This document shows, one piece after another, positions 1 to 64,000 of a DNA stretch of 64,000 nucleotides. Origin of the DNA: Glaciecola sp. GTDB taxonomy: Bacteria > Pseudomonadota > Gammaproteobacteria > Enterobacterales > Alteromonadaceae. The DNA lies in assembly GCA_029246415.1 (NCBI GenBank), contig JAQWNF010000025.1, positions 1-64,000 on the forward strand, written 5' to 3'. The first letter of the stretch is position 1; each line of letters begins with the position of its first letter. The translations under genes were made by a program, and so were the position numbers. The notes beneath the pieces were generated by a model. The model did no database searches, was not told where the DNA came from, and saw only the letters and a program-made list of their open reading frames with translations.

Positions 1-69
1 GGAAACACCAACTTCGTTTTGTTTGATCATCGCCATTATCTGGCTGTCACTGAATTTTGATTTACGCAT
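1..69 (-). CDS. IS3-family transposase OrfA, N-terminal fragment
   Basis: Only the first 23 codons are in the window, reading MRKSKFSDSQIMAMIKQNEV and onward off the edge. The opening MRKSKF, followed by S-x-x-QI(M), is characteristic of the helix-turn-helix OrfA protein of IS3-group elements, which binds the IS ends and is fused to the DDE OrfB by programmed frameshifting. A GGAG ribosome site (77-80) sits 7 bases upstream of the ATG. Function is inferred from family resemblance of a short N-terminus. Confidence 0.75.
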   Translation of the reverse strand, partial: MRKSKFSDSQIMAMIKQNEVGVS

Positions 70-141
70 TAGAAAACTCCTTTGTTTTATTTTATTGGAA
101 TTTTCTACTTATGACCACTTTGGTTTTTCGGGGGGATTACA
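1..141 (-). mobile_element. Left end of an IS3-family insertion sequence, cut by the window edge
   Basis: The minus strand carries the start of an IS3-type OrfA (67-69 is its ATG). Upstream of it, read on the minus strand from 141, is TGTAATCCCCCCGAAAAACC. This has the layout of IS3/IS911-type terminal repeats: TG at the tip, a run of C, then a run of A, then GTGGTCA. I place the outer tip at 141. The tip lies inside a glycosyltransferase-like gene whose reading frame runs into the IS and stops at 109. The opposite IS end and target duplication are outside the window, so the exact boundary is inferred. Confidence 0.75.
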
Positions 142-318
142 TTGGTTTTTGTTACTATCCTGTATAAAATAATATTTATAATGAGGTATATTGTCAGGTT
201 CTGTTTTAGAACTGGATACAAGTATGTTGTCATATTTCTCGTATGATTTTTTTAATCGCTGGAGTTGAACAAGATGTCCGCCATTTGACGCTACTAATAA
301 TAATCTAATTTTTCTCAT
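109..318 (-). pseudogene. PssD/Alg14-like glycosyltransferase subunit, truncated by the IS
   Basis: The 69-residue frame starts MRKIRLLLVASNGGHLVQL. The SxGGHLxQL pattern matches the N-terminus of the PssD/Cps14F/Alg14 family, partner subunits of EPS glycosyltransferases that are normally about 150 residues. Native sequence runs from 318 down to about 142; the last codons, reading NPPEKPKWS then stop, are encoded by the IS terminal repeat. The ATG lies inside the upstream GT4 gene with a 14-base overlap, which suggests translational coupling. The product is probably non-functional because the second half of the fold and the PssE-like partner are lost or displaced. What lies beyond the IS cannot be seen. 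Confidence 0.7.
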
Positions 319-1354
319 AGCTTTCGTACACCTCTAATAATTTTGGTATTACAGTTTCAGGGCTTAAGAATTTCTCATATGAGTCTCTGCCTGCTATACC
401 TAATTCTATTGTTATTGTTTTGTTACAACACATATTCATTGAGTTTGTTATTTCTTCTATGTTACCTGCATGTATCAAATATCCATTCACACCGTGGTGT
501 ACAATCTCGGGTATGCCACCCACATTAGACATAATTACAGTTTTTTCATTACTAAATGCTTCTGCTATTACCATTGGTAGTCCTTCATTGTAGGATGGAA
601 GGATTATTACGTTTGAATAATTAATTAAATAATTCTTTCTATCATTAACTATCCATCCTTCATATTTAACATATTCGTTTATGGATAATTTATTTATTAA
701 TTTATTTAGTTTTTTTATTTCACCTTTACCACCAATTATTACTTTAAAATCACTCCTTTTAAATGAAAGTTTTTTTATCGCATGTAATAAGTCGTAAATC
801 CCTTTTCTATCACCTATTTCACCCATGAATAAAAAGATTGTCTTATTTGTTTTCTCTGTTTCGACTTTAGGTATTTCCTTTACAAAGTTATTTATAACCA
901 CGACGTTAGATGCCGGTTGTATTCTACAGATTATTTTCTTCCAACTGTTTGACAAAACAATTGTTGTGTCTGCTATTAAAAATAAATCTTTTATGTGTTT
1001 TTTAGTCTTAACGTTAGATTTTATGTAGAACTCTTCAAATTCAGAGCCGTGTAGATGAATAATGACATTTGAGTTTAAACACTTTAGGATTTTAGTTAGA
1101 ATATATTTTCTATAAAAACTTCCTCTCATCGACATATGCATGTGAAATTTTTTATATCCAATTATACGAAATAGTAAACATTTAATAATTGAAACAAAAA
1201 AAATCAATGAATTTAATGATTTTTTATCGTACTTGTGACTGGTTACAATTCTATGATCAATATTCTTATACAAACCAGTTTCTATGTAATTATCAATTAC
1301 TGTTTTTATACCGCCTAGTGAGTCTGTTCCTACTGTTACGATCTTAATTTTCAT
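305..1354 (-). CDS. GT4-family glycosyltransferase of the EPS locus
   Basis: A 349-residue GT-B type glycosyltransferase. The N-terminal half opens with a Rossmann strand and a Gly-Gly turn (VGTDSLGGIKTV), and the C-terminal half holds the family 4 nucleotide-sugar signature EGLPMVIAEA (Glu-x7-Glu) near residues 255-263, followed by GGIPEIVHHGVNGYL. It would add a sugar to the lipid-linked EPS repeat unit on the cytoplasmic face; donor and acceptor cannot be told. Its ATG overlaps the stop of the sulfotransferase gene by 4 bases (ATGA), so the two are translationally coupled. The gene is clearly AT-richer than the housekeeping genes of this window, as is common for horizontally exchanged polysaccharide genes. 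Confidence 0.85.
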   Translation of the reverse strand: MKIKIVTVGTDSLGGIKTVIDNYIETGLYKNIDHRIVTSHKYDKKSLNSLIFFVSIIKCLLFRIIGYKKFHMHMSMRGSFYRKYILTKILKCLNSNVIIHLHGSEFEEFYIKSNVKTKKHIKDLFLIADTTIVLSNSWKKIICRIQPASNVVVINNFVKEIPKVETEKTNKTIFLFMGEIGDRKGIYDLLHAIKKLSFKRSDFKVIIGGKGEIKKLNKLINKLSINEYVKYEGWIVNDRKNYLINYSNVIILPSYNEGLPMVIAEAFSNEKTVIMSNVGGIPEIVHHGVNGYLIHAGNIEEITNSMNMCCNKTITIELGIAGRDSYEKFLSPETVIPKLLEVYESYEKN

Positions 1355-2256
1355 TCAAAGTTTTTCCATTTAACTTCATCGTATTTATAATCTAATTCAT
1401 CTTTCATGAATTTGTACTCATTACAATAATATTCCCTTAGTTCTTGAATTAATTCTGGGCTTAAACTTTTTTCTGTTGTATTTTTTTTCTTGTTGATACT
1501 TTTATACACAGTAAGAAGTTTTTGTTTTATTTTTGGTGATCTTCTCAATTTTACTTCAAGAGTTGAATTTAATTTCATTGCGACGATGTGTAATAACTTG
1601 TTGTTTGCCGTGAATTGTTTGTTTGCTTGGTAGTAATCAAAATCATCAAAGTGCCGATTATCGATATTTAAAAATTCACAAGTTTGATGGATTAGTTTTT
1701 TCGGATTGTCTTTTAAATGGCATATATCCCTCACAAATATATTCTCTTTTTTAATGTTCTTTCTAACCTCCTCAATGTGAATGCTATATTTCCCCGCTGC
1801 TAAAACGTCCAAAAACCATTTTTTTTTAAATGGTGTGTCGGTTAAACCTATTTTTTTATTGCTGTAATCCAAACAATATCTCACATATTCATCAATATGC
1901 ATTTTATCATCGATGTAATACTTACTTTTATGGAATAGGAAACTTGATATCAATCTATCTATTGGATCTCTTGTCATTACAATTATTTTCACTTGGTCTT
2001 TAAGCATTTCCTGAATTCGGGGGAAAACAAATTCGGACAATCCTAAGTATGCTGGAGATGATTCCATTTGTAATTTTGATTTATTTCCCTTGTTATTAAA
2101 TAGGGTATTGTATTCTATTAAATCGACTTCTTTTTTCCTGAAATAGTCAGTTTCTTTCTTTTTTGATGATGTTATTTCTGGGTGTGTTGATAAATACTCA
2201 AAAACTGAAGTTGTTCCTGACTTTTCTGTACCTGCTATTATTAAGTATTTTTCCAT
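1351..2256 (-). CDS. PAPS-dependent sulfotransferase, probably acting on the EPS
   Basis: A 301-residue cytosolic sulfotransferase-fold protein. The 5'-phosphosulfate loop EKSGTTS is at residues 11-17 and the 3'-phosphate motif RDPIDRLISS at about 96-105, the two signatures of PAPS-using sulfotransferases of the heparan-sulfate/NodH type. It is preceded by AAGAG 8 bases before the ATG and lies 21 bases after the kinase gene, inside the EPS operon. This position suggests it sulfates a sugar of the exopolysaccharide; that is inference, and a lipid or protein acceptor is possible. The gene is strongly AT-rich, like the next gene, which suggests that these two serotype-like genes were acquired separately from the conserved export genes. 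Confidence 0.85.
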   Translation of the reverse strand: MEKYLIIAGTEKSGTTSVFEYLSTHPEITSSKKKETDYFRKKEVDLIEYNTLFNNKGNKSKLQMESSPAYLGLSEFVFPRIQEMLKDQVKIIVMTRDPIDRLISSFLFHKSKYYIDDKMHIDEYVRYCLDYSNKKIGLTDTPFKKKWFLDVLAAGKYSIHIEEVRKNIKKENIFVRDICHLKDNPKKLIHQTCEFLNIDNRHFDDFDYYQANKQFTANNKLLHIVAMKLNSTLEVKLRRSPKIKQKLLTVYKSINKKKNTTEKSLSPELIQELREYYCNEYKFMKDELDYKYDEVKWKNFE

Positions 2257-2277
2257 TTTCTGTCTCTTTTGGAGTTG

Positions 2278-4500
2278 TTAATCTATTTTTTTAGTATTAT
2301 TTATTTTATCGTTTCCATAATACCCTTCACCATAATAATGCTCACCGTAGTAACTCATCTTCTGCGGTTCAGCGACAGTTAGCACTGCACCAATCAAATT
2401 TACGTTAAGGTTACGTAGTCTTTTAACAGCTTCCTTAGATGCAGATACTTTTGTCTCTTCAGCTCGCACTGCTAAGATGACTCCGTCTACTTTATTACCT
2501 AAGATACAAGAGTCGGATACTGGTAATGTTGGTGGTCCATCAAGAATGATGTGGTCATAATGTTCGTGCATTAATTTTAAAAATTTTTCAAATTTATCTG
2601 ATGCTAGAACTTCTAGTGGATTATGTGGCATCGTGCCAGCAAGCAACACATCTATGTTGTGCTTTGGAAATGGTTTATTAATACTATCTGCGAGTTTTGT
2701 AGTACCTGCTAATATATCGGTTAACCCGTGTCGGTCGTGTATTTTTAAGTTCTTAGCTACACTCGGTTTACGTAAATCAACTTCGAGTAGCAACGTTTTA
2801 CCTATATGCGCATAAGATGCTGCCAAGTTCATTGCAAGTGTTGATTTACCCTCTGAGCCAGAAGCTGAAGTAACTAGTATTGTTTTAGGTGGGCTGTCGA
2901 TATTGCTGAACTGTAATCCAGTTCTAATTGTATTTATCCCTTCGGCAAATACTGAACGAGAGTCCTCTAAATATTTTAGTTCTACTGCGCCTTCTTTTTG
3001 TTCTGATTTGCTTAATGCATGGGTAATACCTAAAGCATTTAGATGCAGGTTCTCTTCTAACATGTCAGTTGTGTTATACGTGTTATTTAGCGCTGAACGT
3101 CCAAACGCATAGACAAGACTTAAAAAGCCCCCCATAAATATACTCATCACAATAATAAGTAAAATATTTGGTTTTATTGGAAAGCTAGGTACTGTCGCAT
3201 AATCAATGACTTGTACATTAGACGCGTTAAATTCACTTTTAACATTGGCTTCCATCAGTTTAGCCATAAACGTTTCATATATACGTCGGTTATTTTCCAC
3301 TTCCCGTTCTAGTGAAGTTAGGGTAAACGTAGAACCTTGTAATGCTTGGATCTCAGAACGCCCGTCTGCGATAAGCTTTTCTACATTGCGGACCTGTTGC
3401 TGAGCTAATGTGTATTCACGTTCAATTTGGTCTACGATTTTTGATATTTCACGTTTGAGGCTATCCTGGGCTGATTTTAGTTCGCTCTTCGCGGCAATCA
3501 TTTTAGGGTGTTTGTCTTTGTATCTGTCTTGTAGCTCACTGACTTTGTTGGCTAAGTTAGATTCCGCTTTAACTAAGTCACTAGCTGTCCTATTTTCTAA
3601 TACCGGACCAAGCGAATAAAACTCACTAGAACCTTCAGCGATTGAATTTACCTGACGGTACTGTTCTTCTGCTTCGCCAAATCTTGTTTGTGCACTAATT
3701 AACTGATTATTCAAAGATTGCATACGAGAATTTGAGTCACGCTGTTGTAGTTCACTATCTACTATCCCTTGCTCAAGTCTAAATTCTTTAAGTTTATTTT
3801 CAGATTGAGATAAGTTGGCACGTAGTTCTTCTGACTGTTCACTCAGCCAGGTTTCTGTATCTTTAACTTCATCTAAGCGCGACTTTAATCCAAATTGAAT
3901 ATACGCTTGTGATACCGCATTAATGATATCTGTGGCAAGTTGAGGATCATCGGATTCATAGCTAATGTTGATAATCTGAGATTGCTTTCCACCACTGACT
4001 TTAAGTCCTGCTTGGATAGTTTGAGCTAACATAATGGATAACTCTTTATTTGTAGGCTTTGTTGTTTCTCCGTCGCCATCTTCATTGGTAGATTTGAGTA
4101 ATTGTTTGATTTGTCCTTTAAGATTACTGACAAAAGATTTAGGCTCATCAGCAAGTTCTGCTTGTTCTTGTTTATAACGTGCTACCAAATCTAGCTTATC
4201 AACTACTTCTTCTGCTATTGCCCGAGATTGAATGATTTCATACTGTGTTTCATAAAACAAAAACACCAAGGCACTAGAGATATATTGTTCATCACGAGCC
4301 GCATTAGGTTGTTGTGGGTCGGCAAGGATTTTGGAGGTTGCTTGATAGATTGGCGTAGCAGTTGCCGCCACATAACCACCGAGTAATATACTTAACACCA
4401 TGATTAACAAGATCCCCCACTTAGAGCGGGTGATCACTCGCCAATACGATCTCAGATCTATTGTTGCGCTGGTGTTGGTTTCGGAAAACTGCTCATTCAT
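2278..4500 (-). CDS. Wzc/ExoP-type polysaccharide co-polymerase with fused tyrosine autokinase
   Basis: An inner-membrane protein of 740 residues. It has an N-terminal Wzz domain with a transmembrane helix near residues 31-50, a long periplasmic coiled-coil region, a second transmembrane helix near 447-468, then a cytoplasmic BY-kinase domain. Walker A (GSEGKST, Lys about 553), Walker A' (LLLEVDLRKPS) and Walker B (IILDGPP) are all present, and the tail is a Tyr-rich cluster (YYGEHYYGEGYYG) used for autophosphorylation. The role is to set chain length and drive EPS export with the Wza-like partner encoded upstream. I start at the ATG at 4500 because AAGGA lies 8 bases before it; a TTG one codon upstream is less likely. 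Confidence 0.93.
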   Translation of the reverse strand: MNEQFSETNTSATIDLRSYWRVITRSKWGILLIMVLSILLGGYVAATATPIYQATSKILADPQQPNAARDEQYISSALVFLFYETQYEIIQSRAIAEEVVDKLDLVARYKQEQAELADEPKSFVSNLKGQIKQLLKSTNEDGDGETTKPTNKELSIMLAQTIQAGLKVSGGKQSQIINISYESDDPQLATDIINAVSQAYIQFGLKSRLDEVKDTETWLSEQSEELRANLSQSENKLKEFRLEQGIVDSELQQRDSNSRMQSLNNQLISAQTRFGEAEEQYRQVNSIAEGSSEFYSLGPVLENRTASDLVKAESNLANKVSELQDRYKDKHPKMIAAKSELKSAQDSLKREISKIVDQIEREYTLAQQQVRNVEKLIADGRSEIQALQGSTFTLTSLEREVENNRRIYETFMAKLMEANVKSEFNASNVQVIDYATVPSFPIKPNILLIIVMSIFMGGFLSLVYAFGRSALNNTYNTTDMLEENLHLNALGITHALSKSEQKEGAVELKYLEDSRSVFAEGINTIRTGLQFSNIDSPPKTILVTSASGSEGKSTLAMNLAASYAHIGKTLLLEVDLRKPSVAKNLKIHDRHGLTDILAGTTKLADSINKPFPKHNIDVLLAGTMPHNPLEVLASDKFEKFLKLMHEHYDHIILDGPPTLPVSDSCILGNKVDGVILAVRAEETKVSASKEAVKRLRNLNVNLIGAVLTVAEPQKMSYYGEHYYGEGYYGNDKINNTKKID

Positions 4501-4536
4501 CAATTCATTCCTTGTACTTCAGTACTCTGTTCAATT

Positions 4537-4581
4537 GGTAATTGCTTCGTGGGTAATTGTTTTGTCTGTAATTGTTTAGAA
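4537..4581. repeat. Three imperfect 15-base tandem repeats between wza-like and wzc-like genes
   Basis: GGTAATTG recurs at 4537 and 4552, and TGTAATTG at 4567, with a 15-base period. The unit is a multiple of three, so read on the minus strand it would give a KQLPT-like pentapeptide repeat, but in a frame that is not used by either neighbouring gene. It fills most of the gap between the two genes and probably arose by slippage. Confidence 0.5.
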
Positions 4582-5115
4582 AAAACTTTCTTCAATGGTA
4601 ATGATATCGCCAGGCTTAACGCTATCATCGAGCGATACTTTTCGACGTTCGTTTTTATTGCCTTCACTAGCCAAAAATATCTCTTTTCGTGAAGCGCGTT
4701 CAGTAAATCCACCTGCTAACGTAATCGCTATTTCGACAGTCATACCCGTACGAAATGCATAGCTTCCAGGCTTGTCTACTTCACCATTAATATAAAAAGG
4801 TCTAAACTCATCTATCGACACTGAAACCTGAGGTTTGACTAAATAATCTTTTTCAAAAAGCTCATTAAGTAATGTTTCTACCTCCAATACTGTTTTACCT
4901 TGGATATTGACCTGTCCAAGTAAGGGCACAGAAATCGTTCCATCATCATTGATTTTGGTTTCTTTGAGATTCAAATCTGGCTCGTTAAACACAGTCACAG
5001 AAATCACATCATCCGTGCTTAAGCGGTAGGTGTTTTCTGATGCTGTTGCGTTAACGCAAGAAAAGAAGGTGGCGCACAGTAATACTGTGATCTGGATAAG
5101 TTTTCTAACATACAT
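4576..5115 (-). CDS. Wza-like polysaccharide export protein (short, periplasmic/outer membrane)
   Basis: A 179-residue protein with a signal peptide (about residues 1-26, ending near VNATA). The poly_export domain follows (YRLSTDDVISVTVFNEPDLN, then SVPLLGQVNIQGKT), and then an SLBB-like segment (FYINGEVDKPGSYAFRTGMT). This is the short EpsA/GumB-like form that lacks the long C-terminal helix of E. coli Wza. It should form or feed the outer-membrane channel with the co-polymerase kinase. The ATG is 3 bases after the upstream stop, and its AAGG ribosome site lies inside the end of the preceding gene, so the genes are coupled. Confidence 0.9.
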   Translation of the reverse strand: MYVRKLIQITVLLCATFFSCVNATASENTYRLSTDDVISVTVFNEPDLNLKETKINDDGTISVPLLGQVNIQGKTVLEVETLLNELFEKDYLVKPQVSVSIDEFRPFYINGEVDKPGSYAFRTGMTVEIAITLAGGFTERASRKEIFLASEGNKNERRKVSLDDSVKPGDIITIEESFF

Positions 5116-5118
5116 AGG

Positions 5119-6333
5119 TTATACCTTTTTACCGAATGTGCCTTTAATGCCAATCATGAAACTGTTGGCTGAGTATTCATAACGCGTATCGTTACTACTT
5201 CTTTTTGTCGACTGCAATGTCACAAATGTTTGAAATAATCGTGAGGAGTCATGTGAGAGGGTGAATTCAAAGGTGTTACGTGTATCAGTGCGGTTGTTAC
5301 TAAATACAATGTCATCTTCGCCATAAATATATCCACCATCAAATGATACTTTAGGGGTGAACTCATGTTTGATGGAAAGTTTTGCATCCGTCTGCACAAA
5401 ACTGCCTATTGATGACTCTGCGGATTCTGCTGTTTGTTGACTTAATCCTAATCTAACTTCTGTGTAGGTATTGGCTTTCCAGAACACATCAGCAAATAGC
5501 GCTAGCCCTGAAATATCATCACGTAGTGGATTATCAAAATCTTGGCTTTGTTGCCCGATTTTTACCACGCCGCGAGTTTTACCCGTAGCTGTCCACTCTG
5601 CGCCGAGCAAGTAATTGCGGTATTTGCTAGATGAGTTAAAAGTGAATTGATTGGTGTAATCTATACTTCTATCTGCGACTTCAAACAAGAGTCGAGTTTT
5701 GGGTGCAATGCGATAAAAGAAGGTTGCTGTAATTCGGTCGGCTTCATAATCACGAAATGCTTGGTTGTTATTATCAAATTCGTTATTGATTCTTTGATAA
5801 CGCAATACTACTTGGCCTATTGAAGCGTTTCGGCCATAAGCTACTTTGGCTTCATATTGCTGACGTTTTATCTGGTTAAACTCACTAATATTGTCAGTTG
5901 TAATTGAATTATTGATACCGGGTAATTCAACACCATCAGTAATCTTAACTGCAAACTCACTGGTCAGACGGATACTATGGTCAAAAACTGCTTTGGCACC
6001 AATTTCATGGTTTTCGTAATCAAGGTTAGAGGCATCATTATATTTGATATAAGTACCATCATAACCGAGCGTAAATACATGTTTGCCATGTAACTCTTGA
6101 AAGCCAAGTTTCGGAGCAATCAGCAAAAACTGGTCAGAAATGTCATCTTGGGTACGATATATATTAGAATCCGAACCTAGCGCGATATCGGTAGTTGCAC
6201 CAAACCCTTGCTCCTGAGCAAACGCGGTTGTCGATAACAGCATTGTGGCTGTCACAGTGCTCAACGAAATACCTAAGATAATGCGTGTAGTTGTATGGCA
6301 AATTTGGGAGGTTGCGTTCCTATTCATAGTCAT
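5119..6333 (-). CDS. EpsL-like outer-membrane beta-barrel protein of the EPS operon
   Basis: A 404-residue secreted protein with a signal peptide ending near TTAFA-QE and a body of alternating amphipathic strands rich in Tyr, Arg and Asp, closing in a strand ending GTFGKKV. The pattern (GFGATTDIALGSDSNIYRT, repeated aromatic strands) fits the BBP2_2/EpsL outer-membrane family found at the head of EPS operons, especially those with PEP-CTERM-type EPS genes. It probably forms the outer-membrane part of the export route or anchors EPS. It is the first gene of the minus-strand operon; a second ATG at 6327 is better spaced from the GGA upstream and may be the true start. Confidence 0.75.
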   Translation of the reverse strand: MTMNRNATSQICHTTTRIILGISLSTVTATMLLSTTAFAQEQGFGATTDIALGSDSNIYRTQDDISDQFLLIAPKLGFQELHGKHVFTLGYDGTYIKYNDASNLDYENHEIGAKAVFDHSIRLTSEFAVKITDGVELPGINNSITTDNISEFNQIKRQQYEAKVAYGRNASIGQVVLRYQRINNEFDNNNQAFRDYEADRITATFFYRIAPKTRLLFEVADRSIDYTNQFTFNSSSKYRNYLLGAEWTATGKTRGVVKIGQQSQDFDNPLRDDISGLALFADVFWKANTYTEVRLGLSQQTAESAESSIGSFVQTDAKLSIKHEFTPKVSFDGGYIYGEDDIVFSNNRTDTRNTFEFTLSHDSSRLFQTFVTLQSTKRSSNDTRYEYSANSFMIGIKGTFGKKV

Positions 6334-6382
6334 AATCCGTTATGCAACTGAATCTAAGTTGTTAGAAATCCATCAGTAGATT

Positions 6383-6419
6383 TAGTATGGATCAAGATTG
6401 CGGTATTACAAGGTGGATT
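6383..6419. promoter_or_regulatory. Shared upstream element, copy 1
   Basis: TAGTATGGATCAAGATTGCG followed by GTATTACAAGGTGGATT lies between the divergent EPS operon and the nucleotidyltransferase-like gene. A near-identical stretch is found upstream of the secreted protein gene (8645-8681). The identical core is TAGTATGGATCAAGATTG, then GGT, TT, CAAGG and GG. It lies 60-100 bases upstream of the gene on the plus strand and could hold a -35-like TTGCGG. A shared activator site is inferred. Confidence 0.5.
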
Positions 6420-6480
6420 AAAAATTATTCACTTTTTTACTAATAAACGTTAGTCTTACCTTATAATTCAAAGGATATGA

Positions 6481-7662
6481 ATGTCATCACTTAGCCCAAA
6501 TCAACGACAAAACACAACAACTCATACCAGTGAGCATATCGGTGTGTGTGGGTTTGATGTAAGTTCTACGTCACCTTGTTTGGCGGAGCTAGTGTTAGAG
6601 CATTCTGTGAGTGCAGAGGGTAGTGATTGCTCGACTGTTCGTTCAACTGGTAGCTCGATTGCTCCCCCAAATGAACTGGCTTTATACAATGCTTCGCCCA
6701 CATTCAGTCACATCCAATGGCGTATACTACCTTTATTATTAGACGCGCTAAAACAACAAGGATTAGCGGAGCAGGTTGCGCCCGGTGTGCATGCTTTTCT
6801 AACAAAGAAAGCCTTAGAAGGATCAATCCATGAGATGCTTAAAACTAAGCAACTCAATGCACTACTTGAGATCTTATCCGAGCATCAAATACCTGTTATT
6901 TTACTCAAAGGTACTGCCTTTTCTAATTGGTTATATAATGAAAAAGTACCACGTTTATCTAGTGATTTAGATATATTGGTGAGGTCGTGTGATTGGGATA
7001 AAACAGTAGCGATTTTGTCGAGTACCATGACCCGTGAAGCCAAACCCGTTGCCGGTGTGTTTGATGATTTATATGAAATATCATTTAAATCAAAAAGCGA
7101 TACGTTGAGCGTTGAAATTGATTTGCACCAACATCTTACCCATCCAAGCTTATTTGATATTGATTTAGATGGAGTGTGGGCACGTTCGATTATGCATCCT
7201 GCTTATCAAAACGAATATGCGCGTATGATGACCGTCAGTGATGCCTTGATCCACCAAGCATTGCATTCATTCAAAGACGCCGAATACAAAACCTATAACC
7301 TGATTGATACCGCTTTTTTACTTCGGAAAGAGCCTCCAGAATTAGATGCACTATTTGCACTCGCCAAATCACAGCGTGCAGATGTTGCCTTGTATGGATT
7401 ATTGATCAAGCTTGCTGATGCGACACACGATGAGGTATTAACGACTTATTTGGCTGACTGCAACATCAGCCGATGGCGTAAATTTGCGTTTAAGCATCTA
7501 TCATCTAAGCAGGTGTCAAGTCACGATGTTCTTAACAAAACACTACGCTATCGTCTGTTACAATTTGGCTTTCATGCGTTTGTCTCGACTAAACCGTGGA
7601 GCATGCTAAAGCTTCAATTGTTATACCTAAAAGGGCTGTTTAGGCGGAGTAAGTATAATTAA
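6481..7662 (+). CDS. NTP_transf_5-like nucleotidyltransferase-family protein
   Basis: A 393-residue soluble protein of the uncharacterised nucleotidyltransferase family PF14907. The key segment ILLKGTAF about 20 residues before RLSSDLDILV gives the Gly-Thr and Asp-x-Asp (Asp162, Asp164) pattern of the polymerase-beta-type nucleotidyltransferase fold. A later His-rich helix (HQALHSFKDAEYKT) is typical of this family. Members are common in EPS loci, including PEP-CTERM-type ones, but the reaction is not known. The first 65 residues are low in family resemblance and Ser/Thr-rich, so a later start is possible, although no better ribosome site is obvious. It is divergent from the EPS operon and shares its promoter region. 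Confidence 0.75.
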   Translation: MSSLSPNQRQNTTTHTSEHIGVCGFDVSSTSPCLAELVLEHSVSAEGSDCSTVRSTGSSIAPPNELALYNASPTFSHIQWRILPLLLDALKQQGLAEQVAPGVHAFLTKKALEGSIHEMLKTKQLNALLEILSEHQIPVILLKGTAFSNWLYNEKVPRLSSDLDILVRSCDWDKTVAILSSTMTREAKPVAGVFDDLYEISFKSKSDTLSVEIDLHQHLTHPSLFDIDLDGVWARSIMHPAYQNEYARMMTVSDALIHQALHSFKDAEYKTYNLIDTAFLLRKEPPELDALFALAKSQRADVALYGLLIKLADATHDEVLTTYLADCNISRWRKFAFKHLSSKQVSSHDVLNKTLRYRLLQFGFHAFVSTKPWSMLKLQLLYLKGLFRRSKYN

Positions 7663-7665
7663 ATT

Positions 7666-7716
7666 GCATAATATGATCTGTATAATACAAAAGGCATAAT
7701 ACGATCTGTATAACAC
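7666..7716. repeat. Two direct copies of a 23-base sequence in a convergent gap
   Basis: GCATAATATGATCTGTATAA plus TAC (7666-7688) and GCATAATACGATCTGTATAA plus CAC (7694-7716) differ at two positions and lie 28 bases apart, between the convergent ends of two genes. No terminator hairpin is obvious. Function unknown; it may be a slippage duplication. Confidence 0.7.
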
Positions 7717-7741
7717 CCTCCCAAAACCTAACCTAAACCCA

Positions 7742-8464
7742 TCAACCCCGATCTTTCTGCTTATAATACGCAATAATATCAAGATACTTAGGCTTATCAG
7801 GGATCAGCGATAACATCACATCATACTGGTGGGTTTTTTGTGTAATATTGAGAATATGCAGTGCCCATTCGTGTGTTTCAAATGCGCTATCAAAGAATCG
7901 AGCGCTGAGCTTGCGGTTCTTTTCATCTAAAATATCCCAATGTCGCAATATGTATTCAGGCAGTAATTCTAATGCCATATCTTCATTGCGCCCTTGGCGT
8001 AATGCATGTTTCATTGCAGTATTAAATGCCTCTGGCTCGGCTTGTTCAGCCGCATAACTCGACACCAACAATAACCAATTATGGTAATTACCTGGATTTA
8101 ATGTCGAGGCTTGTTCAAACCATTGACTCGCAGGTTCAATTGCCACGCTGCTGCTTGCTTGTCTATTCAATAAAGTCTGAATACGACCTAGTAGTTGAAA
8201 AGCGTGCGCGTATTCGACTTTGTTTTCTGCAAACATATGTATATAAGCAAAGTGCTGCTGCGCCAAAGGGATGTCGTCAATCTTGCCTGCTTGCTCCCAA
8301 CGGATCAGATCGGCTTGTTGTTGCGCGACGTCCAATTGACTAGGCATGAGTTTTAATACCAACGTAATACCAATCGCGGCAGTAATAATGACCAAGGTAC
8401 CAATGAGGAGCCATTGCTTGGTGTTTGATTGGGTGTTGTCTTGTTCTTGGGGGTAAGGTTCCAT
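7742..8464 (-). CDS. Membrane-anchored TPR-like protein, possibly EPS-related
   Basis: A 240-residue protein with a short charged N-terminus, one transmembrane helix near residues 18-40 (WLLIGTLVIITAAIGITLVL) and an alpha-helical remainder with TPR-like pieces (AHAFQLLGRIQTLL, NPGNYHNWLLLVSSYAAEQA). It is probably a type II membrane protein with a periplasmic helical repeat domain. Position between two genes that share the upstream element suggests a role with the EPS locus; VpsP-like or CcmH/CycH-like proteins have similar architecture, but I do not recognise it firmly. No function is assigned. Confidence 0.7.
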   Translation of the reverse strand: MEPYPQEQDNTQSNTKQWLLIGTLVIITAAIGITLVLKLMPSQLDVAQQQADLIRWEQAGKIDDIPLAQQHFAYIHMFAENKVEYAHAFQLLGRIQTLLNRQASSSVAIEPASQWFEQASTLNPGNYHNWLLLVSSYAAEQAEPEAFNTAMKHALRQGRNEDMALELLPEYILRHWDILDEKNRKLSARFFDSAFETHEWALHILNITQKTHQYDVMLSLIPDKPKYLDIIAYYKQKDRG

Positions 8465-8775
8465 CTAATTAATCGTCCATAGTTATTCAAGATGTTATGA
8501 AAAACCAGGCAAGACTACTCAACATAGGCCCGAATTTTAAAACTGCATGTGTCACTAACTGTCCATTACGTGTTAGCGTTGCATTAATCCTAGTGCTTAC
8601 TGTGCTAGTGAGTACTCGTCATCCAATTTCAGAGATACTGAGAGTAGTATGGATCAAGATTGTGGTTATTCAAGGCGGGTTTTATATATTTTTACACACT
8701 TAGTGTACACTTTACCTACTACGCTTAATATCAATGTTAGGCAAGCCCATGTAAAACCAAAAGAGATCGCTCATT
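8465..8775. other. Intergenic region with second copy of the shared element
   Basis: This 311-base stretch separates divergent genes. It contains the second copy of the element (8645-8681), followed by a plausible promoter: TTGTGG, a 17-base spacer and TATATA, reading towards the plus-strand gene. A 68-codon open frame from 8497 has no ribosome site and runs through the element, so I do not regard it as a gene. Confidence 0.5.
8645..8681. promoter_or_regulatory. Shared upstream element, copy 2
   Basis: TAGTATGGATCAAGATTGTG then GTTATTCAAGGCGGGTT matches copy 1 at 6383-6419 at almost every position. TTGTGG within it, with TATATA 17 bases later, makes an acceptable sigma-70 promoter about 90 bases upstream of the secreted protein gene. 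Surrounding sequence is not conserved between copies, which suggests that the element itself is under selection. Confidence 0.5.
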
Positions 8776-9375
8776 ATGTTGAACAAAAAGCTATGTAAGT
8801 CAAAGACATCCCTCAGTCATCAGCTTGGTCTGATGTTAACTTGCATAATGGCTTATGGGCTGGTGTTTGCGGCTACGGCAGACACGCAAACGCAAACGAA
8901 AGCGCAAACAAAAGCGCAAACAGCCCCGCAATCTGACACGCCTCAGATCACTATGCACCAATTAACCGTCGAAGTTGAGCACGAGTCGGGTAAAGATATC
9001 ACGGTCGCAGTGGGTCAGGCTGGAGAAGTCGAAAAGTTCGTGTTTAGTTTAGCCCAAGCTCAAGACGCAGAGTTTGTTGCTAGTCGGTTGAGCGACTTAG
9101 AGCCGCCGGTATTAGAAGCGGTACAAGGTGCGTTGTTACGCATTAATCGTTCCGAAGTCTTGGTTAATAGCAAGCGTGTCGATGAAATCGAGGTCGAGTG
9201 GGTAACAGAAACCTGCAACGATACCAATGCCGATTGTGAAAGTATTATTAAGCGCACACAGCTGGAGTCTTCACAGCTGTCAGCCTCAGAGCCTTCAGCA
9301 ACAAAACCCTCAGTACCAAAACCCTCAGTACCAAAACCTTCAGCCCAATCTTCAACCGCGAAATCGAGTTACTAA
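8776..9375 (+). CDS. Secreted protein of unknown function with repetitive ends
   Basis: A 199-residue protein with an N-terminal signal peptide (hydrophobic LGLMLTCIMAYGLVFAA near residues 18-34). Next come a slippage-type TQTKAQTKAQT repeat, a central conserved-looking region (about residues 56-160, with a Cys pair CNDTNADC) and a C-terminal KPSVPKPSVPKPS repeat. The DNA under the tail repeats with a 15-base period. I do not recognise the family. The last 24 bases overlap the end of the DUF808 gene on the other strand, so expansion of the repeat may have extended this gene into its neighbour. Confidence 0.65.
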   Translation: MLNKKLCKSKTSLSHQLGLMLTCIMAYGLVFAATADTQTQTKAQTKAQTAPQSDTPQITMHQLTVEVEHESGKDITVAVGQAGEVEKFVFSLAQAQDAEFVASRLSDLEPPVLEAVQGALLRINRSEVLVNSKRVDEIEVEWVTETCNDTNADCESIIKRTQLESSQLSASEPSATKPSVPKPSVPKPSAQSSTAKSSY

Positions 9376-10272
9376 CGCCATCACCGATACTGCTGCAATC
9401 CCTGATAACAAGCCAAACAATCCATGCAATAGCATAGTTGTTGTGCCACTAAGTAACGAGCCTATGGTAGGAATATCGATAGAATGCAATGCGGCATCTT
9501 CGACTAAGTGATGGAAAAACGGTAAACCATGTACCAGTATCCCGCCACCGACCAAAAACATCGCGGCAGTGCCCACAAACGATAATATTTTTAACAGTTT
9601 AGGGGCAAAACTCACCAGCCCTTTACCAAGCGTCGCTTGCACTCCTGAACCTTGTTGCATGTAATGCAAACCAATATCATCAAGTTTGACAATCAACGCC
9701 ACCAAGCTATATACCCCAACGGTCATTAACAGCGCGATAGTACTGACCACAAATGTCTGAGTTAACAGAGGCTTATCCATAACAGTACCGAGTGTGATCA
9801 CCACAATCTCCAACGACAATATAAAATCAGTACGGATCGCGCCTTTGATTTTACTGCGTTCAAATTGGACTAAATCGACATTCGGATCTGCCGCTGCGGC
9901 ATGAAGTTGTTTGGTTTCGTCTTTGACTTCTTTTGGAAAAAACCACGGATGAAATAGTTTTTCCGCCCCTTCAAAACATAAATACAATCCGCCAAGCATC
10001 AAGACCGGCAGTATAATCCAACCGAAGTAAGCACTTGCTAGCAACGCTAGCGGTACTATAATAAGCTTATTGTAAAAGGAACCTTTGGCAACAGCGTATA
10101 CCACAGGTAGTTCGCGCGCCGCGGATACTCCAGTAACTTGTTGTGCATTTAATGCTAAATCATCGCCAAGTACGCCTGCGGTTTTCTTTGCCGCGACTTT
10201 GGATAACACCGCAACATCATCAAGGACCGTTGCGATATCATCTAGTAATGCTAATAAACTACTTCCTGCCAT
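9352..10272 (-). CDS. DUF808/YedI family inner-membrane protein
   Basis: A 306-residue multi-pass membrane protein opening MAGSSLLALLDDIATVLDDV, the hallmark of the DUF808 (E. coli YedI) family. It continues with ARELPVVYAVAKGSF and several hydrophobic helices. Family length is about 300 residues, so the gene is complete. The biochemical role of the family is not established. AAGG lies 7 bases upstream of the ATG. Its 3' end overlaps the convergent secreted-protein gene by 24 bases. Confidence 0.9.
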   Translation of the reverse strand: MAGSSLLALLDDIATVLDDVAVLSKVAAKKTAGVLGDDLALNAQQVTGVSAARELPVVYAVAKGSFYNKLIIVPLALLASAYFGWIILPVLMLGGLYLCFEGAEKLFHPWFFPKEVKDETKQLHAAAADPNVDLVQFERSKIKGAIRTDFILSLEIVVITLGTVMDKPLLTQTFVVSTIALLMTVGVYSLVALIVKLDDIGLHYMQQGSGVQATLGKGLVSFAPKLLKILSFVGTAAMFLVGGGILVHGLPFFHHLVEDAALHSIDIPTIGSLLSGTTTMLLHGLFGLLSGIAAVSVMALVTRFRG

Positions 10273-10482
10273 GTTTGTGCCTTATATTCCTTCATCCATC
10301 CACTGTGTAATTTATATTACCTAGTCGCTCATGACCAGTCATGCTGACCGAATTGGCTGGGAAATAGTGAGAAAATGGTTGAATTAAGGGGGCAAGTAAT
10401 ACTAATTGATGAGATCAATAGTTATAGATAATAGCCGATAGAGATAAGAATCCTTCAATTTGCGCTATAAAACAGTACTTAA

Positions 10483-12771
<2,289 letters not shown>

Positions 12772-12793
12772 GCTTCGAACTGATTTAAAAAAA

Positions 12794-12824
12794 GCACCTT
12801 GATCCTAGATCAAGGTGCTTTTTT
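12794..12824 (+). terminator. Intrinsic terminator of icd
   Basis: A perfect 11-base-pair stem GCACCTTGATC / GATCAAGGTGC (12794-12804 and 12808-12818) with a CTA loop, followed by six T residues and preceded by a run of A, so it may work in both directions. Confidence 0.93.
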
Positions 12825-12918
12825 GGTATCTGGGGATTGTTAATTTTTTAATTAGAGAATAGTCCCGCTTTCAGCATACATACTGGTAGTACGTCTATGT
12901 TACATGGTTGTTAATCGG

Positions 12919-12947
12919 TTGACATAAATGTAAAAACACTGTAAATT
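12919..12947 (+). promoter_or_regulatory. Sigma-70 promoter of the GH81 gene
   Basis: A perfect -35 hexamer TTGACA (12919-12924) is followed by a 17-base spacer and TAAATT (12942-12947) as -10. The predicted start site is near 12954, inside the LacI-type operator just downstream. The region 12772-13083 otherwise holds only the icd terminator and untranslated leader. Confidence 0.7.
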
Positions 12948-12951
12948 AAAA

Positions 12952-12965
12952 TGAAAGCGCTTACA
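12952..12965. promoter_or_regulatory. LacI-family operator overlapping the GH81 transcription start
   Basis: TGAAAGCGCTTACA is a near-perfect palindrome with the central GC step and half-sites (TGAAAGC / GCTTACA, one mismatch) typical of LacI/GalR-family and CcpA-like sites. It lies 4 bases after the -10 hexamer, where a bound repressor would block initiation. The cognate regulator is not in the window. Confidence 0.65.
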
Positions 12966-13083
12966 TTTCGTGATGACATGTGACTTTTGCATAAATTGTC
13001 GATCATGTGTTTTTACTCATCAACGACAATTTGCACTCAGCGCAAAGCATAATAATGTTCTAAAATATAAGAGTAAATACACA

Positions 13084-16000
13084 ATGAAACAGTCAATTAT
13101 TCGCTTAACCAGTATCGCTAGTGGGATAGTATTTCTTGCTAGTTGTGGTGGTAGTAGCTCACCCTCAAATACGGCGCCAACTCCAACACCGCCTGCAGAT
13201 ACCACTGCGCCAGTAATTTCATTAGGCACAGTGACCTCACCGATTCAAATCACCGTCGGTGATAGCTTTACCAATCCCACAGCCACAGCGACGGATAATG
13301 TCGATGGTAATGTAAGTGTTTCTGTATCAGGCTCGGTAGGCTCAACGGTTGGTAGCTATACCTTAACTTATAGTGCTAGTGATGCTGCGGGCAATAGTGC
13401 AACACAAGCTGTTGTTGTCAATGTGGTAGCGGCGGCAGATACCACCGCTCCAGTAATTTCATTAGGAGCAATCACCTCACCGATTGAAATCACCGTCGGT
13501 GATAGCTTTACCAATCCCACAGCCACAGCGACTGATAATGTCGATGGTACTGTTAGTGTTTCTGTATCTGGCTCGGTAGGCTCAACGGTTGGTAGCTATA
13601 CCTTAACGTATAGCGCTAGCGACGCTGCAGGCAATACTGCATCGCAAGCTGTTGTTGTGAATGTAGTCGCAGCCCCAGATACGACACCGCCTAATACCGA
13701 TAATGATCTTAATGTGTTCAAAAACGGTGTCGTGTCTAGTACCTGGACTGGTGGTATTAATGCCTTTGATGAAGCCATTAACTATGGCGAATGTAATAAC
13801 GATGGTGGTTTAGCCTGTCCAAGTATGAATTGGTCTATTGTAAATGACGCAGAGCGTGGCGAGGTATTGCAAGTAACTCACACTCAAACACAGCTTGCGG
13901 GCTTATTTTTTAGTGCCACATCGCCTGTGAATTTATCGGCCTATGCTGCCGGTGGCATTGCCTTTGATATCAAAATGGTATCAGGTTCTGGTGCGATTAC
14001 CATGAAATTGGACTGTGTTTACCCTTGTACTTCGGGTGATCAAGTGTTAGCACAAAATGCAACTACTGATTGGAGTACCATTACGGTAGCAATGAGCCAG
14101 CTAACGACGGCCGGTTTGGATATTAATAAGGTGAATACTGGCTTAGTTATTTGGGCAAATAATCGAAATAACGCCACTTTTTTACTGGATAATGTGCGTT
14201 TTATTGATACGGTCGATGACAGCATTGTTATAATCACACCTCCATCAGATTTTACGGATTATAATCTCACTACTTTGGGCTTAGGCAGTTATTCAGATAC
14301 GATCAATCCTGATAGTTATCGTTGTGTTTTTGATTTTGGTAACTGGATTTACAACGCAGGCGTGGTCTTACCGCCGATCAGTGATTGTATTACTGCGACC
14401 AATACACCTATTGGTACACCAACCCCGATTTCCCCTCAACTAGTTGATGAAGCTGCAGCCAAACCAACGGCAACTCACCGTTGGTGGGGTTCAGTACCTT
14501 TCTTAGGAGAGATGCAACTAGGTGATCCGAACAATGCAGCTTATATCACGCCAGACCCAATCACTGCGCGTGTTCATAATCGCGGCGTTCGGATCATGGG
14601 GATCCCTTCAGGGTTAAATAACACTGCTGATGGCTTTATGTATCCAATCCCGGATCCGTTTACCGAAGTGTTTGATGGCATGTCAGTTGGTAGTTCGTTG
14701 AATGTTGATTTACAGGCGTTTGCCAAAGATCACAGTGATGGCTCAATTACCGTGCAATGGCAAAATGATAATACTCCAGTACTAGAAGCAACCTTTGTAC
14801 ATGGTTCACCATATATTTATTTCAAAGCACTGCAAGGTGATTTGGTATTAAATACCTTACGTGAAAATGGTGGCGAAAAAGGCGTATTTTATAATACCAA
14901 TAACTCGTTAGGCGTGTGGACAAGTGTCGCGGGTAACCATAATAATTACCTAGTCACTGGTGAAGGAACAACGACTTTTGCTAATCCAGACAGTAACCGT
15001 ATTACAGTCAGCAACACAGCCAATGAATATACTGTGGCTTTACTTCCGCAAATATCTGGTGAGCCGAATACGGCGATGAGTGAGTTTTTTGCGCAATACG
15101 CACGAAATGTGGTGGCTAGCGTCAATATTGATTACAGTATTGATCGGTCTGATAACTCAGTAACCGTGACGCATGAGTATCGTGACCAAACAGGGCAAAC
15201 GGTGCAAACTATTGCTGGTTTACATCCATTGCATTGGAAAAACACCCAAACTGCTACCAGTAACTACAAAGTTCGCAGTGCGCGCGGCATGATAAAGTTT
15301 GCGCAAACCGATAGCTTTAATTATTCAGTGCCGTACATCGGTGTCTTACCAACTATGCCTACCTTAGATGACAGCATGGATATGGCTAAACTCACCACTT
15401 TGGTGAATGAATTTGTCGATACCCCTGAAGCAACGTGGAACACCCGTAATGGCGAAGTGATGCGCGATGCTTATTGGTCTGGTAAAAACTACGCCAAAGT
15501 AGCTGAGCTATTGGCAATTGCTGATACGGCAGGCTTAACCACACAAAAAGACAAACTCCTAACCTATCTAAAAGCTGAACTGAGTGATTGGTTTACCGCT
15601 GAAGATGAGGGGGCGTTAAGCGTGGATAAGTATTTCATGTATGACGATGAGTGGAACACGGTCTTAGCAATGGAAGAATCGTTTGCGTCGCATCAACAAC
15701 TCAATGATCACCATTTTCACTATGGTTATTTTGTCAGAGCGGCGGCTGAAATTTGCCGACATGATGCACAGTGGTGTAGTGATGATGGCTATGGCGGTAT
15801 GGTTAAACTGTTGATCCGCGATTATGCTGCAGATCGTGATGATGCCCAGTTCCCGTATTTACGTCATTTTGACCCCGCCAATGGCTTCTCATGGGCGTCG
15901 GGTAATGCAAACTTCGCACGTGGTAACAACAATGAATCGACCTCTGAAGCGGCTAATGCCTATGGTGCGATGGTGTTATTTGGTCTGCATACTGGCGATC

Positions 16001-16665
16001 AAGCGCTTGTTGACCGAGGTATCTACCTGCATGCTCTAACAGGTGCAACCTATTGGGAATATTGGAACAACATTGATGGGTACAATAATGTTAGCGCCGA
16101 TGCCGATAATTTCTGGCCTGGTTACAACCAGATAACCACATCCATTATTTGGGGTGACGGTTCAGTATTTTCGACTTGGTTTAGTGGAGCGTATGCTCAC
16201 ATCTTAGGTATTCAAGGCTTACCAACTAACCCATTGATTTTGCATGTCGGTTTGCACACTGAGTACATGAGCGATTATGTTCAAGTTGGCTTAACAGAAG
16301 CAAGCAATAATATGCCTTCAGGCTTAATACCTGACCAATGGCGTGATATTTGGTGGAACTTGATGGCCATAAATGACGCTCAAACTGCCATAGATGATTA
16401 CAACACTGTAACTAGTTATGTGCCGGAACAAGGTGAAACTAAAGCCCATACTTATCATTGGATCAACACGTTTAACCAACTAGGTACGATGGCAACAGGG
16501 CTTGGAACGCTAACGGCGAATTCACCTTCGGCGATGGCGTTTAACAAAAACGGTCAAACGCATTATGTGGTGTATAACTTTGGTACCACGCCATTAACGG
16601 TAACCTATAGTGATGGCGTGCAAGTCACTGCTGCGCCGAACCAATTTGGGATTGTCGTACAATAA
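13084..16665 (+). CDS. GH81 endo-1,3-beta-glucanase (laminarinase), surface lipoprotein
   Basis: A 1193-residue secreted glycoside hydrolase. I start at 13084 because this gives a lipoprotein signal (lipobox LASC-GG near residue 20); the frame is open further upstream. After a Ser/Pro/Thr linker come two nearly identical Ig-like DUF5011 repeats of 80 residues, a galactose-binding-like beta-sandwich (about residues 200-380), then the GH81 domain to the end. GH81 signatures are LNDHHFHYGYF with Asp875, and GNNNESTSEA with Glu951 and Glu955, which cover the acid and base residues. It should cut internal beta-1,3 bonds of laminarin or callose at the cell surface. It is transcribed alone under an apparent LacI-type operator. 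Confidence 0.92.
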   Translation: MKQSIIRLTSIASGIVFLASCGGSSSPSNTAPTPTPPADTTAPVISLGTVTSPIQITVGDSFTNPTATATDNVDGNVSVSVSGSVGSTVGSYTLTYSASDAAGNSATQAVVVNVVAAADTTAPVISLGAITSPIEITVGDSFTNPTATATDNVDGTVSVSVSGSVGSTVGSYTLTYSASDAAGNTASQAVVVNVVAAPDTTPPNTDNDLNVFKNGVVSSTWTGGINAFDEAINYGECNNDGGLACPSMNWSIVNDAERGEVLQVTHTQTQLAGLFFSATSPVNLSAYAAGGIAFDIKMVSGSGAITMKLDCVYPCTSGDQVLAQNATTDWSTITVAMSQLTTAGLDINKVNTGLVIWANNRNNATFLLDNVRFIDTVDDSIVIITPPSDFTDYNLTTLGLGSYSDTINPDSYRCVFDFGNWIYNAGVVLPPISDCITATNTPIGTPTPISPQLVDEAAAKPTATHRWWGSVPFLGEMQLGDPNNAAYITPDPITARVHNRGVRIMGIPSGLNNTADGFMYPIPDPFTEVFDGMSVGSSLNVDLQAFAKDHSDGSITVQWQNDNTPVLEATFVHGSPYIYFKALQGDLVLNTLRENGGEKGVFYNTNNSLGVWTSVAGNHNNYLVTGEGTTTFANPDSNRITVSNTANEYTVALLPQISGEPNTAMSEFFAQYARNVVASVNIDYSIDRSDNSVTVTHEYRDQTGQTVQTIAGLHPLHWKNTQTATSNYKVRSARGMIKFAQTDSFNYSVPYIGVLPTMPTLDDSMDMAKLTTLVNEFVDTPEATWNTRNGEVMRDAYWSGKNYAKVAELLAIADTAGLTTQKDKLLTYLKAELSDWFTAEDEGALSVDKYFMYDDEWNTVLAMEESFASHQQLNDHHFHYGYFVRAAAEICRHDAQWCSDDGYGGMVKLLIRDYAADRDDAQFPYLRHFDPANGFSWASGNANFARGNNNESTSEAANAYGAMVLFGLHTGDQALVDRGIYLHALTGATYWEYWNNIDGYNNVSADADNFWPGYNQITTSIIWGDGSVFSTWFSGAYAHILGIQGLPTNPLILHVGLHTEYMSDYVQVGLTEASNNMPSGLIPDQWRDIWWNLMAINDAQTAIDDYNTVTSYVPEQGETKAHTYHWINTFNQLGTMATGLGTLTANSPSAMAFNKNGQTHYVVYNFGTTPLTVTYSDGVQVTAAPNQFGIVVQ
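13198..13677 (+). repeat. Tandem duplication of a 240-base unit encoding Ig-like domains
   Basis: 13198-13437 and 13438-13677 are highly similar at the nucleotide level, each encoding one DUF5011-like domain starting DTTAPVISLG. A third DTT-PP start at 13678 begins the next domain. High identity including silent sites suggests recent duplication or gene conversion. Confidence 0.9.
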
Positions 16666-16719
16666 AGCGCATGCATTAGAACTAGCCAGCAGTAAGTAAT
16701 TGTTGGCACAAAAATCACC

Positions 16720-16758
16720 AGCCCGCTCGCAGTAATTTGTTGAGCGGGCTGTTTTGTT
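16720..16758 (+). terminator. Intrinsic terminator after the GH81 gene
   Basis: A 9-base-pair stem AGCCCGCTC / GAGCGGGCT (16720-16728, 16742-16750) with a 13-base loop, followed by GTTTTGTT. Confidence 0.8.
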
Positions 16759-16796
16759 ATACCATTTAGAAAATCTTTATTGAGAATGCACTACCT

Positions 16797-18635
16797 ATGA
16801 TGGATGCCAGTACAGCGATTGCGACGATTGAACGTTTGGCAGGACCTGCCACGTTTGAGCGCGGTTCAGCTTTGTATCGAGATCAAGTCATTTTGCATTT
16901 TCAAAAAAGCCGTAACACCATCAAAGCCTCCGTCCAAAGTGCCTCTTCACCAGGCGTAAAAGCGTATCAAGTCACGTTAACTATCAAGGCCAATAGCTAT
17001 GATGGCGGATGTGATTGCCCGGCGTCAGAGGGCTTTGATTTTTGTAAGCATTGCGTGGCGGTGGCACTACAACATGCTGACAAACTCGCACAATTAGAGG
17101 CTGCTCAAGGTGGCTCTGCAGTGGATCGTATCCAAGCACTAATCGAAGACATGGATGAACAGCAAGCCAAAAATGCACTGTTAACGAGTATCATCCAAGA
17201 TGAAGAGTCTATATTAGCGTGGCGTTTACGAGCAGATATTAGCCTCGAGTTTGGGATGATAGGGGCAAATCAACGTCAAACTCAGCCGTTTACAGGCAAG
17301 TCAAAAAGCTCCGTCATCACTGAGCTCAAATCCCTTATCACCAAAGCATTACCTTTTCGGGATGTGTGGCAATACAACAAAGCACGTGCTTACTTTCAAC
17401 AAGCCCAAGAAAAGTTATCGCTGATCATGGGCTTACTTGAGTATTTACCCGCTGAACAAGCGCACGCTGTTGCATATCAGATTATCAAACGCTATGACAA
17501 AATTTTTGAGCGAGTGGATGATAGTGGTGGATTTCGCTTTGAGTTAGAGCATGATATTTTGGCTGCGTTTGCAACTTCGGTACAGCGCTTAACATGGTCG
17601 GCAAGTAGCAAAGCCAACTACTTATTATCACTGTATTCACCCGAATTAGAAGTGACGGAATTTAGTGATATTCCGGTGCGTTTTATGGCCCAGCACGATA
17701 GTGAATTACGCGAAGTGTTTTATACTCAGCTTGAAAAAGAGGTAAAAGCGGCAATAAGCAATATTGAATCACATGATGGCATCAACTTCATTCTTCGAAT
17801 TAAGATCCATGACCTATGTCAGTATTACGCACAGCAATCCTTATATACTAAAGCCATTGAAGTATTTGCTCACGTTGCACGAAACGCTGATGATTATATG
17901 CAAATGATTAAATGGGCTATCGCTGGAAACGATACCTCATCGGCGCTAACATTTTTAGCGCAAGCTAGAGCGCTAGATACGTATCAAAAATTGACGACAC
18001 AATGCTTGGCATTAGAAGCCGATATTGCAGGCCTGCAAGGCGATCCAGAAACCGCTATCGAGCTACAGTGGCAGACATATCAACATTCGTTAGTCCTGGA
18101 TGATTTTATTCAAATCAACGTCCTCATTGCCAAAACTTACGGGGCTGACAGCGCCAAAATCGCAGAAGCCAAACTCGCTTGGCAAGCCAAAACTCTAGCG
18201 TTTTGGGATGATATGCTCGCTACTACACCGACGCAGCGTGCCAGTTTACATCGGTTAATGACTGCGGAGCCATTGGTCGAGTTATGTTTGTATTTGGGCT
18301 TAGTCCGGCGTGCCATTGAGTTGGTAAAACAACACCCAATTGATAGAGAGGTGTTGTACCAAGTCGCCGCGGTCAGCGTCAAATATGCGCCAGAAGAGAC
18401 GTTTGAATTGTATCGCAGAGTGATCTTAATTTGGATTAAGACAGCTAAATCGAGCGATTACAAAAAAATTATACAGTTGCTCTTAGAGATGCAAGGATTA
18501 CTGCCTGATTTGCCAAGTCTATCGCCAGCGGATACAGTTGAACGAGCCTTTGATTTTTTTATCAATGAGATTGCATATGAGTTTGCACAAAAACGTCAGT
18601 TACAGACGATGATTAAACGGCATTTTGTTGTTTAG
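16797..18635 (+). CDS. SWIM zinc-finger domain protein
   Basis: A 612-residue cytosolic protein. Near residues 68-83 it has the SWIM zinc site, GGCDCPAS then FCKHCVAVAL (Cys-x-Cys...Cys-x-His). The rest is alpha-helical with repeated helix pairs, resembling the long SWIM proteins encoded next to SNF2 helicases or alone in many Proteobacteria. The role of this class is not established; binding of nucleic acid or protein through SWIM is the family expectation. No helicase is adjacent. It stands alone between a terminator and a gap of about 130 bases. Confidence 0.85.
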   Translation: MMDASTAIATIERLAGPATFERGSALYRDQVILHFQKSRNTIKASVQSASSPGVKAYQVTLTIKANSYDGGCDCPASEGFDFCKHCVAVALQHADKLAQLEAAQGGSAVDRIQALIEDMDEQQAKNALLTSIIQDEESILAWRLRADISLEFGMIGANQRQTQPFTGKSKSSVITELKSLITKALPFRDVWQYNKARAYFQQAQEKLSLIMGLLEYLPAEQAHAVAYQIIKRYDKIFERVDDSGGFRFELEHDILAAFATSVQRLTWSASSKANYLLSLYSPELEVTEFSDIPVRFMAQHDSELREVFYTQLEKEVKAAISNIESHDGINFILRIKIHDLCQYYAQQSLYTKAIEVFAHVARNADDYMQMIKWAIAGNDTSSALTFLAQARALDTYQKLTTQCLALEADIAGLQGDPETAIELQWQTYQHSLVLDDFIQINVLIAKTYGADSAKIAEAKLAWQAKTLAFWDDMLATTPTQRASLHRLMTAEPLVELCLYLGLVRRAIELVKQHPIDREVLYQVAAVSVKYAPEETFELYRRVILIWIKTAKSSDYKKIIQLLLEMQGLLPDLPSLSPADTVERAFDFFINEIAYEFAQKRQLQTMIKRHFVV

Positions 18636-18767
18636 GATGTGCCAAAAACGAATGTTAATTAGTTGGTTTAATAGTAAATTTGACAATTGCTTTAATGTGA
18701 ACGTAAGATAAGATGAGGATACGGTCGAAATGAATTCGTAATACCGGTAAAATTGTTAAGGACTAAC

Positions 18768-19949
18768 ATGAAAGGCATTGTATTTGTCGGCGATAATCAA
18801 TATCACGTCGGTAGCCACTTTATGCAAGGGATCCAACAGGATCTTATGCAATTATCTATCGCAACCGACACGGTTGATTTTTCTGATCCCCTGCAATCTG
18901 AACGTTTAGTGACAGGTGAGCATTCACTTAGCGATTATGATTTTATTTTGTCATACAATGCTGTGGGTGTTGCACTGCGCACGATGAATGACGAACTAGC
19001 CAAGCAAATCGATAGTATGGCGTTGTATGTGTTATGTGTCGAACACCCCATTTATCAACTCGAACGGATTAGTCAGAGCAACGCAATTATGCTGTGTGTC
19101 GACCAAGAGCATGTAAAGTTCTGTGAGTTACTTGGGTTTACTGCGCATTATTTTCCGCATGCTGTGAGTGCCCACGCTATGGAGCCAGAACAGTTTGTTT
19201 CAGTTCACGACAAAACCAACGAATTCCTATTCCCAGCATCCTATATAGATAGGCAAGCATGCCGTGATAAGCTTGCTCCGATTTGGGATCAGATCAGTAG
19301 TTTTATTGATCAAGTGACCAATGTTACTCACTTTATGCAATGTTTGGGTGCATTGCCACTGCCTGGTGAAACGGAAAAGGTAGTCTTGTCACCGCAATCC
19401 TTATGTATTTGTTTGCTGGTGGATCAATATCTACGCGCCAGAGATCGTGAGCAAATGCTCCTCAAATGTGCGCAGCAACATATCAAACTCACCGTAATTG
19501 GCAGAGGTGTAGAACAATTTCGCTCGGTCTGTGATTTTCATACCTACGAATCACATCTTGATGTAGAAGAGCTTCATCAAAGAATGCGCAAAGCTAAATA
19601 TGTGGTGCACCAATCCCCTGGTTTTATTGCAGGATTGCATGAGCGGGTAGTGATGCCATTAGCGTTGGGGACACTTGTGTTGACTGATGAACCATTTGTT
19701 AAAGCTGCATTACCGAATGTTGTTACGCTAAATGAGCTGACGACCATTGATGACCAATTGTATAATCACAAGGTAGATGTGTGTGCGACTCAGGTGATAA
19801 ATAACCATACTTGGTTGCATCAGCTTACGCCGATAATGCAGCAGTTACGTCACAAGTTAGGCAAACCAATGACGCAACCTGTGACTCAATCTACTAGCGA
19901 GTTTACTCTTCTATCCAATGCAAAAGGGCAGGGTGTTGCGCTCAACTAG
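18768..19949 (+). CDS. GT-B-like protein of unknown function (CgeB-type fold suspected)
   Basis: A 393-residue soluble protein. The start at ATG 18768 is chosen because AAGGA lies 5 bases upstream; a TTG five codons earlier lacks a site. The two-halved alternation of strands and helices, and the C-terminal segment VVHQSPGFIAGLHERVVMPL followed by GTLVLTDE, resemble the donor-site half of CgeB/GT-B-like proteins that carry a DUF3880-type N-terminus. I cannot name a substrate, and the neighbours give no clue. It is followed by a hairpin with only three T residues. Confidence 0.55.
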   Translation: MKGIVFVGDNQYHVGSHFMQGIQQDLMQLSIATDTVDFSDPLQSERLVTGEHSLSDYDFILSYNAVGVALRTMNDELAKQIDSMALYVLCVEHPIYQLERISQSNAIMLCVDQEHVKFCELLGFTAHYFPHAVSAHAMEPEQFVSVHDKTNEFLFPASYIDRQACRDKLAPIWDQISSFIDQVTNVTHFMQCLGALPLPGETEKVVLSPQSLCICLLVDQYLRARDREQMLLKCAQQHIKLTVIGRGVEQFRSVCDFHTYESHLDVEELHQRMRKAKYVVHQSPGFIAGLHERVVMPLALGTLVLTDEPFVKAALPNVVTLNELTTIDDQLYNHKVDVCATQVINNHTWLHQLTPIMQQLRHKLGKPMTQPVTQSTSEFTLLSNAKGQGVALN

Positions 19950-19966
19950 TAAATGGTTGAGCGTTT
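19939..19966 (+). terminator. Weak hairpin after the CgeB-like gene
   Basis: CGCTCAAC (19939-19946) pairs with GTTGAGCG (19956-19963), and only TTT follows. The stem overlaps the stop codon of the gene and lies next to the end of the convergent DUF3087 gene, so a terminator role is likely but weakly supported. Confidence 0.4.
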
Positions 19967-20492
19967 AAGCTTTGGGAATAAGCGTTAATATTTGCTCAGA
20001 GTAATCGTCGAGATTCAGTGTCATCCCATATTGAGTGGCGAGACCGTCGAGTTTTGCCTGAGCAAGCGAGAGTTCTTCCATAATGATAGTGTTATCATCT
20101 AGTTGCCACAATAAACGTGAGCCGGCATAACTATATTGTAGGGCCAGCATGGCATGGTAGTTACCTTTGTCTGCTGCAGGCGTAATCTTGAGCATGTTAC
20201 GGTTTATTTTATTTAACGCCTGTTTCAAATTCCACACATACGTCACTTCGGTCATAAACTCATGACCACGATATTTGTTTAACACAAACCCAATCAGCAC
20301 ACTGGTGATAATGACACCTGTCAGGTTCCAGTGAAAGTGGCTACCACTTGGATCGGGGTAGAGTGCAATTAACGCTTGAGCGATCCCTAAACTGCCGACA
20401 ATCAGGCTAATAATCGCAACGACTATCACGATATTTAAATGACGACGGTAACGCGCCTTATCAATTAGAGGGTTGATTTTAATCTGTTGCAT
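19965..20492 (-). CDS. DUF3087 family membrane protein
   Basis: A 175-residue protein starting MQQIKINPLIDKARYRRH, with two transmembrane helices (about residues 20-45 and 58-78) and a cytosolic helical tail (ALNKINRNMLKITPAADKGN, then LQYSYAGSRLLWQLDDNTI). This matches DUF3087, a family of gammaproteobacterial proteins of unknown role. The frame is open 16 codons further upstream, but the family begins at the Met used here. Confidence 0.8.
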   Translation of the reverse strand: MQQIKINPLIDKARYRRHLNIVIVVAIISLIVGSLGIAQALIALYPDPSGSHFHWNLTGVIITSVLIGFVLNKYRGHEFMTEVTYVWNLKQALNKINRNMLKITPAADKGNYHAMLALQYSYAGSRLLWQLDDNTIIMEELSLAQAKLDGLATQYGMTLNLDDYSEQILTLIPKA

Positions 20493-20636
20493 AAAGACCA
20501 AATAAGTAATGTAAAAAAAGACACGTGCCAATGAGTGCAAATGATACCATAGGGTGCTGGGTATGCATCAATAATCCACGCTTTATCGATTGACCATTTT
20601 TCATGTTTACCATTATATAAAATATAGGATTGCCGT

Positions 20637-22004
20637 TTGTCTTCGTTACCGATTAATACAATAGCCTTGATTGCAGTTTGTGCCGGCTATCTCATTGCGC
20701 CTTTAGGCATGGCTGCCGTGAATGTTGCGATACCGCCATTAGCTGAAGATCTTCGCGCCAGTGCAATCCAAGTCAGTTGGATGCCAACCTTATATATTCT
20801 CAGTAGCGTCGCCTTTATGTTGCCTTTTGGTAAGTTAGCCGATAACTACGGTCGCAAAAAAGTCTTCGTCTGGGGCTTTGTGCTCAACGCCTTAAGTGCG
20901 GGCATGTGCGCAATTGCTACAAATATCGAATGGATGTTGTTCTGGCGCTTTGCCCAAGGGGCGGCAGGGGCAATGATCTTTGGAACCGGCATTGCCATTA
21001 TTACCGCAGTGACGCCGACTAATAAACGTGGCGCAGCGCTAGGTACAGTCGCAGCATGTGTTTATGTGGGGTTGACCTTAGCTCCCGCGATTGGTGGTTA
21101 TTTAACTCAATGGCTAGGTTGGCGCTCGGTATTTTATTTTCAATTACCCTTGATTGCTGGGGTATTAGTGTTTGTGTATCGCTATTTAGATGGTGAATGG
21201 CAAAATGACAAACGCACGCCATTTGATTGGGTCGGTGCGGGACTCTTTATCTTATTTGCGATTGGTTTGGTATATGGACTCAGTGAGTTACCATCCGTTT
21301 TGGGCTGGATGCTGTTGTGTGGATCATTGGTGAGTTTGGGCGGGTTTATTATGCATCAACGCTATATCGATGCGCCCTTGATCCGAGTGCAAATGTTCAG
21401 CGAGTCCCGAGTGTTTAGCTTGTCTTTATCAACGGCATTATTGATGTATGGCAGTAACTTTGCGATTGTGTTTTTGTTGAGCTTGTACCTGCAATTTATT
21501 CGTGGATTTGATCCTGCTCAAACCGGCCAAATTTTATTGTTACAAGCATTGTGTATGGCGATTGTTGCCCCATTTGCTGGTAAATTAGCCGACCGGTTTG
21601 AACCTCGTGTCGTCGCCACCATTGGCTGCATGATTGTCGCTACAGGGTTTATCAGTTTGGTACAAATTGATTTAGCGACCAGTGCGATGCATATCGGAGC
21701 AGCATTAGCTTTGATAGGTATTGGCTTTGGGTTGTTTTCTACGCCTAACAACAGTGCCATTATGGGCGCGGTAAAAACCCAAGAAGTCGGTGTCGCCTCA
21801 GCTTCAATGAACCTAGCCCGCACTATAGGTAATCTCATTGGCATGAGTTTGGTCAACTTGATGATCCATTATTATATAGGGGATGCATCATTTTCGGCGC
21901 AAACTAATGCACAGCTGATGCAAACCATATCTCTAGCGCTGTTTATGTCACTGAGCTTTGTGTTGGTGGCGTGCGTGTTGTCATCACTGCGTGGCAAGCA
22001 ATAG
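20637..22004 (+). CDS. MFS transporter, DHA2 (EmrB/QacA-like) drug-efflux type
   Basis: A 455-residue multi-pass inner-membrane protein. The MFS motif A analogue GKLADNYGRKKVF lies in the loop after helix 2, and the second half repeats it as GKLADRFEPR. The helix near the end, ARTIGNLIGMSL, is typical of the 14-helix DHA2 family of proton-driven drug exporters. Substrate is unknown. The start codon is TTG with AGGA 7 bases upstream; no in-frame ATG precedes the first helix. Confidence 0.85.
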   Translation: MSSLPINTIALIAVCAGYLIAPLGMAAVNVAIPPLAEDLRASAIQVSWMPTLYILSSVAFMLPFGKLADNYGRKKVFVWGFVLNALSAGMCAIATNIEWMLFWRFAQGAAGAMIFGTGIAIITAVTPTNKRGAALGTVAACVYVGLTLAPAIGGYLTQWLGWRSVFYFQLPLIAGVLVFVYRYLDGEWQNDKRTPFDWVGAGLFILFAIGLVYGLSELPSVLGWMLLCGSLVSLGGFIMHQRYIDAPLIRVQMFSESRVFSLSLSTALLMYGSNFAIVFLLSLYLQFIRGFDPAQTGQILLLQALCMAIVAPFAGKLADRFEPRVVATIGCMIVATGFISLVQIDLATSAMHIGAALALIGIGFGLFSTPNNSAIMGAVKTQEVGVASASMNLARTIGNLIGMSLVNLMIHYYIGDASFSAQTNAQLMQTISLALFMSLSFVLVACVLSSLRGKQ

Positions 22005-22011
22005 CTGGGTA

Positions 22012-23184
22012 TTAAGCGTCAGTTCGTCGTGTTGAGAGGATAACCAACATGCCCACTACAACACCCCAAAACGCCGACGAAATATGGAACATATTGACGC
22101 CTGATGCCGTCACCAAAAAGGTCATTAATGCTGCATCGCGATAGGACGCCGTAGCAAGTGCATTGTGTAAGCTAGCAGCGATAGTTGACAACAAAGCAAG
22201 CCCTGCCAAACCCGCCACCATAGTCACAGGAAATGCGGCGAATAAACTCACCACAGCGGCACCAAATACGCCTGCAATGATATTAAATACACCTGCAGAT
22301 AGCCCGGCAATATAACGTTTATCAGGATCATGATGCGCTTCGTCACTGGTACAGATCGCTGCTGTAATTGCCGCCAAGTTAAACGTAAATCCGCCAAAAG
22401 GGGCAAGCGCCATTGTGCACACACCTGTGGTCGTGATAATAGGAGATACCGGTTGGTGGCTGTAGCCACTGCTTTGTAAAATCGCGACTCCTGGCAAGTT
22501 TTGTGATGCCATAGTAACAATAAATAACGGAATACCAATGCCAATAATTGATGCTAATGAAAAGCTAGGCGTGACCCATTCTGGCGAGGCAAACCCCAAA
22601 TCAATTGCGCTTAATGATAAGCTGCCGTTACTTAAACAAAAAATTGTACCGACAATCAAGACCATGACAATGGCATAGCGTGGCATTAGCCATTTCATCG
22701 CTAAATAAGTCAGTAACATGCTAATAATGAGTAGTGGATCGGTTTCAACTGCGCTGAATATTCCAATCCCAAATTGCAATAATATCCCCGCTAGCATCGC
22801 AGCGGCAATGGGCATGGGGATGAGTTTGGAAAAACGATTAAACCAACCTGTGACGCCCAACAAGATGATCATCAAGCCAACAAATAAAAATGTGCCGGTG
22901 GTTTCAGCTAATCCCGTTCCTTGTAAGCTAGAGGCTAACAAAGCGGCCCCGGGAGTAGACCATACGATAATAATTGGGCGGCGATAATACCAAGACAAAC
23001 CAAAAGTCGTGACGCCCATGCCGATCCCTAGTGACCAGATCCATGATTCAACTTGTGCAGGGTTAGCGCCCGCAGCTTGAGCGGCTTGAAATACTATCGC
23101 TACCGCACTGGCAAAGCCAACAAGCACAGCAATAAATCCAGCCACGATGGCTGACAACGATAGATCTTTTAGGAGTGTATTCAC
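22012..23184 (-). CDS. BenE/YdcO-family benzoate or aromatic-acid:proton symporter
   Basis: A 390-residue inner-membrane protein with about 12 helices. The opening DLSLSAIVAGFIAVLVGFAS and WYYRRPIIIVWSTPGAALLA are BenE family signatures. I start at GTG 23184 (AAGG 5 bases upstream), which gives the usual family length; an ATG 28 codons earlier would add a sequence foreign to the family. E. coli YdcO and Acinetobacter BenE are the named relatives. No benzoate-degradation genes are in the window, so substrate is uncertain. It is convergent with the MFS gene. Confidence 0.88.
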   Translation of the reverse strand: MNTLLKDLSLSAIVAGFIAVLVGFASAVAIVFQAAQAAGANPAQVESWIWSLGIGMGVTTFGLSWYYRRPIIIVWSTPGAALLASSLQGTGLAETTGTFLFVGLMIILLGVTGWFNRFSKLIPMPIAAAMLAGILLQFGIGIFSAVETDPLLIISMLLTYLAMKWLMPRYAIVMVLIVGTIFCLSNGSLSLSAIDLGFASPEWVTPSFSLASIIGIGIPLFIVTMASQNLPGVAILQSSGYSHQPVSPIITTTGVCTMALAPFGGFTFNLAAITAAICTSDEAHHDPDKRYIAGLSAGVFNIIAGVFGAAVVSLFAAFPVTMVAGLAGLALLSTIAASLHNALATASYRDAALMTFLVTASGVNMFHISSAFWGVVVGMLVILSTRRTDA

Positions 23185-23271
23185 AGGCGCCTTATCTTGT
23201 ATAGTAAGAATATAAAGGGTAAATGGACATAGATGCTTGAAGTGTAACGATTTAATTAACCAATGCAATAC

Positions 23272-24162
23272 TTACAACACCCCCAATGCAATCAAACAGG
23301 GCGTGATTAGGGTGATAATTACATTGTTACGTAAATTAGGTAAAATTGCTTGGGTTGGCGTACGTGCTGCCATACGCATCAAAAACCAGCCAATATGCAG
23401 CGATAGACCAATCGGGATAAATACAATCAGATTAAATAATGAGATGTGGCCTAACCCTAGGCTGATGGCTAAGATACCTGCGCTAAACAATGCCATACCG
23501 GTATAAATACGGGCAGCACTGGCTCGTCCATAATGTATAGCCCAATGTCGTCTTCCATGAGCTTTGTCAGCCTCAATGTCTGGGAATTGGTTTAATAACA
23601 ATAAGTTATTTACTTGAAAAAACACAATCAAACTGACTAAAAGTAGGTTCGGATTAAACGTTTGAGTTAACACAAAATAGCTGCCGTTAATCAGTAATAA
23701 GCCAAACCCAGCGCCAGGTGCGAGTAGGCATAATACGGGAAAATGATTTAATATCGGCGTGTATGTCAGCACAATACTAATACCTAATAGACCAATCACT
23801 AATATTGGAATGCCTACGATCAAGCTGATGTAAAAGCCAATACTACAGCAGACAATCAATGCGATAATGGCGCCGATCAAGACGGAGTGTTTGGCTTGAG
23901 GTTGCGTTACTAATCCTCCGCTACCTCCGCTAAACGGAGTTTTATCCGTTGTTGCATCCAAGCCACTCGTAAAATCAAGGTATTCGTTCAGCATATTCAC
24001 CGCAATATGTGCACACAAGGCGCCGATCACGATCAAACTTCCTAAAAACGGATTTATTGTCTGTTGCTCGTGATACACAAACGCAAAGGGAACACTTAAG
24101 CACGCAAACGTGAGCACTAAAAAAGCGGGTCGGGAGGTAGCGATTAAGGTGGATAAATGCAT
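23272..24162 (-). CDS. UbiA-superfamily prenyltransferase
   Basis: A 296-residue inner-membrane enzyme with about eight helices and both Asp-rich motifs: NMLNEYLDFTSGLD (first) and FPDIEADKAHGR (second), which bind Mg2+ and prenyl diphosphate. The first motif with GLD is closest to MenA-like 1,4-dihydroxy-2-naphthoate prenyltransferases, but other aromatic acceptors are possible and no menaquinone genes are adjacent. The ATG at 24162 has AAGGA 8 bases upstream and is preferred over an upstream in-frame start. It probably forms a two-gene unit with the BenE-like gene 87 bases downstream. Confidence 0.85.
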   Translation of the reverse strand: MHLSTLIATSRPAFLVLTFACLSVPFAFVYHEQQTINPFLGSLIVIGALCAHIAVNMLNEYLDFTSGLDATTDKTPFSGGSGGLVTQPQAKHSVLIGAIIALIVCCSIGFYISLIVGIPILVIGLLGISIVLTYTPILNHFPVLCLLAPGAGFGLLLINGSYFVLTQTFNPNLLLVSLIVFFQVNNLLLLNQFPDIEADKAHGRRHWAIHYGRASAARIYTGMALFSAGILAISLGLGHISLFNLIVFIPIGLSLHIGWFLMRMAARTPTQAILPNLRNNVIITLITPCLIALGVL

Positions 24163-24285
24163 GGTTAGCTTCCTTGTAAAGCACAATTGTATAATAGCCT
24201 TATGCATGTATAGCTTGGTATGGCTATGTATGCCGACGACTGATATGGTATTGTGTGTTATATCCTTAACAATAATAAGATGATT

Positions 24286-25527
24286 ATGTCAGTCGCTACG
24301 CCTTTTTCCAAATTTACTTTTCCTTCAGGCCTCACCATCAAAAATCGCTTGGTCAAAGCGTCGATGGAAGAAAATATGTCGGATGATGGGTTGTTACCTA
24401 GTGATGGTTTGATTCATTTATATGAAAATTGGGCACAAGGTGGTGCAGGTCTACTGTTAACCGGTAATGTCATGGTAGATCATGCTGCTATGACAGGACC
24501 TGGTGGTGTTGCACTAGAAAAAGACACTCCGTTAACGCGTTTTGAGGAGTGGGCAGCAGCGGCGAAGCAAGACGATTGTAAAGTGTGGATGCAAATCAAC
24601 CATCCTGGTCGTCAGGTATATGCCAATATGCAAGGTAAGGTATTGGCCCCTTCTGCTGTGGCGTTAAACATGGGGAAATTATCCAAGCTGTTCGGTCAGC
24701 CGAGTGCAATGACGGAAATCGAAATCGAAGATGTGATTACGCGTTTTGGTGATACTGCTGAACAAGCTCAAGCTGCGGGCTTTGATGGGGTTGAAATTCA
24801 TGCTGCACATGGGTATTTGTTAGCTCAGTTTTTATCACCATTAGTTAATCAACGGTCGGATCAATGGGGTGGCAATATTGCCAACCGTGCGCGTTTGTTG
24901 CTGGCGATTGTGACGGAAGTGAAACGTCGCACTAGAGCTGATTTTGGGGTGGGCGTAAAGCTAAACTCTGCGGATTTTCAGCGCGGAGGATTTGCCGAGG
25001 ATGATGCATTAGCCGTGGTCAAAGTGCTCGAATCATCGGGTATTGATATGGTTGAGCTCTCCGGAGGAAGTTATGAAGCGCCGGCGATGCAAGGTATGAC
25101 CGCCGACGGCAGGACATTAGCACGAGAGGCGTATTTTTTAGAGTTTGCCAATATGATTGCAGCGCAAACTTCAATCCCGATTATGACGACGGGTGGTATT
25201 CGACGCTTACCAGTGGCCGAACAAGTATTGAATAACGGTGTTGAACTGGTGGGTTTAGCGACGGCCTTAGCGATGACCCCTGACTTGCCAAAACGATGGC
25301 TAACAGAGCCTGATTTTATTGCGCCATATCCTGCTATTTCTTGGCGTAATAAGACTTTGCAAGCATTAGCAACGATGGCGATGATCAAGCGTAACCTTCA
25401 GCGTATAGGTCAAGGTAAAAAACCACTAGCATCATTGTCAGGTTGGTGGAGTTTGCTGTGTGACCAGCGCCGTAAAGGGCGGTTGACGAAGCGTTATGTT
25501 CGGTACTTGGGGAGTGTGGGTAAGTAA
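24286..25527 (+). CDS. NADH:flavin oxidoreductase, Old Yellow Enzyme family
   Basis: A 413-residue FMN-dependent TIM-barrel enzyme that would reduce activated C=C bonds with NAD(P)H. Signatures in order: the N-terminal FPSGLTIKNRLVKASMEENM, IQ-like MQINHPGRQ, GFDGVEIHAAHGYLLAQFLS (His-x-x-His of the active site), SPLVNQRSDQWGG and the phosphate-binding TTGGIRRL. The two possible ATGs, 24280 and 24286, are two codons apart and neither has a good ribosome site. It is divergent from the UbiA gene, with a gap of about 120 bases. Confidence 0.9.
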   Translation: MSVATPFSKFTFPSGLTIKNRLVKASMEENMSDDGLLPSDGLIHLYENWAQGGAGLLLTGNVMVDHAAMTGPGGVALEKDTPLTRFEEWAAAAKQDDCKVWMQINHPGRQVYANMQGKVLAPSAVALNMGKLSKLFGQPSAMTEIEIEDVITRFGDTAEQAQAAGFDGVEIHAAHGYLLAQFLSPLVNQRSDQWGGNIANRARLLLAIVTEVKRRTRADFGVGVKLNSADFQRGGFAEDDALAVVKVLESSGIDMVELSGGSYEAPAMQGMTADGRTLAREAYFLEFANMIAAQTSIPIMTTGGIRRLPVAEQVLNNGVELVGLATALAMTPDLPKRWLTEPDFIAPYPAISWRNKTLQALATMAMIKRNLQRIGQGKKPLASLSGWWSLLCDQRRKGRLTKRYVRYLGSVGK

Positions 25528-25531
25528 TTGG

Positions 25532-26317
25532 TTAATTCGACAGTTGATACACCGACATATTCACCGCACTCGCCAAATTCAATGAGTCAATTGCGCCGCT
25601 TCCTGAAATGGTAAACGCATCTGCATTGCAAGCAGATAAGGCGTCTCGCGGCACACCTCTCGCTTCATTGCCAAACAAATAACACTCGTATTCAGCAAAT
25701 TTCGGTGAGCGGATATTCTCACCTTGCATATCTAAATACGCAAAATGAGCAAATCTTTCGGTTAACTGTGTCAAAGTCACATCTTGCTCAATCGCCACAT
25801 GAAACATCGCTCCCATGCTCGAGCGCACCACTTTAGGGTTGTATGGGTCGACACAGTTAGGGCTGAGTAATAAGCGAAAATTACCAAACCATGCAAGGGT
25901 ACGAATGATAGTGCCAAGATTACCGGGATCTTGGACTTCGTGCAGATAGATGCAACGCTCGCTTATTTCACTTTTCTGTGAAGTTTTTGCAGCTTGAGCT
26001 AACGATGGTGCTAACGATGCACCTAATGACGGAGCGAATGGCACACATGCAATGATCCCCGGAGGGGTTTTGGTGTCGCTCAGTTGCGCCATTTGTTTGC
26101 TAGTAATTGTGTTACAGGTAAAATCCAGCACATGCTGCTGCGCCCAACCTGCATAGTCTGGTGTGACAAACAATATACTCGTTTTTAGATAGGTCTGAGC
26201 GTGGGCGGCTTTTTGTAGTTCCAAGACTAAATGTTCGCCTTCTAACAGATAGTGACCGAACTCTGTACGATATTTTTTTTGATGTAACTTTTTCACATTA
26301 TCAAATTTCATACCCAT
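25532..26317 (-). CDS. SpoU/TrmH-family RNA 2'-O-methyltransferase
   Basis: A 261-residue SPOUT methyltransferase. An N-terminal substrate-binding part (LLEGEHLVLELQKA) is followed by the three SpoU motifs: QDPGNLGTIIRTLAWF, LFGNEARGVP and IDSLNLASAVNMSVYQL, which form the knotted SAM site. The layout is RlmB/TrmH-like, with an RNA ribose as substrate; the exact RNA position is unknown. A Ser/Ala-rich loop between the domains (ASLAPSLAQAAKTSQ) looks like local expansion. It is convergent with the OYE gene, with only a few bases between. Confidence 0.88.
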   Translation of the reverse strand: MGMKFDNVKKLHQKKYRTEFGHYLLEGEHLVLELQKAAHAQTYLKTSILFVTPDYAGWAQQHVLDFTCNTITSKQMAQLSDTKTPPGIIACVPFAPSLGASLAPSLAQAAKTSQKSEISERCIYLHEVQDPGNLGTIIRTLAWFGNFRLLLSPNCVDPYNPKVVRSSMGAMFHVAIEQDVTLTQLTERFAHFAYLDMQGENIRSPKFAEYECYLFGNEARGVPRDALSACNADAFTISGSGAIDSLNLASAVNMSVYQLSN

Positions 26318-26438
26318 TTCCCGTCAGTACCCGTTGATTAATAACATATTGGCGAACAATCCAAAGACTGTATTTGCAAATCCAGTGGGTAAGTTTACAA
26401 TATGTGTTGTTTTAACGAAACCTATAGCATGATTAATT

Positions 26439-27059
26439 ATGGCCAAGCCTAAACCCGGTAAAAAATGGATGGAAGAGCACCTCAACGATCCGTATGTCAA
26501 AAAAGCCCAAGTGGATGGCTATCGCTCGCGTGCGAGTTATAAATTAATCGAGATCAACGACAAAGATAAGCTCTATCAAAGTGGTAACATTGTGATGGAT
26601 CTTGGCTCTGCGCCGGGTGGTTGGTCGCAAGTTATTGCGCCTGTTGTCGGTGATAAAGGCCGCGTGATCGCATCGGATATTTTACCGATGGACGGCATTG
26701 TCGGTGTCTCATTTATTCAAGGTGATTTCACTGACGAGCGCATATATGACGCGATTTTAAATCTGCTGGGTGATGACAGGGTCGATACCGTTGTTTCCGA
26801 TATGGCGCCTAATTTAAGTGGGGTAAACACGACGGATCAGTATTCGTCTATTTACTTAGTTGAACTGGCACTGGATATGGCTCGTAATGTCTTAAAACCT
26901 GGCGGGTGTTTTTGTGCCAAGGTATTCCAAGGTGTAGGTTATGAGGAATACGTTAAGGATGTGCGCAAGTCATTCAACAAAGTCATTATTCGTAAACCTG
27001 CAGCATCGCGAGCGCGTTCGCGTGAAGTGTATGTGGTGGGTAAAGGATTTAAAGGCTAG
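26439..27059 (+). CDS. rlmE: 23S rRNA (uridine2552-2'-O)-methyltransferase RlmE (FtsJ/RrmJ)
   Basis: A 206-residue enzyme that methylates U2552 in the ribosomal A-loop. The SAM-binding loop [11 protein letters not shown] and the K-D-K-E tetrad context are present ([41 protein letters not shown]). Length equals the E. coli protein. In many gammaproteobacteria rlmE is followed by ftsH; here a convergent ferredoxin gene follows, so it is monocistronic. Confidence 0.97.
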
Positions 27060-27111
27060 CCTCGTCTTAATAAGCCTTGTTATAAAGAGGCTAGAAAGTT
27101 AACGCCTAAGA

Positions 27112-27438
27112 TCACTCTATGATTAACAGTGGGATTTTGTTTTCGACACCATTCCACTTGTCTGCATCGCTTGGTGCGGGTTTAATTTCCGTGATGCTGG
27201 GCCATTGTTGCGCTAATTCTGCGTTTAACGGTAAAAAATCTTTCTGATCATCAGGTAGTTTTATATCTTGATAAATCGCATCTGCCGGACATTCAGGCAC
27301 ACATAACTCACAATCTATACAGATCTCCGGATCAATTACCAAAAAATTAGGCCCTTCAAAAAACGCATCGACCGGACACACGGCAACACAATCGGTGTAT
27401 TTACATTTGATACAGTTGTCGGTGACTACAAAGGTCAT
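27112..27438 (-). CDS. fdxA: Seven-iron ferredoxin (FdxA type, 3Fe-4S plus 4Fe-4S)
   Basis: A 108-residue protein starting [17 protein letters not shown]. The first cluster site, [14 protein letters not shown], and the second, [12 protein letters not shown], plus the C-terminal tail of about 50 residues match Azotobacter ferredoxin I-type 7Fe ferredoxins, which carry electrons in the cytosol. Twelve codons upstream are open in frame, but the family start is the Met used here. The partner enzyme is unknown; the flavoprotein on the other side of the divergent gap is a possible but unproven partner. Confidence 0.93.
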
Positions 27439-27568
27439 AGCGGACTCGGGCTCTTGGAAATTACGAATGCGCAATTATAAAGTAGCAGTATCAAAACTCA
27501 AGCTTCTGCTTTAAAATAGCATCGCCCTGACAGAAAGGCTGTCCGGCATTGCCAAGAGTACCTCTATT

Positions 27569-29233
27569 ATGTTGCGTTTAACCGATATTAAACTTCCCCT
27601 CGATCACGATGAACAGGCCCTTGAGCTAGCGATATTAAGCAAACTCGATATTCCCAAAAGCCAACTGATCTCATTTGAAATGTTTAAGCGAGGTTATGAC
27701 GCGCGCAATAACAAAAATATTCAGCTCATCTACACCTTAGATGTCGATGTAACTGAGCCTGAAGTGTTGTTGGTGAAGTTTGCTCAAGACCAACACGTGC
27801 GTGCCACGCCAGATATGACCTATAAATTTGTTGGGCATGCGCCTGAAGATCTAAGTGAGCGCCCAGTAGTTGTAGGCTTAGGGCCTTGTGGTTTGTTTGC
27901 TGCGTTGATTTTGGCACAAATGGGGTTTAAACCTATCGTGCTAGAACGTGGCAAAGAAGTACGCGAACGCACCAAAGACACCTTTGGATTTTGGCGTAAA
28001 CAGCCGCTTAACCCTGAATCAAATGTGCAATTTGGTGAAGGTGGTGCGGGGACGTTTTCTGATGGCAAGCTATACAGTCAGGTCAAAGATCGCAAGCATT
28101 ATGGCCGTAAGGTGCTACACGAGTTTGTCAAAGCGGGCGCACCAGAAGAAATCATGTATGTTAGCAAACCCCATATTGGTACCTTTAAGTTGGTTAATAT
28201 GGTGGAAAAAATGCGTAAAGAAATTATCGAGCTAGGCGGAGAAATTCGCTTCAGTACGCGCGTGGATAAACTGGATTTAGATAAATTGGGGTCAGAGCCA
28301 ATTTATTCGCAGAATAAAAGTGGCTCTGACCCCATTTATCAGCTGAAAGGTCTGCATCTGTCTGATGGTAGCTATTTAGCTGCCAAGCATGTGATTTTGG
28401 CTGTTGGCCACAGCGCGCGCGATACGTTTGAAGCATTATATGAACAAGGCGTCTACATCGAAGCCAAACCATTTTCAGTTGGCTTTCGCATCGAACACGA
28501 ACAAAGCATGATCGACAGTTGCCGTTTTGGTGATAACGCCGGAAATCCTATTTTGGGGGCGGCGGATTATAAGCTCGTTCATCATTGTAAAAATGGCCGT
28601 ACCGTATACAGTTTTTGTATGTGCCCAGGTGGAACAGTGGTGGCAGCGGCATCTGAGCCTGGCCGCGTCGTAACCAACGGCATGAGTCAATATTCTCGGC
28701 ATGAACGCAATGCCAATAGCGCCATTGTTGTAGGTATCACCCCAGAAAAAGATTTTCCAGGTCATCCATTAGCTGGTATTGCTTTGCAACGCGGTTTGGA
28801 AGAGCTTGCCTATAAAGTTGGCGGAGAAAATTACTGTGCCCCTGCGCAATTGATTGGCGATTTTATGCAAGGCACACCTAGCGGAGAACTTGGCGGAGTC
28901 AAACCTTCTTATACGCCGGGTATCACCTTAACCGATTTGAGTACTGTCGTACCCGATTACGTTACCCATGCAATTCGTGAAGCGATCCCTGCGTTTAATA
29001 AACAAATCAAAGGATTTGCTAAAAAAGACGGCTTATTAACTGGCGTAGAAACGCGAACTTCTTCTCCAATTAGCATCAAACGCAACGCTGATTATCAAAG
29101 TGTTAATGTCAAAGGCCTTTACCCGGCGGGTGAAGGTGCCGGCTATGCAGGTGGTATTTGGTCTGCGGGAATTGATGGCATTCGCGTCGCTGAGGCGGCA
29201 GCAATGGATACGCTAGAAAAGTTAGGTTCGTGA
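27569..29233 (+). CDS. COG2509 FAD-dependent dehydrogenase with in-frame palindrome insertion
   Basis: A 554-residue flavoprotein of the COG2509 family. An N-terminal ferredoxin-like domain (residues 1-95) precedes the dinucleotide-binding loop VVGLGPCGLFAALILA (about 111-126). NVQFGEGGAGTFSDGKL, VILAVGHSARDTF, FCMCPGGTVV and the C-terminal YPAGEGAGYAGGI follow, all family signatures. The physiological electron partner is unknown. Residues of about 238-257 (LGSEPIYSQNKSGSDPIYQ) come from a palindrome (28281-28340) that interrupts a beta-hairpin between RVDKLDLDK and LKGLHLSDGS but keeps the frame, so the gene appears intact and probably still works. Confidence 0.9.
   Translation: MLRLTDIKLPLDHDEQALELAILSKLDIPKSQLISFEMFKRGYDARNNKNIQLIYTLDVDVTEPEVLLVKFAQDQHVRATPDMTYKFVGHAPEDLSERPVVVGLGPCGLFAALILAQMGFKPIVLERGKEVRERTKDTFGFWRKQPLNPESNVQFGEGGAGTFSDGKLYSQVKDRKHYGRKVLHEFVKAGAPEEIMYVSKPHIGTFKLVNMVEKMRKEIIELGGEIRFSTRVDKLDLDKLGSEPIYSQNKSGSDPIYQLKGLHLSDGSYLAAKHVILAVGHSARDTFEALYEQGVYIEAKPFSVGFRIEHEQSMIDSCRFGDNAGNPILGAADYKLVHHCKNGRTVYSFCMCPGGTVVAAASEPGRVVTNGMSQYSRHERNANSAIVVGITPEKDFPGHPLAGIALQRGLEELAYKVGGENYCAPAQLIGDFMQGTPSGELGGVKPSYTPGITLTDLSTVVPDYVTHAIREAIPAFNKQIKGFAKKDGLLTGVETRTSSPISIKRNADYQSVNVKGLYPAGEGAGYAGGIWSAGIDGIRVAEAAAMDTLEKLGS
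28281..28340. repeat. REP/MITE-like palindrome inside a coding sequence, copy 1
   Basis: GGGGTCAGAGCCA (28288-28300) pairs perfectly with TGGCTCTGACCCC (28321-28333). Pairing continues imperfectly outward (ATAAAT / ATTTAT) and inward to a GCA loop, so the whole 60 bases can fold as one hairpin. It is related to the palindrome at 40247-40292 (GGGTCAGA-CCA core). Confidence 0.85.
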
Positions 29234-29235
29234 CA

Positions 29236-29269
29236 TTATAACGTTGTGACGCTATAGTGTTATAACGTT
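29236..29269. promoter_or_regulatory. Tandem operator-like repeats upstream of the toxin-antitoxin pair
   Basis: TTATAACGTT occurs at 29236-29245 and again at 29260-29269, 24 bases apart, on the same face of about two helical turns. TATAGT (29253-29258) between them can serve as a -10. Ribbon-helix-helix antitoxins usually bind such repeats at their own promoter, so autoregulation is inferred. Confidence 0.6.
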
Positions 29270-29286
29270 TTAATTGGGAGAATGTT

Positions 29287-29520
29287 ATGAGTCATTTGTC
29301 AAAACGCTCTACTGTGTATTTTGAGCCAACTATTCATCAAGCATTAAAAATGAAAGCGGCGTCATCTAATATATCTATTTCTGAGTTAGTCGATGAAGCT
29401 GTTCGCCTATTAATGCGCGAGGATCAAGAAGATATTGCCGCAGCTCAAAATCGTATTAGCGAGCCTGAAATCAGTTACGAAGCGTTAATCAATGATTTGG
29501 CTGAAAATGGTAAAATATAG
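29287..29520 (+). CDS. Ribbon-helix-helix (CopG/RelB-like) antitoxin
   Basis: A 77-residue protein. The N-terminal strand KRSTVYFEPTIHQALKMKAA and helix ISISELVDEAVRLLM form a ribbon-helix-helix DNA-binding domain; the acidic tail (EDQEDIAAAQNRISEPEISY) would wrap the toxin. GGGAG lies 4-8 bases before the ATG. The stop codon overlaps the start of the toxin gene, the usual arrangement of type II pairs. It should bind the tandem repeats just upstream. Confidence 0.88.
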   Translation: MSHLSKRSTVYFEPTIHQALKMKAASSNISISELVDEAVRLLMREDQEDIAAAQNRISEPEISYEALINDLAENGKI

Positions 29521-29770
29521 CCTTTCGTTTAAGAAATCAGTCACTAAGGATTTTCGTTCGATACCCAAAAAAGATGTATCTAAAATTTTAGAAAAAATTA
29601 ATACCCTTAGAGAAAACCCTTATATCGAAGGCAGTATTATACTGACTGGCAGAGATGTTTATCGCATCAGACATGGTCTGTATAGAATCATATATATAAT
29701 TCGAAATGACCAATTGGTAATACATGTTATCAAAGTTGGGCATCGTTCAGATGTTTATAAATATAACTAA
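29507..29770 (+). CDS. RelE/ParE-superfamily toxin
   Basis: An 87-residue basic protein with the RelE fold pattern: MVKYSLSFKKSVTKDFRSIP, helix KDVSKILEKINTLRENP, then strands DVYRIRHGLYRIIYIIR and VIHVIKVGHRSDVYK. The Arg-rich central strand and the C-terminal His-Arg-x-x-x-Tyr are typical of ribosome-dependent RelE-type mRNA interferases, though ParE-type gyrase toxins cannot be excluded. The ATG at 29507 is preferred over one at 29492 because it gives the family start, and it overlaps the antitoxin gene by 14 bases. Confidence 0.88.
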   Translation: MVKYSLSFKKSVTKDFRSIPKKDVSKILEKINTLRENPYIEGSIILTGRDVYRIRHGLYRIIYIIRNDQLVIHVIKVGHRSDVYKYN

Positions 29771-29798
29771 TAAAAAAACCTATGATCAAGGATCAACC

Positions 29799-30623
29799 AT
29801 GACAATTCAATTATTAAAAAAGCTACCAGCATTAAAGCTTCCTGCATTGAGTGAGCTCTTATTCCTCTGCGTATCACTTGTGCTGGCACTGCCGACTCAT
29901 GCGACAGTCGTTGAAGTTAGAACCGTAGCGGGTGATTTTCAAATTAATTTATTTGATGAAACCACCCCACAAAATGTGGAAAACTTATTAAGCTACATTA
30001 ATGCAGGTGCATATAGTAATAACGTTGTGCATCGCAGTGTCCCTGGGTTTATTGTACAGATGGGCGGATTTCAATATGGCAATGCCTTTCCACCTGACGC
30101 GATTCCTACTGGCGCGGGTGTGACCAATGAACCTGTACTATCTAACTTACGCGGTACGGTCGCAATGGCTAAATTAGCTGGTAATCCTGACAGCGCAACC
30201 TCTCAGTTTTTTATCAATTTATCAGATAATTCGGCTAACTTAGATGCGCAAAATGGTGGTTTTACAGTGCTTGGTCAAGTCATAGGGGATGGCATGGAGG
30301 TGGTCGATGCTATTGCTGCTATGTCTCGTTTTAACTTTGGTGGCGCATTTGCTGAGATCCCATTACGGGATTATGCCTCAACTAATACCGAACAACCAAC
30401 GGATGATAACTTAGTCATCATCACTGATGTTGTTGTGATTGATGCTGCTGTCGTCACCAATCCAGATTTGAATCCGGCGCAAAACACATTAGCCAATCCG
30501 AGTACACCTTCAAACTCAGTACCAGATACATCATTAAATACTGGAGGCAGCTCTGGTGGTGCTTTGGGATTTTCCGCGTTATTCGGACTAGGTTTGTTGC
30601 TATGGCGCCGCCGTGTCGTTTAA
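29799..30623 (+). CDS. Secreted cyclophilin-type peptidyl-prolyl isomerase with GlyGly-CTERM tail
   Basis: A 274-residue protein with a signal peptide (LLFLCVSLVLALPTHA), a cyclophilin domain (residues about 38-200: VVHRSVPGFIVQMGGF, SATSQFFINLSDN, FTVLGQVIGDGMEVVDAI), a Pro/Ser/Asn linker and a C-terminal tail NTGGSSGGALGFSALF, then LGLLLWRRR. That tail (Gly-Gly, hydrophobic helix, Arg cluster) is the GlyGly-CTERM sorting signal cleaved by rhombosortase. The enzyme should fold proteins in the periplasm or at the surface. The ATG at 29799 has AAGGA 6 bases upstream. Confidence 0.9.
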   Translation: MTIQLLKKLPALKLPALSELLFLCVSLVLALPTHATVVEVRTVAGDFQINLFDETTPQNVENLLSYINAGAYSNNVVHRSVPGFIVQMGGFQYGNAFPPDAIPTGAGVTNEPVLSNLRGTVAMAKLAGNPDSATSQFFINLSDNSANLDAQNGGFTVLGQVIGDGMEVVDAIAAMSRFNFGGAFAEIPLRDYASTNTEQPTDDNLVIITDVVVIDAAVVTNPDLNPAQNTLANPSTPSNSVPDTSLNTGGSSGGALGFSALFGLGLLLWRRRVV

Positions 30624-30742
30624 CAAGCACTATAATGATGATCTAAAAAATCAATACACTGTATTAATAAGTTGCCAACAGCCAAGCCTCTTGGCTAATA
30701 TACCAATTAAATATTTATATAGAAGTTAAATAAGGAATCGTA

Positions 30743-31324
30743 ATGAGTAAAATAGTTCAAGAAGTCGTTGCAGCAAATGCAGAATATGTCGCTGATTTTG
30801 GTGCTAAAGGTGATTTACCTATGCCTCCAGCACGTCAATTTGCCATTCTTACTTGTATGGATGCACGCCTAGACCCAGCTAAATATGCGGGTTTATCTGA
30901 AGGTGACGCTCATGTTATCCGCAATGCGGGTGGCCGAGCGAGTGACGATGCGATCCGCTCATTAGTCATTTCTTATAAATTATTAGGTACCAAAGAATGG
31001 TTTGTGATCCATCACACAGATTGTGGCATGGAAACATTTAATTCTGAAATTATGGGTGAGTTATTGGCTGGCAGTCTAAAAACCTCAAGTGTCGATGCTT
31101 CAGGTTGGCATGACAGCAACGTGGGTGGCGGAACGACTGATGGTAAGTATATCAATTGGTTAACGATCAGCGACCAAGGTAAAAGCGTTATTGAAGACGT
31201 TGAGCGTATCCGCAACAACTCAATGGTGCCAAGCGATATCCCTATTTATGGTTATGTCTATGACTGTAAAACAGGTAATTTGGTTGAGATCCCTGAAGCG
31301 ACAGCTGCAGGTAAAGCCAGCTAA
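30743..31324 (+). CDS. Beta-class carbonic anhydrase
   Basis: A 193-residue zinc enzyme interconverting CO2 and bicarbonate. The ligands are seen as [10 protein letters not shown] (Cys38, with Asp40-Arg42 dyad) and HHTDCGM (His91, Cys94). The short form with [17 protein letters not shown] fits the small beta-CA clade of Proteobacteria and Actinobacteria. AAGGA is 6 bases upstream of the ATG. It probably starts a short run of co-directional genes; a 7-base-pair hairpin without a T-run (30680-30696) lies in the gap before it. Confidence 0.93.
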
Positions 31325-31347
31325 ATAAATCCGTAGATGAGGAATGA

Positions 31348-31947
31348 ATGATGTGGGATCAGCGCTATAGTGAAACCGGTTTTGCCTATGGCACTGCGCC
31401 CAATGACTTCCTCAAATCTGCTTATGCGCATATTCCTCAAGGCGGGCATGTATTGTGTTTGGCTGAAGGGGAAGGGCGCAATGCGGTTTTCTTAGCGCAA
31501 CAAGGTTATCAGGTAACCGCCGTTGACCAATCAAAGGTTGGTTTGGAAAAGGCTCAAGCGCTAGCTAAACAAAATGGCGTTAGCATTACTACTATTGTTG
31601 CCGATTTAGCTGACTTTGATTTTGGCATACAAGCTTGGGATGGCATTGTTTCGATTTTTGCTCATGTTCCCGCTTCCTTACGTAAGGCTCTCCACAAAAA
31701 AGTCGTCGCCTCTTTATCCGATAACGGTGTCTTTATTTTAGAAGCGTATACATTACGTCATATTAAAATGTCAGGGATCGGTGGCCCACCCGCTGGAGCT
31801 ACAGAATTATTTATGTGCTTAGATGAGTTATCAACAGAACTTAGCGGTTTAACCATGCTGCATGCCGACGCCCTTGACAGGCACATCAGTGAAGGTCAAT
31901 ATCATGTGGGCGATAGTGCTGTAGTGCAAATTATCGGGCGCAAATAA
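31348..31947 (+). CDS. Class I SAM-dependent methyltransferase, TehB-like
   Basis: A 199-residue protein with WDQRYSETGFAYGTAPNDFL at the N-terminus and the SAM motif I VLCLAEGEGRNAVFLAQQGY, followed by VTAVDQSKVGLEKAQALA. This is the small TehB/tellurite-resistance-like methyltransferase group, found next to many unrelated genes. Substrate is unknown. It lies 23 bases after the carbonic anhydrase gene and 18 bases before the lipoprotein gene, so all three may be cotranscribed. Confidence 0.82.
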   Translation: MMWDQRYSETGFAYGTAPNDFLKSAYAHIPQGGHVLCLAEGEGRNAVFLAQQGYQVTAVDQSKVGLEKAQALAKQNGVSITTIVADLADFDFGIQAWDGIVSIFAHVPASLRKALHKKVVASLSDNGVFILEAYTLRHIKMSGIGGPPAGATELFMCLDELSTELSGLTMLHADALDRHISEGQYHVGDSAVVQIIGRK

Positions 31948-31965
31948 ATCTAAGGAAATACCACG

Positions 31966-32805
31966 ATGTTTCAAAAATTAATTCTAGCGATCAGCTTCAT
32001 TGGACTAGTATCATGCAGTGCGATGGTAAGTCACAATACTGGAAAGCAGTCACAGTCGAGCAGTTTGATGGAATACTTGTATCCTGACGAGGAAACTCGC
32101 AAAGAGCATAGTGCAGAGCTCCCCGTGTTATCTTTACCCGTAAATGTAGGAATTGCATTTGTGCCATCCAAACATTGGCGTGATGAGGGGATCAACAACA
32201 ATGATCAAATTGAATTACTCGAAACAATCAAAGCCGCCTTTTTAAAGTATGATTATATAAACCGTATTGAGGTTATCCCTAATGCATATCTTAAAGGGGG
32301 CGCAGGGTTTGCTGATTTGGAACAAGTCTCGCGTTTATATGACGTAGATGTCATGGCGTTAGTCTCGTATGACCAAGTGACGCAGTCTTTGGAAAATAAC
32401 GCCGCATTGCTGTATTGGACGATTGTGGGTATGTATGTCATTCCTGGCAATGAAAACTCGATCCAAACCTTTGTCGATACCGCCGTGTTTGATGTGAAAA
32501 GTCGTAAAATGCTATTCAGAGCCCCAGGTATCAATAAATTGTCAAAACGCACTACTGCAGTGGGTATTGATAGCACATTAGATAAAAAATCTCGTGAAGG
32601 ATTTGGTCTTGCCGTTACCGATATGACGACTAACTTAGATGCCGAACTGGCTCGTTTCAAGACACGAGTCAAAGAAGAAAAAATTGCAAAAGTGGAATAC
32701 CGCGAGGGTTATAGTGGCGGTGCTATCAGCATATATTTTTTATTACTGGCGTTCATGCTGTTTTTGACTAAAATTATAAGAAGCAGCTGCTGTATCGAAA
32801 AATAA
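31966..32805 (+). CDS. Rhombotarget-type lipoprotein
   Basis: A 279-residue protein with a lipoprotein signal (LIGLVSC-like lipobox, here GLVSC-S near residue 17). The body (LPVNVGIAFVPSKHWRDEG, then DVDVMALVSYDQV and YVIPGNENSIQTFVDTAVFD) matches the rhombotarget lipoprotein family. The C-terminus is GYSGGAISIYFLLLAFMLFL plus a basic tail, a GlyGly-CTERM-like helix thought to be recognised by rhombosortase. The tail ends in an unusual Cys-Cys pair. Function unknown; the rhombosortase itself is not in the window. AAGGA lies upstream of the ATG. Confidence 0.78.
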   Translation: MFQKLILAISFIGLVSCSAMVSHNTGKQSQSSSLMEYLYPDEETRKEHSAELPVLSLPVNVGIAFVPSKHWRDEGINNNDQIELLETIKAAFLKYDYINRIEVIPNAYLKGGAGFADLEQVSRLYDVDVMALVSYDQVTQSLENNAALLYWTIVGMYVIPGNENSIQTFVDTAVFDVKSRKMLFRAPGINKLSKRTTAVGIDSTLDKKSREGFGLAVTDMTTNLDAELARFKTRVKEEKIAKVEYREGYSGGAISIYFLLLAFMLFLTKIIRSSCCIEK

Positions 32806-32872
32806 TGTACGCATTAAAAAGTATATTATTAATCATGGTTGCTAATACCTATTAACAATCAAGGAGTGAAGC

Positions 32873-33244
32873 ATGTCCAATAACACTATGCAGCATGCGG
32901 ACAACACTCCTGCCGAATTTATAGAGTGCTTAGAAGCGGATTGGCGTAAAGAAAAATTACAGCAAATCCGCGCGTTAATCTTGGCTCAAGATCCTGATAT
33001 AACTGAATCAATAAGCTATAACATGTTGGCTTTTCAACTACATTCTGCACCATTATTTCACCTCAATGCCCAAAAAAATTATGTCAGCTTATATTGTGAT
33101 GATATTAGTAAAATCGATCCTGATGGCCAAATGTTAGCGGGATTAAATGTGGGGAAAGGCTGTATCCGTTTTACCAAAACAAAAAACATTGCTGAAACCA
33201 ATATTGCCGATTATATTAAACAATCAGTTTTATTATTAAAATAA
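32873..33244 (+). CDS. DUF1801 (YdhG-like, frataxin-fold) protein
   Basis: A 123-residue protein. The segment ITESISYNMLAFQLHSAPLF followed by NYVSLYCDDIS and KGCIRFTKTKNI is the DUF1801 pattern. The family has a frataxin-like fold, and one Bacillus member was described as an iron chaperone; that role is not shown here. It precedes dps by 9 bases, and a VIT1/CCC1 gene follows, so a link to iron handling is reasonable inference. AAGGAG lies 6 bases upstream. Confidence 0.8.
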   Translation: MSNNTMQHADNTPAEFIECLEADWRKEKLQQIRALILAQDPDITESISYNMLAFQLHSAPLFHLNAQKNYVSLYCDDISKIDPDGQMLAGLNVGKGCIRFTKTKNIAETNIADYIKQSVLLLK

Positions 33245-33253
33245 GGAAATACT

Positions 33254-33727
33254 ATGGCCGAGATTGATATTGGTATTAATAAAGAAGATCGTTTAGCGAT
33301 TGCTGAAGGGTTAAAACACTTACTCGCAGACTCATACACCTTGTACCTACAAACTCATAATTTTCATTGGAATGTCACGGGTATTCATTTCCGTGAATTA
33401 CACTTAATGTTTGAAGAGCACTATACGGAACTGGCGATTGCGGTAGATGATATCGCTGAACGCATTCGTACCTTAGATGTTGCAGCTCCTGGAACATACA
33501 AAGCCTTTTCGCAACTGAGCTCTATTGCTGAGGTTGATGGTGTACCTTCGTCATCACAGATGGTGGAGTTACTGACCAAAGGTCATGAGCAAGTCATTAA
33601 AACTGCGCGTCAGGTATTACTATTAGCACAAAACGCAGATGATGAATCCACATCAGCATTAGTATCAGATCGTATGCGTGTACATGAAAAAACGGCGTGG
33701 ATGTTACGCGCGACAGGTCGAGTGTAA
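33254..33727 (+). CDS. dps: Dps-family ferritin-like DNA-protection protein
   Basis: A 157-residue protein of the Dps family: [18 protein letters not shown] and [23 protein letters not shown] carry the His, Asp and Glu ligands of the inter-subunit ferroxidase centre. Dps dodecamers oxidise Fe2+ with hydrogen peroxide and store iron. AAGGA is 6 bases before the ATG. It sits in a tight run with DUF1801 upstream and a CCC1-like transporter 8 bases downstream. Confidence 0.95.
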
Positions 33728-33735
33728 ACCGACTA

Positions 33736-34416
33736 ATGCGCCTGCACAAACCACATAAATCTCATCGTGTTGGTTGGTTGCGGGCTGCCGTTTTAGGTGC
33801 GAATGACGGTATTGTATCGACAGCAAGTTTAATTATTGGTGTCGCTGCTGCTGGCGTGACGCATGCGGAGATCATGCTTGCGGCTGTTGCCGGTTTAGTG
33901 GCTGGGGCGATGTCGATGGCCGCCGGCGAATACGTCTCGGTTAGCTCTCAAGCTGATACTGAAAAAGCCGATTTGCGCTTAGAGCAACATTCTTTGGATA
34001 AGCAATACGATCTAGAAATCATCGAACTGGCCCATATCTATGAATCTCGTGGGGTTTGTTCCACCACTGCGCGTGAAGTAGCAGAGCAACTGATGGAGTT
34101 TGACGCGTTAGGCGCACATGCGCGTGATGATATTGGGATCAGTGAAAACGGTAACGCCAATCCTGTTCAAGCTGCGCTTGCCAGTGCGGCGACCTTTGCC
34201 ATTGGTGCTTCTCTACCACTACTCTTAGCTTGGCTGATCGCTGGAGATGGATTGATACCATCTGTAGGGCTTGCGTCGCTAGGGTTTCTTGCTATTTTAG
34301 GTAGTATTGCCGCTCGAGCGGGAGGTGCGTCGATTATGGTTGGTGCTCTGCGCGTCACCTTTTGGGGAGCGTTGGCGATGGTACTCACGGCTGCGGTGGG
34401 GCAAGTTTTTCAATAG
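33736..34416 (+). CDS. VIT1/CCC1-family metal transporter
   Basis: A 226-residue inner-membrane protein with five predicted helices. GWLRAAVLGANDGIVSTASL and AGAMSMAAGEYVSVSSQ are signatures of the VIT1/CCC1 family, which exchanges Fe2+ or Mn2+ for protons. A cytosolic segment (residues 80-135) separates helices 2 and 3 and carries Glu residues used for metal binding in the plant protein. ATG 33736 is preferred; the frame is open back into dps. Placed directly after dps, it fits a role in removing excess iron. Confidence 0.88.
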   Translation: MRLHKPHKSHRVGWLRAAVLGANDGIVSTASLIIGVAAAGVTHAEIMLAAVAGLVAGAMSMAAGEYVSVSSQADTEKADLRLEQHSLDKQYDLEIIELAHIYESRGVCSTTAREVAEQLMEFDALGAHARDDIGISENGNANPVQAALASAATFAIGASLPLLLAWLIAGDGLIPSVGLASLGFLAILGSIAARAGGASIMVGALRVTFWGALAMVLTAAVGQVFQ

Positions 34417-34513
34417 CGCCTTGCTAACCACCTGCCGCTATACCTATCCGGCTAACTTGTCACCCACCTGTCTGTATACCTATCTTGCTAACTTGTCACA
34501 CCTCTTTCTCAAT

Positions 34514-36688
34514 TTATATTTTAAACACAAATCTGACCGTCACACCTTGACCATCTGGTGAGTTATCAATCTGCATTTTACCGTTATGGTACATCGCAAG
34601 CATATTTGCAATATACAGACCCAATCCTAAATGCACTTGTTGTGGATCGTCAGTGGCACGAATTGACACCATTGATTCTAGCAACTGGTCTTGCATATCT
34701 TGGGGTAACGTGGGGCCTATGTTGCTGATAGCAATAATTAATTGGTCATCTTGTTGCGCTAAATGTAGGGTGATTTGAGAATCGGGCTGTGCAAAATCAA
34801 TCGCATTGGCTAATACCTTATCAAGCATTTGCGCAAATAATTCAGGTGCGCCATTGAGTGTTATCTGACTGTCAGGTGCTAACGTGTTATCTAAATGAAA
34901 GTTGTGCTGGGTCGCTGTCATTTGGCTATTGCCAATCATATTGTCACACAATGCAATCACATCAAACGACTCTCGTTCATTGCTTTTTAAGGTATGCTCA
35001 AGACGCGTAGCCTCACTCATGTTTTGTAAGATTAAGCTCAAACGCTTGATCCCATCTTGCGCGCGTTGAATAAACACATCGTTTTGTGGGTTGTGCTGCG
35101 CAGCATTATTTAGCGCTAGATTTTCTAATGAAGAATTCACAATGGCCACAGGTGTGCGTAGCTCATGGGATAAGCGTGCGGCCATATTTTCAAGATAATG
35201 ATTGTACTGAGCAAGTCGTTCGAGCACTTGGGCAAAGCTACGCCCGAGATCGCCAATCTCATCACTGGCATCTTGAGTGGGGATCATACCGATGATTTTG
35301 CCTTGCGGATCAATCGCCAGTTCGGTGTCATTGCGTAAGCGTCGGATCCGCGATGAAATGCGTGTCGCAAACAAAAACAACGCCAATGTACCAAGCAACA
35401 ATACACTCAAAAAGAAATGAAATTGTTGCTCTAGCGCTTTGTTACGCAAGGTACGAATACCATTGGTTGTTTGCTCAACGACAACCGCACCCATGACTTC
35501 TCCGGCGACAAAAATAGGATGTGCCGCAGATAAAATGACGGCTTGTTTGTCGGAGCTTAAACGCCACAACGTATCAGGCTCGCCACTTAACGCCATTTCA
35601 ATATCTTGTCCGGCAAGTTCATAGGCGTCTGCTAACTCATCAATAAAGACTTTTGGCGGCTCATTTAACACCATATAGTATAGAGGAAATAACCAATTTG
35701 ATTCGATGTAGGTCCATAACGAAGGTGTTTCCTCATAGGGTTCAGACACATTTAACCCCGAGGCGTTTTGAATATCCCCAGCTCGAGCTAACACTCGTTT
35801 GTGTTTGTCTACGACCCATACACGGGCATTAGCATACTCTAAGCCTTGGACTATTTGTTCGATTTCGGGGGAAGGGATCAGTACCGTACCGAGCGCATCA
35901 GATTGAGTCGGATTGGCGGTGCCGATTGTACGCTCTTTAGCACGAGTGGTATTGTCATCCACATCGGTGATCGCAAAGGCAATATTACTGGCTAGCATCT
36001 TTAACGGTATGCGTAGCTCAATCCGATAACCTTGTGGTGTCTGCGCCCATTGTCCTTGAATTCGAGTTTCTAGTTTGAGAGGAACAAACGCGTTTTCGGT
36101 GTTTTCTAACAGGTACGCGTTGACCCAACCTGATTGATACGGAGCAACTAAATAACGCTCAAATTGACCGGTTTCATTGATCATCGCAATTTGTAAAAAA
36201 TCATTGCGGTCGACTCTCAATGCATTTTTATTTCGATACACGACGGCGTTATCCACCACATCAAACATCACATACAGATACCGACCAAACTGCCCGACCA
36301 TATGGGTAAAAGATAAATCGTCGCTACTATAGCTTTGGGTTTGTTCGATAATATTATCTTGCCCGTAGTGGATCATCGAGCCTTTATATTCGCGCCAATC
36401 TGCGAGTTGACCATCAAGTTGGATAGGATATTTGATGGGGTGAGCATACAAATCGGTGCCGGGTTTGACGGTGTTGACCAAGGCTGATTGCTCGGTAAAA
36501 ATCACCGGACGTTCATGCAGTGCGGTTGCTACGGCTCTGGCTGTGCCCACCATTGTTTGTTCTTGGCCGATACGCAGATAGGTTTCAAGCTCCCACACGT
36601 ATTGATAGCCCAAATAAGGAATACACAACAAAAATGCTGAAAAAAAGAGAAGTTTTGCACGGATCCCGAGTCTAAAAATCGATTTCAT
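34514..36688 (-). CDS. pdsS: Histidine kinase of the proteobacterial dedicated sortase system
   Basis: A 724-residue sensor kinase. It has an N-terminal membrane helix (about residues 10-30), a long periplasmic sensor region with a carbohydrate-binding-like beta-sandwich (YPIQLDGQLADWREY), a second membrane helix near 435, HAMP-like linker, H-box ARLSHELRTPVAIV (His508), and a HATPase domain with DKVLANAIDFAQP (N box) and GLGLYIANMLAMY. Overall form and context fit TIGR03785. Its ATG follows the response-regulator stop after a single base (TAAGATG), so the two are coupled. It probably senses envelope or polysaccharide state and controls the sortase genes; the signal is unknown. Confidence 0.88.
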   Translation of the reverse strand: MKSIFRLGIRAKLLFFSAFLLCIPYLGYQYVWELETYLRIGQEQTMVGTARAVATALHERPVIFTEQSALVNTVKPGTDLYAHPIKYPIQLDGQLADWREYKGSMIHYGQDNIIEQTQSYSSDDLSFTHMVGQFGRYLYVMFDVVDNAVVYRNKNALRVDRNDFLQIAMINETGQFERYLVAPYQSGWVNAYLLENTENAFVPLKLETRIQGQWAQTPQGYRIELRIPLKMLASNIAFAITDVDDNTTRAKERTIGTANPTQSDALGTVLIPSPEIEQIVQGLEYANARVWVVDKHKRVLARAGDIQNASGLNVSEPYEETPSLWTYIESNWLFPLYYMVLNEPPKVFIDELADAYELAGQDIEMALSGEPDTLWRLSSDKQAVILSAAHPIFVAGEVMGAVVVEQTTNGIRTLRNKALEQQFHFFLSVLLLGTLALFLFATRISSRIRRLRNDTELAIDPQGKIIGMIPTQDASDEIGDLGRSFAQVLERLAQYNHYLENMAARLSHELRTPVAIVNSSLENLALNNAAQHNPQNDVFIQRAQDGIKRLSLILQNMSEATRLEHTLKSNERESFDVIALCDNMIGNSQMTATQHNFHLDNTLAPDSQITLNGAPELFAQMLDKVLANAIDFAQPDSQITLHLAQQDDQLIIAISNIGPTLPQDMQDQLLESMVSIRATDDPQQVHLGLGLYIANMLAMYHNGKMQIDNSPDGQGVTVRFVFKI

Positions 36689-36689
36689 C

Positions 36690-37379
36690 TTAGTGCTGTT
36701 TCCAACGGTAACCCATCCCGTAGACGGTTTCGATATAGTCAAACTGGGTATCTATACTCATAAATTTTTTGCGAATACGTTTGATATGAGATGTGATAGT
36801 GGTGTCGTCCACGACCATTTGTGATTCATCCATGAGCTGCTGTCGTGATTTGACGTGCCCTTGATGTTTGACAATCGCATGCAGCATCCAAAACTCAGTC
36901 ACCGTTAGCTCAATAGGTTGGCCCTGCCAAGTTAATTTCATGCGCAATGCATCAATAAATAAATCCCCAATGGTAATACTGTCATCGGTTTTTGGCGTCG
37001 CTTGTAATGCCTCAGTACGCCTAAATAACGCTCCGATACGCGCTAATAAATGCAGCAAACTAATGTCTTTGGTCAGGTAATCATCCGCGCCTAAACGCAG
37101 ACCACTAATCGTATCCACATCATTATCTCGAGCAGTAAAAAAGATAATTGGTAAGGTTTGCGATAAGTTACGCAGCTGCTGGCACAACACAAATCCGCCA
37201 TCCATTTCTTCGCCTAAGCCTATATCAATGATGGCCAAATCCGGTAATTGCATAGCAAAAGCACGTTGAGCATCTGCACGCGAGGCATACGCATTGACAT
37301 GATAGCCATGCTGATTAAGCGCGGCGATATAATTTTCGCGTAACGACGGATCGTCTTCTACTAATGCAATGTGTTTCAA
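36690..37379 (-). CDS. pdsR: Response regulator of the dedicated sortase system (OmpR type)
   Basis: A 229-residue regulator: receiver domain with acidic pair EDD at residues 8-10, phosphoacceptor Asp52 in AIIDIGLGEE, conserved Thr/Lys later (FFTARDN, LTKDI), then an OmpR winged helix (ITSHIKRIRKKF, DYIETVYGMGYRW). It is encoded with the kinase and divergently from pdsO. A 38-base inverted repeat in the divergent promoter region (37534-37571) is a candidate target. Fits TIGR03787. Confidence 0.9.
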   Translation of the reverse strand: MKHIALVEDDPSLRENYIAALNQHGYHVNAYASRADAQRAFAMQLPDLAIIDIGLGEEMDGGFVLCQQLRNLSQTLPIIFFTARDNDVDTISGLRLGADDYLTKDISLLHLLARIGALFRRTEALQATPKTDDSITIGDLFIDALRMKLTWQGQPIELTVTEFWMLHAIVKHQGHVKSRQQLMDESQMVVDDTTITSHIKRIRKKFMSIDTQFDYIETVYGMGYRWKQH

Positions 37380-37533
37380 GAATGGTAGCTCAGTTAATTA
37401 AACAACCTCTTCACTATACCCATTTTTAGCATGATGAAAAGTCTGGAAGTGCGAACGGAGCACATTTCCATTTTTTCGCCACAATTGATCGCCACATTGC
37501 CATTTTTCCAGCCAAAAAAAGCCTAATAGGTTT

Positions 37534-37571
37534 GTTTAAATGTTTCTGTCACCAAGACAAAACATTTAAAC
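37534..37571. promoter_or_regulatory. Large inverted repeat upstream of pdsO
   Basis: GTTTAAATGTTT (37534-37545) is matched perfectly by AAACATTTAAAC (37560-37571). The pairing continues inside with TGTC / GACA around a short loop, apart from one bulged base. It ends 16 bases before the pdsO ATG and lies between pdsR and pdsO. It could be a dimeric regulator site (PdsR is the obvious candidate) or an mRNA hairpin at the 5' end of pdsO. Confidence 0.7.
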
Positions 37572-37587
37572 TCAAAAGGATTACCTC

Positions 37588-38364
37588 ATGTCATATTCAC
37601 ATTTTATTACTGGCGCAGCATTATGCGTTGTTGCAACCTGCTCTGCGGCACAAACGTCAACAGCCGAACGCACAGAGAAAAACGTAGCTGCTGCACAATC
37701 AACATCTAACAATCACATTAATGCCGAATCGACTCATAGTGCTTATGGCTTTGGTGGCGGATTGTTAGCCGGTGCTGCATTAGGCGGGCCGGTGGGTGCC
37801 ATCATTGGGGCTACGCTGGGCGTATTAATGGTCGAAGAGCATAACGATGACAATCATATTGAAAGCTTACAACATGACCTAGTTGTTGCTCGTCATGCTT
37901 TGAGTGCGAAGGATGAGGAATTAGTGGCGTTAGTATCAGCGCAACAGCAACAGTATCAACCGATTCAGCCGGTCAGTTATACCACCACAATAGTGCCGGA
38001 TTTTCCTGAAATGAAAAGCCACATTCAGTTTATCTCTGGCATGACAGACATTGCGCCTAGCTATTTTGAGCAACTTGATTTGTTGGCTAATGTACTCAAA
38101 GACAACCAAAAACTGCAGGTTAGTGTGACTGGTTTTGCCGATTTACGCGGTACTAGTGAAGATAATCTATTACTGTCGGCTGCGCGCACAGAGGCAGTCA
38201 AAGACTACTTGCTCAACGCACAAGTGCCGCTGCAGCAAATCATGACGTTTTCACTTGGAGAAAGCCAAGCTCAACAAACGAGTAAGTGGGATGAAACCTT
38301 GTTTTTTGATCGCCGTGTAACCTTACATATCTCGCCAATAACCACAATGACAGCAGCCAATTAA
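37588..38364 (+). CDS. pdsO: PdsO, OmpA-family protein of the dedicated sortase system
   Basis: A 258-residue exported protein with a signal peptide (residues 1-22), a glycine-zipper membrane segment (FGGGLLAGAALGGPVGAIIG, about 51-70), a coiled-coil stretch and a C-terminal OmpA-like peptidoglycan-binding domain (VSVTGFADLRGTSEDNLLLS, ARTEAVKDYLL). This is the TIGR03789 architecture. It likely anchors part of the sortase system to peptidoglycan. AAAGGA lies 7 bases upstream of the ATG. Its last codons lie in an intrinsic terminator. Confidence 0.92.
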   Translation: MSYSHFITGAALCVVATCSAAQTSTAERTEKNVAAAQSTSNNHINAESTHSAYGFGGGLLAGAALGGPVGAIIGATLGVLMVEEHNDDNHIESLQHDLVVARHALSAKDEELVALVSAQQQQYQPIQPVSYTTTIVPDFPEMKSHIQFISGMTDIAPSYFEQLDLLANVLKDNQKLQVSVTGFADLRGTSEDNLLLSAARTEAVKDYLLNAQVPLQQIMTFSLGESQAQQTSKWDETLFFDRRVTLHISPITTMTAAN

Positions 38365-38377
38365 TGGCTGCCTTTTT
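38353..38377 (+). terminator. Intrinsic terminator overlapping the pdsO stop codon
   Basis: GCAGCCA (38353-38359) pairs with TGGCTGC (38365-38371) around ATTAA, followed by CTTTTT. The stop codon TAA is in the loop. It separates pdsO from the target and sortase genes, which lie 63 bases further on. Confidence 0.75.
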
Positions 38378-38427
38378 ACAGGTTAGATGAGCCTATATGA
38401 ACCAATAGCATACAAGGAGTAACAATC

Positions 38428-40701
38428 ATGTTAAAAATCATTGTAATAGGGATTGCGATTATTGGCGGGGCGAGTATGTTTGCGTCGAGCCGACTTACCG
38501 AGCAACAGGATCTACATAGCGTTCCTTCTGGTGTCGTTTTAGGTGCTACAGCGAGTATGTCGGCGAGAAACCCACCGCAGATCAACATCAATGTTCAAGG
38601 CAGTAATGGACTGATTAACCATGCACCGAATGTGGTGACGAATATTTTTCAGGTTGAAGAGGGTACATTGTTTTTTGACCATGTGCAGGCGGATATGGCT
38701 AAATCGTATGTGCCAAGTCCGGTGATCAATACCAGTGTGGATATGCAGGTGAGCGGAGTGGTTGAGCGTACTCGGGTGACCCAGACTTTTGTTAACCCAA
38801 GTAGTGAATGGGTTGATGCAACGTATGTGTTTCCAGTTCCCGTGGGCGCAGCGGTGGATGAATTATTAATGACTATTGGCTCTCGCCATATTGAGGGTCA
38901 GATCCAAATTAAAGAACAAGCCATTAAAACGTTTAATCAAGCTAAACAAGCCGGTAAAAAAGCCAGTTTGGTCTTACAAAAACGCCCTAATTTATTCACT
39001 AATCAGATTGCCAATATCGGGCCGAATGAACGAATTGAGATCAGTATTACCTATCAAAATACCGCGCAATATGCGGATGGGGAATATTCGGTACGTTTTC
39101 CAATGACGCTCTCACAGCGCTATGCCGTGACGGCTGAAAGTGTGAGTGATACAGCAGGCAAAATCGCAGGGGTTGATGCAATTGATACCTCGGATATGAA
39201 GCAACATGAGGTTGATTTTGTGTTGCGCTTAGATACACAATCAAACTCGACACAGATCCACTCAACCACTCATGCAATAGAAAGCCAAGCGATAGAACCG
39301 GGCGTGTATGAAGTGATGTTGAGTCAGGATACGATTGCTAATAAAGATCTGGTGATCAAGTGGCGCAGCGCACAAGATAATGAGCCGGTGGTGGCACATT
39401 ATCAGCAGCAAGTGGGGGATGCCGTCTATGGATTAGTGCATATTGTACCGCCACAAACGATACCTGAGTTGCAACCGAAACATACTATTTTCGTACTGGA
39501 TTCTTCAGGCTCTATGCATGGTACGGCGTTAACGCAGGCTGTCCAAGCTATAAGAGTTGGCTTGACTCAGTTAAATGAAGTTGATTCGTTTAATATTGTG
39601 GATTTTGATAGTGATGCGCGAGCGTTATGGAAAGGGGCTAAGATTGCAAATTGGGAACATCTGCAAGAAGCGCAGACGTTTTTGGCAAATGTAGACTCGG
39701 ATGGTGGTACTAATATTGCGGATGCATTGCAGTTATCGTTAACAACACTGACAGGGCCCGATGAACAATTAACCCAAGTGATATTTATTACTGATGGCAG
39801 TATTGATAATGAAGCGGCGTTAATTGAACAAATTGCAGGTTCGATTGGCCAACGTCGATTGTTTACGGTTGGGATTGGTGCTGCACCTAATGCATTTTTT
39901 ATGGAATACGCGGCTATGATAGGCAAGGGGACATTTACCTATATTGATAATGTGGATGACGTGCAAAGCACAATGACGCGGTTGTTTGACAAACTCAATC
40001 ATCCAGCGTTGACGAATTTACAACTTACCTTGCGAGATGAATCTAAGTTGGAAGCACTCAAATCAATTGAGGTCTATCCCAAAGTGCTACCTGATATCTA
40101 TCTCGGTGAGCCCATCGTGTTGAGTTATCGCTATGCAGGGTATCTGGATACAATGTCTTCCGATCTTGAGGAGTTACTGGTCACGGGGCAAATGCTCGTG
40201 GCAGGAGAGGCGAAAAGCATTCAGTTGCCGTTAACAGTTAATTTAATAGGGTCAGATCCAAATACTTTCAGTTTATTTGGATCTGACCCCAATTATCACG
40301 CTAAAGGATTAAATAAGCTCTGGGCGCGGGCCAAAATCAAAGAGATCACCACTTGGCCGTTTACCAATACCGAGTATTTGCCAGAAAATCTCGCGTCTAT
40401 GATGCAAAACCAAATCACCGAAACTGCACTAGCTGCAAAAATTGTCAGTAAGTACACCGCTTTAGTCGCAGTTGATGTGACGGCAACCAAACCTATTGAC
40501 ACCCAATCAAAAGCAGTGGATGTGGCGAATGCTAAGGCTGCTCATTTAAGCCGTCAACACCAAGCTAGGCGTCAGTTACAAGGTCAGTTACCGCAAACGG
40601 CAACGCCGATGGGGTTGTTATGGGTATTGGGTTGGATTGGCGTCTTAGGATTAGTGGCTCATTTTGCAATGAATGGTGTTCCATTAAAAGGACGCAAATA
40701 A
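38428..40701 (+). CDS. Marine proteobacterial sortase target protein (VIT plus VWA, LPQTA anchor)
   Basis: A 757-residue exported protein: N-terminal signal anchor (residues 1-15), VIT domain (about 95-225; VVERTRVTQTFVNPSSEWVD), VWA domain with MIDAS FVLDSSGSMHG (about 355), and at the C-terminus LPQTA, a hydrophobic helix (MGLLWVLGWIGVLGLVAHF) and KGRK. This is the TIGR03788 layout, the expected substrate of the adjacent sortase; the site reads LPQTA rather than LPxTG. Residues of about 606-622 (IGSDPNTFSLFGSDPNY) come from an in-frame palindrome insertion. The gene ends one base before the sortase ATG. Confidence 0.93.
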   Translation: MLKIIVIGIAIIGGASMFASSRLTEQQDLHSVPSGVVLGATASMSARNPPQININVQGSNGLINHAPNVVTNIFQVEEGTLFFDHVQADMAKSYVPSPVINTSVDMQVSGVVERTRVTQTFVNPSSEWVDATYVFPVPVGAAVDELLMTIGSRHIEGQIQIKEQAIKTFNQAKQAGKKASLVLQKRPNLFTNQIANIGPNERIEISITYQNTAQYADGEYSVRFPMTLSQRYAVTAESVSDTAGKIAGVDAIDTSDMKQHEVDFVLRLDTQSNSTQIHSTTHAIESQAIEPGVYEVMLSQDTIANKDLVIKWRSAQDNEPVVAHYQQQVGDAVYGLVHIVPPQTIPELQPKHTIFVLDSSGSMHGTALTQAVQAIRVGLTQLNEVDSFNIVDFDSDARALWKGAKIANWEHLQEAQTFLANVDSDGGTNIADALQLSLTTLTGPDEQLTQVIFITDGSIDNEAALIEQIAGSIGQRRLFTVGIGAAPNAFFMEYAAMIGKGTFTYIDNVDDVQSTMTRLFDKLNHPALTNLQLTLRDESKLEALKSIEVYPKVLPDIYLGEPIVLSYRYAGYLDTMSSDLEELLVTGQMLVAGEAKSIQLPLTVNLIGSDPNTFSLFGSDPNYHAKGLNKLWARAKIKEITTWPFTNTEYLPENLASMMQNQITETALAAKIVSKYTALVAVDVTATKPIDTQSKAVDVANAKAAHLSRQHQARRQLQGQLPQTATPMGLLWVLGWIGVLGLVAHFAMNGVPLKGRK
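40247..40292. repeat. REP/MITE-like palindrome inside a coding sequence, copy 2
   Basis: GGGTCAGATCCAAATA (40249-40264) pairs perfectly with TATTTGGATCTGACCC (40274-40289), leaving a 9-base loop. The core is shared with the element at 28281-28340 (GGGTCAGA[G/T]CCA and its complement). The insertion keeps the reading frame. Confidence 0.88.
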
Positions 40702-40702
40702 A

Positions 40703-41320
40703 ATGACAACGCTCAAGCTTAAGACGTATTGGCTGACTGCAGGGTTACTCATTATAATAACGGTTTGTTGGGGACAAGCAGGATATATTTATGCCAAAGC
40801 GCAACTCGCACAATACTTGATATCCGATGCGTGGCAGCAAAGTATTATCTCTGGAATGCCTGTTCGTCCTTGGGATTGGGCTGATACCTACCCTGTCGCT
40901 AAGCTCAGCATTAATCAAGCACAGCCATTGTATGTGTTAGCTGGGGCAAGTAATCGTAATCTAGCATTTGGTCCGGTGTTGTTGAATGCCGATCTCGATG
41001 ATATTGATTATGGCAATGCAGATAATGCTGATAAGGCTCAGGCATTTAATATCTCAATTGCTGCGCATCGAGATACGCACTTTGCGCTGTTGCAAGATAT
41101 TGAATATGGCGATTCGATCAGCCTAGATACCGGCAAAGAGTCGGTGAACTTTGTGGTTGATGAGATGGTTATTGTGGATGAAAAATACTTATCAGTACTG
41201 GATGTGAATGATAAGCAAGTCATCACGCTGATTACTTGCTATCCATTTGATGCACTAAGCTCCGCGACCCCGCTAAGGTATGTGGTGCGGGGACGGTTAG
41301 TGGAAAAATCGGTAGGTTGA
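40703..41320 (+). CDS. Class GN sortase (marine proteobacterial type)
   Basis: A 205-residue membrane-anchored transpeptidase: one N-terminal helix (about residues 9-28), then the sortase barrel with catalytic His in AAHRDTHFALL (about residue 117), Cys in ITLITCYPFD (about 177) and Arg in TPLRYVVRG (about 193). It belongs to TIGR03784. It should cleave the LPQTA site of the neighbouring target. The ATG follows the target stop almost directly, so the pair is cotranslated. Confidence 0.94.
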   Translation: MTTLKLKTYWLTAGLLIIITVCWGQAGYIYAKAQLAQYLISDAWQQSIISGMPVRPWDWADTYPVAKLSINQAQPLYVLAGASNRNLAFGPVLLNADLDDIDYGNADNADKAQAFNISIAAHRDTHFALLQDIEYGDSISLDTGKESVNFVVDEMVIVDEKYLSVLDVNDKQVITLITCYPFDALSSATPLRYVVRGRLVEKSVG

Positions 41321-41328
41321 TTTATCCT

Positions 41329-42588
41329 TTACTCACTAAATACATAACCATCATGGCTATTGCGGATCTCATAAAACGTCGCCTGCGCAAATTGACCAGT
41401 GTCACTACTTGGATCACTTGTATTGTTAAGGTGATACACCCCGACCTTAAAGTACATATACTGATCGGGATCTTCATATTGACTGCCCGTCATATTGTAC
41501 GTTGCGACCACATCATCTTTACCTTCGCGGGCAATCGTGACGGTAAGCAATGCATCAGAAGCATTGATGGTATAAGAAAATTTTTCGTTTAGAGCAATGC
41601 CATCAGCAGGGTTACTGGTCGTGTTGTCGCGACTACCAATCATTTCTACGTAAACTTCACTACCAGTGCGCGGCTCATGGGCAAAATAGATCGCCCCTTT
41701 ACTGTTATTCGGTAACTTGCGATAGTACAAGCGGATCGGCTCATCATCGTTGGCATGGATCTGGCCAATGATGACACGGCCTATTTGATAATTTTCACCA
41801 TTAGTTGTGACTTCATTAACAGCTAACGTCACATTTAATTCGCCGTTAATACCACCCGCATTGGCTTGCGCGGAAGTCGGTGCGTGGCCAAATACCCAGT
41901 TGTTGGCGTTGACGCCTTGGGTGCTACCGATATTAGTGTTGCCGCGGCGGAGCATTTCACGTAATTCCACACGCACATAACTAGTATTGGTTGACGTTTT
42001 AAAGCCACGTGACGGCGACCGCATAACGATGCCACCATCTGCTGAGGTGTAAAAATACTCTGGATGACTATAGCCTGCAACGAGTTCAGTTTCTTTGATC
42101 GAGTCAGACTTGCCATTCCCATCTAAATCACTTGGGATACTGAGATACCAATCATCCAGTTCGATACCTAATTCACTGGGTGCGGCTGTCACAGGAGGAA
42201 CAGTTGGATTAGTTTGAGTAGTAGCGACTTCGATAACCGTCACTACCACATCACGACTTACCGCATTGCCCGCATTATCCCGCGCACTATACGTTAAAGT
42301 GTAATTACCGACATCACTACCTACCAATCCTGAGACCGATACACTGATAATGCCGTCAACATCATCAGTGGCTGTGGCAACGGGATTGCTAAAACTATCA
42401 CCTTGATTAATCGTGATAGAGGTGACTCCTCCTGCAATCTCAATAACCGGTGCGGTGGTATCAGCAGGAGCACTCTGAGTGGTCACGGTTGTCGCTGAAT
42501 TGGGTGCCTTGCTTTCGCCACCACTTCCACACGCTGATAAACCTGCACAAACAGATAAAATGACTAATGGTTTGATAAGTATTGTCAT
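41329..42588 (-). CDS. PL7 alginate lyase, lipoprotein with Ig-like domain
   Basis: A 419-residue protein. ATG 42588 gives a lipoprotein signal (SVCAGLSAC-GSGG); an upstream open extension is not needed. After a linker comes one DUF5011 Ig-like domain (residues about 45-125), like the repeats of the GH81 protein, and then an alginate_lyase2 (PL7) domain with YVRVELREMLRRGN, VIIGQIHANDDEP and YMYFKVGVYHLN, the three active-site signatures. It cleaves alginate by beta-elimination, probably at the cell surface. Paralogue of the next gene upstream, 28 bases away, and likely cotranscribed with it. Confidence 0.92.
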   Translation of the reverse strand: MTILIKPLVILSVCAGLSACGSGGESKAPNSATTVTTQSAPADTTAPVIEIAGGVTSITINQGDSFSNPVATATDDVDGIISVSVSGLVGSDVGNYTLTYSARDNAGNAVSRDVVVTVIEVATTQTNPTVPPVTAAPSELGIELDDWYLSIPSDLDGNGKSDSIKETELVAGYSHPEYFYTSADGGIVMRSPSRGFKTSTNTSYVRVELREMLRRGNTNIGSTQGVNANNWVFGHAPTSAQANAGGINGELNVTLAVNEVTTNGENYQIGRVIIGQIHANDDEPIRLYYRKLPNNSKGAIYFAHEPRTGSEVYVEMIGSRDNTTSNPADGIALNEKFSYTINASDALLTVTIAREGKDDVVATYNMTGSQYEDPDQYMYFKVGVYHLNNTSDPSSDTGQFAQATFYEIRNSHDGYVFSE

Positions 42589-42616
42589 GTCTATGTATCT
42601 CGTGTGAATTTGGGGG

Positions 42617-43609
42617 TTAATGGGTATTATCAAAGTGATAAAATGTCGCTTGAACGAAATCGCTATCATCACCGGTATTGTTTTGGTTATATACTCCTAG
42701 CTTAAAGTACATGTACTGATTAGATAAGTGGTAGCCGCTTTCAGACATATCTAATGTTTTAGTTATGTTAGGCTTACCTTGGCGGATCAATGTCACCACG
42801 AGTAAGTCTTTTTCAACGGAGATCTTGTAGCTAAATAGCTCTCCAAGCGCAATACCATCCTCAGGATCGCTTAATGTATGGGAGCGAGAGCCGATTAGAT
42901 TAGTCCAGATGTCATCGCCGCCATTAATTTCATGAGCAAAATATACGGAGCCTTTAGTGTTACCTGGTAATTTACGATAATACAAACGAATTGGCTCATC
43001 TTTGATGGCATGAATTTGCCCAATGATGACGCGCCCGACTTTTTTGATATCGCCAGTCGTAGACACATGATTAACCGCAACGGTCGCTTCTAAAGAACCA
43101 TCAACGCCGCCGGCTTTTCTTTTACCTGAACTGTGCATCGAGCCAAACACCCAGTTGTTTTTGTTTACGCCTTGGGTTTTGATGCGTGTATTACCTTTGC
43201 GCAACATTTCACGAAGTTCCGTACGAGTGTATTTGGTGTTTTTGGATGTGGTTGCGCCTTTATTTGGGGTGGCGAAAACGAGACCACCATCATTCGCTGT
43301 ATAAAATAATGGATTGAATTCAAATTTATTCGCTAAATAAGCTTCAGGCACCGTATCTGCTCTACCATCATCATCGGTGTCAGTCGGTAAGGTTAAATGC
43401 CAATCAATCAGTTCAAAATTCTCACTGGGTTTTTTATTTGGATCGAGACGGTCAATATTGCCTAAAAGTTTTCCTTGAGGGAGGGCTTCATGCACTGCCA
43501 ATGCACCTGAATCAGCAGCCTGAGTCATACTCAATGGAGCCATTAGCGCAGTGCTAATGCAGAGACTGATAGCGGCAAGTTTTTTGATACATTGTATAGG
43601 CGATGACAT
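42617..43609 (-). CDS. PL7 alginate lyase, secreted
   Basis: A 330-residue protein with a cleavable signal peptide (ending near MTQAADS) and one PL7 domain: YTRTELREMLRKGN, VIIGQIHAIKDEP, YMYFKLGVYNQN. QIH in the second motif is usually linked to activity on guluronate-containing blocks. It has no Ig-like module and no lipobox, so it is probably released or periplasmic, unlike its lipoprotein paralogue. AAAGGAAAGAAA lies before the ATG. An imperfect inverted repeat with TTACCA / TGGTAA lies just upstream. Confidence 0.92.
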   Translation of the reverse strand: MSSPIQCIKKLAAISLCISTALMAPLSMTQAADSGALAVHEALPQGKLLGNIDRLDPNKKPSENFELIDWHLTLPTDTDDDGRADTVPEAYLANKFEFNPLFYTANDGGLVFATPNKGATTSKNTKYTRTELREMLRKGNTRIKTQGVNKNNWVFGSMHSSGKRKAGGVDGSLEATVAVNHVSTTGDIKKVGRVIIGQIHAIKDEPIRLYYRKLPGNTKGSVYFAHEINGGDDIWTNLIGSRSHTLSDPEDGIALGELFSYKISVEKDLLVVTLIRQGKPNITKTLDMSESGYHLSNQYMYFKLGVYNQNNTGDDSDFVQATFYHFDNTH

Positions 43610-43628
43610 TTTCTTTCCTTTATAGGTA

Positions 43629-43652
43629 TTACCATTTTACAAATATTGGTAA
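43629..43652. promoter_or_regulatory. Inverted repeat upstream of the alginate lyase pair
   Basis: TTACCA (43629-43634) and TGGTAA (43647-43652) are perfect complements 12 bases apart, within ATTACCATTTTACAAATATT then GGTAACAAT. Position 20-43 bases before the first PL7 gene suggests an operator; GntR/FadR-type sites have a similar TGGTAA half. The regulator is not known. Confidence 0.4.
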
Positions 43653-43838
43653 CAATCAAATATTTTATTGGTTTTCAAAAAGGTTAACAATTAAAGTGTA
43701 TTTTGTTTACGTTAAAAATGCAAAGTATTTACAATGCCAATGACATGCTAATTGTGTGTGGTTGGATAGGATCGGTTTTATCTCATCAAGGACCTAACGT
43801 ATACTGTGTTACGCGAATACATTAATCATAGGATAGTC

Positions 43839-43985
43839 ATGAACCAAATTAATCCTGCTAAACTCTTAAATAGCAAGTGGACGGCTGTCACACCACTGAA
43901 TAAAGAAATAAAAATGGTGTTTAGCTAGATGACGTTGTTTTAGTGTTGTCAGCTAACAATTATTATATTGACGTTAACGTTTCAA
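43839..43985 (+). pseudogene. Decayed TIGR02450-type Trp-rich small protein gene
   Basis: The frame opens MNQINPAKLLNSKWTAVTPL then NKE, the conserved N-terminus of a family of about 70-residue Trp-rich proteins, after a good AGGA site. It then runs into a stop at 43926-43928. Continuing in another frame from 43928, DDVVLVLSANNYYID resembles the middle of the family. A deletion plus frameshift is the simplest reading. The Trp-rich end is not recognisable. Confidence 0.5.
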
Positions 43986-44014
43986 GCATTCTAAGGATCG
44001 CACTTTTGTGCGAA

Positions 44015-44062
44015 TCATTTATGCTCCTCGTCCAGCACGACCACTATTATGTGTTCACTCAT
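44015..44062 (-). other. Very short open frame with strong ribosome-binding site
   Basis: Fifteen codons (MSEHIIVVVLDEEHK) with AGGAG placed 8 bases before the ATG. An overlapping ATGA starts another short frame. It may be a remnant of a gene, a leader peptide or chance. No family is recognised. Confidence 0.2.
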
Positions 44063-44169
44063 TAGAACTTCTCCTACAATAACTATATAAGTAAACCTCA
44101 ATGTAAGAAGTGTATTTAAGTATGTCGAATGACTAATCAAAAGTGTTAAATTAAAAAATCTAAGGTGTA

Positions 44170-45450
44170 TTATTTTTTCTTTTTTATTCGTTCGATCCCT
44201 AAGGCTTTGAGCATCGCTTTTTCATAAAAAGGTTCACTGTTGCCAGTTTTCATTTTATATAAAAAATAGCGCTCAAACGCAATTTTGGCATAGTGCACCC
44301 ACTTACCTTGTTTAAACCAAGTTTTGTTACGCGGAGGTATTTGCGGTATTGCCACAAACGCTGCACCGGTATCGCCCATATCCGCCAGACAAATGGCTTG
44401 ACTGGCACCTTGTGTCGATGGCGCTGTGTTCTCAATAATGATGGCTTTGAGGTTGTGTGCGATGGCTGTCATCATCGATTCAATCATATAGCCAGTCTTG
44501 GGTGTGCCGGTGGGGACAGGCGTGACTTCGACAGGGGGGAGCGCAATACAGACCCCACCTGAAAATATATTAGGGTAGGTTGGACTGCGCTGGTACTTAT
44601 CTGTGATCACAAAGCCTTTTGGGTTACATAGTCCTTCGACATTGGCGACTGCATCAATGCCTGCAAATGGCGGGATCAGCATCGCATGCTTGAACGGTAA
44701 ATCATGGGTGAATTCGACTTGAGCTTTACGATTGAGCTCTGAGACATGCATCATACCGGCTTCGACTTTATCGACCTTTGCATTGCAGATCCATGTGATC
44801 CCACGCGTACGTAATTCAGATTCCAATAGGCTTTTTGAATCACCCACACCGCCTAAGCCTAAGTGTCCGATATAGGGCTCGCTAGTGACAAATTGGATGG
44901 GGACTTGGTCACGAATTTTGGCATCACGCAATGTCTTATCTAAAATAAATGCATATTCGTAAGCCGGACCAAAACAACTAGCCCCTTGAAATGCGCCTAC
45001 GACAACCGGCCCTGGATTCTGCACCAGTGCTTGAAAATCGGAATAGCATTGTTGTGCGTGATCGAGGGTACAGACAGATTGAGTATGATGCTCAGGTCCA
45101 GCCCCTTCAATGCTGGCAAACGCCAATTTGGGACCTGTTGCGATGATAAGATAATCATACGCTATCGACTCGCCATTTTCGGTAGTCAGGGTGTTTTGTT
45201 TGGCATTAATGGCGGTTACGCGGGCACAAATAAAGCCAATCCCTTTTTTGCTTAAGCATGTTGCCAATGGAAGTGTGACAGCATTAGGCTCTCGCCATCC
45301 CACGCCTATCCAAGGATTCGATGGAACAAATCGAAATTCAGGATGCTCGTTAATAACGACAACCTCATGCTCGGCGCCTAACATTTCTTTGGTTTCATAT
45401 GCAGCCGGCATACCGCCGGTTCCAGCACCTAATACAACGATCTTAGCCAT
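44170..45450 (-). CDS. sqr: Sulfide:quinone oxidoreductase
   Basis: A 426-residue flavoprotein with FAD-binding VVLGAGTGGMPAAYE (residues 5-19) and all three redox cysteines in the expected spacing: Cys127 (TQSVCTLD), Cys159 (GASCFGP) and Cys354 (AICLADMG), matching positions 128, 160 and 356 of the Acidithiobacillus enzyme. PVPTGTPKTGYMIE is a further family signature. It oxidises sulfide to polysulfide or sulfane sulfur and reduces quinone at the inner membrane. It is the last gene of a minus-strand run behind an FNR-type box, 19 bases after a DUF2892 gene. Confidence 0.93.
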   Translation of the reverse strand: MAKIVVLGAGTGGMPAAYETKEMLGAEHEVVVINEHPEFRFVPSNPWIGVGWREPNAVTLPLATCLSKKGIGFICARVTAINAKQNTLTTENGESIAYDYLIIATGPKLAFASIEGAGPEHHTQSVCTLDHAQQCYSDFQALVQNPGPVVVGAFQGASCFGPAYEYAFILDKTLRDAKIRDQVPIQFVTSEPYIGHLGLGGVGDSKSLLESELRTRGITWICNAKVDKVEAGMMHVSELNRKAQVEFTHDLPFKHAMLIPPFAGIDAVANVEGLCNPKGFVITDKYQRSPTYPNIFSGGVCIALPPVEVTPVPTGTPKTGYMIESMMTAIAHNLKAIIIENTAPSTQGASQAICLADMGDTGAAFVAIPQIPPRNKTWFKQGKWVHYAKIAFERYFLYKMKTGNSEPFYEKAMLKALGIERIKKKK

Positions 45451-45469
45451 GATAGTTCCTTATTAGGAG

Positions 45470-45706
45470 TTATATATGGGTGGCAAGTTCTCGCTCTGTT
45501 TTGAACCCAAATACTTTGCGTAAAACAATCATCGCTGGGCAAAACCCCGTGTAGCTTTGTTGAAATAAATTCGCACCGACAAATACCGTCAACCATACAA
45601 AATTGGGATGTACCCAAACGGTTAATGCTACTGATAGTAAAGTCATTAGACCTGCAAAGGCGGTGAGAGCTCGTTCTGCTGAAAACGCTTTGTTGCTAGA
45701 CATCAC
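45470..45706 (-). CDS. DUF2892 (YgaP transmembrane-like) small membrane protein
   Basis: A 78-residue protein with a hydrophobic hairpin (about residues 12-50) and the motif FVGANLFQQSYTGFCPAMIV, LRKVFG that defines DUF2892, the membrane tail found alone or fused to rhodanese in YgaP. The conserved Cys in GFCP may handle sulfane sulfur. It lies between the barrel gene and sqr, which supports a joint role in sulfide handling. A good AGGAG site precedes the ATG. Confidence 0.88.
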   Translation of the reverse strand: MMSSNKAFSAERALTAFAGLMTLLSVALTVWVHPNFVWLTVFVGANLFQQSYTGFCPAMIVLRKVFGFKTERELATHI

Positions 45707-45729
45707 TTTCTCCTAAACATAGTTGTAAA

Positions 45730-47088
45730 TTAGTAAAACAATCTCAATCGAATAAAAGCATTGCTTGCATCTGCAAATTGGTTAAAAAATGTATGCGGGT
45801 GGTCGCCATAAAACACATTTACACCTCCAGTAAGGCGCCAGTCATCAGTAGGACTGTAGTCCGTGCTGAATTTTAAATACCCATCAGCATCACTGGTTGA
45901 ATAAAAATTAAACGCATTGAATGTAAGGGTTTGCTGCAAGGCTCGGTACATGAGCCTTTGGGTTACGACAATCCGACTATGCGCAGGCTCAAATTCAGGT
46001 GTTAGCGAGTGGCTGAGAAGTGAGGCATAATCAGCGGTGCGTTCCAGATACCACTGCACCGAACCCGTGAGGTTTTTGACCAGTTCTTGTTCATAGCCCA
46101 ACAAATACCGCGCTTGTGAGTTAGGGATCTGTGGGTGGGTACCATGCCCATCATCAGTCGAATCATAGTAAGCAAACTCTGCATTGAATAACCCTTGAGC
46201 AAACGGCGTAATCGCGCTGGCACCATAAACTCGTAACGCCGAAAACGTTGCCAAGCCAGTATCTGTCCTACTCGATGGGGATTTATAGAACCCACGATAG
46301 CCATAAAGTGCCAGTTCAGTAGATCCTAAGGATTTACTAATACGCACGGCATATTCTGGCGAAGCGGGCAGTTGGGCTCCTGTTACGCTAAAACGTGGCG
46401 CGACATTAGTACCCGAAATAGGTGAATACTGCGGTGAAAAAAACGAAAAATAATCGCCATTAATATAGTTGTCGGGGGTAAATTCGGGTGTGATCACCAG
46501 ATCGATATTAGCCCAATCAAAATAGCCTGAAAATTTAGCCGATAATGACGGCGCTTTTAAGTATTCATCATCACGACCCGCAAAAAACGACTGAAAATCT
46601 TTGGCAAATAAATCATTTAAAAATACATAATCTCCAGTGCCCCAAGTTAATACTTGTTGCCCTAATTTGGCATCAACTTTTGTGCCCCATTGGCCTAGTG
46701 AACTCAAATTTCCTTGCCACGCCAGTTCACGGACTTGGGCTTTGGCTTGGTCGAGTACACCATCATAATACACATCCGCAGAGAGACTGATCCGCGATTG
46801 CGAAAAATCCCGATCGACTTGTAATTGCGCGCGCAAGTCAGCCAACGTGCTGCGCCCATTGATCACCGGATCATCAGACAAACGCCAGCCGGCAGCCGCT
46901 TCGACAAAACCATTGATCCGATAAGTTTGTTGCTCGGGCTCTGCCCACTCTCCCATATCCCATTCGTCTTGAGTGGGTTTTTCAGGGGGTACGCTTACTT
47001 GTTGCGCTTGTAGATGTACTCCTGAGAGCAATAGCGGAGTCAGGCATAATAAGCGCAAGGCATGGCGCAATGAAGGGCGAAGTTTCAT
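45730..47088 (-). CDS. DUF1302-like outer-membrane beta-barrel protein
   Basis: A 452-residue protein with a signal peptide (ending near LQA-QQ) and a long barrel of alternating strands ending in FIRLRLFY, a typical C-terminal outer-membrane signature. GQQVLTWGTGDYVFLNDLFA resembles the DUF1302 family, which often accompanies HAE3/MMPL-type RND pumps and LolA-like proteins. The ATG at 47088 follows the upstream stop after a single base (TAAGATG), so it is coupled to the LolA-like gene; an open extension upstream overlaps that gene and is unlikely. Proposed role: outer-membrane partner in moving a hydrophobic compound. Confidence 0.78.
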   Translation of the reverse strand: MKLRPSLRHALRLLCLTPLLLSGVHLQAQQVSVPPEKPTQDEWDMGEWAEPEQQTYRINGFVEAAAGWRLSDDPVINGRSTLADLRAQLQVDRDFSQSRISLSADVYYDGVLDQAKAQVRELAWQGNLSSLGQWGTKVDAKLGQQVLTWGTGDYVFLNDLFAKDFQSFFAGRDDEYLKAPSLSAKFSGYFDWANIDLVITPEFTPDNYINGDYFSFFSPQYSPISGTNVAPRFSVTGAQLPASPEYAVRISKSLGSTELALYGYRGFYKSPSSRTDTGLATFSALRVYGASAITPFAQGLFNAEFAYYDSTDDGHGTHPQIPNSQARYLLGYEQELVKNLTGSVQWYLERTADYASLLSHSLTPEFEPAHSRIVVTQRLMYRALQQTLTFNAFNFYSTSDADGYLKFSTDYSPTDDWRLTGGVNVFYGDHPHTFFNQFADASNAFIRLRLFY

Positions 47089-47089
47089 C

Positions 47090-47896
47090 TTAGTTGAGCC
47101 ATTGTTGTGGAGGGTTACGCAAACTTCGTTCACTAAATACGTCATCGTCTAAGCCCAGATCGTAGGTGATGTTACGAAATTCCATTAAGGTATAACCGCC
47201 AGTTTGTAGATCACTAACTTTGGATCGAACCACTGTAGGATGACCTTGTATGTCTTCTATTTTGATCGCTTCAACGCGGCGATAATTATCGCCATTGGCT
47301 TTAAAAAAGTTGATTTCCATAGGGAGTTTAGTGGTCTTATTGATCCGTACCACATAGTAAGTAAACTCGACGGTATCGGGGGCTTTGGGCGTAGCTTTAA
47401 GGACATAGGCATCAGCCTCGTCACTTTGTAATACAAACGTATCTTCTGAAATTGCGCGACCAGACACATCCTCATAATAAAAATGTGAGCCAACAAACGA
47501 GGTGCGTTTATCACCGGCAGAAATGCGTTTGACTAAATCCAGAGCTGGTAAATACAGCCAGCGATCATCATCAACACTGACATCTACATGTTTTTCTACC
47601 CGAAAAACCGTGTCTTTGACATCGGACGGGCGCGAAAAAAACACCATCATTTGTTGATCGCCATTGTCACTCACATCGCGGCGCAAAATCGTGAATTGTC
47701 GCAGCTGCTTGCGTCCTTGGTTATCTACAATCATCATCCGCGCATCGGAGCGACCATCATTGCCGCTGTAATAAGAGGCGCGTTCGGCTTCTTGTATCAA
47801 CGCGTCAACGTCCACTTCAGCCGCGAGTGCTAACGGGGCTGCTAAGGAGTGGGATAACAGCAATAACCCTGTGGCAAGTAAACTATATTTTTTCAT
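47090..47896 (-). CDS. LolA-like outer-membrane lipoprotein-sorting family protein
   Basis: A 268-residue periplasmic protein with a signal peptide (LLATGLLLLSHSLAAPLALA) and the PF17131-type fold: DARMMIVDNQGRKQLRQFTI, MVFFSRPSDVKDTVFRVEKH, RWLYLPALDLVKRISAGDKR, GSHFYYEDVSGR. These LolA/LolB-like half-barrels bind a lipid-like ligand and are typically encoded with MMPL/HAE3 RND transporters. The start overlaps the RND gene by 14 bases. Confidence 0.88.
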   Translation of the reverse strand: MKKYSLLATGLLLLSHSLAAPLALAAEVDVDALIQEAERASYYSGNDGRSDARMMIVDNQGRKQLRQFTILRRDVSDNGDQQMMVFFSRPSDVKDTVFRVEKHVDVSVDDDRWLYLPALDLVKRISAGDKRTSFVGSHFYYEDVSGRAISEDTFVLQSDEADAYVLKATPKAPDTVEFTYYVVRINKTTKLPMEINFFKANGDNYRRVEAIKIEDIQGHPTVVRSKVSDLQTGGYTLMEFRNITYDLGLDDDVFSERSLRNPPQQWLN

Positions 47897-50453
47897 GACC
47901 TACTCCTTCATTTGGTTTAAAAACAATACCCCGCGCCATCGTCATAACCGCAGGTAAAATCAGTAATGTGACTAACGCAGAGATCGCCATAATACTGGCT
48001 AAAAATATCCCTACCGTGATATACGGCACTAATGGGGCAAACAACAACGGAGTAAAGCCAAGCGCGATGACCAAGGCGTTGCGCGTAATCGCCGTGGCGG
48101 GTTCGTCAAACATGGCGGTAAAGGTAGCTTGCAGATCTTGGGTTTGTTTGTAGACCTCACGAATGCGTTCTAAAAAGTGGATCGCAAAATCAACCGACAA
48201 TCCGAGGGTTAAGGCTGATAGCACCGCAATGGGCATGTCGTAATCTTTGCCAATGATCCCAATTAAGCCATAAATAAAGGTGATGGTAATGGTCAGTGGC
48301 AACATTGCCAACACGCCAAAGACCAATGAACGGAACAATAACACCATCATGATAAATACAATGACAAAGGCACTCATCAAACTATCGAGCATCCCTGCGA
48401 CCATATTTTCTTGCCAAATGACATTAATGTAAGCCTTACCAGCCCAGTTCAAGTCGATATTTTGCGGTAGAGGATGTTGAGTAACATACTCATTCACTAG
48501 TTCAATGACCTGACTCATATCTTGATTATCACCAGAAGCCAGTTGTAACCAGATTAGAGTTTGTTGAAAATCAGGTGTCACAAAATGCCATAAATCATCC
48601 GGACGGTGTGAGGATTGATACTGCAACAAAGTCTGAGCGACGGCTTGAGGTGATTCTGGGATCTGATAATCGGCGTCATTACCGGAACGAAGTTCGCGAT
48701 TAACAACTTTGGTCACATCGGTCAATGAATTGGATTTTCCGACTAATCCCGATGCTTGTAAATGGGCTTGTAATTGCTCAATGTAGCTAAGTAATGCAGG
48801 GGATTGAAACGCTTTGGATTGGCTTAACGCGTTTTCCGTCGTGCTTAATAACGTGTTGAAATAGACTTCTTCAGCAGGATTAACATCGCTAAATAGCGCA
48901 TCTTCAATGTTGATAATCAAAGTTTGATATTGTTCATTGCGCGGCTGACTGGCAAGTTGACTGATTTGTTGTTGCGCCCAGATATTTAGACTTTCAGGTC
49001 TGTCTGCGTTGAGTAGCTCTGCTAACGGCATTAATGAATCGGCAGCACTCAGTACAATGTACGCATCATAGGTACCAGCAAAATTTGCATTGAGAACGGT
49101 ATCTGCGACCCGAATTTCATGGTCAGGTTTAAACCAACGTACTGGGTTATCATTGATTTGAATTTGGCTAATGCCCCACACGGATACGGCAAAAACAGCT
49201 GCAAAACCAAACACCAATAATCCTTTAAAGCGCAATGCAACACTGCCTAAGCCTTTGGCTAACTGGGCAATACGGCTGCCTCCATGTTGCGAGTGCATGA
49301 CGGCTTGAAGTTTGTCGAGTGATGCATCAGTCATGCGTGATAGATACGCAGGCATAAACGTAATGGTGATGACGAATGCTAGGATGATCCCCGTGCCCAC
49401 AAAGGCACCAAAGACTTGTACTGGCGGGATAGGGGTTAACATCAATGAGTAAAAGCCAACCGATGAGGTGATAGAGGTGTAGAGCATCGGCGTAAATAAA
49501 TGCCCAATGACTTCTTCAATAGTGTCATTGAGACTTTCACCGGGTTTGTGCCTGTCACTAAATTCCGACAAAATATGCACCGAATCCACGACTGCAATGG
49601 GCATCAAAAAAATGGCAATCATAGATGACATGATATGCACCGTATAGCCTAGGCCAATCAAGGCGCCCATGGTAATCAAGACCGTAGACATCGCGACAAT
49701 CATCGGTGCGATAATTAAGGGAATATTACGGAAAAACAAAAACAATAAAACGAAAATAGTTAATCCCGCCAGCGGCGCAGCGATCCCCATTTGAATAAAC
49801 ATTTCATAGCCAAACTGGTCTTCAGCCACGGGTAATCCGGTGATATACCAATCAGACGTGCCATCAAGTTGATTGATCTTGGCGCGGATCTGTTCGGCGA
49901 TATTATAACTTTCATTTTTATCTTTAATCGGCACATAGATCGCGGCAGCTTTACCATTTTGCGATGCTAAGGTGTCTTGTAATAAGGGCAAGCGAGCGAG
50001 GTTACGTTGGATCTGGGCGCTGGTTGCAGCATCTTGTGGCGGCTTGGGCATCATCCATTCAAAGCGGATCGTGCCTGGTTGTGACTGGGTAATATTATCC
50101 ACCGTAGAAATCGACATAAGATCAGTCGCAATGACTCCATCAATTGACAGAATTGACGCAGTGATGTCATATATGTCAGTTAAGGTCTCAGGGGTAAAGA
50201 CGCCGGCTTCATCCGTGTTATTGACCACTCCCACGACGATGGCATCGTGCATAGCAAAACGCGTTTTTATGTCATTATGAAAAACCCTCGCTGGATGAGC
50301 TGCATCTAGCATATTCTCTGGGTCGGTGTCGATTTGAATGCGCGGGATTTGGGCACAAAAAAACAAGGCAATAATAGCCAGTATGACGTATACGGTTTTG
50401 GGCTTTTGGGTGCAAAAAATAACTAAATTATCAGTGATGTGTTTCATTGGCAT
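47883..50453 (-). CDS. RND-superfamily (MMPL/HAE3) transporter
   Basis: An 856-residue inner-membrane protein with the duplicated RND plan: one helix, a large periplasmic loop (about residues 35-225), five helices, then a second helix, loop and five helices. Conserved parts include MPIAVVDSVHILSEFSDRH and SVDFAIHFLERIREVYKQT (helix 4/10 proton-relay regions). It belongs to the HAE3/MMPL group that moves hopanoids, lipids or other hydrophobic molecules rather than drugs. It heads the operon under a class II FNR-like promoter. A second ATG at 50447 is an equal start candidate. Confidence 0.92.
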   Translation of the reverse strand: MPMKHITDNLVIFCTQKPKTVYVILAIIALFFCAQIPRIQIDTDPENMLDAAHPARVFHNDIKTRFAMHDAIVVGVVNNTDEAGVFTPETLTDIYDITASILSIDGVIATDLMSISTVDNITQSQPGTIRFEWMMPKPPQDAATSAQIQRNLARLPLLQDTLASQNGKAAAIYVPIKDKNESYNIAEQIRAKINQLDGTSDWYITGLPVAEDQFGYEMFIQMGIAAPLAGLTIFVLLFLFFRNIPLIIAPMIVAMSTVLITMGALIGLGYTVHIMSSMIAIFLMPIAVVDSVHILSEFSDRHKPGESLNDTIEEVIGHLFTPMLYTSITSSVGFYSLMLTPIPPVQVFGAFVGTGIILAFVITITFMPAYLSRMTDASLDKLQAVMHSQHGGSRIAQLAKGLGSVALRFKGLLVFGFAAVFAVSVWGISQIQINDNPVRWFKPDHEIRVADTVLNANFAGTYDAYIVLSAADSLMPLAELLNADRPESLNIWAQQQISQLASQPRNEQYQTLIINIEDALFSDVNPAEEVYFNTLLSTTENALSQSKAFQSPALLSYIEQLQAHLQASGLVGKSNSLTDVTKVVNRELRSGNDADYQIPESPQAVAQTLLQYQSSHRPDDLWHFVTPDFQQTLIWLQLASGDNQDMSQVIELVNEYVTQHPLPQNIDLNWAGKAYINVIWQENMVAGMLDSLMSAFVIVFIMMVLLFRSLVFGVLAMLPLTITITFIYGLIGIIGKDYDMPIAVLSALTLGLSVDFAIHFLERIREVYKQTQDLQATFTAMFDEPATAITRNALVIALGFTPLLFAPLVPYITVGIFLASIMAISALVTLLILPAVMTMARGIVFKPNEGVGHEKI

Positions 50454-50479
50454 TCAATTTATTTGGAGTCAATATTACC

Positions 50480-50485
50480 TATATA
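50480..50485 (-). promoter_or_regulatory. -10 element of the RND-sqr operon
   Basis: TATATA centred 32 bases from the middle of the FNR-type box, exactly the distance expected for a class II activated promoter (box at -41.5). The start site would be close to 50473. Confidence 0.6.
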
Positions 50486-50507
50486 GCAAAAAGAACGCCA
50501 TGCTGAA

Positions 50508-50521
50508 TTGATGTAAATCAA
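50508..50521. promoter_or_regulatory. Perfect FNR/ANR box
   Basis: TTGATGTAAATCAA matches the FNR consensus TTGAT-N4-ATCAA at all ten positions. It lies 55-68 bases upstream of the RND gene, with a -10 at class II spacing. Oxygen-responsive activation of the RND, LolA-like, DUF1302, DUF2892 and sqr genes is inferred; CRP or another CRP/FNR member is less likely given the half-site. Confidence 0.75.
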
Positions 50522-50571
50522 AAGTCATCTCTTCAATACAGACTGCTTTGTTATTCCAATAAGCTATAGAG

Positions 50572-51876
50572 TTAACTCGAGGTGATTAATGCCCTTTGTG
50601 CCTTAGGTTGTTCGTTGACTGGCAAATGGATCAAAGCTGAGAATGCACCAACACCGATGCCTATCCACCATACCATCATATAATCACCATAGTAGTCATA
50701 TAATGAGCCGCCCAACCACACACCTAAAAATCCACCTAGTTGGTGAGAAAAGAATACCAGTCCGTATAAAGTACCCATGTATTTTAGGCCATAAATATGT
50801 CCAATCAGACCTGCCGTTAACGGAACTGTTGCCAACCATAACGACCCCATAATAATAGCAAACATCACAACTGATTCAGGCGTAATGGGATTGATTATAA
50901 AAATAACTGAGATTATGGTGCGTAAAGCATAGATACCGGCTAAAAGGTATTTGCGCGAATAGCGATTACCAAGCCAACCCGCATAGATAGTGCCTGCAAC
51001 ATTGGCAAACCCAATTAAGGCGATAGCCAAGGCGCCTAAGCCAGATGTGGTTGTGACACCAAGCGTTTGGATCAAGCTAGCTGGACTGATAGCAGAACAC
51101 ATTTCTGAAATTAATGCAGGAAAATGCGCTGTAATAAACGCCAATTGATAGCCACAGGAAAAAAAGCCAACAAACAAAAAGATAAAGGTAGGATCTTTAA
51201 TTGTACGTCTTACCACCACGCCCAAAAGTTCTTCATCTTCTGTTGAGGCATGAGCATTTACGGCAGTATTAGCGCTACCAGAAAGTGTCGCTGTAACATG
51301 TAAACGACTGACCGCGAGTAGCGTAAAGCAAATAATCCCTGCGAAAATCATAAACACATCTTGCCAAACAAATTGTGCTAACAAACCTTGTGCAACAGGA
51401 GGGCCAACGATCTGCCCCACTGAGCCGGCAGCAGTGGTGATACCCAATGCGAGTGAACGGTTTTTATCACTGCTAGCCCGTCCAACAATGGCTAATATTA
51501 GACCAAACCCTGTCCCAGCAATACCAAAGCCTACAATCATTTCAAGTAATTGATGTTGTCCCGGTGTAATAGCAAATGCCGACAAGAACAATCCCAACGC
51601 ATAACAAAAAATCCCTGCGACGATAGCTTTACGATCTCCGTATTTTTCAGCGAGTGCGCCAAAGATAGGCTGACCGATACCCCAGAATAAATTTTGTATT
51701 GCAATGGCTAATGAAAACTCACTGCGCAACCAGTTAAACTCAGTAGCGATAGGGATTTGAAATAACCCAAATGACGAACGAATAGCAAAACTCACCATGA
51801 TAATGACACAACCTGCAATCAAGATTGGATTGATCAAAGTGGGCGCGGAGGGTTGAGAAGTGGCAGTTGAGATCAT
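50572..51876 (-). CDS. MFS transporter, monocarboxylate/oxalate-formate-like
   Basis: A 434-residue, 12-helix membrane protein. FAIRSSFGLFQIPIATEFNW, GQPIFGALAEKYGDRKAI (motif A) and the C-terminal FFSHQLGGFLGVWLGGSLYD fit the monocarboxylate/oxalate-formate antiporter branch of the MFS. Substrate unknown. ATG 51876 is preferred over a TTG 11 codons upstream. It is transcribed on the minus strand just upstream of the FNR-controlled operon but with its own gap of about 120 bases to the RND gene. Confidence 0.85.
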   Translation of the reverse strand: MISTATSQPSAPTLINPILIAGCVIIMVSFAIRSSFGLFQIPIATEFNWLRSEFSLAIAIQNLFWGIGQPIFGALAEKYGDRKAIVAGIFCYALGLFLSAFAITPGQHQLLEMIVGFGIAGTGFGLILAIVGRASSDKNRSLALGITTAAGSVGQIVGPPVAQGLLAQFVWQDVFMIFAGIICFTLLAVSRLHVTATLSGSANTAVNAHASTEDEELLGVVVRRTIKDPTFIFLFVGFFSCGYQLAFITAHFPALISEMCSAISPASLIQTLGVTTTSGLGALAIALIGFANVAGTIYAGWLGNRYSRKYLLAGIYALRTIISVIFIINPITPESVVMFAIIMGSLWLATVPLTAGLIGHIYGLKYMGTLYGLVFFSHQLGGFLGVWLGGSLYDYYGDYMMVWWIGIGVGAFSALIHLPVNEQPKAQRALITSS

Positions 51877-52022
51877 AGGCTGATTGAGGTGCAATAAAAA
51901 CAACCACAATCATAGCGTAAAACCTCTGCAGAGACATAGGGCTAATTTGAGTGTAAAAACAGATTTTGGTAAAGGGTGAACACTTATTATTTCTGAGATA
52001 TCAATGAAGATGTTGTATTTTG

Positions 52023-52099
<77 letters not shown>

Positions 52100-52186
52100 G
52101 TATTACTTTATCCGTCGACTAGACAGACACATCGTTGACCTTCGACACTACTGAGCAGCGGTCTATTCATGCGCGTCACGCAGTGA

Positions 52187-52204
52187 TGAGCTACGGGTGC
52201 GTAT
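52187..52204. repeat. Second copy of the tRNA-Arg 5' end (tRNA fragment)
   Basis: TGAGCTACGGGTGCGTAT occurs at 52086-52103, across the 5' end of the tRNA and its flank, and again here, 101 bases away in the same orientation. Only the 5' acceptor strand and part of the D arm are copied. It looks like the scar of a former second tRNA gene or of recombination between tandem copies. Confidence 0.75.
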
Positions 52205-52380
52205 AATGCGGGAAGCATGATAGCAAATTGGTAGCAAAATAGAACCAAAATAATACCGCAATTTCAACATCCTATCATAAAGAATCAATTAGCAGCGTTA
52301 ACGTATTTACTCTGTGAGATTTAGTCCTCATAATGAATCACATATTTATATGATAAATGAAATGATACTGAGTACTCTAG

Positions 52381-53067
52381 ATGTCGAAAAATTTAACACA
52401 ACAACTGACTCATAAATTGGGTGAAGCGATTGTCAAAGGCGATTACCCGATTGGCACAAGAATGCCTTCTGAGGCGGTGTTGTGTGAGCAATTTGAGGTT
52501 AGCCGCAGTGCGACTCGAGAAGCAGTCAAAATGCTGTCAGCTAAAGGATTGATTTCTTCCCGACCAAAACAAGGGATCACGGTTAATCCTGAAACCCTTT
52601 GGAATCTCTACGATAGTGATGTGTTGGTGTGGATCCTCAAAAGTAAACCCTCCCTACAATTACTCAAAGAGTTCACCGAGGTGCGCTTTGCGATTGAGCC
52701 AATGGCGGCTAAGCTAGCTGCTGAAAATGCAACACCCCAACAAATCAAGGATATTGAGCAAGCTTTGTATCGGATCTCTGAAGCCGAGGAGGGGCTAGAA
52801 GATCAATTGGATGCGCATCTTAATTTTTTAAACATGATTTTGGTTGCCAGCGGTAATCGCTTCTTTATTCAATTAACGCAATTTGTGGATGCTGCGCTGC
52901 GTGTCAGTATTCGTTATACTAATCAGGTCAAAGGCATTTCAAATACGGACGTGACTTTTCATGTCAAAGTATTCAACGCCATCAAAGATGGTGATGCAAA
53001 CACCGCACAAGCACTGATTTATGAGGTGTTGAGTGATGCTGTCGTATTGATTGAATCTCGCCTTTAA
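52381..53067 (+). CDS. FadR-subfamily GntR transcriptional regulator
   Basis: A 228-residue regulator: winged helix-turn-helix (residues 1-70; GTRMPSEAVLCEQFEVSRSA, then TREAVKMLSAKGLI) and an all-helical FCD effector domain with EVRFAIEPMAAKLAAENATP and metal-binding type residues (Asp, and His in DAHLNFLNMIL and DVTFHVKVFNAI). Members control sugar-acid and organic-acid catabolism. The target is unknown; it precedes the S9 peptidase gene by 59 bases, and a link to alginate use is only conjecture. Confidence 0.92.
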   Translation: MSKNLTQQLTHKLGEAIVKGDYPIGTRMPSEAVLCEQFEVSRSATREAVKMLSAKGLISSRPKQGITVNPETLWNLYDSDVLVWILKSKPSLQLLKEFTEVRFAIEPMAAKLAAENATPQQIKDIEQALYRISEAEEGLEDQLDAHLNFLNMILVASGNRFFIQLTQFVDAALRVSIRYTNQVKGISNTDVTFHVKVFNAIKDGDANTAQALIYEVLSDAVVLIESRL

Positions 53068-53125
53068 AATGGAAAATAAAACAAAATAAATAGAAATATA
53101 ATAAAAACAACACAGGACAGACTCT

Positions 53126-55306
53126 ATGAGATTACTTCCCGTTATCGCTATATCAGCATTGAGCATTAGCGCTCTAACTGCATGTCAGCTAATAACTTCT
53201 CCGCAATCCTCCACTACAACGAGCGCTCAAACTATGACATCCAAGACACAGTTGACCTACCCAAATACGCGCAAAGGTGATGTGGTTGATACGTATTTTG
53301 GTACTAAAGTTGCCGACCCGTATCGATGGTTAGAAGATGATCGCAGTGATGAGACCGAAGCGTGGGTTAAAACACAAAACGCGGTGACACAAGGCTATTT
53401 TGATCAGATTCCTTATCGTGAACAAATCGAACAAGTAGTTACCAAGTTAATTAATTACGAACGCATATCTTCACCATTTAAAGAAGGGGATTACACGTAT
53501 TTTTATAAAAATGATGGCTTACAAAACCAAAGTGTCGTGTATCGCCAAAAAGACGCTGATGACAATAATGCTGAGATAGAAATTTTTATTGATCCGAATA
53601 CATTTAGTACTGATGGCACTGTATCTTTATCGGGTATGTATTTTAGTGATGATGGGCAAACCGTTGCTTATATGACCTCAACCGGAGGCAGTGATTGGCG
53701 ACAAGTTTACATCATGAATACTCAAACCAAAGAATTGATCGGTGAGCCTTTGCAAGATGTCAAATTCAGTGGCATATCTTGGTACAAAAATGAGGGCTTT
53801 TACTATTCTAGTTATGACAAGCCAACAGGCTCTGAGCTGAGTGAAAAAACCGACCAACATAAAGTGTATTATCATGCGCTAGGTACATCACAACAAGTCG
53901 ACCAGCCGATTTTTGGTCATACTCAAGCACAAAAACATCGTTATGTCGGTACACAAGTCAGCGAAGATAATCGTTACCTCTTTGTAAGTGCAGCCAACTC
54001 CACATCGGGTAATCGTGCTTATGTTAAAGATTTAACGCAAGCTAATGCACAATGGCAGACGGTAAAACAAGATATTGCCTCAGACGTATATATGCTTACC
54101 AACCAAGGCTCACAGCTGTATTTGGTCACCAATGAAAATGCGCCTAATACTAAAATTGTCAAAGTTGATGTGTCTGCGCCTGATGTCAGTAATTGGGTGG
54201 ATGTCATTCCAGAGACTGAAAATGTGTTATCCCCGAGTTATGCCGGTGGGACTATATTTGCTGAATACATGGTCGATGCGATTTCAAAAGTGAGTCAATA
54301 TGACCTAACCGGCCAAAAACTCCGTGATATTACTTTGCCTGGTGTCGGAACTGTCGGGTCCTTTTGGGGGAAATCGACGGATACCGAAACGTATTATACG
54401 TTCGCCAATTATGTCACTCCAACTACTATTTATAAGCTAAATATCAAAAATGGCAGCACGACATTATATAACCAACCGAAAATAGACTTTGACGGAACAC
54501 AGTACATAAGTAAACAGGTGTTTTATACGTCAAAAGACGGTACGCAGGTTCCGATGATCATCACACATCACAAAGATACAAAGCTGGATGGCTCCAATCC
54601 TACGATGTTGTATGGCTATGGTGGTTTTAATGTGAGTCTGACCCCAAGATTTAGTTCAACCGTTGCTGCTTGGGTTGAGTTAGGTGGAATTTATGCCGTT
54701 CCTAATATTCGCGGTGGTGGTGAGTATGGTAAAGAGTGGCATAAAGCCGGTACTTTGCAGGACAAACAAAATGTGTTTGATGATTTTATTGCTGCGGGTG
54801 AATACTTAATTGAAAATAATTATACCTCAAGCAAAAGATTGGCATTACGTGGCGGCTCAAATGGCGGCTTGTTAGTTGCTGCAGTCATGACGCAACGTCC
54901 TGATCTTGCCGCTGTGGCACTTCCTGCCGTCGGCGTATTAGATATGTTGCGCTACCATACTTTCACTGCGGGTGCCGGTTGGGCGTATGATTATGGTACG
55001 GCTGAACAAAGCGCAGAGATGTTTGCATATTTGTTAGGCTATTCGCCAGTACATAATGTCAAATCGGGTGTGGATTATCCTGCCACATTAGTAACGACAG
55101 CAGATCATGATGATCGCGTTGTACCTGCGCATTCATTCAAGTTTGCCGCCGAGCTTCAAGCTAAGCATACTGGCACCAATCCCACTTTGATCCGTATTGA
55201 AACGGATGCGGGACATGGCGCTGGTACACCAATCAGCAAGACAATCGAACAAACTGCTGATATTTATGGGTTTACTCTGTTTAATATGGGAATTAAAACG
55301 CTGTAA
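53126..55306 (+). CDS. Prolyl oligopeptidase-family serine peptidase (S9A), lipoprotein
   Basis: A 726-residue protein with a lipobox (ISALTAC-Q near residue 20), a beta-propeller domain (about 75-430) and a C-terminal alpha/beta-hydrolase domain: nucleophile Ser578 in RGGSNGGLL, the acid loop [10 protein letters not shown] near 660 and His697 in DAGHGAG. It hydrolyses short proline-containing peptides. Bacterial relatives are mostly cytosolic or periplasmic; the lipobox suggests that this one is membrane-tethered. The 251-base gap downstream holds AT-rich sequence and a weak GC stem (55468-55491) before a T-run. Confidence 0.93.
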
Positions 55307-55557
55307 TTATTCTGTTGATGGCAAGGCGTTGTATAAATCATTGAATAGCTCATTGCACGCCTTGTCATCACTCAATGGTAATGACCTACCTACTACCACT
55401 AATGTATCACGCTTATAAGCTACTGATATATATAAACTTACCTCCATAACTCCTGTGAATGTTCGATATGCCCCGTCTTACCTATGGGCATTGCGGCTTT
55501 TTTTTAATATAATTAATGAGTTATTCACTAATGGATTAAAAAAAGGCGCCACATACG

Positions 55558-58356
55558 ATGAGTTATTATTCTGATTATTTGAAAGAAATAGACGTTCGTA
55601 AAAACGAACTTGGTCTTCACCCAAAACCAATCGACAGCGCAGAATTGCTGTCTGAAATCATTGCTCAAATCAAAGACACAGGCAATGAACATCGCGAAGC
55701 ATCGCTTAATTTCTTTATCTACAACACGTTACCAGGTACTACGCCTGCAGCCGTTGCCAAAGCAGCGTTTTTAAAAGACATCGTATTAGGTACTGAAGTT
55801 GTTGCTGAAATTACCCCTGAGTTTGCGTTAGAGCAGTTATCTCACATGAAAGGCGGCCCTTCTATTGAAGTGCTTTTAGACGTCGCACTGTCTGACCATG
55901 CTCAAGCCGCTGCCGCAGGTGATGTACTTAAGTCACAAGTATTCTTATACGATGCTGACAATAAGCGTTTAGCGGATGCCTATACTGCGGGCAACGCGAT
56001 TGCTAAAGATATCTTAACCAGCTACGCCGCTGCGGAATTCTTCACTAATCTTGACGATATTCCTGAAAAAATCAACGTCATTACCTATATCGCTGCTGAA
56101 GGTGATATCTCTACTGACTTGTTATCACCAGGTAACCAATCGCATTCACGCGCAGACCGTGAGTTACACGGTTTATGCATGATTTCTCCAAAAGCACAGC
56201 AAGAAATCAAAGAGATGGGCGAAGCGAACCCTGATGCCAAAGTAATGCTGATTGCAGAAAAAGGTACCATGGGTGTTGGTTCTTCACGTATGTCTGGTGT
56301 CAACAACGTGGCATTGTGGGCCGGTGAAAAGACCTCTCCATACATTCCATTTATCAACAACAAACCTGTTGTAGCCGGTACTAATGGTATTGCACCAATC
56401 TTCTTAACGACGGTTGGCGTAACTGGTGGTATTGGTTTGGATCTAAAAAACTGGGTTAAGAAAGTCGATGCAAACGGCGAAGTCGTACGTGACGAAAATG
56501 GCGATGCAGTCCTTGAGCAAGCTTACTCAGTTGAAACTGGTACAGTTTTAACGATTGATACTAAAGCTAAGAAGCTTTACAAAGGCGACGAAGAGCTCGC
56601 TGACGTATCTGATGCGTTTACCCCTCAGAAAGTCGAGTTCATGAAAGCGGGTGGCTCTTATGCCGTTGTCTTTGGTAAGAAATTACAAACGTTTGCTGCC
56701 GAAACCTTAGGTGTAGAAGCGCCAGTGGTTTATGCTCCATCCAAAGAAATCTCTATCGAAGGTCAAGGCCTGACTGCTGTTGAAAAAATCTTTAACCGCA
56801 ATGCAATCGGTGTTGCTTCTGAGACGCCTCTTCACACAGGCTCTGATGTTCGTGTTAAAGTTAATATTGTCGGCTCTCAAGACACCACAGGTCCTATGAC
56901 TTGCCAAGAACTCGAAGCCATGGCTGCGTCTAAAATCTCTACCAGTGTTGATGGTGCATTCCAATCGGGTTGTCACACAGCATCAGTATGGGATAACAAA
57001 GCGAAGGCAAATACACCTAAGTTGATGTCATTCATGAATGCCTTTGGTGTGATCACAGCACGTGATCCTAAGCATGTCTATCATTCAATGACGGACGTAA
57101 TTCACAAAGTATTGAACGATATTACGGTTGATGATCGCGCGATTATCATCGGTGGTGACTCACATACACGTATGTCTAAAGGTGTCGCTTTCGGTGCCGA
57201 TTCAGGTACGGTAGCCTTAGCATTGGCGACAGGTGAAGCGTCTATGCCGATCCCTGAGTCTGTTAAAGTAACGTTCAAAGGTCACATGCAACCGCATATG
57301 GATTTCCGTGACATCGTTCACGCGACTCAAGCGCAGATGTTAAAGCAGTTTGGTGGTGAAAACGTATTCCAAGGTCGTGTTATCGAAGTACAAATCGGTA
57401 CATTACTAGCTGACCAAGCGTTTACCTTTACTGATTGGACTGCTGAGATGAAAGCCAAAGCGTCTATCTGTATCTCAACTAATGAGACATTGGTTGCTTC
57501 TTTAGAGCTCGCTAAATCACGTATCCAAATCATGATCGACAAAGGCATGGATAACGAAGCGAACATGCTACAAGGTCTTATCGACCTAGCCGATAAGCGT
57601 ATTGCTGAAGTAAGCTCTGGTGAAACACCGGCATTAGCCCCTGACGATAACGCGAAATACTACGCAGAAGTTGTGGTTGATTTAGATGCGATTGTTGAGC
57701 CAATGATTGCCGATCCTGACGTGAACAACGAAGACGTCTCTAAGCGTTACACACACGATGTTATCCGTCCTGCATCTTACTACAATAACCGTAAAGTAGA
57801 CCTTGGTTTTGTCGGTTCATGTATGGTGCACAAAGGTGATATGAAAATCATCGCTGCAATGCTGCGTAACCTAGAACAAAAAGGTCCGATTACCTTTAAA
57901 GCCCCATTAGTTGTTGCGCCACCAACGTATAACATCGTTGATGAGCTAAAAGTGGAAGGTGATTGGGATATCCTGAAAAAATACGCAGGTTTTGAATTCT
58001 CTGATGAGAATCCAAAAGAAGCTGCGCGTACTAAGTATGAGAACATCTTATACCTAGAGCGTCCAGGATGTAACTTGTGCATGGGTAACCAAGAAAAAGC
58101 CGCACCAGGTGATACGGTACTAGCAACTTCAACACGCTTGTTCCAAGGCCGTGTTGTAGAAGATACGTCAGAGAAAAAAGGTGAGTCACTACTGGGTTCA
58201 ACCCCAATGGTTGTCCTATCTTCTATCTTAGGACGTTTCCCGACGTTGGCTGAGTATCAAGACGCCGTGTCTGGTATTGACTTGACTACCTTTACTCCGC
58301 CAGAAGCTGACTTAAGCGTTGCCGGTTCGGATATTATCCCTGCCGTTCGCGTATAG
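55558..58356 (+). CDS. acnB: Aconitate hydratase B / 2-methylisocitrate dehydratase
   Basis: A 932-residue TCA-cycle enzyme. AcnB-specific layout: N-terminal HEAT-like domain (AELLSEIIAQIKDTGNEHRE), then the swivel domain and the three aconitase domains. Cluster ligands are seen as GSCMVHKGD and RPGCNLCMGN. It is about 65 residues longer than E. coli AcnB (865). An extra segment, VDANGEVVRDENGDAVLEQA with the Lys-rich part after it, near residues 303-340, accounts for part of this, as in other marine relatives. Strong translation is likely from the highly regular codon use. An intrinsic terminator follows. Confidence 0.97.
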   Translation: MSYYSDYLKEIDVRKNELGLHPKPIDSAELLSEIIAQIKDTGNEHREASLNFFIYNTLPGTTPAAVAKAAFLKDIVLGTEVVAEITPEFALEQLSHMKGGPSIEVLLDVALSDHAQAAAAGDVLKSQVFLYDADNKRLADAYTAGNAIAKDILTSYAAAEFFTNLDDIPEKINVITYIAAEGDISTDLLSPGNQSHSRADRELHGLCMISPKAQQEIKEMGEANPDAKVMLIAEKGTMGVGSSRMSGVNNVALWAGEKTSPYIPFINNKPVVAGTNGIAPIFLTTVGVTGGIGLDLKNWVKKVDANGEVVRDENGDAVLEQAYSVETGTVLTIDTKAKKLYKGDEELADVSDAFTPQKVEFMKAGGSYAVVFGKKLQTFAAETLGVEAPVVYAPSKEISIEGQGLTAVEKIFNRNAIGVASETPLHTGSDVRVKVNIVGSQDTTGPMTCQELEAMAASKISTSVDGAFQSGCHTASVWDNKAKANTPKLMSFMNAFGVITARDPKHVYHSMTDVIHKVLNDITVDDRAIIIGGDSHTRMSKGVAFGADSGTVALALATGEASMPIPESVKVTFKGHMQPHMDFRDIVHATQAQMLKQFGGENVFQGRVIEVQIGTLLADQAFTFTDWTAEMKAKASICISTNETLVASLELAKSRIQIMIDKGMDNEANMLQGLIDLADKRIAEVSSGETPALAPDDNAKYYAEVVVDLDAIVEPMIADPDVNNEDVSKRYTHDVIRPASYYNNRKVDLGFVGSCMVHKGDMKIIAAMLRNLEQKGPITFKAPLVVAPPTYNIVDELKVEGDWDILKKYAGFEFSDENPKEAARTKYENILYLERPGCNLCMGNQEKAAPGDTVLATSTRLFQGRVVEDTSEKKGESLLGSTPMVVLSSILGRFPTLAEYQDAVSGIDLTTFTPPEADLSVAGSDIIPAVRV

Positions 58357-58380
58357 TTATTACTAGCGATTGATAAGCAA

Positions 58381-58408
58381 AAGCCAACACAATGTGTTGG
58401 CTTTTTTT
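58381..58408 (+). terminator. Intrinsic terminator of acnB
   Basis: A perfect 10-base-pair stem AAGCCAACAC / GTGTTGGCTT (58381-58390, 58394-58403) with an AAT loop and a run of seven T residues. Confidence 0.93.
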
Positions 58409-58443
58409 GTGGGTGCCAGTAAAGGTGAAGCTTTCGGCTTGGT

Positions 58444-59175
58444 CTAAGTCTTGGTCTTAGCTTTTTTTACCTTTTTAATTTTCGCTTCTTGAGCTTTGAG
58501 GTATTGATTAATAAAAGTCCGACGACCGTACTTTTTGGTGATCTCACAATTATCCAATACAAAACCACGTGCAGGACAGTACTCTCTTCCATAAAAAATA
58601 ATCTGCAGGTGCAGCGCATTCCATTTTTCACGAGGAAATAAGCGCTTGGCGTCTTTTTCTGTTTGCTCAACATTCTTGCCGTTGGTTAACCCCCAACGAT
58701 ACATCAAGCGATGAATATGCGTATCGACCGGAAAGGCAGGGATCCCAAAAGCCTGAGCAACGACCACTGAGGCTGTCTTATGACCGACACCTGGCAAGGT
58801 CTCAAGTGCCTCAATTGACTCAGGTACCACCCCTTCATATTCGTTGATTAAGATGTGTGATAAGTCATAAATGGCTTGGGATTTTTTGGGTGAAAGACCG
58901 CAAGGACGAATAATCGCTTTGATTTCAGGTACGCTCAACCTAATCATATCAAAAGGATTATCAGCCAGTGCAAATAACGCTGGCGTGACTTGGTTGACCC
59001 GCTCATCAGTGCATTGGGCTGACAATAATACCGCAATTAATAAGGTAAATGGATTGGTGTGATCTAATGGCACAGGTGTCTCAGGATATAAACGCTCTAA
59101 GGTTGCGATAATGTCATTGACCTTTTCGGCTTTACTGACAGATGCGGTGGCAGTTGCAGATTCATCTAGAGCCAT
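58444..59175 (-). CDS. nth: Endonuclease III-like DNA glycosylase lacking two iron-sulfur cysteines
   Basis: A 243-residue HhH-GPD base-excision glycosylase/lyase. ALETLPGVGHKTASVV contains the hairpin and catalytic Lys133, and PVDTHIHRL the catalytic Asp151 (E. coli Lys120 and Asp138). The cluster loop reads YCPARGFVLDNCEITKKYG: Cys200 and Cys210 match E. coli 187 and 197, but the equivalents of 194 and 203 are missing, so a 4Fe-4S cluster is not expected. There is a 20-residue N-terminal extension and a Lys-rich tail (KIKKVKKAKTKT). It is convergent with acnB. Confidence 0.88.
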   Translation of the reverse strand: MALDESATATASVSKAEKVNDIIATLERLYPETPVPLDHTNPFTLLIAVLLSAQCTDERVNQVTPALFALADNPFDMIRLSVPEIKAIIRPCGLSPKKSQAIYDLSHILINEYEGVVPESIEALETLPGVGHKTASVVVAQAFGIPAFPVDTHIHRLMYRWGLTNGKNVEQTEKDAKRLFPREKWNALHLQIIFYGREYCPARGFVLDNCEITKKYGRRTFINQYLKAQEAKIKKVKKAKTKT

Positions 59176-59272
59176 GGAAGTTCCTTAATTATTTTTGTTA
59201 TCGATATTAAACAAAATCACACGCAATGACGTATGATTACCACTCTTATTCACTAAGGTGCAGTGGCGTAAT

Positions 59273-60610
59273 ATGGCGCAAATTCCCGATAAACGCAAAC
59301 CCGTCCCAGCGACTAAAACAGCCCGTTTGGGTGGATTGGCAGGCTTGCTCACCAGTGTCGCAGGCAATGTACTCAAAAACACCTCTAAACAATTGTTATC
59401 GGGACAAAAACCTTCCTTAAAGCAATCTCTGTTTGCTGCAGATAATGCGGTAAGTATCGCGGATAAGTTGGCGCACATGCGTGGCGCAGCAATGAAAGTT
59501 GGTCAACTATTAGCCATGGATGCGGGAGATATTTTGCCGCCGGCCTGGGAGCCGATTTTGAGTCGGTTGCGTCAAGGTGCAGATCACATGCCTCATGCCC
59601 AGTTACTTAACATTCTTGTTCGTCACTGGGGAGAGCATTGGCACGATCAGTTTCGTCAATTTGAACTGCAACCGATTGCAGCGGCATCCATAGGGCAGGT
59701 CCATCGTGCGCAATTATGGGATCACACTTTTGTTGCCATAAAAGTGCAATACCCGGGTGTCAAACAAAGCATTGATAGCGATATCGATAGTATTGCTTGG
59801 TTAATCAAGCACCTGGGTGTATTACCGGAACACATGGATATTACCCCATTACTCACGCAAGCCAAAACACAGCTGCATGATGAAGCTGATTACGGACTCG
59901 AAGCACAATACATTGGGACATATACGCAGTTGATTAATGACTCTCCTGAGTTTGTGTTACCTGAGGTTTATAGCGAACTTTCTAGCGATACATTACTGAC
60001 AATGCGTTTTATTGATGGAGAGCCGCTCGAATCAGTGCAAGTTGGTGCAATACTTAAAAATGTCTTAATCACCCAAACGCACATTGATGATCTGATGAGC
60101 CAGCTATTGATGTTATGTTTTCGTGAGTTGTTTGAGTTTCGCTTACTACAAAGCGATCCCAATTTTGCTAATTATTTGTATTTGCCGGAGACGCAGCAGA
60201 TTGCACTGTTGGATTTTGGTGCGACCCAGCCCATAGCTGCCGATACTTCTGACGCCTATCGTGCCTTGGCCATCGCTATGCTTAATCAATCTCGTAGTGC
60301 GATTCTAGTACAATTACAGGCTTTGGGGTTGGTCGATGCGCATATGTCTAAAACTACGGTTGAAGTTATATTAGATGGATGTATGCTCGCCAGTGAGACA
60401 CTACAAAGCGACTGCTATGATATTAAAGGCGCTAAACTGGTCAAGCGCTTACAAGCTATTACCGCACCTTTGGTGCAAGAAAGGGATGCTACAGCGACAC
60501 CTGATTTTGCTGTTGCCATGATTAATCGCAAAGTTACAGGGTTGATATTATTGGCTAACCGCTTAGGCGCAAGGTTGAATTTAGCTAAGCTCCTCACGCC
60601 TTATCAATAA
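59273..60610 (+). CDS. ABC1/UbiB-family atypical kinase (AarF-like)
   Basis: A 445-residue protein with the family motifs in order: KxGQ (MKVGQLLAMD, about residue 75), the Ala-rich loop AAASIGQVHRA, VAIKVQYPGV with the nucleotide-binding Lys, the Glu-x-Asp EADYGLEAQ, catalytic-loop like LQSDPNFANY and metal-binding LLDFGAT. No membrane helix is seen, unlike UbiB itself, so it resembles the shorter soluble ABC1 proteins. Members support lipid or quinone metabolism. ATG 59273 is chosen; a GTG five codons earlier is possible. It is convergent with the next gene, with 9 bases between. Confidence 0.85.
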   Translation: MAQIPDKRKPVPATKTARLGGLAGLLTSVAGNVLKNTSKQLLSGQKPSLKQSLFAADNAVSIADKLAHMRGAAMKVGQLLAMDAGDILPPAWEPILSRLRQGADHMPHAQLLNILVRHWGEHWHDQFRQFELQPIAAASIGQVHRAQLWDHTFVAIKVQYPGVKQSIDSDIDSIAWLIKHLGVLPEHMDITPLLTQAKTQLHDEADYGLEAQYIGTYTQLINDSPEFVLPEVYSELSSDTLLTMRFIDGEPLESVQVGAILKNVLITQTHIDDLMSQLLMLCFRELFEFRLLQSDPNFANYLYLPETQQIALLDFGATQPIAADTSDAYRALAIAMLNQSRSAILVQLQALGLVDAHMSKTTVEVILDGCMLASETLQSDCYDIKGAKLVKRLQAITAPLVQERDATATPDFAVAMINRKVTGLILLANRLGARLNLAKLLTPYQ

Positions 60611-60619
60611 ACGGCCTGA

Positions 60620-62917
60620 TTACGGATTGATCCGCAGCGTTGAGTTAAAGCGCACTTGCCCATTTAAAGCAGGCCCATTTGGTTGTTCGCAATATTGGGC
60701 GAAATCAACAGCTAACTGTGCCAGTGCCCCTTGCTCGTCGTAGACTAATTCAATGATCTCAAACTCCGCGGTAAGGGTATTACACCCTCGTCCATCACCT
60801 GAAAAATCAAACCCTGCCACGCCTGGTGGTTGGAATGGCCAACGCTGTGCGGTATAGCTGCCAATCGCGAGTGGCTCATCATTAGGGCTGGTCAGATGCA
60901 TACTCCACCATGAACTGGGGCCTGCATAATCAATGACGATTTCATTGAGCGCCGTATCATTAGAGTCAGTCGTCATACCTTGTGGGTGGTCGAGCAACCA
61001 TTGTCGTCCTTGCCCAATGTAATCGCCTTGGTCACTGTCTAAGGTGATAAACGATGCCGGGGAAGGTTGATGAGACAGGGTGACTTCGGTTTGTGCTGAG
61101 CGACCGGCTTCATTTCTCACGGTTAGGCGGACCACAATATCACTAGTGATACTATCATCGGTATTGCTTGGCATGAGTACAGTGGTGACCGCAGCGCTAG
61201 GGTCGCTGAAGGCTACCCCTGCTGAGGTGACTTCTTCCCATTCAAAACTCAATTCGGACCCTTGATTAATTTCACTCTGTGACGCATCCAGCACCGGGTA
61301 GTCATCTTGGCGATAGGCTCTTGATGATACGCGCAGCTTGGGAATAACGGCATCGCTGGTAGTAAACTCGAAATAAGGGGTACTAATAGTGCTACCAAAT
61401 TCATTGGTCATGCTGAAATTTGACACATAATATCTAGTGGCGGCAGCCAAAGGACTATTCGGGGTAATCGTCACGAGTGCACCATTTAGGCTCGCTGTCC
61501 CGGGAACATCATCACCTGAGTAACCGCCAGGATTAAATGTGATACTCGATCCTACAATACTGGTGATGGGACGACTAGCTAGGAAGTTCAATTCAATCGC
61601 ATCTACATCTGAAAACATCAAAAATTTATCGATTGAGCCGATGTTTCTAAAATTATCTACGCGATACTCAATAGGGTAGGAGTCACTGTTGTCAAAGCTA
61701 AACAAAAATCCTTCTAAGCTTTCACTCCAGCGAAACTTGTATTCACTTGTACCCACCACTAAATTAAAATAATCCGAATCAATAATATTGTTGGGCTCAA
61801 TAGCAACACTTTCTCCGCTATTGTCACTCATCACAATGACGCCTTGGTTGGGGTATTCGTTAAAATAACCCGAGACAGGTGTGGTTGTCGCCACGGTATA
61901 GGTCGTCTGGGTAACAAACTCAGTCACAGATCCGTCGATAGATAAAGCATAGCGCGCTGACGCGAGGTCTTGTTGTTTGGTGATTGTGCCTTGTTCAATG
62001 CGAATAAAGGGTACATTTAACGACGTAAACGTCACCGGCTCGGTATTGCTAATCGAGTAATTGCGCTGCGTGGCGCTTTCGCTTAGCGTGATGGTAATAT
62101 CGCCTTGTGCCGCGATACTGATTGCGGAGTCATAGCGGTCAGAAAACTCGATATGATTCAAATCCATAATACCGGTGATGGTTTTATTCGCGATCGAGGC
62201 CTCGGTAATTTGCATCTCGACGTAACCCTGTACATAGGCATCTAAAATCGGTGATAAGCAATCTTCATACGTGACTCGCACAGTATCGCCGATGCTGACA
62301 ATGCCATTGCTATCATTATCGTTATGTGCAATCGTTTCGAGTCCACCGTTGTAGCATACAACCCGATTATTGGTATCGCCTTCGACGATATTATTGATCC
62401 CCGTACGAGCAAGCTCTGCCAGTTGTAAGTAGCTCTCTTTGGCACTTAACGTCGCAACGGAATACAACTCCCCAAAATCCTCAAACGTCACTTCACTGCT
62501 GACATACACATCAAAGCCAATCATATCTGAGGCCACCCCATCTTTGGTCACCACCAAGCCAAAGGCGAGATATTCTTGTCCTTGACCAAAGACACTGGGC
62601 GTCTCAAACGTTAAGGTGTTGCCATTGATTTGCATACTCACCGTTGGCCCACTGAGTTGTTGCCATGTATACGTCACACTACCTGAAGCGTTAGTTGAGC
62701 CCGTTAGTGTCATGGCCGTTTTTTCCATTACATTTTGTGGCCCCACAATGTCTGCTGTGGGCGGCTGAACAGGCTGGGTCGTAGTAGGTGGTTGTGTTGG
62801 TGTTGTCGGCGTGCCGCCACCTCCACCGCCGCCACAAGCAGTTACCATCAATAATGAAGTTAAACAGATCGTGGTGTAACGGAGAGGAAATGAGGTAATG
62901 TTTGATGATAATAGCAT
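60620..62917 (-). CDS. Large Ig-like lipoprotein of unknown function
   Basis: A 765-residue exported lipoprotein: lipobox LLMVTAC-GGGG (about residue 27), a Thr/Pro/Gln linker, an Ig-like domain (about residues 55-135; TWQQLSGPTVSMQINGNTLT), a middle region with paired Cys and an incomplete EF-type NDNDSNGIVSIGD, and a second PKD/REJ-like Ig domain (DASQSEINQGSELSFEWEEV). The C-terminal part may be a further beta domain. I do not recognise the whole; surface display or polysaccharide binding are guesses. It lies alone between the ABC1 gene and hemY. Confidence 0.75.
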   Translation of the reverse strand: MLLSSNITSFPLRYTTICLTSLLMVTACGGGGGGGTPTTPTQPPTTTQPVQPPTADIVGPQNVMEKTAMTLTGSTNASGSVTYTWQQLSGPTVSMQINGNTLTFETPSVFGQGQEYLAFGLVVTKDGVASDMIGFDVYVSSEVTFEDFGELYSVATLSAKESYLQLAELARTGINNIVEGDTNNRVVCYNGGLETIAHNDNDSNGIVSIGDTVRVTYEDCLSPILDAYVQGYVEMQITEASIANKTITGIMDLNHIEFSDRYDSAISIAAQGDITITLSESATQRNYSISNTEPVTFTSLNVPFIRIEQGTITKQQDLASARYALSIDGSVTEFVTQTTYTVATTTPVSGYFNEYPNQGVIVMSDNSGESVAIEPNNIIDSDYFNLVVGTSEYKFRWSESLEGFLFSFDNSDSYPIEYRVDNFRNIGSIDKFLMFSDVDAIELNFLASRPITSIVGSSITFNPGGYSGDDVPGTASLNGALVTITPNSPLAAATRYYVSNFSMTNEFGSTISTPYFEFTTSDAVIPKLRVSSRAYRQDDYPVLDASQSEINQGSELSFEWEEVTSAGVAFSDPSAAVTTVLMPSNTDDSITSDIVVRLTVRNEAGRSAQTEVTLSHQPSPASFITLDSDQGDYIGQGRQWLLDHPQGMTTDSNDTALNEIVIDYAGPSSWWSMHLTSPNDEPLAIGSYTAQRWPFQPPGVAGFDFSGDGRGCNTLTAEFEIIELVYDEQGALAQLAVDFAQYCEQPNGPALNGQVRFNSTLRINP

Positions 62918-63022
62918 AGTGTTTTCAATTTTAATTTCGAGTATTATTTTTTAACGTTATTCTAATTATTATTTTAGCTTTTTTGACTACAGCATTTAAA
63001 TCAAAGAACAGCAAGAACGTGG

Positions 63023-64000
63023 TTACCCAGCGCTCAAACCTTGTTTATATAATGCTAACGCTTCATCAGAATTAGCTTGTTGCGCTTTTATTTCAGCTAG
63101 TAACAAAATATCTTCTTGGCATTTATCCAATTCTAGTGCTTGTTGTAATGCTTTTTCAGCTAAGACTTCATCTCCAGAGTGAAAAGCCACATGAGCAAGT
63201 GTGGAATATAGCACTGCATTTTGTGCGTCTTTCTTGATCCATTTTTCAATCAATTTAATCGATGCAGTTGGTTTTGGTAGCTGCAAAGATTTAAACAAAG
63301 GCAATAATGCAGCATGAGGTCCTGATTTTTGTGCTGTGACTAGGGCTTTTTCTGCTTCTTGATGCATGCCTTGATCAATGAGCTGTTCGATGTAGGCTTT
63401 TTGATGTGCACTATCTTTTTTATAGCCACGCGGCAGTTTTTGCCATTCTTGGATCAGTTCATTGGCGCCAGATGTATTAACAATAGCAGCAAAATCTGCT
63501 TGTGACGCGAGTTCTGCCCAATGTGCATAACGTTCGCCTAATGGCTTTTTCCAACCGCGCTCTAAGCGTTCGCGGAGTGTATGCCATTCCCCTGCAGCGG
63601 CAAGTGCGCCAGCCCAGATCTCAATCACATTAGGTTTTTGTTTTTGTTGCAATGATAGTGATTCAATAATCGCTAACGCCTCTGGTCCATTATTTTGACC
63701 TATCTCAAAGCGTGCCATATTTAATTTAGCGGCTAATTCACTGCCTTTGATTGTTGATGCTTCTTGCCAATAGCCAAGTGCTTTGACGGTATTGCCTTGT
63801 TTGGCCTCCACATCAGCCAGTGCCAATAAGTTTAAGCCATCAAAGTTAGCATTGATTGTTTTACCTAAGTATTTTTGCGCCACGCTCAAATCACCTTCAG
63901 CTAATGCTTGCATGCCTGAAGTAAAGAAACGCTGGCGACGGCGTTCGCCCCATCCGCCGAGCCAATGACGTGACCCTGTCACTGCTCCAACAATGCGTTT
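63023..64000 (-). CDS. hemY: HemY, TPR protein of the heme biosynthesis locus (3' part)
   Basis: The frame is open to the window edge, so 325 codons of the C-terminal part are present. GWGERRRQRFFTSGMQALAE, then LSVAQKYLGKTINANFDGLN and later NAVLYSTLAHVAFHSGDEVL, LAEKALQQALEL are the HemY TPR pattern; the N-terminal membrane helices lie outside. HemY is an inner-membrane protein encoded after hemX in the hemCDXY cluster of gammaproteobacteria, with a proposed role in late heme synthesis. Upstream genes are not visible. Confidence 0.88.
   Translation of the reverse strand, partial: KRIVGAVTGSRHWLGGWGERRRQRFFTSGMQALAEGDLSVAQKYLGKTINANFDGLNLLALADVEAKQGNTVKALGYWQEASTIKGSELAAKLNMARFEIGQNNGPEALAIIESLSLQQKQKPNVIEIWAGALAAAGEWHTLRERLERGWKKPLGERYAHWAELASQADFAAIVNTSGANELIQEWQKLPRGYKKDSAHQKAYIEQLIDQGMHQEAEKALVTAQKSGPHAALLPLFKSLQLPKPTASIKLIEKWIKKDAQNAVLYSTLAHVAFHSGDEVLAEKALQQALELDKCQEDILLLAEIKAQQANSDEALALYKQGLSAG

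Follow-up and report, generated by a model that had tools for sequence, protein, structure and literature searches.

Two unrelated genes in a 64,000-nt stretch of DNA from Glaciecola sp. (the window; contig C35 of genome G000, which comprises 2.96 Mb in 46 contigs) contain in-frame palindromes that most probably belong to the REPIN family of the single RAYT of that genome. This family is best explained by a spread in an ancestor shared by three sister species, after which the in-gene copies that kept the reading frame survived. The palindrome unit is a REPIN, two REPs in inverted orientation, and goes with RAYTs of the GGGGTCAGA class. A preliminary description of the window had called the element REP/MITE-like; the REP part of that identity holds, and this class takes the place of an unnamed MITE. 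REPs in frame are already known, and the surprising part is the apparently concerted change of in-gene copies together with REP words that are present without insertion, both seen in one clade. For comparison, ten congeneric genomes were used, among them G000, G002, G004, G005, G006 and G008. G000, G002 and G005 form the trio of sister species that carry the RAYT (RAYT-plus), and the other seven congeners have no RAYT match (RAYT-minus). ORFs were called mechanically, and orthologs or homologs were inspected for about ten genes.

The first palindrome, REPIN 1, lies on the forward strand at 28281-28339, within an ORF of 554 aa (27569-29233, forward strand) taken from the ORF list. The product matches PF21688 FAD-depend_C with 276.8 bits in Pfam and is referred to here as a COG2509-like FAD-dependent protein, a label retained from the earlier reader; its closest named relatives in protein comparison are from Glaciecola MAGs and Glaciecola sp. 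HTCC2999. Sequence, pattern search and folding delimit the element. Two perfect 13-bp arms, GGGGTCAGAGCCA (28288-28300, forward strand) and its complement TGGCTCTGACCCC (28321-28333, the inverted arm, reverse strand), enclose a centre of 20 bases, as first described, and ATAAAT/ATTTAT lengthen the stem to 28281-28339. As single-stranded DNA the element folds with -22.8 kcal/mol and a z of -10.7 against 200 shuffles. Both arms belong to what is called below the G dialect, and the orthologous arms in G002 and G005 carry GATCC. The hairpin codes for about residues 238-257 and is read in frame as GSEP...GSDP, confirming that the arms encode Gly-Ser-Glu/Asp-Pro.

The same loop in relatives devoid of the palindrome had been named beforehand as an observation that would speak against the proposal; the GS[ED]P...GSDP loop was found in only 5 of the 106 COG2509 rows listed, from three genomes, and the remaining listed relatives have loops that are shorter or unrelated. 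The COG2509 locus does not have the form of a clean insertion: relative to HTCC2999 (L069), a net 13 codons were gained and the adjoining bases differ as well. At the corresponding place (window 28240-28375; L067) G004 has a different, longer and non-palindromic insertion, similar in size to the REPIN, and the COG2509 loop thus tolerates insertions in general. An AlphaFold model of the protein has a mean pLDDT of 59.9, with values below 50 for residues 243-253, inside the REPIN-coded stretch and between the predicted strands 232-241 and 256-264. The model, too weak for proof, agrees with a hairpin-tip loop for the REPIN-coded stretch.

A second, related palindrome had been reported in another gene in the same frame relation, and this too is correct. 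REPIN 2 (40249-40289, forward strand), likewise defined by sequence, pattern search and folding, consists of 16-bp perfect arms at 40249-40264 and 40274-40289 around a centre of 9 bases; it has the T dialect in both arms, reads GSDP...GSDP in the frame used by REPIN 1, and folds as single-stranded DNA with a z of -8.7. The host gene (38428-40701, forward strand, 757 aa) encodes a marine sortase-target protein with VIT and VWA domains, as identified by Pfam and by TIGR03788 (578 bits, cut-off 551.65). Across species, the site is without any arm in G006 and has a single arm in G004; the trio has a doublet there, longer by 10 codons in G000 and in G005 and by 16 in G002. Six extra codons (YSNYLS) stand right behind the second arm in G002 only (L360), as if the site were still changing. 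The same gene has a REP-core-like word, GGGTCAGATCCAAATTAA, in its VIT-domain part (38895-38912, forward strand), which fails the 21-mer test used below, its 5' flank being different. When five species were compared, this word was identical in the three RAYT-plus species, and G004 had a similar but different stretch of equal length, separated from it by two synonymous changes and one Glu to Ile change.

Further copies exist in the genome, whose absence would have told against a family. With up to three mismatches allowed, the window has four matches to the 21-base arm, where 100 shuffles give 0.01 on average; in G000 the 8-mer GGGTCAGA has 103 matches and its reversed control 39 (100 of the 103 matches were taken into the context scan). 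At up to three mismatches, 21-mer arms number 46 in G000 (one palindromic place, C34:132427/132429, being included on both strands), 37 in G002, 35 in G005 and four in G004, and 2, 1, 1, 1, 0 and 0 in the rest, whereas the reversed control gives none in all ten genomes. About one chance arm match per genome is expected, so that a few in-ORF arms may be accidental. A genome-wide count of palindromes had been proposed with the first description: GGTCAGA-N12-42-TCTGACC is found at six places in G000 against one for the reversed control, three of them in ORFs (COG2509, the sortase target and a 130-aa ORF that gave no match in the family search) and three intergenic. G002 has seven palindromes, G005 six, G004 one and the other six congeners none, and four of the G000 copies fold as single-stranded DNA with z from -8.7 to -12.3. 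Reversed controls and shuffles reject a chance origin for the word set, individual sites excepted. Convergent ORFs border two of the three G000 palindromes that are intergenic, and these two may act as terminators; as a main role, intrinsic termination is a misfit for the in-gene copies.

The RAYT transposase with matching flanks that was to be looked for is present as one gene with matching arms on both sides. This single Y1 transposase gene of G000 (C24:86067-86765; L037:1462-2160) scores 52.5 bits against PF01797 (cut-off 23) and 79.5 bits against the NCBIfam model NF047646 REP_Tyr_transpos, just below its cut-off of 80. At E<=1, Pfam returned only Y1_Tnp and one unrelated weak hit. The gene is bracketed by GGGTCAGA arms at L037:1352(+) and 2214(-), and its right flank, GGGGTCAGAGC, and left flank, AGGGTCAGACCC, are inverted repeats with GGGGWSAS. 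In G002 the RAYT (L169) is flanked in the same way, and in G005 (L171) the contig covers only one of the two sides. Among the ten congeners a RAYT (Y1_Tnp) occurs only in G000, G002 and G005, at a syntenic locus, and it is only in these three sister species that a RAYT and abundant arms coincide; since this is one clade with one vertically inherited RAYT, the association within the genus amounts to one evolutionary event. The RAYTs of the sister species are 73-77% identical, as compared with 96-97% for COG2509 and 89-90% for EpmB. A cluster of three arm-like words, none of them in a long ORF, lies some 2 kb upstream of the RAYT gene (G000:C24:84082-84158).

Outside the genus, GGGGTCAGA words flank the RAYTs of six other genera, and GGGGTCGGTGACA or GGGGCCAGGTACC those of three more. 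A search for an exact 15-mer in five further genera whose RAYTs are of the same class yields 36 words, most of them in G050 and none in G025. All 19 exact words of G050 lie within 24 kb around its RAYT (C22:40987-64881), which suggests local spread. Of 23 words inspected in other genera, only two fall in an ORF that reaches 100 aa, each no more than ten codons from its start; the contrast with the trio is qualitative, the pattern searched in the other genera being a different and stricter one.

The REPs of the trio are not predominantly extragenic, unlike the usual criterion for REP-RAYT systems. ORFs of at least 100 aa contain 28 of the 46 arms in G000, 19 of 37 in G002, 22 of 35 in G005 and one of four in G004, and with a 200 aa cut-off the numbers are 26, 19, 20 and 1. 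These arms fall into 33 gene groups, 18 common to at least two members of the trio and 11 to all three. Family search identified the hosts as genes for GlmU, LipB, a class II aldolase, EpmB, SohB, cryptochrome DASH, FimV, a TonB receptor, DnaX, a GGDEF protein, YdiJ and others. Two of the REP frames encode Gly-Ser-Asp/Glu-Pro, and the 28 in-ORF arms of G000 are divided into 16 of GSxP type, eight of LT type, three GQ and one other. The first description spoke of palindromes in genes, which is accurate for COG2509 and the sortase target; most in-gene copies are single arms.

Entry into genes in frame, as originally proposed, describes some sites, where codons were added, and leaves aside several in-gene words that came with no change of length, besides the unclean COG2509 locus. 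In GlmU, for example, seven RAYT-minus species have NELGA-(N/D)(S/A)INL or similar with no insert, while G002 and G005 have gained eight codons and G000 13, the latter also seen as a 13-residue gap against PDB 4fce. A YliI-like dehydrogenase of G002 is seven residues longer at the word than E. coli 2g8s, and an M28 peptidase two residues longer than its PDB match, a remote one. On the other hand, the EpmB site has the same length in all ten genomes, and the word has 2-3 mismatches there in G000 and G005 as against 9-12 in seven RAYT-minus species. The length of cryptochrome DASH is equal in G006 and G008 (with 12-13 mismatches there), and five other congeners are 4-5 residues shorter. A GGDEF protein is likewise as long as its homologs in G002 and G005, which may or may not be orthologs, and alignments of the aldolase and of LipB to relatives of solved structure are free of gaps. 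Net codon gains vary (8, 10, 13 or 16), with no recurring single element length. As some in-gene words are present without length change, in-frame insertion by itself does not explain all copies.

The base that follows GGGTCAGA, termed here the dialect base, is G in 28, T in 10, C in six and A in two cases in G000; in G002 it is T in 29, G in four and A in four, and in G005 T in 26, A in six and G in three. The dialect was compared in 18 orthologous in-gene arms from 16 genes, one G000 word having been added by hand, with a mean flank identity of 83.7% (17 of the arms). The dialect base differs in 11 of the 18 arms; for the remaining 20 positions there are 19 differences in 360 comparisons, a rate lowered by the selection of both partners for likeness to the word. 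Ten arms from nine genes, on both strands, have T in G002/G005 against G (seven) or C (three) in G000, the reverse being never observed; one further arm has G against A. The excess at the dialect base has a p of about 8e-5 and the direction a p of about 0.002, or 0.004 per gene, with three of the ten differences being C/T transitions and the species pair a single contrast. At the protein level, COG2509 (left arm), SohB and cryptochrome DASH show a Glu/Asp exchange and a serine hydrolase an Ala/Asp exchange, and the other differences are silent. Both arms of COG2509 differ together in dialect. In-gene copies in unrelated genes thus seem, from sequence comparison in this one clade, to change in step.

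Among possible causes of this pattern, long-tract gene conversion is unsupported, since the dialect base is the sole difference in three arm comparisons (the COG2509 left arm, the COG2509 right arm vs G005, and YdiJ); the same single-base differences make point substitution with drive inseparable from short-core conversion. Selection on the protein for GSDP was rejected because the dialect position occurs in different frames and strands.

According to the explanation favoured here, two inverted REP copies would fold into a hairpin as single-stranded DNA, and the RAYT, an HUH tyrosine transposase, would have acted on single-stranded REP DNA. Copies would then have spread in the common ancestor of the three sister species, and those in genes would have persisted at tolerant sites without loss of the open reading frame, as in the COG2509 loop, the sortase-target linker, GlmU, and the DnaX and FimV linkers. 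With less confidence, a homogenising force at the DNA level may have acted on the copies after their arrival, because the in-gene arms agree in dialect with the genome they are in, even though the genes are unrelated. A mobile palindrome family that can become protein sequence had been postulated at the outset; the dispersed family and its in-frame copies are borne out, and we infer mobility from the sequences. Among the counterpoints, G004 keeps four arms and has no RAYT match, and some in-gene words added nothing at their site, for which plain insertion does not account. The latter words may have arisen by conversion of similar stretches or by substitution favoured by drive, a few of them perhaps by chance. 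One tentative proposal, possible but on balance doubtful, is that the RAYT drives the word into genes by overwriting, with REP DNA in single-stranded form pairing with gene stretches already similar to it and being copied into them, much as in oligonucleotide recombineering, and that the words are later rewritten with the shift in dialect despite amino-acid changes (Glu/Asp, Ala/Asp). If so, words would be gained without length change, and protein sequence would follow a selfish DNA word.

It is unlikely that the arm is instead a DNA uptake word (DUS/USS type), maintained by biased uptake and recombination, with inverted pairs as terminators, lineage dialects and an incidental RAYT. Such a word would account for the length-neutral copies, for the one-base dialect differences and for the intergenic palindromes between convergent ORFs. 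DUS number many hundreds of copies, and the 35-46 words per genome found here are far under that; moreover, arms flank the RAYT gene, in other genera too, and codons were gained at some sites. The available sections of the literature on Neisseriaceae describe DUS dialects (PMC3630211) and report that neisserial DUS arise by recombination, not point mutation (PMC2397512). With these DUS the present family shares a short in-gene word, lineage dialects and inverted pairs (PMC2397512, PMC3630211, in the same sections), and it differs in its tens of copies, its tie to a RAYT and its insertions at some sites. We consider still less probable that selection holds the word as a binding site of a host protein or as a replication or repair signal, the RAYT being domesticated to the same motif: the dialect is common to words inside and outside genes, and TnpAREP is termed domesticated in the available part of PMC8266576, but the words are few, seven of the ten congeners have 0-4, and the four in G004 may already be in neutral decay after loss of the RAYT. 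The least credible reading, that only the palindromes are REPs and the in-gene words are chance, turn peptides such as Gly-Ser-Asp-Pro written in REP-like codons, draws on several words at conserved motifs (aldolase, LipB), on the ordinary nature of GSDP-type turns and on three words that may be of this kind (G000:C31:28252, C28:22718 and C15:104506, each with three mismatches and partnerless in G002/G005), but it is opposed by the zero count of the reversed pattern in all ten genomes, the 0-2 matches in RAYT-minus congeners except G004, the 16 of 28 in-ORF arms of G000 with at most two mismatches, the 12 of 28 outside the GSxP-type frame, and the mismatch contrast at EpmB between two RAYT-plus and seven RAYT-minus species.

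Known systems resemble the REPIN family in several respects, the comparisons below being with the available portions of the papers cited. The TIRYT class, or TnpAREP subclass 2.1 (PMC3733652, PMC6006769), likewise has a single Y1 gene flanked by inverted repeats, and GGGGTCAG here fits GGGGWSAS; its single and dimeric repeats are also moderately abundant in the genome. The C-terminal HTH domain of TIRYT was not detected here by Pfam, and the repeats of the trio are mostly in ORFs, whereas those portions (PMC3733652, PMC6006769) mention intragenic GTAG and CGTC REPs and not intragenic TIR repeats. The REPIN of Bertels and Rainey 2011 (PMC3116915) is similarly an inverted REP doublet with a hairpin and a RAYT in the genome; there the copies number about a thousand and extragenic space is analysed, while here there are dozens, with many single arms in genes. 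PMC3733652 gives a GTAG criterion for the REP class, and in contrast to the GTAG/GGAG class the arms here read GGGGTCAGA, without a GTAG-type tetranucleotide head. For in-frame elements of this kind the first description had cited those of Rickettsia; others had already been described outside it: PMC3733652 listed GTAG and CGTC REPs within genes, repair genes among them, in 2013, and Rickettsia elements were known earlier. The listed REPs, Rickettsia palindromic elements included, also comprise singles and dimers wholly within ORFs of known function; the REP class and host are different here, and the in-step dialect and length-neutral words are unmentioned in that portion of PMC3733652. To Rickettsia palindromic elements the COG2509 and sortase-target copies are likened by placement, as in-frame palindromes in ORFs. 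Literature searches on TIRYT, on intragenic or concerted evolution with RAYT, and on Glaciecola/Alteromonadaceae REPs, of partial coverage, gave no report of this TIRYT-class family among the matches listed, and for GGGGTCAGAG as a string the titles among the matches listed look unrelated.

PMC8266576 still treats the way in which REPs spread as an unresolved matter. A clade with mostly in-gene REPs, empty sister alleles and a gene-by-gene dialect offers a natural record of how copies arrived and later changed. Should the change in step be real, proteins would be edited by a selfish DNA word, among them enzymes commonly regarded as essential such as GlmU and DnaX. In such genomes, a GSDP or LTPF peptide that is conserved may reflect a DNA signal rather than a feature of the protein.
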